Shown: in pieces, positions 1-21,427 of the stretch
Position numbering within the stretch: the first letter of the stretch is position 1
Layout of the letters: every line of letters starts with the position of its first letter
From: a virus
Reading direction: 5' to 3' (one strand)
Length of the DNA: 21,427 nt
IMG/VR virus record: IMGVR_UViG_3300025151_003262
Span: 1-21,427 of that record
Made by a program: the position numbers and the translations under genes
The notes under the pieces: model-generated
What the model was told of the DNA's origin: nothing
Seen by the model: the letters and a program-made list of their open reading frames with translations, nothing else
Database searches by the model: none

Positions 1-314
1 AGATAGAATATGTATCTCCATTAGCCAAAGCTCAAAAGACACAAGAGTTATCATCTGTTATGAGAGGAATAGAAATATTTGGCTCAATGCAAAATATTGC
101 ACCAGTATTTGATTACATAGATATAGATGGTTTAGTCGATCACATTAAAAATGTTTTAGGTTTACCAGCTAAAATTATGAGATCAAAAGCAGAGGTTCAA
201 CAAATCCAACAACAAAAACAACAAGCCGAAATGCAGATGCAACAATTACAACAAGCGCAAGCAGTTGCAGAGAGTGCTGGTAAAATAGCACCAGCTTTAA
301 AGGCGGTTGAGTAA
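1..314 (+). CDS. Portal (head-tail connector) protein, C-terminal fragment
   Basis: This gene enters from the left edge; its open frame runs in from position 3 and stops at 312-314, so only about 103 C-terminal residues are visible. The residues before the first in-window ATG read IEYVSPLAKAQKTQELSSV, a segment typical of the C-terminal region of T7-type portal proteins (Pfam head-to-tail connector family). The ATG at 60 is therefore internal and is not the gene start. Portals form the dodecameric ring at one capsid vertex through which DNA is packaged and ejected. The last 45 residues are a glutamine-rich helical tail (roughly residues 45-75 counted from the internal Met), as is common in this family. 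The stop overlaps the next start by 1 nt (TAATG), which suggests coupled translation. Confidence rests on the family motif and on position just before the scaffold and capsid genes. Confidence 0.85.
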   Translation, partial: IEYVSPLAKAQKTQELSSVMRGIEIFGSMQNIAPVFDYIDIDGLVDHIKNVLGLPAKIMRSKAEVQQIQQQKQQAEMQMQQLQQAQAVAESAGKIAPALKAVE

Positions 315-526
315 TGGATCAAAAAGAACTTAAACAATTAGGAATAGATTATAAAACAGTTTTTAAATCGGAGGCTGGAGAACGAGTGCTTTCTGATTTG
401 GAAAAAAGATGTAGCTTTCACGCAACTACTCACGTTAAAGGAGACAGCCACGAAAGCGCATTTTTAGAAGGTTCAAGAGCAGTAGTCTTGTTCATTAAAA
501 ATATGCTTAACAAAAAAGGAGAATAA
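314..526 (+). CDS. Bbp19-like small structural-module protein
   Basis: This is a 70-residue protein. It resembles the small Bbp19-like phage proteins, which carry a pattern of the type 'F.t..G.rVL.dLek.C' followed by a G-x-R-x-VVLFI helix near the C-terminus. Here that reads VFKSEAGERVLSDLEKRC (residues 16-33) and EGSRAVVLFIKNML (52-65). The function of the family is not known to me; its place between portal and scaffold in BPP-1-like and other podovirus clusters suggests a role in head assembly. Position and length fit the family. The start codon overlaps the portal stop by 1 nt, and no separate promoter is visible. It is most likely cytoplasmic or virion-associated; there is no signal peptide or membrane segment. 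Confidence 0.7.
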   Translation: MDQKELKQLGIDYKTVFKSEAGERVLSDLEKRCSFHATTHVKGDSHESAFLEGSRAVVLFIKNMLNKKGE

Positions 527-528
527 AA

Positions 529-1368
529 ATGTCAAGCGAAAATCAAGAGGTAGTAACACCAGAAGTTCAAACTGAAAATTCTGTGTTATCTGGAGATCCT
601 AAAACAGAAACTCCAACAAGTACAGATTGGAAAGCAAATCTTTCCGATGAAATAAAAGCAGATAAATCTTTAGAAAATATTAAAGATATTGAAAGCCTAG
701 CAAAAAGTTATGTTCACGCACAAAAGCTAGTAGGTGCAGATAAAATTCCTGTACCTAATAAATTTGCAACAGAAAAAGATTGGGATGCAGTTTATGAAAA
801 ACTAGGTAGACCAAAGGATGCAACTGGATATAAATATGAGTTAGGAGAAAATACTAAAATTAATGAAGAGGCTTTAAAAACTTTTTCAGACCAAGCGCAT
901 AAGTTGGGATTATTACCAACGCAAGCTAATGGTGTTGTAAAATGGTATAATGATATGGCAGCTCAACAACAACAAGATGCGGACACAACTGCTATGGGTG
1001 CTAGAGAGCAAAGCGAAACAGCTCTTAAAAAAGAGTGGGGTCAAGCATACGACCAGCAAATTAATAAAGCGGCAACTGTTGCTAAACAAGTTTTAGATGC
1101 TGATTTTTTAAATTCAAATTTAGCAGACGGAACTAAAATTGGCGACCATCCAAGTTTTATTAAAGCATTTGCAAATTTAGCAGATAAGATGGGAGAAGAT
1201 ACTATAACACAAGCATCTGGACCAGCTTATCAAACACCAGCTCAAATAGAAAAACAAATTGGAGAATTAACACAACAAGGTTCAGCTTATTGGGATAAAA
1301 GACATCCTAACCATGAACTAGCTGTTAAAGAAGTTTTGGCTTTACGAGAACAAAAAAATCAAGTATAG
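529..1368 (+). CDS. Capsid scaffolding protein
   Basis: This is a 279-residue acidic, helix-rich protein directly upstream of the capsid gene, the usual site of the scaffold gene in podoviruses. Residues 1-30 are a low-complexity Glu/Thr/Pro tail. The stretch at about 33-110 (DWKANLSDEIKADKSL, then IPVPNKFATEKDWDAVYEKL and GRPKDATGYKYEL) is the conserved core typical of T7-like and marine podovirus scaffold/capsid assembly proteins. The remainder is Gln/Ala-rich predicted coiled helix, including QQQQDAD near residue 148. Scaffolds guide the capsid protein into a closed procapsid and then leave. The start is the ATG two bases after the preceding stop, with AAGGAG about 6 nt upstream (in GGAGAATAAAA context). 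The gene is followed by the 140-nt capsid leader. Confidence 0.85.
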   Translation: MSSENQEVVTPEVQTENSVLSGDPKTETPTSTDWKANLSDEIKADKSLENIKDIESLAKSYVHAQKLVGADKIPVPNKFATEKDWDAVYEKLGRPKDATGYKYELGENTKINEEALKTFSDQAHKLGLLPTQANGVVKWYNDMAAQQQQDADTTAMGAREQSETALKKEWGQAYDQQINKAATVAKQVLDADFLNSNLADGTKIGDHPSFIKAFANLADKMGEDTITQASGPAYQTPAQIEKQIGELTQQGSAYWDKRHPNHELAVKEVLALREQKNQV

Positions 1369-1380
1369 CCGAAATATATT

Positions 1381-1466
1381 GGGATAATCGAAAGACCCTA
1401 GTTGACACTATGAAAGTATAGGTTCCAGGAGAACTAAAATCGAGGTTTCGACCCGCAAGGATAATC
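1381..1466 (+). repeat. Duplicated motif in the capsid leader (GGATAATC and AATCGA-n-GACCC)
   Basis: GGATAATC occurs at 1382-1389 and again at 1459-1466. AATCGA followed by GACCC occurs at 1386-1398 (2-nt gap) and 1438-1454 (6-nt gap). The two copies flank the candidate promoter at 1396-1416. The order of the sub-motifs differs between copies: GGATAATC comes first in the upstream copy and last in the downstream copy. They therefore read as two related structural elements and not as a simple direct duplication. Confidence 0.6.
1396..1416 (+). promoter_or_regulatory. Candidate phage RNA polymerase promoter P1 (SP6-like)
   Basis: The stretch TAGTTGACACTATGAAAG (1399-1416) matches the SP6 promoter core TAGGTGACACTATAGAAG at 15 of 18 positions, including all of TGACACTAT. 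Initiation would fall near 1412-1413, about 95 nt before the capsid ATG. The motif GACACTATG occurs once more, before the tail fibre gene. TTGACA (1402-1407) also equals a sigma-70 -35 box, but no -10 hexamer lies 16-18 nt downstream, so a host-type promoter is less likely. A cognate single-subunit RNA polymerase would have to be encoded outside this window. Confidence 0.55.
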
Positions 1467-1508
1467 AGCCGCTTAACATTAACAATAACCAACAAAGGAG
1501 AACTTATT

Positions 1509-2384
1509 ATGAGTTCACAAATAACTACTTCTTTCGTTGAACAGTATAGCTCTAATGTTGCTATGCTTTCTCAACAAATGGGAAGTAAATTAAGAGGTTC
1601 TGTTGATGTGGAAACTGTTAGAGGTAAAAACGCATTCTTCGATCAAGTCGGAGTTACTGCTGCTCAATTAAGAACGAGCAGACATGGCGATACACCTCAA
1701 ATAGACACGCCTCACAGCAGAAGAAGATTGAGCTTGGCTGACTACGAATGGGCTGATCTTGTTGACGATGTTGACAAGGTTAGAATGCTTGTAGACCCGA
1801 CAAGTTCATACGCAAGAGCAGCGGCAGCAGCTATGAACAGAGCAATGGATGATGTTATTATAACAGCGTTCAACGCATCTGCGAATACTGGTGTTGCTGG
1901 TGGTACATCTACGGCTTTACCTTCAAGCCAAAAGACTGCAACTTCAGACCAATCAGATGGTTTGACGATTGCTAAACTTTTGTCTGCGAAGAAAATCCTA
2001 GATAACAACGATGTTGACCCTTCATTGAAGAGATATGTCGTTTGTGGACCACAACAGATCTCGGATCTATTAGGAACTACACAAGTAACTAGCTCTGACT
2101 ATAATACAGTTAAAGCTCTTGCTGAAGGTAGTATTAATTCCTACTTAGGATTTGAGTTCATAATGTCAACAAGATTGAACAAGGATGCAACTTACACTTC
2201 TGACAGATTAGTTTTTGCATATACTGAAGATGCTATCAAGTTAGGTATCGGTAAGGATATTTCTGCAAAAATTTCTGAAAGAGCTGACAAATCCTACTCA
2301 ACGCAAGTTTATTACGCAATGAGTTTGGGAGCCGTTAGAATGGAAGAGAAAAAAGTTGTTCAAATTCCTTGTCATGAAGCATAA
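1509..2384 (+). CDS. Major capsid protein (HK97-fold, BPP-1 type)
   Basis: This is a 291-residue protein that fits the phage capsid family found in BPP-1-like and marine podoviruses. Visible hallmarks are an N-terminal helix (FVEQYSSNVAMLSQQMGSKL, residues 9-28); the E-loop-like stretch at about 45-75 with THSRRR-type basic motif (TPHSRRRLSLADYEWADLVD, 67-86); a long Ala-rich spine helix around 100-120 (YARAAAAAMNRAMDDVI); and a C-terminal P-domain/A-domain portion ending RMEEKKVVQIPCHEA. The protein builds the icosahedral shell. It has its own strong Shine-Dalgarno, a long leader and a candidate promoter, consistent with its being the most abundant product. Codon choice is visibly richer in C-ending codons (GAC, AAC, TTC, ATC) than in the neighbouring genes, as expected for a very highly expressed gene. 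The HK97 fold is inferred from the family. Confidence 0.9.
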   Translation: MSSQITTSFVEQYSSNVAMLSQQMGSKLRGSVDVETVRGKNAFFDQVGVTAAQLRTSRHGDTPQIDTPHSRRRLSLADYEWADLVDDVDKVRMLVDPTSSYARAAAAAMNRAMDDVIITAFNASANTGVAGGTSTALPSSQKTATSDQSDGLTIAKLLSAKKILDNNDVDPSLKRYVVCGPQQISDLLGTTQVTSSDYNTVKALAEGSINSYLGFEFIMSTRLNKDATYTSDRLVFAYTEDAIKLGIGKDISAKISERADKSYSTQVYYAMSLGAVRMEEKKVVQIPCHEA

Positions 2385-2408
2385 TCAATAGAATAGGAGA
2401 AAATCACA

Positions 2409-2888
2409 ATGGGAACTAAAAACTCAGACTTAGTAGCAAATTTTGAAGCTACGCCACCAGTTCTTACAGATAGCAGCCTGTTACACGGAGTTCTTCGTGT
2501 AGCCCAAGGTACTATAGTTGTAGCAGCTGGCGATAGTGATGATGACGATATTGTTATGCTTGCACCTATACCAAGTAATGCTGTCGTTCCACAAATTTGG
2601 ATCGGATCAGATACATTTGGCGGTTCATGTACTTTCAATGTTGGAATTTATCAAAGTGATGGAACAGTAGTAGACGAAGATTACTTCGCAACTGCGGTGG
2701 CTGATGCTGCTGCAATGGCTGATGTAAGACACGAAGCTGCTGACATCAATACTGCTGGAAAAGCAATGTGGGAAATGGCTGGAGCGTCTAGCGATCCTGG
2801 AGGTTACTACTACATAGCGGCTACTATGGCTGCTGCGGGTGGAACTGAAGGCGATATGTCGTTCTGCATAAACTACGTTTGTAACTAG
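2409..2888 (+). CDS. Candidate capsid cement/decoration protein
   Basis: This is a 159-residue Ala/Asp/Gly-rich protein, predicted all-beta with no membrane segment. It lies directly after the capsid gene, where BPP-1 encodes its cement protein, and that position is the main reason for the call. The sequence opens MGTKNSDLVANFEATPPVL and continues with short beta-like stretches (GTIVVAAGDSDDDDIVMLAPI, about residues 34-54; TFNVGIYQSDGTVVDEDYF, about 75-93). An Ala-rich segment follows at 94-125 and the protein ends SFCINYVCN. It shares the C-rich codon bias of the capsid gene, suggesting similarly high expression. Shine-Dalgarno AGGAG lies about 9 nt upstream. A GC-rich stem-loop follows its stop. 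Direct homology to a named cement protein is not certain from inspection. Confidence 0.55.
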   Translation: MGTKNSDLVANFEATPPVLTDSSLLHGVLRVAQGTIVVAAGDSDDDDIVMLAPIPSNAVVPQIWIGSDTFGGSCTFNVGIYQSDGTVVDEDYFATAVADAAAMADVRHEAADINTAGKAMWEMAGASSDPGGYYYIAATMAAAGGTEGDMSFCINYVCN

Positions 2889-2900
2889 CAAATAGAATTT

Positions 2901-2932
2901 TAGGCGGGGAAAGCGAGAGTGGAACCCGCCTA
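2901..2932 (+). terminator. GC-rich stem-loop after the cement gene
   Basis: TAGGCGGG (2901-2908) and CCCGCCTA (2925-2932) form a perfect 8-bp inverted repeat around a 16-nt purine-rich loop. It lies 13 nt after the cement stop and 6 nt before the ATG of the next gene. In this AT-rich DNA such a stem is conspicuous. There is no U-tract after it, so a textbook intrinsic terminator is doubtful. It could instead protect the 3' end of the capsid/cement mRNA, be an RNase III site, or hide the weak AGG in front of the next start codon and lower its translation. Confidence 0.6.
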
Positions 2933-2938
2933 GGATGC

Positions 2939-3145
2939 ATGACAAAAAAAATAGATAAACCAAAACTTGTCTTACATTTTAAAAATGGAAATCATATTTA
3001 CCGATATGTTTTGGTAGACAGATTTAAAAACGATAACAAGTATCATTATGGTTTTGATACTAAAGAAGAATTAACTGAAGCTGAAATATTTGCTTTGGTA
3101 AAACCAAGAACATTAAGAAGAAAATATATAATTAAAAAGGATTAA
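2939..3145 (+). CDS. Small basic hypothetical protein
   Basis: This is a 68-residue, lysine-rich protein that I do not recognise. Its length and compact alternating hydrophobic/charged pattern (KLVLHFKNGNHIYRYVLVDR near the start, then FDTKEELTEAEIFALVKPRTL) suggest a small folded beta/alpha domain with a basic C-terminal tail (RRKYIIKKD). No signal or membrane segment is seen. The start codon is immediately downstream of the stem-loop at 2901-2932, with only AGG, itself in or next to the stem, as a possible ribosome site; translation may therefore be low or gated by the hairpin. An ATG 4 nt earlier is out of frame. The gene ends one base before the gatekeeper start. Codon use matches its AT-rich downstream neighbours and not the capsid genes. 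Confidence 0.6.
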   Translation: MTKKIDKPKLVLHFKNGNHIYRYVLVDRFKNDNKYHYGFDTKEELTEAEIFALVKPRTLRRKYIIKKD

Positions 3146-3146
3146 C

Positions 3147-3728
3147 ATGGCATCAGTAGTTCAAATTTGTAATTCAGCATTAAATCAATTAGGCGCAAGT
3201 TCTATAACAGCTCTTACAGATGATAGTAAAAATGCTAGATTATGTAATGAAAGATATACAACAATTAGAGATGCAGTATTTAGAGCGCATCCTTGGAATT
3301 GTTTAATTAAAAGAGTTCAATTAGCACAAGATAGCGATACTCCAGCTTGGGGTTTTGATTATCAATATACTTTACCCGCAGATTGTTTAAGAATTTTAGG
3401 AATTAAAGATTACAATTCAGATTACAAAATTGAAGGTAGAAAATTATTAATTAGTGAAAGTGAAGTATATTTAATTTATTTAGCACAAATAACAGATGTT
3501 AATGAATTAGATGTTTTATTAAGAGAAACTATCTCTGCACATTTAGCGCAAGATATTGCTTATGCTATAACTGCCAATCTACAAGTTGCAAATTTAATGG
3601 CAGAAAAATATCAAGCTAAATTATCAGAGGCAAGACACGCAGATAGTTCTGAAGGTTATAACACTAACCCAGAATTAGCTCCAACAGATCAAATCATAAC
3701 TGAAGATTTTTTAAACAGTAGATATTAA
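3147..3728 (+). CDS. Tail tubular protein A (gp11-like gatekeeper/adaptor)
   Basis: This is a 193-residue protein with the layout of T7 gp11-type adaptors. The N-terminal helices read VVQICNSALNQLGASSITAL (residues 4-23). A conserved segment follows, of the type 'R..YttirdavfRaHPWNcliKR' (about 36-57), then a central 'W.fdYqYtLPaDClRil' motif (about 67-85), then a helical C-terminal part that sits against the portal in related virions. In T7 this protein forms a dodecameric ring beneath the portal that connects it to the nozzle. Position immediately before the nozzle gene agrees. The N-terminal motif 'CN.AL..LG...I..l.d.s..A' is diagnostic for this family across podoviruses. The start ATG follows the preceding stop by one base. 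Confidence 0.85.
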   Translation: MASVVQICNSALNQLGASSITALTDDSKNARLCNERYTTIRDAVFRAHPWNCLIKRVQLAQDSDTPAWGFDYQYTLPADCLRILGIKDYNSDYKIEGRKLLISESEVYLIYLAQITDVNELDVLLRETISAHLAQDIAYAITANLQVANLMAEKYQAKLSEARHADSSEGYNTNPELAPTDQIITEDFLNSRY

Positions 3729-3730
3729 AT

Positions 3731-6496
3731 ATGGGAAAACAACTTTTAAGTATCCCTAGCTTTACCGCTGGGGAGCTTTCCTCTTCTATGGAGGGAAGAA
3801 CAGATTTTGCAAAATACTTTAATGGTGCAACGAATATTGAAAACTTTGTGGTTATGCCACATGGACCAATAACAAGACGACCAGGAACTTATTTTGTATC
3901 TGAAATAAAAACATCTGCAAATAAAACAAGACTTATTCCTTTTACATTTTCAACTGAACAAACTTACATTTTAGAATTTGGCGATCAATACATTCGTTTC
4001 TTTAAAGATAACGGTCAAATTGTAGAGGCTAATAAAACTATTACTGGAATAACGCAAGCTAATCCAGCTGTAGTTACATCTAGCTCACATGGTTATAATA
4101 ATGGAGATTTTGTAACTATTTCATCTGTTGTAGGAATGACAGAAGTAAATGGTAAAACTTTTAAAGTAGCAGACAAAACTACTAATACTTTTGAATTACA
4201 AGATGTTGATGGTAACGATATAAACTCTTCTGGTTATACTGCTTATTCATCCGCTGGTGTAGCTAATAGAATTTATCAAATCACAACTAACTATACGACA
4301 GCACAACTATTTGATTTAAAATTTGCACAGTCTGCTGACGTTATGTATATAACGCATCCTAGCCATGAAGCATCAAAACTATCCAGAACGGGTCATACTT
4401 CCTGGACACTTTCAGAAGTAGACTTTGGCGAAACTGGACCCTACATGGATGCCAATACTACAGCGACAACTTTAACTCCAGCATCCTCTGGAACTGGAAC
4501 GGGTGTTAATATAACTGCTAGCTCAACTACAGGAATAAATGGTGGTAATGGTTGGCAAACAACAGATGTTGGAAGAATTTTAAAATTTAATAGTGGCGAG
4601 GCTGTAATTACAGCAAGAACAAATACCACAGTTGTAGTCTGCACAATTACTAAAGCATTTGCTAATACTGATGCGACAGCAGCTTTTCAACTTGGTTCTT
4701 TTTCAGATACCACGGGTCATCCATCGGTAGTTACTTTCTTTGAACAAAGATTAGTTTTTGCTGGAACATCCGATCAACCACAAACAATGTTTTTTTCAAA
4801 GTCTGGAGACTATGAGAATATGACAACTGGAACTGATGCTGACGATGCTATGGTATATACTATTGCATCCAACCAGGTTAATGCAATTAAAGCTATGAAG
4901 GCAACAAGAACTTTAATTGTAATGACAACGGGTGGAGAATATGCTGTCTCTGCTGGAACCGCATCTGCAATCACACCGACAAATATTTCAATCGTTAAAC
5001 AATCTAATTATGGTTCAGCTGGAGTAGATGCCTTATCTATTGGTAACGCAACTATCTTTTTACAAAGAGCAAAAAGAAAAATGAGAGAACTTGCTTATAA
5101 CTTTGACACCGATGGTTATGTTGCTCCAGATTTAACTATTCTTGCAGAACATATAACTGATAGTGGTATTACCCAAATGGATTACCAACAAGAACCATAC
5201 TCAATAGTTTGGGGAACAAGAACTGACGGAATATTAGCTGGTTTAACTTATAACAGATTAGAAAATGTTGTTGCTTGGCATAGACACATTATAGGCGGTA
5301 AGTCTGACACTACAAAAAATATTATTCAACAATCAATTAGTTTCACTTCAAACTCTTCAAATGTAAATACTACAGCTAATACAATTACTATTTCATCACA
5401 CGGTTTATCAACAGCTGATCCAGTTTATTATTATGCTGGCTCTAATGCTATTGGTGGATTAAATAATTCAACATTATATTATGCTATCGCAACCGATAGT
5501 AATACAATAAAACTAGCGACAACATCATCGAATGCTACCGCTGGAACGGCTATATCTTTTACTTCAGCTCCTAGTTCAGACACAACTCAATACATTTATC
5601 AAGGTGTTAATATTTCTTCTAATTTTATTTATTCAGCTTCTCATGGTTTTGTTACTGGTGATATTTTTTATTATGATAATACTGGAACAGCTATTGGTGG
5701 TTTATCTGAAAATACAAAATATTATATTGAAAAAATTGATAACAACCAATTTAAACTTTATTCAGATAAAAATTTATCTACCGTTGTTAGTTTAACTTCA
5801 GCTCACACATCAGAGCAAACTGATAATATTTTAACTAATGCTAAAGTAGAAAGTGTTGCTATAATTGATGGTGATACAGACGAAGATCAAGTTTGGGTTA
5901 TAGTTCAAAGATGGATAAATGGTGCTGTAAGAAGATATGTAGAATATTTTACTCCATTTGATTTTAACAAAGATGTTACTGCATTTCATTATTTAGATAG
6001 TGGATTAAGTTATGTTGGCGATGAAACATCCACACTTACTGGATTAGATCATTTAGAAGGAGAAGTTGTGGATATTATTGGTGAAGGTGCTGCACAAACT
6101 AATAAAACAGTTTCAAGCGGCAGTATAACAATAGATAACGCAACTGAACAAGCTAAAGTTGGTTTACTGTATACATCTGATTTACAAACAATGAGATTAG
6201 ATGAAGGTTATACAGAAACAACTCAAACTAAAACAAAAAGAATTTATGATTTATCTGTTAGGTTTCAAGATACCGTTGGAGCTAAAGTTGGACCCAACGC
6301 AGCAAACTTAACATCAATAGATTTTAGAGCTAGTGGATCTCCAATGAACTTACCTATTCCATTGTTTACTGGAGATAAATCTGTTGAATTTGATACAGGT
6401 TATGGCACGGAAGGTTTAGTTTACGTTCAACAACCACAGGCTCTACCAATGACTATCCTTGGTATTTATCCAAGATTGGAGACAGAGAGTGTCTAA
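3731..6496 (+). CDS. Tail tubular protein B (gp12-like nozzle protein) with inserted beta repeats
   Basis: This is a 921-residue protein, longer than T7 gp12 (about 790). The opening IPSFTAGELSSSMEGRTDF (residues 7-25), with RRPGTYFVSE near 49, is the hallmark start of podovirus nozzle proteins. A conserved segment at about 329-364 (FFEQRLVFAGTSDQPQTMFF) supports this. Three copies of a small beta module carrying the S-S-H-G-x-x-x-G-D/P pattern are visible: residues about 104-182, 546-614 and 627-691. The latter two are tandem. Modules of this look are often labelled FCCH-like in phage annotations. The nozzle forms the hexameric tip of the short tail through which DNA passes and to which fibres attach; the inserted modules may be fibre-docking or surface decorations, an inference. 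No clear Shine-Dalgarno precedes the start, so it may be coupled to the gene before it. Confidence 0.85.
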   Translation: MGKQLLSIPSFTAGELSSSMEGRTDFAKYFNGATNIENFVVMPHGPITRRPGTYFVSEIKTSANKTRLIPFTFSTEQTYILEFGDQYIRFFKDNGQIVEANKTITGITQANPAVVTSSSHGYNNGDFVTISSVVGMTEVNGKTFKVADKTTNTFELQDVDGNDINSSGYTAYSSAGVANRIYQITTNYTTAQLFDLKFAQSADVMYITHPSHEASKLSRTGHTSWTLSEVDFGETGPYMDANTTATTLTPASSGTGTGVNITASSTTGINGGNGWQTTDVGRILKFNSGEAVITARTNTTVVVCTITKAFANTDATAAFQLGSFSDTTGHPSVVTFFEQRLVFAGTSDQPQTMFFSKSGDYENMTTGTDADDAMVYTIASNQVNAIKAMKATRTLIVMTTGGEYAVSAGTASAITPTNISIVKQSNYGSAGVDALSIGNATIFLQRAKRKMRELAYNFDTDGYVAPDLTILAEHITDSGITQMDYQQEPYSIVWGTRTDGILAGLTYNRLENVVAWHRHIIGGKSDTTKNIIQQSISFTSNSSNVNTTANTITISSHGLSTADPVYYYAGSNAIGGLNNSTLYYAIATDSNTIKLATTSSNATAGTAISFTSAPSSDTTQYIYQGVNISSNFIYSASHGFVTGDIFYYDNTGTAIGGLSENTKYYIEKIDNNQFKLYSDKNLSTVVSLTSAHTSEQTDNILTNAKVESVAIIDGDTDEDQVWVIVQRWINGAVRRYVEYFTPFDFNKDVTAFHYLDSGLSYVGDETSTLTGLDHLEGEVVDIIGEGAAQTNKTVSSGSITIDNATEQAKVGLLYTSDLQTMRLDEGYTETTQTKTKRIYDLSVRFQDTVGAKVGPNAANLTSIDFRASGSPMNLPIPLFTGDKSVEFDTGYGTEGLVYVQQPQALPMTILGIYPRLETESV
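5366..5803 (+). repeat. Tandem SSHG beta-module repeats in the nozzle gene
   Basis: Two adjacent copies encode residues about 546-614 and 627-691 of the nozzle protein. The shared pattern is I.SSHG / SASHG, then a G/A-D-x-x-Y-Y turn, then AIGGL, a YY(A/I)-I-x-x-(D/N)-x-N stretch, then KL and a closing S(F/L)TSA. Nucleotide identity is low, so the duplication is old. A third related copy lies upstream at residues about 104-182. Confidence 0.65.
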
Positions 6497-6941
6497 TATT
6501 AAATTTGTACCTTTTGAAAACGAACACGCACATTATATTTTAGATCAAGGTTTAAATAGTGAATTATTAGAAATGAAACCAGAGCATAGAAAATATGCTT
6601 ATTATCTAAAAGAAGTTGGAATGTCGTTTACAGGGTTATTGAATAACAAACCTATAGCGGCTGGAGGGATCTTTCCCCTCTGGGATGGCTGTGCCGAGGG
6701 GTGGGTCTTGGCTACAAAAGAAATAAATAACTATCCAATAACATTTGCAAAGGTTATTAAGCAAAGAACTGACATGATGTTAAAAAATAATTTTATTAGA
6801 AGATTACAAACATCAGTTAAAGCCGATTGTTTAGTTGCGTTAAGATTTGCAAAATTTTTAGGATTGAAAGAAGAAGGTTTAATGAAGGGTTATGGACCAG
6901 ATGGTTCTGACTTTTATAGATTTGCGAGGATTATAAAATGA
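6489..6941 (+). CDS. gp13-like internal protein with GNAT (acetyltransferase) fold
   Basis: The best start is GTG at 6489, because GGAGA (6478-6482) lies 6 nt before it. The frame stays open upstream to a TTG at 6459, but that lies deep inside the nozzle gene. From GTG the protein has 150 residues and overlaps the nozzle stop by 8 nt. It resembles the family of T7 gp13, an acetyltransferase-like protein needed for virion core assembly. The centre reads AAGGIFPLWDGCAEGWVLAT, and the C-terminal half fits the last GNAT strands (VALRFAKFLGLKEEGLMKGY). I do not see a canonical R/QxxGxG/A acetyl-CoA loop, so enzymatic activity is doubtful. Position just before the gp14-, gp15- and gp16-like genes matches T7. 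A local GC-rich patch covers 6658-6712. Confidence 0.75.
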   Translation: MSNIKFVPFENEHAHYILDQGLNSELLEMKPEHRKYAYYLKEVGMSFTGLLNNKPIAAGGIFPLWDGCAEGWVLATKEINNYPITFAKVIKQRTDMMLKNNFIRRLQTSVKADCLVALRFAKFLGLKEEGLMKGYGPDGSDFYRFARIIK

Positions 6942-7393
6942 GTTTTTTTGGAGATATATTTGCTGGTAGAGCTGAAAAAAAAGCATCTGAATATAATGCA
7001 AAGATTATAGAAAATAATAAAAAAATTAAAGAGCAAGAGGCAGTTCAGATTATGTCTGTTCATAATAATTTTACTCTTCCAAAATTTGATAAGACAGTTG
7101 AACAAATACAAGGCGAAACTAGAGTTGCGTATCTTTCTAGTGGAGCTGCCTTAGAAGGTACTGTGCTTGATACTCTTTATGCACAAGCATTAGAATTAGA
7201 AACAGATAGAGATATTTTAACTTTTAATGCAGAAAATGCAAAAGCAACAAAAGAAAATGAGGCAATTATGATGCAAGCAGACGCAGATCTTCAAAGATGG
7301 CGAGGATCAGTTGCCAAAAAAGCTAGTTACTTTGCAGCGGGTCAAAGTTTATTATCAACAGCAACATCATTAAAAACAGCGGGGATGTACTAA
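6938..7393 (+). CDS. Internal virion (core/ejection) protein, gp14-like
   Basis: This is a 151-residue, mostly helical protein. It opens MSFFGDIFAGRAEKKASEYN, the aromatic/glycine start followed by a charged helix that is usual for gp14-type core proteins. It continues with an AYLSSGAALEGTVLDTLYAQ segment (about 61-80), a marker of this family in podoviruses (S/G-rich turn, then helix). It ends with a small-residue-rich hydrophobic stretch (AAGQSLLSTATSLKTAGMY), as expected for a protein that inserts into or crosses the outer membrane after ejection. In T7, gp14 is ejected first and helps form the trans-envelope channel. The start overlaps the gp13-like gene by 4 nt (ATGA) and the stop overlaps the next gene by 1 nt, so this is a tightly coupled set. 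Confidence 0.7.
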   Translation: MSFFGDIFAGRAEKKASEYNAKIIENNKKIKEQEAVQIMSVHNNFTLPKFDKTVEQIQGETRVAYLSSGAALEGTVLDTLYAQALELETDRDILTFNAENAKATKENEAIMMQADADLQRWRGSVAKKASYFAAGQSLLSTATSLKTAGMY

Positions 7394-9489
7394 TGGCAAT
7401 AAAATTATACAAATCACAATTAGAACCAACAACTAAATCTTCAAATGTAGAAAACAAAGCATTTGCAAGTATGCAAGAGGCTGGATCTATTGGTAGAGCT
7501 TTTAAAGGTATGGTTCAATCTGGAGAAAAACTTTATATAAAACACCAAGATTATAAAACCGATAATGAAATTTTAGAAAAATCTAAAGAGGTTATGAATG
7601 GTACTGATAGTTACGAAGGTTTGAGTTCAATAGAATTAAAAGCTAAACAAATGAGCGACCCAGATAAAGCTCTTCAATACTACAATACAGAATGGCAAAA
7701 AATATTTGATAGTGTCAATGGATCTTTGTCTAACAAAATGGCGCAAAGAAAATTTAAAGATTTTATGACTAAACAAAATATTAAAGATGGTAATTCAATT
7801 AAATTATCAGCAACAAGTAAAATGATTGAAAATCTCCGTGCCAATAAATTAGATGAAATAAATACCAAAGTTAAATCTATAATTTGGGGTAATGAATTAG
7901 AAAGTAAAATAGCAACGAATGAATTAGAGGCAATATATAAAGATGCAAAAACAGTAGAAATTTTTGGTGATAAATTAGATGATATGATTAGATCTACTCA
8001 AAGAGATATTGCTTTTTATGGATATAAAAATGTACCGCTAGATCAAAGAGACAAAGCATTAGAAGAAGCAAAAAAAGATCCAAGATTACAAATAGATGAT
8101 GTTCAAAAATTAATAACTTCTTTTAATGTTAAAAAAACATCCATAGATCATAAGAATAGATCTAATGTTACTACTATGGTAGAAAATGTTAAAAAAGGAT
8201 TTCCTTTAAGTCAAGCTGATTATGAGAATGCTGTTAATATTGCAATCAATACAGAAGATCAAATAACTTTAAATAAATTAGAACAACTTGCAAAAGATGC
8301 AAATATTTACGCTCAGTTAGCAACCATGAGTGTTGGCGAAATTGAAAATAGAAAAAATATTTTACTTGAATTTCAAAAAACAAAGGGAGCTTTAAGTTTA
8401 GATGATACAAATAATTTAAGAATTACAACTGAATATTTATCAAAATTAACAAGTGATTTAAACAAAGATCAACTAATGACAGCCAATGAAAGAAATATTG
8501 GTGTATCTATTCAAGATATTGGATTTGAAAAATTATTAACAGGAGAATTAAAGCCAGAAGATTTTACAGAAAAAGTAAAACAAAGAATTGGAAATGCTTA
8601 TGCCGTAGCAAATCATTATAAAAGGGATGTTGTTTTTTTTACTAATAATGAAAAAAAAGCAATCCAAGCAGCATATCAACAAGCAGATACACCAGATCAA
8701 ATCATTAAATTAACAACGGCATTAGTTCAATCTTTTGGTATGGAAAGCGATAAGGCTTTTGCACAATTTAGTAAAGAAGATAGTTTTTTTGCACATATTG
8801 GAGGATTGGTTATGCAAACAGGCGGAGCTGGAGATAATGTTAAGTTAGCTGTTGAAGGATTTTTATTAATGCAAGGTGAAGAAAATAAAAAAATATATTC
8901 TGTTAAAAACGAAGATAGAGCAAGTGTTGTCGATGAATACAGCTCTGCTTTTTTAATGAACCGAGATACTCAAAATTCAACAATAGAGGCTGCAAATTAT
9001 ATTTATGCAGCTCAATTAAAAAATGCTGGTAAATCTGGTTTTGATGATTTTGACACATTTGCTTATGAGAAAGCATTTAAAATGGCAGCGGGTGCAACTT
9101 ATGTAGCTGGAGTTATGGGATCTAAAAATTTTGATGCTTTTTACGGTGGCTTTGATGAACATAACGATAATAAAGTTTATATTCCAGGATGGTTACAAGA
9201 AGGTAAATTTGATGATGTTGTTAAAACATTAAAAGATCATCCAGAATTAATAGATATGGGTTCAACCAATGGTAAGGCTCCTGTTGATATTAATGGAGAA
9301 CTAATAGATGTATTTGCGGGTGATGCTCCATATTTTATTAGTGTAGGTGATGGAGTTTATTTAATAGGTGTTGGTGATAATCCCAAAGATGTTACTGGTG
9401 AACCAGAGTATTTATTAAATAGTGATGGTGGATATTTCAAACTTGATCTCAATAAAATTAAAGGGGATCTACAACCTTATATACAATAA
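7393..9489 (+). CDS. Internal virion (core/ejection) protein, gp15-like
   Basis: This is a 698-residue protein, close in length to T7 gp15 (about 750). It is highly helical and rich in Lys/Asn/Glu, with no signal peptide, zinc motif or catalytic signature that I can see. The start (MAIKLYKSQLEPTTKSSNVE) and a VPLDQRD..LEEAKKDPRLQ motif near residues 215-240 resemble gp15-type proteins of marine podoviruses. The C-terminal ~90 residues turn more beta-like (APYFISVGDGVYLIGVGDNP). In T7, gp15 and gp16 form the periplasmic and inner-membrane parts of the DNA ejection tube. The gene sits between the gp14-like and gp16-like genes and is linked by 1-nt TAATG overlaps on both sides. T8 and A8 runs at about 8633-8657 do not interrupt the frame. 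The identification leans on gene order. Confidence 0.65.
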   Translation: MAIKLYKSQLEPTTKSSNVENKAFASMQEAGSIGRAFKGMVQSGEKLYIKHQDYKTDNEILEKSKEVMNGTDSYEGLSSIELKAKQMSDPDKALQYYNTEWQKIFDSVNGSLSNKMAQRKFKDFMTKQNIKDGNSIKLSATSKMIENLRANKLDEINTKVKSIIWGNELESKIATNELEAIYKDAKTVEIFGDKLDDMIRSTQRDIAFYGYKNVPLDQRDKALEEAKKDPRLQIDDVQKLITSFNVKKTSIDHKNRSNVTTMVENVKKGFPLSQADYENAVNIAINTEDQITLNKLEQLAKDANIYAQLATMSVGEIENRKNILLEFQKTKGALSLDDTNNLRITTEYLSKLTSDLNKDQLMTANERNIGVSIQDIGFEKLLTGELKPEDFTEKVKQRIGNAYAVANHYKRDVVFFTNNEKKAIQAAYQQADTPDQIIKLTTALVQSFGMESDKAFAQFSKEDSFFAHIGGLVMQTGGAGDNVKLAVEGFLLMQGEENKKIYSVKNEDRASVVDEYSSAFLMNRDTQNSTIEAANYIYAAQLKNAGKSGFDDFDTFAYEKAFKMAAGATYVAGVMGSKNFDAFYGGFDEHNDNKVYIPGWLQEGKFDDVVKTLKDHPELIDMGSTNGKAPVDINGELIDVFAGDAPYFISVGDGVYLIGVGDNPKDVTGEPEYLLNSDGGYFKLDLNKIKGDLQPYIQ

Positions 9490-11999
9490 TGAGTATATTT
9501 TACGATACAAAAAACACAGAAACAATACAACCATACGAAAGTTTAGCCAAAGGCAAAAGAACAGATTTTAGAGATAACTTTTCATCTGCTTGGGATGCTT
9601 TTACAAAAACTGAAATGATCTTATCTGAAATAAACAATTTAGATGAGGCTTATGGTAATATGAATGAAATATTAACTAAAGCGGGTCATTTTTTTATATC
9701 TCCAACTGATCCAAGTAATTATATGGTGGATGATACAGAAGTACCACCTTCAAGAAGATCTTTAGAAGAAGCATATTGGAAACAAATTGCTGAAGTTTCT
9801 GCACAAGATGAAAATTTAAAAAATCTTTTAGTTGAAGCTGGTTTAGATACCCAAGAAAATATGCACAAACTTATTGCAGAACAAAGTCATAGTGCTTGGG
9901 AAAATTTTGCAGATATTTCTGAAAGAGCTACAACAATGGGTAAAGTCGGTGGATTTACTGGTATAGCCTCTGGAGCATTTACAGATCCAGTAATGCTTGC
10001 AACACTACCAATATCTATGATGTATTCTGTTCCAGTTAATTTTAGTAAAGCTGCTTGGAAAGTTGCAAAAATAGAAACAGTATTAGCTGGTATTGCCGAG
10101 ACTGCTATACAATTAAAATCTCAACCTTATAGAAAAGAACTTGGTTTTGAAGATGCTGGTTTAGAAACTGGATTAAAAAATATCGCAATGGTTTCTCTTG
10201 CAGCTGGTACAATTTCACCAGCTTTGTTAGGAGTATTTAAAGCATTTGGTAAAGGTATTGAGGTTGGTAAAAAACATTTATTTAAACTATCTGATGAAGA
10301 GTTAAATACTGTTTCAAAAGAAATGGGAGAAATTAATCCTAAATTTAAAGATGAAACTTTAGATAATCATAAATTACCAGAAAAAGATAATCCTTTTCCA
10401 GACAATAGAGCTGGCAGAACAGAACATAACGAAAGATTAAACGATACTTTAAAAGCAATTCAAAATGGAGAAGATGTAAATTTAGCAGCTCCTAGAAACC
10501 AAACAGTTCCAGATAATTTAGTTCCTCCAGGAAAAATTAAACCTGGAGAATTTTTTGATATTTTTGATAATGATGGAAATATTGTTAATGTTCAAGCTGT
10601 TGCAATAAGTAAAAAAACAGGAAGTATTAAAATAAAATTAGCCGATGGTTCTGAAAGAGTTATATCTATAGATCCAAAATCTTCTGCTTTTCAAAGTATT
10701 AGAAATCCTAATTATGTTATTAGATCTGCTGATTTAAATGCACAAGGTAAGACAGTTTCTCAATTAAAAAAAAAAGAATTAACACAATTAAGAAAAAAAT
10801 TACAAGATAGAAAAAATCAAATGGAAACTGAAGGCACGACTAATCAAGGTGCTTATAGAGATACATTGGAAGATTTAAACTCTATAGATTTTAACATCAA
10901 TAAAGCTACAAACGAAACAAACTCTCCAAATATTAATAAAGCTAATTTTAATAAAAATGAAAGTAAGTTAGCTGAAGATTTAGAAAATGTTAAAGATTTT
11001 GATGTACCAAGTGAAGCAGCTTACAGAAATCAAGCCTTAAATAATGAAGTATCTATGTTTGACACATCTACTTCTTCTTCCATTAAAAGTGGAGCCGAGG
11101 CTGGTGCTGCTGCCAAAACATCGCCAACAGTATTATCTGATAAACTCCAAGATTTAACTAAAGGATCCCAAAAAACAGACGCAACTCCAGTATCAGTTTT
11201 AGCCAAAGCTAATACTGTTCCACCACTATTTCGTGGTTCTAAAACTAATAAAGTTGGTGATAAAAGTGCCATAACTAAAAAGGTAATATATCATAAATCC
11301 GATGATTTCAATACGATCTACAATACATTATCTAAAAAAATTGAGGATGTTAAGAAAGAATTACAACCTATAGCAACAAAATATAATGGCGATTTAAAGG
11401 CAAGAGTAAAAGAGTTAAAAGAGTTAAATAAAAAAACAAATAAAGGAATAAAAGCAGAGCATATTTCTGATTATTTGGGTGCTAGAATATCAACAGATAC
11501 AATATTAGAGGCTAAACTAGCAGTAGCAGAAATTAATAAAAAATATAAAATTATTGGTGGTATTGATGATTTTTTAACTGATGCTGGCAGAGCTGGTAGT
11601 GAGTATAGAGCTATTCATATCCAGGCTTTAACTAATGATGGTTTTACATTTGAAATACAAATTAGAGTAAAAGATTTAGACCCATTAACAGAACAATCTC
11701 ACACTATTTATAAAAAGAAAACATGGGCGGAAAAAGAATACACAGACGCAGAATATAATAAAATTGTAAAAGAAGAGGCGGAAATAAATAAAAAATTAAA
11801 AGCTAAATATTTTGAAATAAAAGATAAAGAATTTATTAAATTAAATAGCGATGATCCTTTAGATTTTCCAATACCTATCGGTCAAAGAGTAGATGATGCT
11901 ACAGGCGAAAAAGTAGCTCTAACTAAAACAGCAAGAGAATTATTTGAAGAAGAAGGCAAAACTAAAACAATGTTAGAAAGATTGAAAGATTGCGTATGA
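9489..11999 (+). CDS. Ejection-type internal protein with C-terminal RelA/SpoT-like domain
   Basis: This is an 836-residue protein in the slot of the N-terminal half of gp16. Residues 1-260 are a helical region with hydrophobic Gly/Ala-rich segments (GGFTGIASGAFTDPVMLATL, about 154-173; NIAMVSLAAGTISPALLGVF, about 231-250) that could meet a membrane. Residues about 270-590 are a polar linker with a small beta island near 350-400. Residues about 590-745 look like a RelA/SpoT nucleotidyltransferase domain: R639-V-K641 and K649/K652 (ATP side), D661-Y-L-G-A-R666-I (metal), E705-Y706-R-A-I-H710, E722-I-Q724-I-R726, and H738-T-I-Y-K742. The family makes (p)ppGpp, (p)ppApp or pyrophosphorylates tRNA. 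The canonical G before Y706 is E here. No lytic transglycosylase motif is seen. The start overlaps the gp15-like stop by 1 nt and the stop overlaps the next gene by 4 nt. Activity and delivery into the host are inference. Confidence 0.7.
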   Translation: MSIFYDTKNTETIQPYESLAKGKRTDFRDNFSSAWDAFTKTEMILSEINNLDEAYGNMNEILTKAGHFFISPTDPSNYMVDDTEVPPSRRSLEEAYWKQIAEVSAQDENLKNLLVEAGLDTQENMHKLIAEQSHSAWENFADISERATTMGKVGGFTGIASGAFTDPVMLATLPISMMYSVPVNFSKAAWKVAKIETVLAGIAETAIQLKSQPYRKELGFEDAGLETGLKNIAMVSLAAGTISPALLGVFKAFGKGIEVGKKHLFKLSDEELNTVSKEMGEINPKFKDETLDNHKLPEKDNPFPDNRAGRTEHNERLNDTLKAIQNGEDVNLAAPRNQTVPDNLVPPGKIKPGEFFDIFDNDGNIVNVQAVAISKKTGSIKIKLADGSERVISIDPKSSAFQSIRNPNYVIRSADLNAQGKTVSQLKKKELTQLRKKLQDRKNQMETEGTTNQGAYRDTLEDLNSIDFNINKATNETNSPNINKANFNKNESKLAEDLENVKDFDVPSEAAYRNQALNNEVSMFDTSTSSSIKSGAEAGAAAKTSPTVLSDKLQDLTKGSQKTDATPVSVLAKANTVPPLFRGSKTNKVGDKSAITKKVIYHKSDDFNTIYNTLSKKIEDVKKELQPIATKYNGDLKARVKELKELNKKTNKGIKAEHISDYLGARISTDTILEAKLAVAEINKKYKIIGGIDDFLTDAGRAGSEYRAIHIQALTNDGFTFEIQIRVKDLDPLTEQSHTIYKKKTWAEKEYTDAEYNKIVKEEAEINKKLKAKYFEIKDKEFIKLNSDDPLDFPIPIGQRVDDATGEKVALTKTARELFEEEGKTKTMLERLKDCV
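10766..10775 (+). repeat. A10 homopolymer run upstream of the RelA/SpoT-like domain
   Basis: Ten consecutive A bases encode part of LKKKE at about residues 426-429 of the 836-residue protein. A slip of one base backward reaches a TAG at 10808-10810, and a slip forward reaches TAA at once. Polymerase or ribosome slippage would therefore make a protein of about 430-440 residues without the nucleotidyltransferase domain. Whether slippage occurs cannot be told from sequence. Confidence 0.5.
11256..11730 (+). other. RelA/SpoT-like nucleotidyltransferase domain coding segment
   Basis: This segment encodes residues about 590-747 of the protein at 9489. Its order of motifs (RVK...K, D-x-x-G-x-R, x-Y-R-x-x-H, E-x-Q-x-R, H-x-x-Y-K) and their spacing match the synthetase domain of RelA/SpoT homologues and small alarmone synthetases. 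There is no HD hydrolase domain, TGS or ACT domain, so this is a synthetase-only form. The domain is fused to a structural protein instead of being free-standing. Confidence 0.7.
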
Positions 12000-14533
12000 G
12001 TAGTTTTAAACAATGTATTATTAATGGTTTTAAAGAAGGTTTAATTAGTGCTGAACAAGCTGATAAATTAAATAAAAATTTAGACGAAGTTACCGAATTT
12101 TATCAATTTAGAAAAGGGTTAAGCAAATCAGAGGCGGAAAGAGCAGCTGCTAAAAAAACATACGATGAATTAAAAATAGAAGAAGCTAACAAATTAAGAA
12201 TTACCTTAGCACAAAAAGCAAAGATTGATGAAATAACTACTTTATTTGCAACCTATAGAAATGCAAATGGTGAAATAGACATGGCTAATGCTTATAGATC
12301 TCTTTATGCCGTAGATCAACACGCTTTAACTCCAAATATAGAAAATCAAATTATTAATGAGGGAAATAAAGCAAATAAATTTATGGTAAATGTTTTAGAG
12401 CAAATGAGATATAAATTAGGTGGTAGGCAAACCAAACTTCAAAAAGCTACTTTAAGATTAGTGGTTAAAGAGCTAATGGGAGAAAATACTGGAAATGTAA
12501 ATGCTAAACAATTAGCGGATGCCTGGAGACAAACAGCTGAACATTTAAGAAAAAGAGCCAATAGTTTTGGTATGAAAATATTATCAAGAAAAGATTGGGG
12601 ATTACCACAATTACACGACACATTATTAGTTAAATCCGTTTCTAAAGAAGATTGGATTGATTTTATTTTACCTAAATTAGATTTAGATAAAATGGTTAAT
12701 GAAACAACTGGTTTACCTTTTAATGATAAAACAATTAGACAAGCATTAAGTGGAGTTTATGATAATATTTCAACAGAAGGAATGGCAACCTTTAAACCAG
12801 GAACATCTGCTTATGGTAGAGCTTTACATAATAGAAGATTAGATCATAGATTTTTAGCTTTTAAAAGTGCTGACGATTGGATGGAATACCAAACAAGATT
12901 TGGTTCTCCAGATCCATTTAAAACAATGCTAGAGCATATCAACGGTATGTCGAGAGATATTGCTATGCTTAAAATACTTGGACCAAACCCAGACGCAACG
13001 CATACTTGGGCGTTAGGTATGATTAAAAAACAAATGAAAATTGATGCAGCTGCGGAGGCACAAGGTAAATTTAAAAGAAAAAAATTAAATAAATTTAGAA
13101 ATGAAGAAGATAGAACTAATTGGATTATAGAAAATATAAATAATTTATACGCACACCATAAAGGAACTTTACACAAACCTATTGATGGATTTTTTGGAAG
13201 AACTTTTGCGGCTTTAAGGCAGTTATTAACTTCTGCACAATTAGGAGGTGCTGCAATTATGGCAATTACTGATTTTCATTGGTCGAGAATGACTGCTAAA
13301 TTTAACGGTTTACCAGCAACTAAAGCTAATGCAACAGCCGTAAAATTACTAGCTGAAGGGATTAAAAAAGATAAAGCTCTAGCAAGAACAGCAATTAGAC
13401 TTGGATTAATAACTGAAAGTTGGAATACTATTGCTGGTGTTCAAACTAGATACTTAAATGATGTAGAGGCTCCAGTTTGGTCTAAAAGAGTTTCTGATTT
13501 TGTATTAAGAGGATCTGGATTATCACACATAACTCAATCTGGTAAATGGGCGTTTGGTATGACAGTAATGGGAGAGCTTGCAGAACAAAGCGGAAAATCA
13601 TTTAATAAATTAGATCCAAAATTATCAGCACAATTAAAAAAATATGGCATAGGAGCTGATGAATGGGAAATTATTAGAACAACAAAATTATATGATGCTG
13701 GTGCAGATGAACCAACAATGATTGGTAAAGGTGCTACTTTTTTAAGACCAGACGATATTCATGCTAGAGCTGATTTAGATGAGGCAACAAGAGAATTTTT
13801 AACTACAAGGTTAATGACTTATGTTACTAATGAAACTAACTTTGCTGTACCATCATCATCTGCAAAAGGTAGAGTAACTTTAGCTGGATCTTCTCAACCA
13901 GGTACACTTAAAGGCGAATTAATGAACTCTGTTTTAATGTATAAAAACTTTCCAATAACATTAGGAATGACACATTTGAATAGAGGTTTTCAACAAAAAG
14001 GATTAATGGGTAAAGCTAAATATTTAGTACCTATGATTATTGGTGGTGCTGTTATGGGTTCTTTAGCTTATGAAATAAAACAAGTTGCAGCTGGTAAAAA
14101 ACCAACTTCTCCAGAAAATATGAATACTAGATATTGGATGAATGCTATGGTTTATGGTGGTGGATTAGGAATATTTGGTGATTTCTTATTTTCAGATCAA
14201 AATAGATATGGTGGATCTTTTAGTAAAACATTAGCTGGACCAGTAGCATCTTTTATTGGGGATGCTATCAATTTAACATTTGGTAATGCAGCTCAACTTT
14301 TAACTGGAGAAAAAACTAATGCTGGTAAAGAGCTTGCAGCATTTATTCAAAGATATACTCCTGGATCATCCCTTTGGTATACAAGATTAGCTTATGAAAG
14401 ACTTATAATGGATACACTTGAAAAGTTAATAAATCCTAATTTTGACAAAGATAATAGAAGAAATATTAAAAAATTAAAGTCTCGAACTGGACAAGAATAT
14501 TGGTGGAAACCAGGAGAAATAACACCAAATTAA
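11996..14533 (+). CDS. Large internal virion (ejection) protein, gp16 C-terminal-like
   Basis: The start chosen is ATG 11996, which overlaps the preceding stop as ATGA; a TTG two codons upstream is open but less likely. The protein has 845 residues. The N-terminal third is charged and helical (MSSFKQCIINGFKEGLISAE start). The middle has a hydrophobic segment at about 401-428 (ALRQLLTSAQLGGAAIMAIT). Further Gly/Ala-rich hydrophobic stretches lie near 678-697 (VPMIIGGAVMGSLAYEIKQV) and 715-735 (NAMVYGGGLGIFGDFLFS). The last 60 residues (SSLWYTRLAYERLIMDTLEK ... GQEYWWKPGE) are a strongly conserved ending of large core proteins in marine podoviruses. T7 gp16 (about 1,320 residues) spans the inner membrane during ejection; here the role appears shared with the upstream 836-residue protein. 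No catalytic motif is recognised. Confidence 0.75.
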   Translation: MSSFKQCIINGFKEGLISAEQADKLNKNLDEVTEFYQFRKGLSKSEAERAAAKKTYDELKIEEANKLRITLAQKAKIDEITTLFATYRNANGEIDMANAYRSLYAVDQHALTPNIENQIINEGNKANKFMVNVLEQMRYKLGGRQTKLQKATLRLVVKELMGENTGNVNAKQLADAWRQTAEHLRKRANSFGMKILSRKDWGLPQLHDTLLVKSVSKEDWIDFILPKLDLDKMVNETTGLPFNDKTIRQALSGVYDNISTEGMATFKPGTSAYGRALHNRRLDHRFLAFKSADDWMEYQTRFGSPDPFKTMLEHINGMSRDIAMLKILGPNPDATHTWALGMIKKQMKIDAAAEAQGKFKRKKLNKFRNEEDRTNWIIENINNLYAHHKGTLHKPIDGFFGRTFAALRQLLTSAQLGGAAIMAITDFHWSRMTAKFNGLPATKANATAVKLLAEGIKKDKALARTAIRLGLITESWNTIAGVQTRYLNDVEAPVWSKRVSDFVLRGSGLSHITQSGKWAFGMTVMGELAEQSGKSFNKLDPKLSAQLKKYGIGADEWEIIRTTKLYDAGADEPTMIGKGATFLRPDDIHARADLDEATREFLTTRLMTYVTNETNFAVPSSSAKGRVTLAGSSQPGTLKGELMNSVLMYKNFPITLGMTHLNRGFQQKGLMGKAKYLVPMIIGGAVMGSLAYEIKQVAAGKKPTSPENMNTRYWMNAMVYGGGLGIFGDFLFSDQNRYGGSFSKTLAGPVASFIGDAINLTFGNAAQLLTGEKTNAGKELAAFIQRYTPGSSLWYTRLAYERLIMDTLEKLINPNFDKDNRRNIKKLKSRTGQEYWWKPGEITPN

Positions 14534-14551
14534 TTATAGACACTATGGATA
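14531..14551 (+). promoter_or_regulatory. Candidate phage RNA polymerase promoter P2
   Basis: GACACTATG (14539-14547) repeats the nine bases found in P1 before the capsid gene. TAAT at 14531-14534 lies six bases before CACTAT, the same spacing as in the T7 promoter (TAAT-n6-CACTAT). The bases between differ from both T7 and SP6. Initiation would fall near 14547-14548, about 80 nt before the tail fibre start, giving the fibre region its own transcript. The first bases of the motif also form one arm of an inverted repeat. Confidence 0.5.
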
Positions 14552-14594
14552 AATTTTAATAAAGAGAAACATAGTGTAGGATTTTAGTGCCTAC
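14540..14594 (+). promoter_or_regulatory. Two overlapping stem-loops in the tail fibre leader
   Basis: ACACTATG (14540-14547) and CATAGTGT (14570-14577) are a perfect 8-bp inverted repeat with a 22-nt AT-rich loop. GTAGG (14576-14580) and CCTAC (14590-14594) form a second hairpin with a 9-nt loop. The two share bases 14576-14577, so full formation of one limits the other. This is the arrangement of an attenuator or a DNA operator overlapping P2. There is no terminal T-run. The remaining bases up to 14627 are plain AT-rich leader, with no strong Shine-Dalgarno before the fibre ATG. Confidence 0.55.
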
Positions 14595-14627
14595 AAATCA
14601 CTTTCTCACAACCTAAATATAAAAATT

Positions 14628-16838
14628 ATGACAATATCAAGTACAACTTTGCGTAACTCATATAGTGGTAACGGATCCACGACTGAGTTTTCGTACACAT
14701 TTCCGATTAATTCAACTTCAGAAATTTCTGTAATTGAAAGATCGGCTACTGGAACAGAAACAGTTAAATCAGAAGGATCTGGTTCTACTAACTATTCAAT
14801 AGTTGACAATGGAGCTAGCGGTGGAACGGTAACTATGGTTACGGCTCCCGCTTTGGGAACTACTTTAGTTCTTTTAAGAAACACAACTTTAACGCAAGAA
14901 ACAGATTATGTTGCAAACGATCCTTTTCCAGCTGAAACGCATGAAGACGCTTTGGATAAACTCCAAATGCAAAACCAAGAATTACAAGAAGAATTAGATA
15001 GATCATTTAAAGTTTCAAGAACAAATACTATTTCATCTGCTGAATTTACTGAAAGCGCAACAGATAGAGCTAGTAAAACTTTAGGATTTGATAGTGATGG
15101 TAATTTAACAACTGTAAGTGATTTCTTACCAGCGGGAGGCGATGCAGCGCAATTTACTTATTCAACAACAACGACAGACAGCGACCCAGGAAGTGGCTAT
15201 ATCCGTTTTAACAACTCAACTATTTCATCGGCAACTGCTGCATATATAGATGATAACGAGGCAAATGGAACCGATGTATCAGCTTGGTTATTATCATTTG
15301 ATGATGTTTCTGCTAATCCTACAAATAGAGGAAGAATAAGAATATCTAAATCTAATACTTTAGATGTATGGCACGTTTTTAAAATATCTGGAGCCTCAAC
15401 CGATGCCTCTGGTTATGTAAAATTAACTTTAACTTATATTGATGGAGCTGGAAGTTTATCAGCTGACGATAAAGTTTTTGTTTCATTTATTGCATCTGGA
15501 GAAGATGGAGTATCTCCAGGTTATTTTTATAAATTTGATACTGGTACATCTGACGCAGACCCAGGAGCGGGGGAAGTCTCCTTTAATAATGGTTCGTATG
15601 CAAGTGTAACTCAAATCTATATAGATGATGTCGACCAACACGGAGTAACAACACAAGCTGACACGATTACTTGGGATGACAGTACCGCTGGAACAAAAGG
15701 ATTTATTCAATTTGTCGATATTAACGACAAGACTACTTACGCAAAATTTAAAGTAACTGGTGCTGCAACTGACGCATCTGGTTATAACAAACTAACTGTA
15801 ACTCATGTTGTTTCAAATAATACATTTTCAGCAGCAGATGAGCTTTCAGTTCACTTTACCGCATCTGGTAATGATGGAGCTGTACCTGGTTATCTATATA
15901 CTTTTGATAATGGAACGAGTGATGCCGACCCTGGTTCTGGTGAAATAAGATTTAATAATGGAACTTACGCATCCGCTACAGCTATATACATTGATGATGC
16001 CGATGCAAATGGTGTTACTACTCAAACCGATACGATCACTTGGGATGATAGTACCTCAACTATAAAAGGATATTTACATATAGTTGATACTGACGACCCT
16101 ACGACTTATGCAAGATTTTCTATAACTGGTTCTTCAACAGATGCTAGTGGTTATAATAAATTAGCAGTTACGCATTTAGCATCTAATAATACTTTTTCTG
16201 CTGGCGATACTTTATCTGTTCACTTTACAAGACAAGGAGACAAAGGCGATACGGGGTCGACTGGTTCAACGGGGTCAACGGGTGCAAGTGGTGTAGCTGG
16301 AATTGCTATGACTTGGAGTAGCTCAACATCTGACGCTGATCCTGGTTCTGGAAAAATAGCTTTTAACCATGCAACACTTTCAAGCGTTTCAGTTTTATAT
16401 GTAGACGATGCAGATGACGCATCAGCAGATATTTCTGGTTGGGTTCAATCTTGGGATGATGCAACAAATACAGTTGCAAGAGGATTTGTAAGAGTAGAAA
16501 AAGAAGGAACACCATCAACTTACGCATTATATAAAGTAAATGGTGCTGTAACTGATGCCTCTGGATATACAAAAGTTCCAGTAGCTCATGTTGTATCAAA
16601 TGGATCTTTTTCAAATACAGATGGAGTAGGAGTACACTTCTCTCAATCTGGTACAGACGGATCAATGACTAGCTTTACCGTTGCTGGCTCATCTGGTTCA
16701 TCACAAACAATAACTAACGGTAATACTTTAACGATAGCGGCTGGTGCGAATATTACGACTACTGGAAGTTCTACAGATACAGTTACGATAGCTTGTACTT
16801 TAGATGATCCAACAGCTCTAGCAATCGCATTAGGATAA
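14628..16838 (+). CDS. Tail fibre protein with T7-type N-terminus, tandem repeats and collagen-like stretch
   Basis: This is a 736-residue protein. Residues 1-150 match the T7 gp17 N-terminal tail-attachment domain (TLRNSYSGNGSTTEFSYTFP start, LRNTTLTQETDYVANDPFPA near 84-103, then EDALDKLQMQNQELQEELDR coiled helix). Four repeats of about 122 residues follow, at about 174-297, 298-419, 420-540 and 558-680. Each opens with T-x-D-A/S-D-P-G-x-G and contains Y-I-D-D, W-D-D, T-D-A-S-G-Y and a closing VSF/VHF-x-x-x-G-x-D/K-G. Between repeats 3 and 4 is a collagen-like run of G-X-Y triplets (QGDKGDTGSTGSTGSTGASG). The C-terminal ~55 residues (SFTVAGSSGSSQTITNGNTL) form a typical phage fibre tip segment. 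The protein attaches to the tail and reaches the host surface. It may continue functionally with the downstream accessory proteins. Confidence 0.85.
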   Translation: MTISSTTLRNSYSGNGSTTEFSYTFPINSTSEISVIERSATGTETVKSEGSGSTNYSIVDNGASGGTVTMVTAPALGTTLVLLRNTTLTQETDYVANDPFPAETHEDALDKLQMQNQELQEELDRSFKVSRTNTISSAEFTESATDRASKTLGFDSDGNLTTVSDFLPAGGDAAQFTYSTTTTDSDPGSGYIRFNNSTISSATAAYIDDNEANGTDVSAWLLSFDDVSANPTNRGRIRISKSNTLDVWHVFKISGASTDASGYVKLTLTYIDGAGSLSADDKVFVSFIASGEDGVSPGYFYKFDTGTSDADPGAGEVSFNNGSYASVTQIYIDDVDQHGVTTQADTITWDDSTAGTKGFIQFVDINDKTTYAKFKVTGAATDASGYNKLTVTHVVSNNTFSAADELSVHFTASGNDGAVPGYLYTFDNGTSDADPGSGEIRFNNGTYASATAIYIDDADANGVTTQTDTITWDDSTSTIKGYLHIVDTDDPTTYARFSITGSSTDASGYNKLAVTHLASNNTFSAGDTLSVHFTRQGDKGDTGSTGSTGSTGASGVAGIAMTWSSSTSDADPGSGKIAFNHATLSSVSVLYVDDADDASADISGWVQSWDDATNTVARGFVRVEKEGTPSTYALYKVNGAVTDASGYTKVPVAHVVSNGSFSNTDGVGVHFSQSGTDGSMTSFTVAGSSGSSQTITNGNTLTIAAGANITTTGSSTDTVTIACTLDDPTALAIALG
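15148..16662 (+). repeat. Four tandem ~366-nt repeats in the tail fibre gene
   Basis: Copies start near 15148, 15519, 15885 and 16299. Copies 2 and 3 are the most alike in protein sequence (TSDADPGxGE, DITTQxDTITWDDST, TDASGYNKLxVTH shared), suggesting the most recent duplication. Copies 1 and 4 are the most diverged and share the W(V/L)xS(F/W)DD variant in place of the TWDDST one. The codons between copies 3 and 4 (16244-16300) hold tandem 9-nt units coding Gly-Ser-Thr. Confidence 0.8.
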
Positions 16839-16851
16839 TAGGAGGATATAA

Positions 16852-17217
16852 ATGGCAAATACTTTTAAGACAGTTACTTTTGCAGCAGAACCAGCATCGG
16901 CTGGCACACCTTATAAAATGTATACGGTTGCTGGAAGTACGACTACAGTTGTACTTGGTTTAATCCTAACTAATATTCATTCTTCAGCAGTAACAGTTGA
17001 GGTAGAATTAGTTAGTGATACAGCAAACAGAGGTGGCGCAAATAATGTAGCAAACGGAACATCATTCTTAGTGAAGGATGTAACTATTCCAGCTGGAAGT
17101 TCATTAGAACTTTTATCTGGTGGAAAAGTTGTATTAGAAGCAACAGATGAAATTAAAATAGATTGTTCTGTAGCTGATAAAGTTTCAGGCACATTGTCTA
17201 TAATGGAGATAACATAA
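16852..17217 (+). CDS. Small beta-sandwich virion protein (fibre-region accessory), hypothetical
   Basis: This is a 121-residue protein with a regular alternating pattern of short beta strands (TVVLGLILTNIHSSAVTVEV, about 32-51; VKDVTIPAGSSLELLSGGKV, about 73-92). It carries the P-A-G-S-S-L-E-L turn often found in small phage tail or head-decoration proteins of marine phages. Its exact role is unknown to me; a fibre-associated or virion surface protein fits its place directly after the fibre gene. It has a perfect Shine-Dalgarno AGGAGG (16840-16845), 6 nt before the ATG, the strongest in the window, so high expression is likely. No signal peptide or membrane segment is visible. The stop is one base before the next start. 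Confidence 0.65.
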   Translation: MANTFKTVTFAAEPASAGTPYKMYTVAGSTTTVVLGLILTNIHSSAVTVEVELVSDTANRGGANNVANGTSFLVKDVTIPAGSSLELLSGGKVVLEATDEIKIDCSVADKVSGTLSIMEIT

Positions 17218-17218
17218 G

Positions 17219-17836
17219 ATGGCTTTCATAGGTAAAAAACCAACAGACGCACCTTTAACTTCAAGTGATGTAGCAGATGGAATTATTACTAATGCTAAAC
17301 TAGCACAAGATATAATTTCTGGAGATACTGCTCTTGCAGTTGCTCCAGCAGACACAGATGAATTTTTAGTATCTGATGCTGGAACATTAAAAAGAATAGA
17401 TTACAGTTTAATTAAAGCTGCTAATTCTGACGCATTTTTAGCCATCAAAACAAGTAATCAAAGTATTAGCGATAGTACAACTACAGCATTGACTTATGAT
17501 ACTGAAAGATATGACACAGGAAGTAATTTTGCATCAAATGCTTATACTGTTCCTAGTGATGGTTATTATTATTTATATACAAAATTAACGATTAATGGAA
17601 CACCATCTGCTGGAAGATTTGGATGTTCAATTATGCAAGGTAGCACAACTCTTGCAGATTGCCAAAATGGAAGCGGTGGAGCAGCATATAATACTATGGG
17701 TGTAAGTGTAATAGTTAATTTATCTGCTAGTGATGTAATTGATATAGATTGCAGACAAACAACTGGAAGTACGCAAGAGGTTTATGGTGCATCTTGGAAC
17801 TCAACATATTTCGGTGGTTTTAAATTAAATATATAG
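17219..17836 (+). CDS. C1q-like tail fibre tip / receptor-binding protein 1
   Basis: This is a 205-residue protein. The N-terminus MAFIGKKPTDAPLTSSDVAD is a short docking-type segment. Residues about 25-67 (TNAKLAQDIISGDTAL through SDAGTLKRIDYSLI) are a module shared with the protein at 18181. Residues about 85-205 fit a C1q/TNF-like trimeric jelly roll (YTVPSDGYYYLYTKLTING, LSASDVIDIDC, and a closing GGFKLNI strand). Phage proteins with this fold usually bind host surface structures. Its repeat in the next cassette points to diversification of host recognition. The receptor-binding role is inferred from fold and context. The start is one base after the preceding stop, with GGAG about 10 nt upstream. 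Confidence 0.7.
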   Translation: MAFIGKKPTDAPLTSSDVADGIITNAKLAQDIISGDTALAVAPADTDEFLVSDAGTLKRIDYSLIKAANSDAFLAIKTSNQSISDSTTTALTYDTERYDTGSNFASNAYTVPSDGYYYLYTKLTINGTPSAGRFGCSIMQGSTTLADCQNGSGGAAYNTMGVSVIVNLSASDVIDIDCRQTTGSTQEVYGASWNSTYFGGFKLNI

Positions 17837-17844
17837 GATAAATT

Positions 17845-18177
17845 ATGGCAACATTAAAAACAAAAATTAAATTATATGCAGAAGCAAATAGTGTGGCTAA
17901 TGTAGATTTTGATAAACAAGTTATACTTAAAGATGATGGGGATGGAGTTGTTTATATTGATAAATGGAATATTGATAGTCTTGCACAACCAACTGATGAA
18001 CAACTAGCAACTTATGAAGGTTCCGCACAAACAGAAGAAAATAATAATGTTGTTATTGCTAATCGTAAATCTGAATATGGAACAACTGAACATCAAATAG
18101 AAAACATAATTGAAAATGGTTTAGAAGCAGAACAAACCAGAGTTCAAGCAATTAAAGATAAATATCCAAAGGAATAA
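17845..18177 (+). CDS. Fibre assembly chaperone-like protein, copy A
   Basis: This is a 110-residue acidic, mostly helical protein. It has a short beta start (MATLKTKIKLYAEANSVANV), a central W-N-x-x-x-L-A-x-P-T-D-E-Q-L-A-T-Y motif (about residues 43-60) and a helical C-terminus with R/K-x-x-Y-G and IKDKYPKE. The 'PTDEQL' sequence after a short strand resembles small phage tail/fibre assembly proteins of the XkdW type, but the match is to the general pattern only. A close paralogue lies at 19037, each directly after a C1q-like protein. A chaperone or co-assembly partner for that protein is the simplest reading. The stop is 3 nt from the next ATG, and AAGGAA within its last codons can serve as that gene's ribosome site. 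Confidence 0.55.
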   Translation: MATLKTKIKLYAEANSVANVDFDKQVILKDDGDGVVYIDKWNIDSLAQPTDEQLATYEGSAQTEENNNVVIANRKSEYGTTEHQIENIIENGLEAEQTRVQAIKDKYPKE

Positions 18178-18180
18178 TCA

Positions 18181-19035
18181 ATGTATATAGGAAAAGAACC
18201 AATAGTAGGAAACTTTCAAAAGTGTGATGCTATTACTGTCGTTAATGGACAAGCAGCATACACATTACAAGTAAGCTCAACAAATGTAGTTCCAGAAAGT
18301 GCAAATCACATGCTGGTTTCACTTAATGGAATTTTACAAGCACCAGTAACTTCATTTACTGTATCTGGTTCAACACTTACTTTTGCATCAAACTTAGCAA
18401 CAGGTGATGTTATAGACTTTGTAATCTTGTTAGGTAATGTTCTTGATCTTGGAACTCCAAGCGATGGAACTGTAACCAATGCAAAATTAGCACAGGATAT
18501 TATATCTGGAGAAACTGCTTTAACAAGTGAGCCAGCATCAACTGATGAACTACTTCTTTCGGATGCTGGTACTTTAAAGAGAATTGATTATAGTTTAATA
18601 ACTAATACTCCAGCTTTTCAAGCATACCTTTCAGCAGACCAAACTGTGACAAGTGGTACAGAAACAAAAATTCAACTTAACACAGAAGATTTTGATACTG
18701 ATAGTGCCTATGATAATTCTACTAACTATAGATTTACACCTCAAACTGCAGGTAAATATTTTGTTTATGCAACAGTTAGAGGAAATGCAGGTTCTTCAGC
18801 TTTAGATTTAGAAATGACAGCAATTTATAAAAATGGTTCTTCATTTATTGAAAATCAAATTGATTTTAGAGCTAATGATGCACTATTAGCAGGTATAACA
18901 GTTACCGCTTTTATTGATATGAATGGTAGTTCAGATTATTTAGAATGTTATGCAAGATGTTTAGGCGGAACAACCATAAAAGGTTCTTCAACAAGACCAT
19001 CAGTATTTGGAGCATTTAAAATAACAGGAGCATAA
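18181..19035 (+). CDS. C1q-like tail fibre tip / receptor-binding protein 2
   Basis: This is a 284-residue paralogue of the protein at 17219, with an extra N-terminal domain of about 90 residues (KCDAITVVNGQAAYTLQVSS, MLVSLNGILQAP, DVIDFVILLGNVLD), a common attachment domain in marine phage fibre proteins. The shared linker KLAQDIISGETAL ... SDAGTLKRIDYSLI occupies about residues 98-142. The C-terminal ~140 residues again fit a C1q-like jelly roll (RFTPQTAGKYFVYATVRGNA; FGAFKITGA end) but differ extensively from copy 1, as expected if the tip has diversified for another receptor. The start ATG is 3 nt after the preceding stop with AAGGAA upstream. Trimeric assembly and receptor binding are inference. 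Confidence 0.7.
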   Translation: MYIGKEPIVGNFQKCDAITVVNGQAAYTLQVSSTNVVPESANHMLVSLNGILQAPVTSFTVSGSTLTFASNLATGDVIDFVILLGNVLDLGTPSDGTVTNAKLAQDIISGETALTSEPASTDELLLSDAGTLKRIDYSLITNTPAFQAYLSADQTVTSGTETKIQLNTEDFDTDSAYDNSTNYRFTPQTAGKYFVYATVRGNAGSSALDLEMTAIYKNGSSFIENQIDFRANDALLAGITVTAFIDMNGSSDYLECYARCLGGTTIKGSSTRPSVFGAFKITGA

Positions 19036-19036
19036 T

Positions 19037-19369
19037 ATGGCAATTTTAAAAACAAGAGTAAAAAAATATTTAGAAGCTAACTCAAAAACTTGGGAAGCTG
19101 AACAAGATAATATTAAACTTCAAAACGATAGTGATGGTAATGGAGATTATATTCATACATGGAATGTTTCTGGTCTTGCAAAACCAACCGATGAACAATT
19201 AGCAACTTATAATTCTGCTGCTACAACAGAAGAAAATAATAATGTTATAAGATCAACTAGAAGATCAGCTTATGGCGATATTGGAGATCAGCTAGACGAA
19301 ATTTATAAAGATATAGATGCTTGGAAAGCAAGAATAAAATCAATTAAAGACGCAAATCCGAAGGAGTAA
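19037..19369 (+). CDS. Fibre assembly chaperone-like protein, copy B
   Basis: This is a 110-residue paralogue of the protein at 17845. It has the same length, the same PTDEQLATY...TEENNNV core and the same PKE end, with a start MAILKTRVKKYLEANSKTWE. The C-terminal half differs: YGDIGDQLDEIYKDIDAWKA is the form seen more widely in marine phages and predicts a clear helix pair. Being paired with a different C1q-like protein suggests that each chaperone-like protein serves its own upstream neighbour. The last codons contain AAGGAG (19361-19366), the ribosome site for a 20-codon ORF that starts at 19373. The start follows the preceding stop by one base. Confidence 0.6.
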   Translation: MAILKTRVKKYLEANSKTWEAEQDNIKLQNDSDGNGDYIHTWNVSGLAKPTDEQLATYNSAATTEENNNVIRSTRRSAYGDIGDQLDEIYKDIDAWKARIKSIKDANPKE

Positions 19370-19372
19370 TCA

Positions 19373-19435
19373 ATGGCTTTAGCTTCACTTCGTTTCACTA
19401 AAGAAATGAGAGGTAACTCATGGCAATCAAAGTAG
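19373..19435 (+). CDS. 20-codon mini-ORF, possible remnant of a third fibre gene
   Basis: The ATG at 19373 opens MALASLRFTKEMRGNSWQSK and stops at TAG 19433-19435. It has a good Shine-Dalgarno (AAGGAG, 6 nt spacing), better than that of several real genes here. It sits exactly where the next fibre gene starts after the equivalent gene in cassette A. It overlaps the first codons of the gene at 19420 in another frame. It may be a leader that couples translation into that gene, or the stub left when a third fibre gene was lost by recombination. I do not recognise the peptide. Confidence 0.4.
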   Translation: MALASLRFTKEMRGNSWQSK

Positions 19436-20025
19436 CCAATAATCAATCCTTGACTGCGATTACAGCTTTACCAGCAGCAGTTTCTGGTGGTGCTATGACT
19501 TTATTAGAAACGCAGACTGCATCAAGTTCAGCTACAATTTCTTTTACAAGTAATATTGATAGTACCTATGATGAGTATGTGTTTAAGTTTATAGATATGC
19601 ACCCAGAAGAAGATAATAAAAAATTTACTTTTCAAGTAGATACAGGAACTAACACAAATTATAATCAAACTATTACATCTACTGCTTTTTCTTCAGCTAA
19701 TAGTGAGCCTGATGATTATACACTTTTAGCTTATAATGCTGCAGAAGATCAAGCACAAGGTACAGGTTTTCAACCACTAATAGTTGGCAATGGAAATGGC
19801 AATGACGAAAGTTTTTCAGGATATTTACATTTATTTAATCCCAGTAGTGCTACATATGTGAAACATTTTATATCAAGATGTCATACTTATCATTTTGAAA
19901 ATATAGCATTTTCTTTATTTACATCAGGATATGTTAATACAACAACAGCTCTTACAAGAGTTCAGTTCAAAATGTCATCAGGAGATATTGATGCAGGAGT
20001 AATAAAATTATATGGCATTAGTTAA
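19420..20025 (+). CDS. Tip-type virion protein paralogue 1 of 3
   Basis: This is a 201-residue predicted beta-rich protein. Its plan is shared with the next two genes: a short N-terminal segment (MAIKVANNQSLTAITALP), then GGAMTLLETQTASSSATISF (about residues 23-42), a strand region with E-Y-V-F-K-F-I-D-M-H-P (about 52-62), a variable middle (about 65-120), then FNPSSATYVKHF, a variable stretch, TTALTRVQFKMSSGDIDAG and a closing KLYGIS. Families of this form are common in marine phages near fibre genes; a surface or fibre-tip role is inferred. The start has GAGAGG 6 nt upstream and lies inside the mini-ORF at 19373. Its stop overlaps the next gene by 14 nt. Confidence 0.65.
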   Translation: MAIKVANNQSLTAITALPAAVSGGAMTLLETQTASSSATISFTSNIDSTYDEYVFKFIDMHPEEDNKKFTFQVDTGTNTNYNQTITSTAFSSANSEPDDYTLLAYNAAEDQAQGTGFQPLIVGNGNGNDESFSGYLHLFNPSSATYVKHFISRCHTYHFENIAFSLFTSGYVNTTTALTRVQFKMSSGDIDAGVIKLYGIS

Positions 20026-20632
20026 ATACAACAACAATTCTATAAGTGCTATTACAGCAGCTTCTAGCTTACCTACTGGTGCTATGACTTTGATTAAAGA
20101 ACAAACAGCATCTTCAAGTTCTACTATTAGCTTTGTTCATGGTACATCAGATGTAGTCTTGGATGGCACATATCCTATTTATTTATTTAAGTTTATTAAT
20201 ATTCATCCAGCAACAGATCAAAAAAAATTTATGTTTCAAGGCACAACAAATGGTAGTGATTTTAATACAACAATGACTACTACATGGCTTCAAACATATC
20301 ATGATGAAGCAGATAGTAGTACAAATTTATCTTATATAACTGGAGAAGATCAAGCACAAGGAACAGCTTTTCAATCTCTTTGTGAAGATTTAGGTAATGA
20401 TAACGATCAATGTTTTTCTGGCGAACTTTATCTTTTTTCGCCATCGTCAACTACTTACGTCAAACATTTTATGTCTGTTGGAAGTGAGGCATATTTTAGT
20501 AATTATAATAACTCAGCTAGAGTAGCTGGTTATTTCAACACAACTTCAGCTATTACTGGACTTCAGTTTAAAATGGAAAGTGGAGATGTAGATAGTGGCA
20601 CTTTCAAACTCTATGGAATTAAGGATAGTTAA
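20012..20632 (+). CDS. Tip-type virion protein paralogue 2 of 3
   Basis: This is a 206-residue protein with the blocks described for the gene at 19420. Here they read GAMTLIKEQTASSSSTISFV, GTSDVVLDGTYPIYLFKFIN, IHPATDQKKFMFQGT, SPSSTTYVKHFMSV and YFNTTSAITGLQFKMESGD, with a closing KLYGIKDS. The start ATG lies 14 nt inside the previous gene, so that the codons for YGIS and stop are read out of frame as MALVK. No independent Shine-Dalgarno is evident, and translation is probably by coupling. GTSDVVLD is shared with paralogue 3 and lacking in paralogue 1, so copies 2 and 3 diverged last. The function is not established; a receptor-contacting virion protein is plausible given the variable centre. 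Confidence 0.65.
   Translation: MALVKYNNNSISAITAASSLPTGAMTLIKEQTASSSSTISFVHGTSDVVLDGTYPIYLFKFINIHPATDQKKFMFQGTTNGSDFNTTMTTTWLQTYHDEADSSTNLSYITGEDQAQGTAFQSLCEDLGNDNDQCFSGELYLFSPSSTTYVKHFMSVGSEAYFSNYNNSARVAGYFNTTSAITGLQFKMESGDVDSGTFKLYGIKDS
20525..20550 (+). repeat. 26-bp identical block, copy in paralogue 2
   Basis: This block is identical over exactly 26 bases to 21157-21182 in paralogue 3 and encodes AGYFNTTSA. The surrounding sequence of the two genes differs clearly, also at synonymous sites, so exact identity here suggests recent gene conversion or a recombination anchor. Confidence 0.75.
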
Positions 20633-21258
20633 TGAGTATTGTTAAATTAAATAATAGAGGTGTAAGATCAGCTACAGCTTTTGGAAGCATATCAGCTTTA
20701 GGAGAAATGAGGTTTATTAAAAAACAAACTGCCTCATCATCTGCAACTATATCCTTTGTTGATGGAACAAGCGATGTTGTTTTGGATAATACTTACAAGG
20801 AATACTTATTTACTTTTAATAATATACATCCATCAGCAAATAGTGTTTTAAGTTTTCAAGGAAATGCTGCTGGAGGTAGTGGTTACAATGAAACTGTAAC
20901 CTGTACTCATTTTCAAAATTATCATGAAGAAGATGATGGAGGAACTGGATTTGGCTATGATACTGGAAGCGATCTAGCACAATCAACAAATTTTATACCT
21001 CTTACATCTGGATCAACAGCAATTAATAATGATGATTGTATGTGTGGAGAAATAATTTTGTTTAATCCATCATCAACTACATTCGTAAAACATTTTATAG
21101 CAAAATTTACAAATGTTAATTCAACAAGTGATCCAAATGCTAATTCAAGTTATGTTGCTGGTTATTTCAACACAACTTCAGCAATAGACGAAATACAATT
21201 TAAAATGAGTTCTGGCAACATAGACGCTGGAGATATTTGTTTATATGGAATTAATTAA
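20632..21258 (+). CDS. Tip-type virion protein paralogue 3 of 3
   Basis: This is a 208-residue protein with the family blocks MRFIKKQTASSSATISFVDG, GTSDVVLDNTYKEYLFTFNN, NPSSTTFVKHFIAKF, AGYFNTTSAIDEIQFKMSSG and a closing CLYGIN. The middle differs from paralogues 1 and 2, with more Gly/Ser and four Cys residues in all (TCTHF, DDCMCG and ICLYG), unlike its sisters. Whether these form disulphides cannot be said. The start overlaps the previous stop by 1 nt (TAATG). It is followed by AAGGAG and the next gene, a tail assembly chaperone start. The function is inferred from neighbourhood only. Confidence 0.65.
   Translation: MSIVKLNNRGVRSATAFGSISALGEMRFIKKQTASSSATISFVDGTSDVVLDNTYKEYLFTFNNIHPSANSVLSFQGNAAGGSGYNETVTCTHFQNYHEEDDGGTGFGYDTGSDLAQSTNFIPLTSGSTAINNDDCMCGEIILFNPSSTTFVKHFIAKFTNVNSTSDPNANSSYVAGYFNTTSAIDEIQFKMSSGNIDAGDICLYGIN
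21157..21182 (+). repeat. 26-bp identical block, copy in paralogue 3
   Basis: This is the partner of 20525-20550 and lies 632 bases downstream. Bases on both sides of the block differ between the two genes. Confidence 0.75.
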
Positions 21259-21267
21259 GGAGAAAAC

Positions 21268-21427
21268 ATGGCAAGACATCATTTAATCAATGGAATAAAA
21301 GTACCTTTTACAAGTGCTGAAGAAACAGCTGCGGATAATGCTGAGACAGCTTGGAACAATGGTGCATACGATAGAGCTATTGCTGATCTAAGAGCTAAGA
21401 GAAATAGACTTTTAGCTGAAACAGATT
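21268..21427 (+). CDS. Tail assembly chaperone-like protein, N-terminal fragment
   Basis: This gene starts at ATG 21268 with AAGGAG (21257-21262) 5 nt upstream and runs off the right edge after 53 codons. The visible protein opens MARHHLINGIKVPFTSAEET, has an Ala-rich helix (ETAADNAETAWNNGAYDRAI) and then LRAKRNRLLAETD. This last motif, usually continuing with W, is typical of the small phage tail assembly chaperone family that acts on fibre or tail tip proteins. It therefore follows the three tip-type paralogues in the same order, fibre protein then helper, seen in the two upstream cassettes. The 3' end is missing, so length and C-terminus cannot be judged. Confidence 0.75.
   Translation, partial: MARHHLINGIKVPFTSAEETAADNAETAWNNGAYDRAIADLRAKRNRLLAETD

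What the first reader, a model, noticed from the sequence alone, without database searches (positions are those of the whole stretch)
11256..11730. RelA/SpoT-type nucleotidyltransferase domain fused to a phage ejection protein
Seen: residues about 590-745 of the protein at 9489 carry, in order, R639-V-K, K649/K652, D661-Y-L-G-A-R666, Y706-R-A-I-H710, E722-I-Q-I-R726 and H738-T-I-Y-K, the signature set of RelA/SpoT synthetase domains, with no hydrolase domain. Known: free-standing phage members exist (PhRel of mycobacteriophage Phrann), and a secreted member (Tas1 of P. aeruginosa) kills by making (p)ppApp. Inferred: here the domain sits in the gp15/gp16-like ejection region, so it could enter the cell with the first DNA and reset host nucleotide pools, translation or a competing phage before any phage gene is expressed. 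I know of no T7-like core protein described with this fusion.
Basis: partly seen in the sequence, partly recalled or inferred. Interest (0 to 1): 0.88.

Follow-up and report, generated by a model that had tools for sequence, protein, structure and literature searches.

The report
Phage ejection protein carrying alarmone-synthetase cargo
A phage carries an enzyme domain of the bacterial stress-signal (alarmone) maker family inside a protein that is probably injected with its DNA, and related phages carry a different toxin-like enzyme in the same slot, so the injection machinery may double as an effector delivery device; activity and delivery are untested, and similar phage proteins have been described before.

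Summary
Residues 639-744 of the 836-aa protein at 9489-11999 match Pfam RelA_SpoT (E 1e-9, above cut-off), a fold model matches CapRel/RelP/RelQ, and eleven synthetase motif residues are invariant in 21 of 22 family members; no hydrolase domain was found. The gene sits at the epsilon15 gp16 position in the internal-virion-protein block, so 'E15/pelagiphage-like' fits better than 'T7-like'. Its N-terminal scaffold is homologous to short, cargo-less proteins at the same position in Vibrio phages. Near relatives keep the synthetase domain (12 of 16 records tested); a sister clade has a zeta-toxin kinase in the same slot (4 of 16); none has both. Some members add a probable ART-PolyVal domain. The synthetase cassette has a different tree from the scaffold, so it appears to be exchanged. 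Larger RSH-bearing relatives encode integrases and are probably temperate. Best reading: an injected polyvalent-type effector that makes an alarmone-like product on entry; delivery, activity and substrate are inferred. Not new in kind: Iyer et al. 2017 described RelA/SpoT domains in phage polyvalent and MuF proteins, and Apk2 (MuF-RSH) makes (p)ppApp. New here are the E15-type ejection-protein scaffold and the RSH/zeta swap at one site.

The parts
9489..11999 (+). 836-aa ejection-type protein with RelA/SpoT synthetase domain; start overlaps the upstream stop (TAATG)
   Evidence: ORF; Pfam; junction sequence
9489..10493 (+). N-terminal scaffold (aa 1-335), shared with RSH- and zeta-bearing relatives and with short cargo-less Vibrio phage proteins at the same position
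   Evidence: alignment A2; HMM hits to ZCVPP1 7.5e-16, K300 1.1e-9, VP2 1.1e-5
9987..10046 (+). hydrophobic segment 1 (aa 167-186), candidate membrane-inserting stretch
   Evidence: hydropathy; role is inference
10173..10250 (+). hydrophobic segment 2 (aa 229-254), present in all complete relatives tested
   Evidence: hydropathy; role is inference
10494..11243 (+). variable region (aa 336-585): no convincing domain here; probable ART-PolyVal in L007, L008, L009, L011, L012; ParB/DdrB-like motif in L094-L103 and the zeta clade
11220..11864 (+). RSH cassette (aa 578-792)
   Evidence: alignments A1/A3; model
11403..11720 (+). RelA_SpoT Pfam core (aa 639-744) with R639, K641, K649, D661, R666, Y706, H710, E722
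11859..11996 (+). C-terminal tail (aa 791-836), kept where the zeta domain replaces RSH
   Evidence: 39% identity over 46 aa in L034 and L035; alignment
7393..9489 (+). upstream internal protein (phrog_992; E15 gp15 position)
6938..7393 (+). internal virion protein (phrog_418; E15 gp14 position)
6459..6941 (+). acetyltransferase-like protein (phrog_4177/phrog_308 internal virion protein; E15 gp13 position)
11990..14533 (+). downstream virion structural protein (phrog_684, E 7.7e-165; E15 gp17 homologue); the ATG at 11996 overlapping the RSH gene's stop (ATGA) is a likelier start than the TTG at 11990

Best explanation
The protein is an E15-type podovirus ejection (internal virion) protein that carries an exchangeable effector cassette, here a single-domain RelA/SpoT synthetase. 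Shown by sequence: RSH fold and motif residues, purifying selection, position in the virion gene block, homology of the scaffold to cargo-less phage proteins at the same position, and replacement of RSH by a zeta-toxin kinase in a sister clade. Inferred: the protein is packaged and ejected ahead of or with the DNA; the hydrophobic scaffold helps cross the inner membrane; the C-terminal cassette reaches the cytoplasm and transfers pyrophosphate from ATP to an acceptor, most likely a guanine or adenine nucleotide ((p)ppGpp or (p)ppApp), less likely the tRNA CCA end. A short pulse would slow host stable-RNA synthesis, translation and replication, or bias the lysis/lysogeny outcome, before any phage gene is expressed. 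For RelA/SpoT domains of phage polyvalent proteins, which this most resembles, the same kind of reading was proposed in 2017.
For: Pfam E 1e-9; fold match to CapRel/RelP/RelQ; eleven motif residues invariant in 21 of 22 at 50-72% identity to the window over the cassette; dN/dS 0.17-0.45 in RSH, below the scaffold in 7 of 8 pairs (dS high, so rough); synteny with E15 gp12-gp17 and with pelagiphage genes annotated as internal virion proteins; scaffold homology to cargo-less Vibrio phage proteins; 12 of 16 records with RSH, 4 of 16 with zeta, none with both; zeta domain E 1.8e-16; window RSH cassette in a different clade from its scaffold, AU p 7.6e-5. E15 is reported to eject internal proteins (PMC8954989).
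Against: No proteomics and no assay. The scaffold could not be modelled (pLDDT 58), and E15 gp16 itself did not match the scaffold profile significantly (E 3.7), so equivalence to E15 gp16 rests on position. Copy number per virion is unknown and may be low. R726 is Ser in 10 of 22 and L102 has lost two motif residues.
Confidence: 0.6

Rival explanations
1. Delivered toxin of the toxSAS type: the cassette pyrophosphorylates tRNA CCA ends or drains ATP into (p)ppApp, and serves to disable rivals or non-productive cells rather than to tune the host.
For: Best PDB fold match is the tRNA pyrophosphokinase CapRel; the phage-head fusion Apk2 makes only (p)ppApp (PMC12226406); the alternative cargo is a zeta toxin.
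Against: Fold rank does not predict the acceptor: RelP and RelQ score nearly as well. A tRNA or ATP toxin would hurt the injecting phage's own expression. No HD_4 hydrolase of the small-alarmone-hydrolase type in 16 related records, though other immunity types were not searched.
Confidence: 0.2
2. The enzyme acts in the producing cell or lysogen, as PhRel-like superinfection exclusion, and its place in a virion gene is incidental.
For: Larger relatives are probably temperate (integrase in 6 of 16 records); PhRel of Phrann acts this way (own knowledge).
Against: The gene overlaps its virion-gene neighbours at both ends (TAATG, ATGA), the arrangement of a late structural operon, and the domain is embedded between two conserved parts of the same protein.
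Confidence: 0.12
3. Catalytically dead domain kept for a structural or binding role in the ejectosome.
For: R726 variable; L102 altered at two motif residues.
Against: Eleven motif residues invariant at about 50% identity; cargo-less relatives show that the domain is not needed for ejection; replacement by an unrelated enzyme argues for an enzymatic rather than a structural part.
Confidence: 0.08

Closest known systems
Polyvalent proteins of phages (Iyer et al. 2017, PMC5512222)
   Same: Multidomain proteins predicted to be delivered with the DNA, including RelA/SpoT, ART and DdrB-like ParB domains; [quoted passage not shown]
   Different: Here the carrier is an E15-type ejection-protein scaffold; the window member has one recognised enzyme domain and no metallopeptidase motif; RSH and zeta alternate at one slot
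Apk2, MuF-RSH polymorphic toxins of temperate phages (PMC12226406)
   Same: RSH synthetase domain at the C-terminal side of a phage head-associated protein
   Different: Different carrier (MuF); Apk2 has adjacent immunity genes iapK and aph1, none recognised here. L066 is a Phage_min_cap2-RSH fusion of that kind
Epsilon15 gp16 and pelagiphage internal virion proteins (Skadi, HTVC035P, Greip)
   Same: Same position between the gp15-like and gp17-like genes
   Different: Shorter (about 420-635 aa), no recognised enzyme domain in those tested; sequence homology of the scaffold not shown for them
CapRel, RelP, RelQ and Tas1 synthetases
   Same: Fold (CapRel, RelP, RelQ; a viral protein named Tas1) and motif residues
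   Different: Free-standing, antitoxin-fused or secreted by other routes; substrate of the window domain unknown

Membership tests
RelA/SpoT synthetase domain (PF04607) | Significant profile match | tested here: met
   E 1e-9, 39.1 bits against 27
RelA/SpoT synthetase domain (PF04607) | Motif residues for ATP/Mg and acceptor binding (R-x-K, DxxGxR, YRxxH, ExQ) | tested here: met
   Invariant in 21 of 22
RelA/SpoT synthetase domain (PF04607) | Synthetase fold | tested here: met
   Foldseek best E 1.4e-7, 68 chains at E <= 1e-3; TM-scores moderate, up to 0.50 by query and 0.66 by target
RelA/SpoT synthetase domain (PF04607) | Pyrophosphotransferase activity | not testable with these tools
   Needs biochemistry
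Phage polyvalent proteins | Several domains of disparate activity in one polypeptide | tested here: inconclusive
   Window protein: scaffold plus RSH only. Relatives: RSH with sub-threshold ART-PolyVal (E 1e-6 on the isolated region of L007) or with a ParB-like motif
Phage polyvalent proteins | Delivered into the host with the DNA | not testable with these tools
   Inferred from gene position
Phage polyvalent proteins | Zincin-like metallopeptidase for processing (common, not universal) | tested here: not met
   No HExxH in the window protein; two relatives have a chance-like HEAGH near the N-terminus
Apk2 (MuF-RSH) toxins | MuF N-terminal domain | tested here: not met
   No MuF or minor-capsid match in the window protein; a minor-capsid domain is present in L066
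E15-type ejection proteins | Position between gp15- and gp17-like genes | tested here: met
E15-type ejection proteins | Sequence homology of the scaffold to a protein at that position | tested here: met
   Vibrio phages ZCVPP1, K300, VP2; no significant match for E15 gp16 itself
E15-type ejection proteins | Protein present in the virion and ejected | not testable with these tools
   Needs virion proteomics
toxSAS toxin-antitoxin modules | Adjacent antitoxin or hydrolase gene | tested here: inconclusive
   Neighbours are virion genes; no HD_4 in 16 related records; unknown antitoxins not excluded

The most novel reading that the evidence does not exclude
Short-tailed phages of this lineage use one ejectosome protein as a cartridge: a fixed membrane-crossing scaffold and tail with an interchangeable enzyme (alarmone synthetase, zeta kinase, probably ADP-ribosyltransferase) that acts in the cytoplasm during DNA entry, before phage transcription.
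Probability: 0.35. Interest if true: 0.75.

Novelty: new variant of a known kind. Interest (0 to 1): 0.55.

Why it matters
If the cassette is delivered and active, these phages manipulate host nucleotide signalling in the first moments of infection. The RSH/zeta swap on a shared scaffold and the cargo-less Vibrio phage versions give natural controls for testing what an ejected enzyme adds to infection. A contig binned as Pelagibacter with the same gene hints at a SAR11 host, whose very small cells would make a few enzyme copies count for more (inference).

Tried and rejected
N-terminal scaffold structure: model too poor to use (pLDDT 58), so no fold search was run on it. ParB assignment of the middle region in L094-L103 and the zeta clade: the motif (VVDGHQRLGLAKKL) is suggestive but Pfam gave no match, so left as a lead. 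Acceptor prediction from sequence: profile search favours long Rel enzymes, fold search CapRel and RelP, so not resolved. Sec10_N, RmuC and similar hits in the window protein are below cut-off and were set aside. T7-type RNA polymerase: no match in 16 related records, but the control was silent too, so no conclusion. Search of 50,697 phage records with the whole protein found only the scaffold of ZCVPP1; with the RSH part only four weak hits, E 0.2-1. Prior description of this exact fusion: the literature searches found none, in an open-licence library only. Habitat of the contigs was not looked up, so marine or other origin is not claimed from these data.

Full report
What is there. The protein at 9489-11999 has 836 residues. 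Residues 639-744 match Pfam RelA_SpoT at E 1e-9 with 39.1 bits against a curated cut-off of 27. Nothing else in the protein passes a Pfam cut-off, and no hydrolase domain is seen. In the PDB, single-sequence search gives only weak Rel hits (best E 0.0028), and a 14-sequence profile gives better ones (best E 3.9e-5). The AlphaFold model of residues 578-836 has mean pLDDT 78.6 and matches CapRel, RelP, RelQ and Rel.

Is it under selection. Related viral contigs L004-L026, where the gene is complete enough to tell, carry the same domain in the same gene at 48-99% identity. Across 22 family members, R639, K641, K649, D661, G664, R666, Y706, R707, H710, E722 and Q724 are the same in 21; L102 differs at two. 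K652 is not conserved, and R726 is Ser in 10. Pairwise dN/dS is 0.17-0.45 for the domain and 0.34-0.61 for the scaffold, lower for the domain in 7 of 8 pairs; dS is often near 1, so these are rough.

Where the gene lies. Upstream are capsid, tube A, tube B, an acetyltransferase-like protein, a gp14-like protein and a phrog_992 protein; downstream is a phrog_684 virion structural protein (E 7.7e-165) and then fibre-like genes. This is the order of epsilon15 gp12-gp17, with the RSH gene at the gp16 position. Pelagiphages Skadi-4, HTVC035P and Greip have the same order and annotate these genes as internal virion proteins. The gene overlaps both neighbours (TAATG at 9487; ATGA at 11996). A review reports that E15, like T7 and P22, ejects internal virion proteins (PMC8954989).

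Scaffold and cargo. A profile of the first 335 residues finds proteins at the same position in Vibrio phages ZCVPP1 (618 aa, E 7.5e-16), K300 (393 aa, 1.1e-9) and VP2 (392 aa, 1.1e-5). The K300 and VP2 proteins are little longer than the scaffold, and no enzyme domain was found in them. E15 gp16 itself gives no significant match. In the L027-L035 group the same scaffold (about 28% identity) and a 46-residue C-terminal tail (39% in L034 and L035) flank a zeta-toxin domain, E 1.8e-16 in L027. Of 16 records tested, 12 have RelA_SpoT, 4 have Zeta_toxin, none has both. L007, L008, L009, L011 and L012 have a sub-threshold ART-PolyVal match before the RSH domain, and L014 has one after it; on isolated regions these reach E 1e-6 (L007) and 1e-5 (L014), just under the curated cut-off. 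L094-L103 and the zeta clade share a ParB/DdrB-like motif that Pfam does not recognise. Other relatives carry peptidoglycan-acting domains at this gene position: SLT in BcepC6B and Glyco_hydro_108 in a faecal phage contig.

Cassette exchange. In the scaffold tree the window falls with L013, L011 and their kin, support 84/96. In the RSH tree it falls with L012, L008 and L024, support 95/99. Holding the scaffold clade together in the RSH data is rejected, AU p 7.6e-5. The zeta rows form one clade in the scaffold tree (94/86), consistent with a single swap; long branches make the deeper order unsure.

Lifestyle and host. A tyrosine integrase is found in 6 of 16 records, all of them RSH-bearing and over 31 kb. 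The window is a 21.4-kb fragment, so its own lifestyle is unknown. The only genome-collection hit for the scaffold is a 9.6-kb contig binned as Candidatus Pelagibacter; binning can mislead. GC is 33%. No HD_4 hydrolase was found in the 16 records.

How it most likely works. The protein is packaged, ejected at infection, and its C-terminal cassette reaches the cytoplasm and makes an alarmone-like product from ATP. Packaging, delivery and catalysis are inferred, not shown. The acceptor cannot be read from sequence: I put (p)ppGpp or (p)ppApp ahead of tRNA, because a tRNA toxin would also block the phage's own expression.

What is known. Iyer et al. 2017 described RelA/SpoT domains in phage polyvalent proteins of Spirochaetes and epsilon Proteobacteria and in MuF fusions, proposed an alarmone-like response, and described ART, DdrB-like ParB and zeta-like kinase domains in the same or related carriers (PMC5512222). 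Apk2, a MuF-RSH protein, makes (p)ppApp in vitro (PMC12226406). Exported alarmone synthetases with other carriers are also known (PMC12691689). In the viral structure library the RSH model matches phage proteins of about 980-1320 aa, some named for DdrB-like or ART-PolyVal domains. So the kind is known. What I did not find described is this E15-type scaffold, its cargo-less versions and the RSH/zeta alternation at one site; the literature library is limited to open licences.

Noticed in passing
L066:5483-7234: Phage minor capsid protein 2 domain fused to a weak RelA_SpoT domain; the C-terminal part also scores with NCBI models of XopAD-type proteins. Probably an Apk2-like MuF fusion.
   Followed up: partly
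L118:5524-6699: The cargo-less VP2 scaffold has a sub-threshold match to the MafB family (E 0.0013), which may reflect a shared membrane-active segment or chance.
   Followed up: no
window 3731-6496: The tube B-like tail protein carries an E1_FCCH domain match (E 2.2e-12, above cut-off).
   Followed up: no
window 17219-21258: Runs of similar small genes: two alternating pairs (17219/18181 and 17845/19037) and three in a row (19420, 20012, 20632), likely duplicated fibre or decoration genes.
   Followed up: no
window 7393-9489: No lytic transglycosylase or lysozyme domain recognised here, although the E15 gene at this position is annotated as one; the phage's peptidoglycan hydrolase is not evident in the proteins scanned.
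   Followed up: no
L005 (contig IMGVR_UViG_3300030098_000945): 69.7-kb contig with two integrases but one RSH gene, perhaps a composite assembly or two elements side by side.
   Followed up: no
L121 (Vibrio phage K300), 12116-13926: Nearby genes annotated as a 2-amino-adenylosuccinate synthetase type enzyme and a dATP triphosphohydrolase, suggesting 2-aminoadenine DNA in that relative.
   Followed up: no
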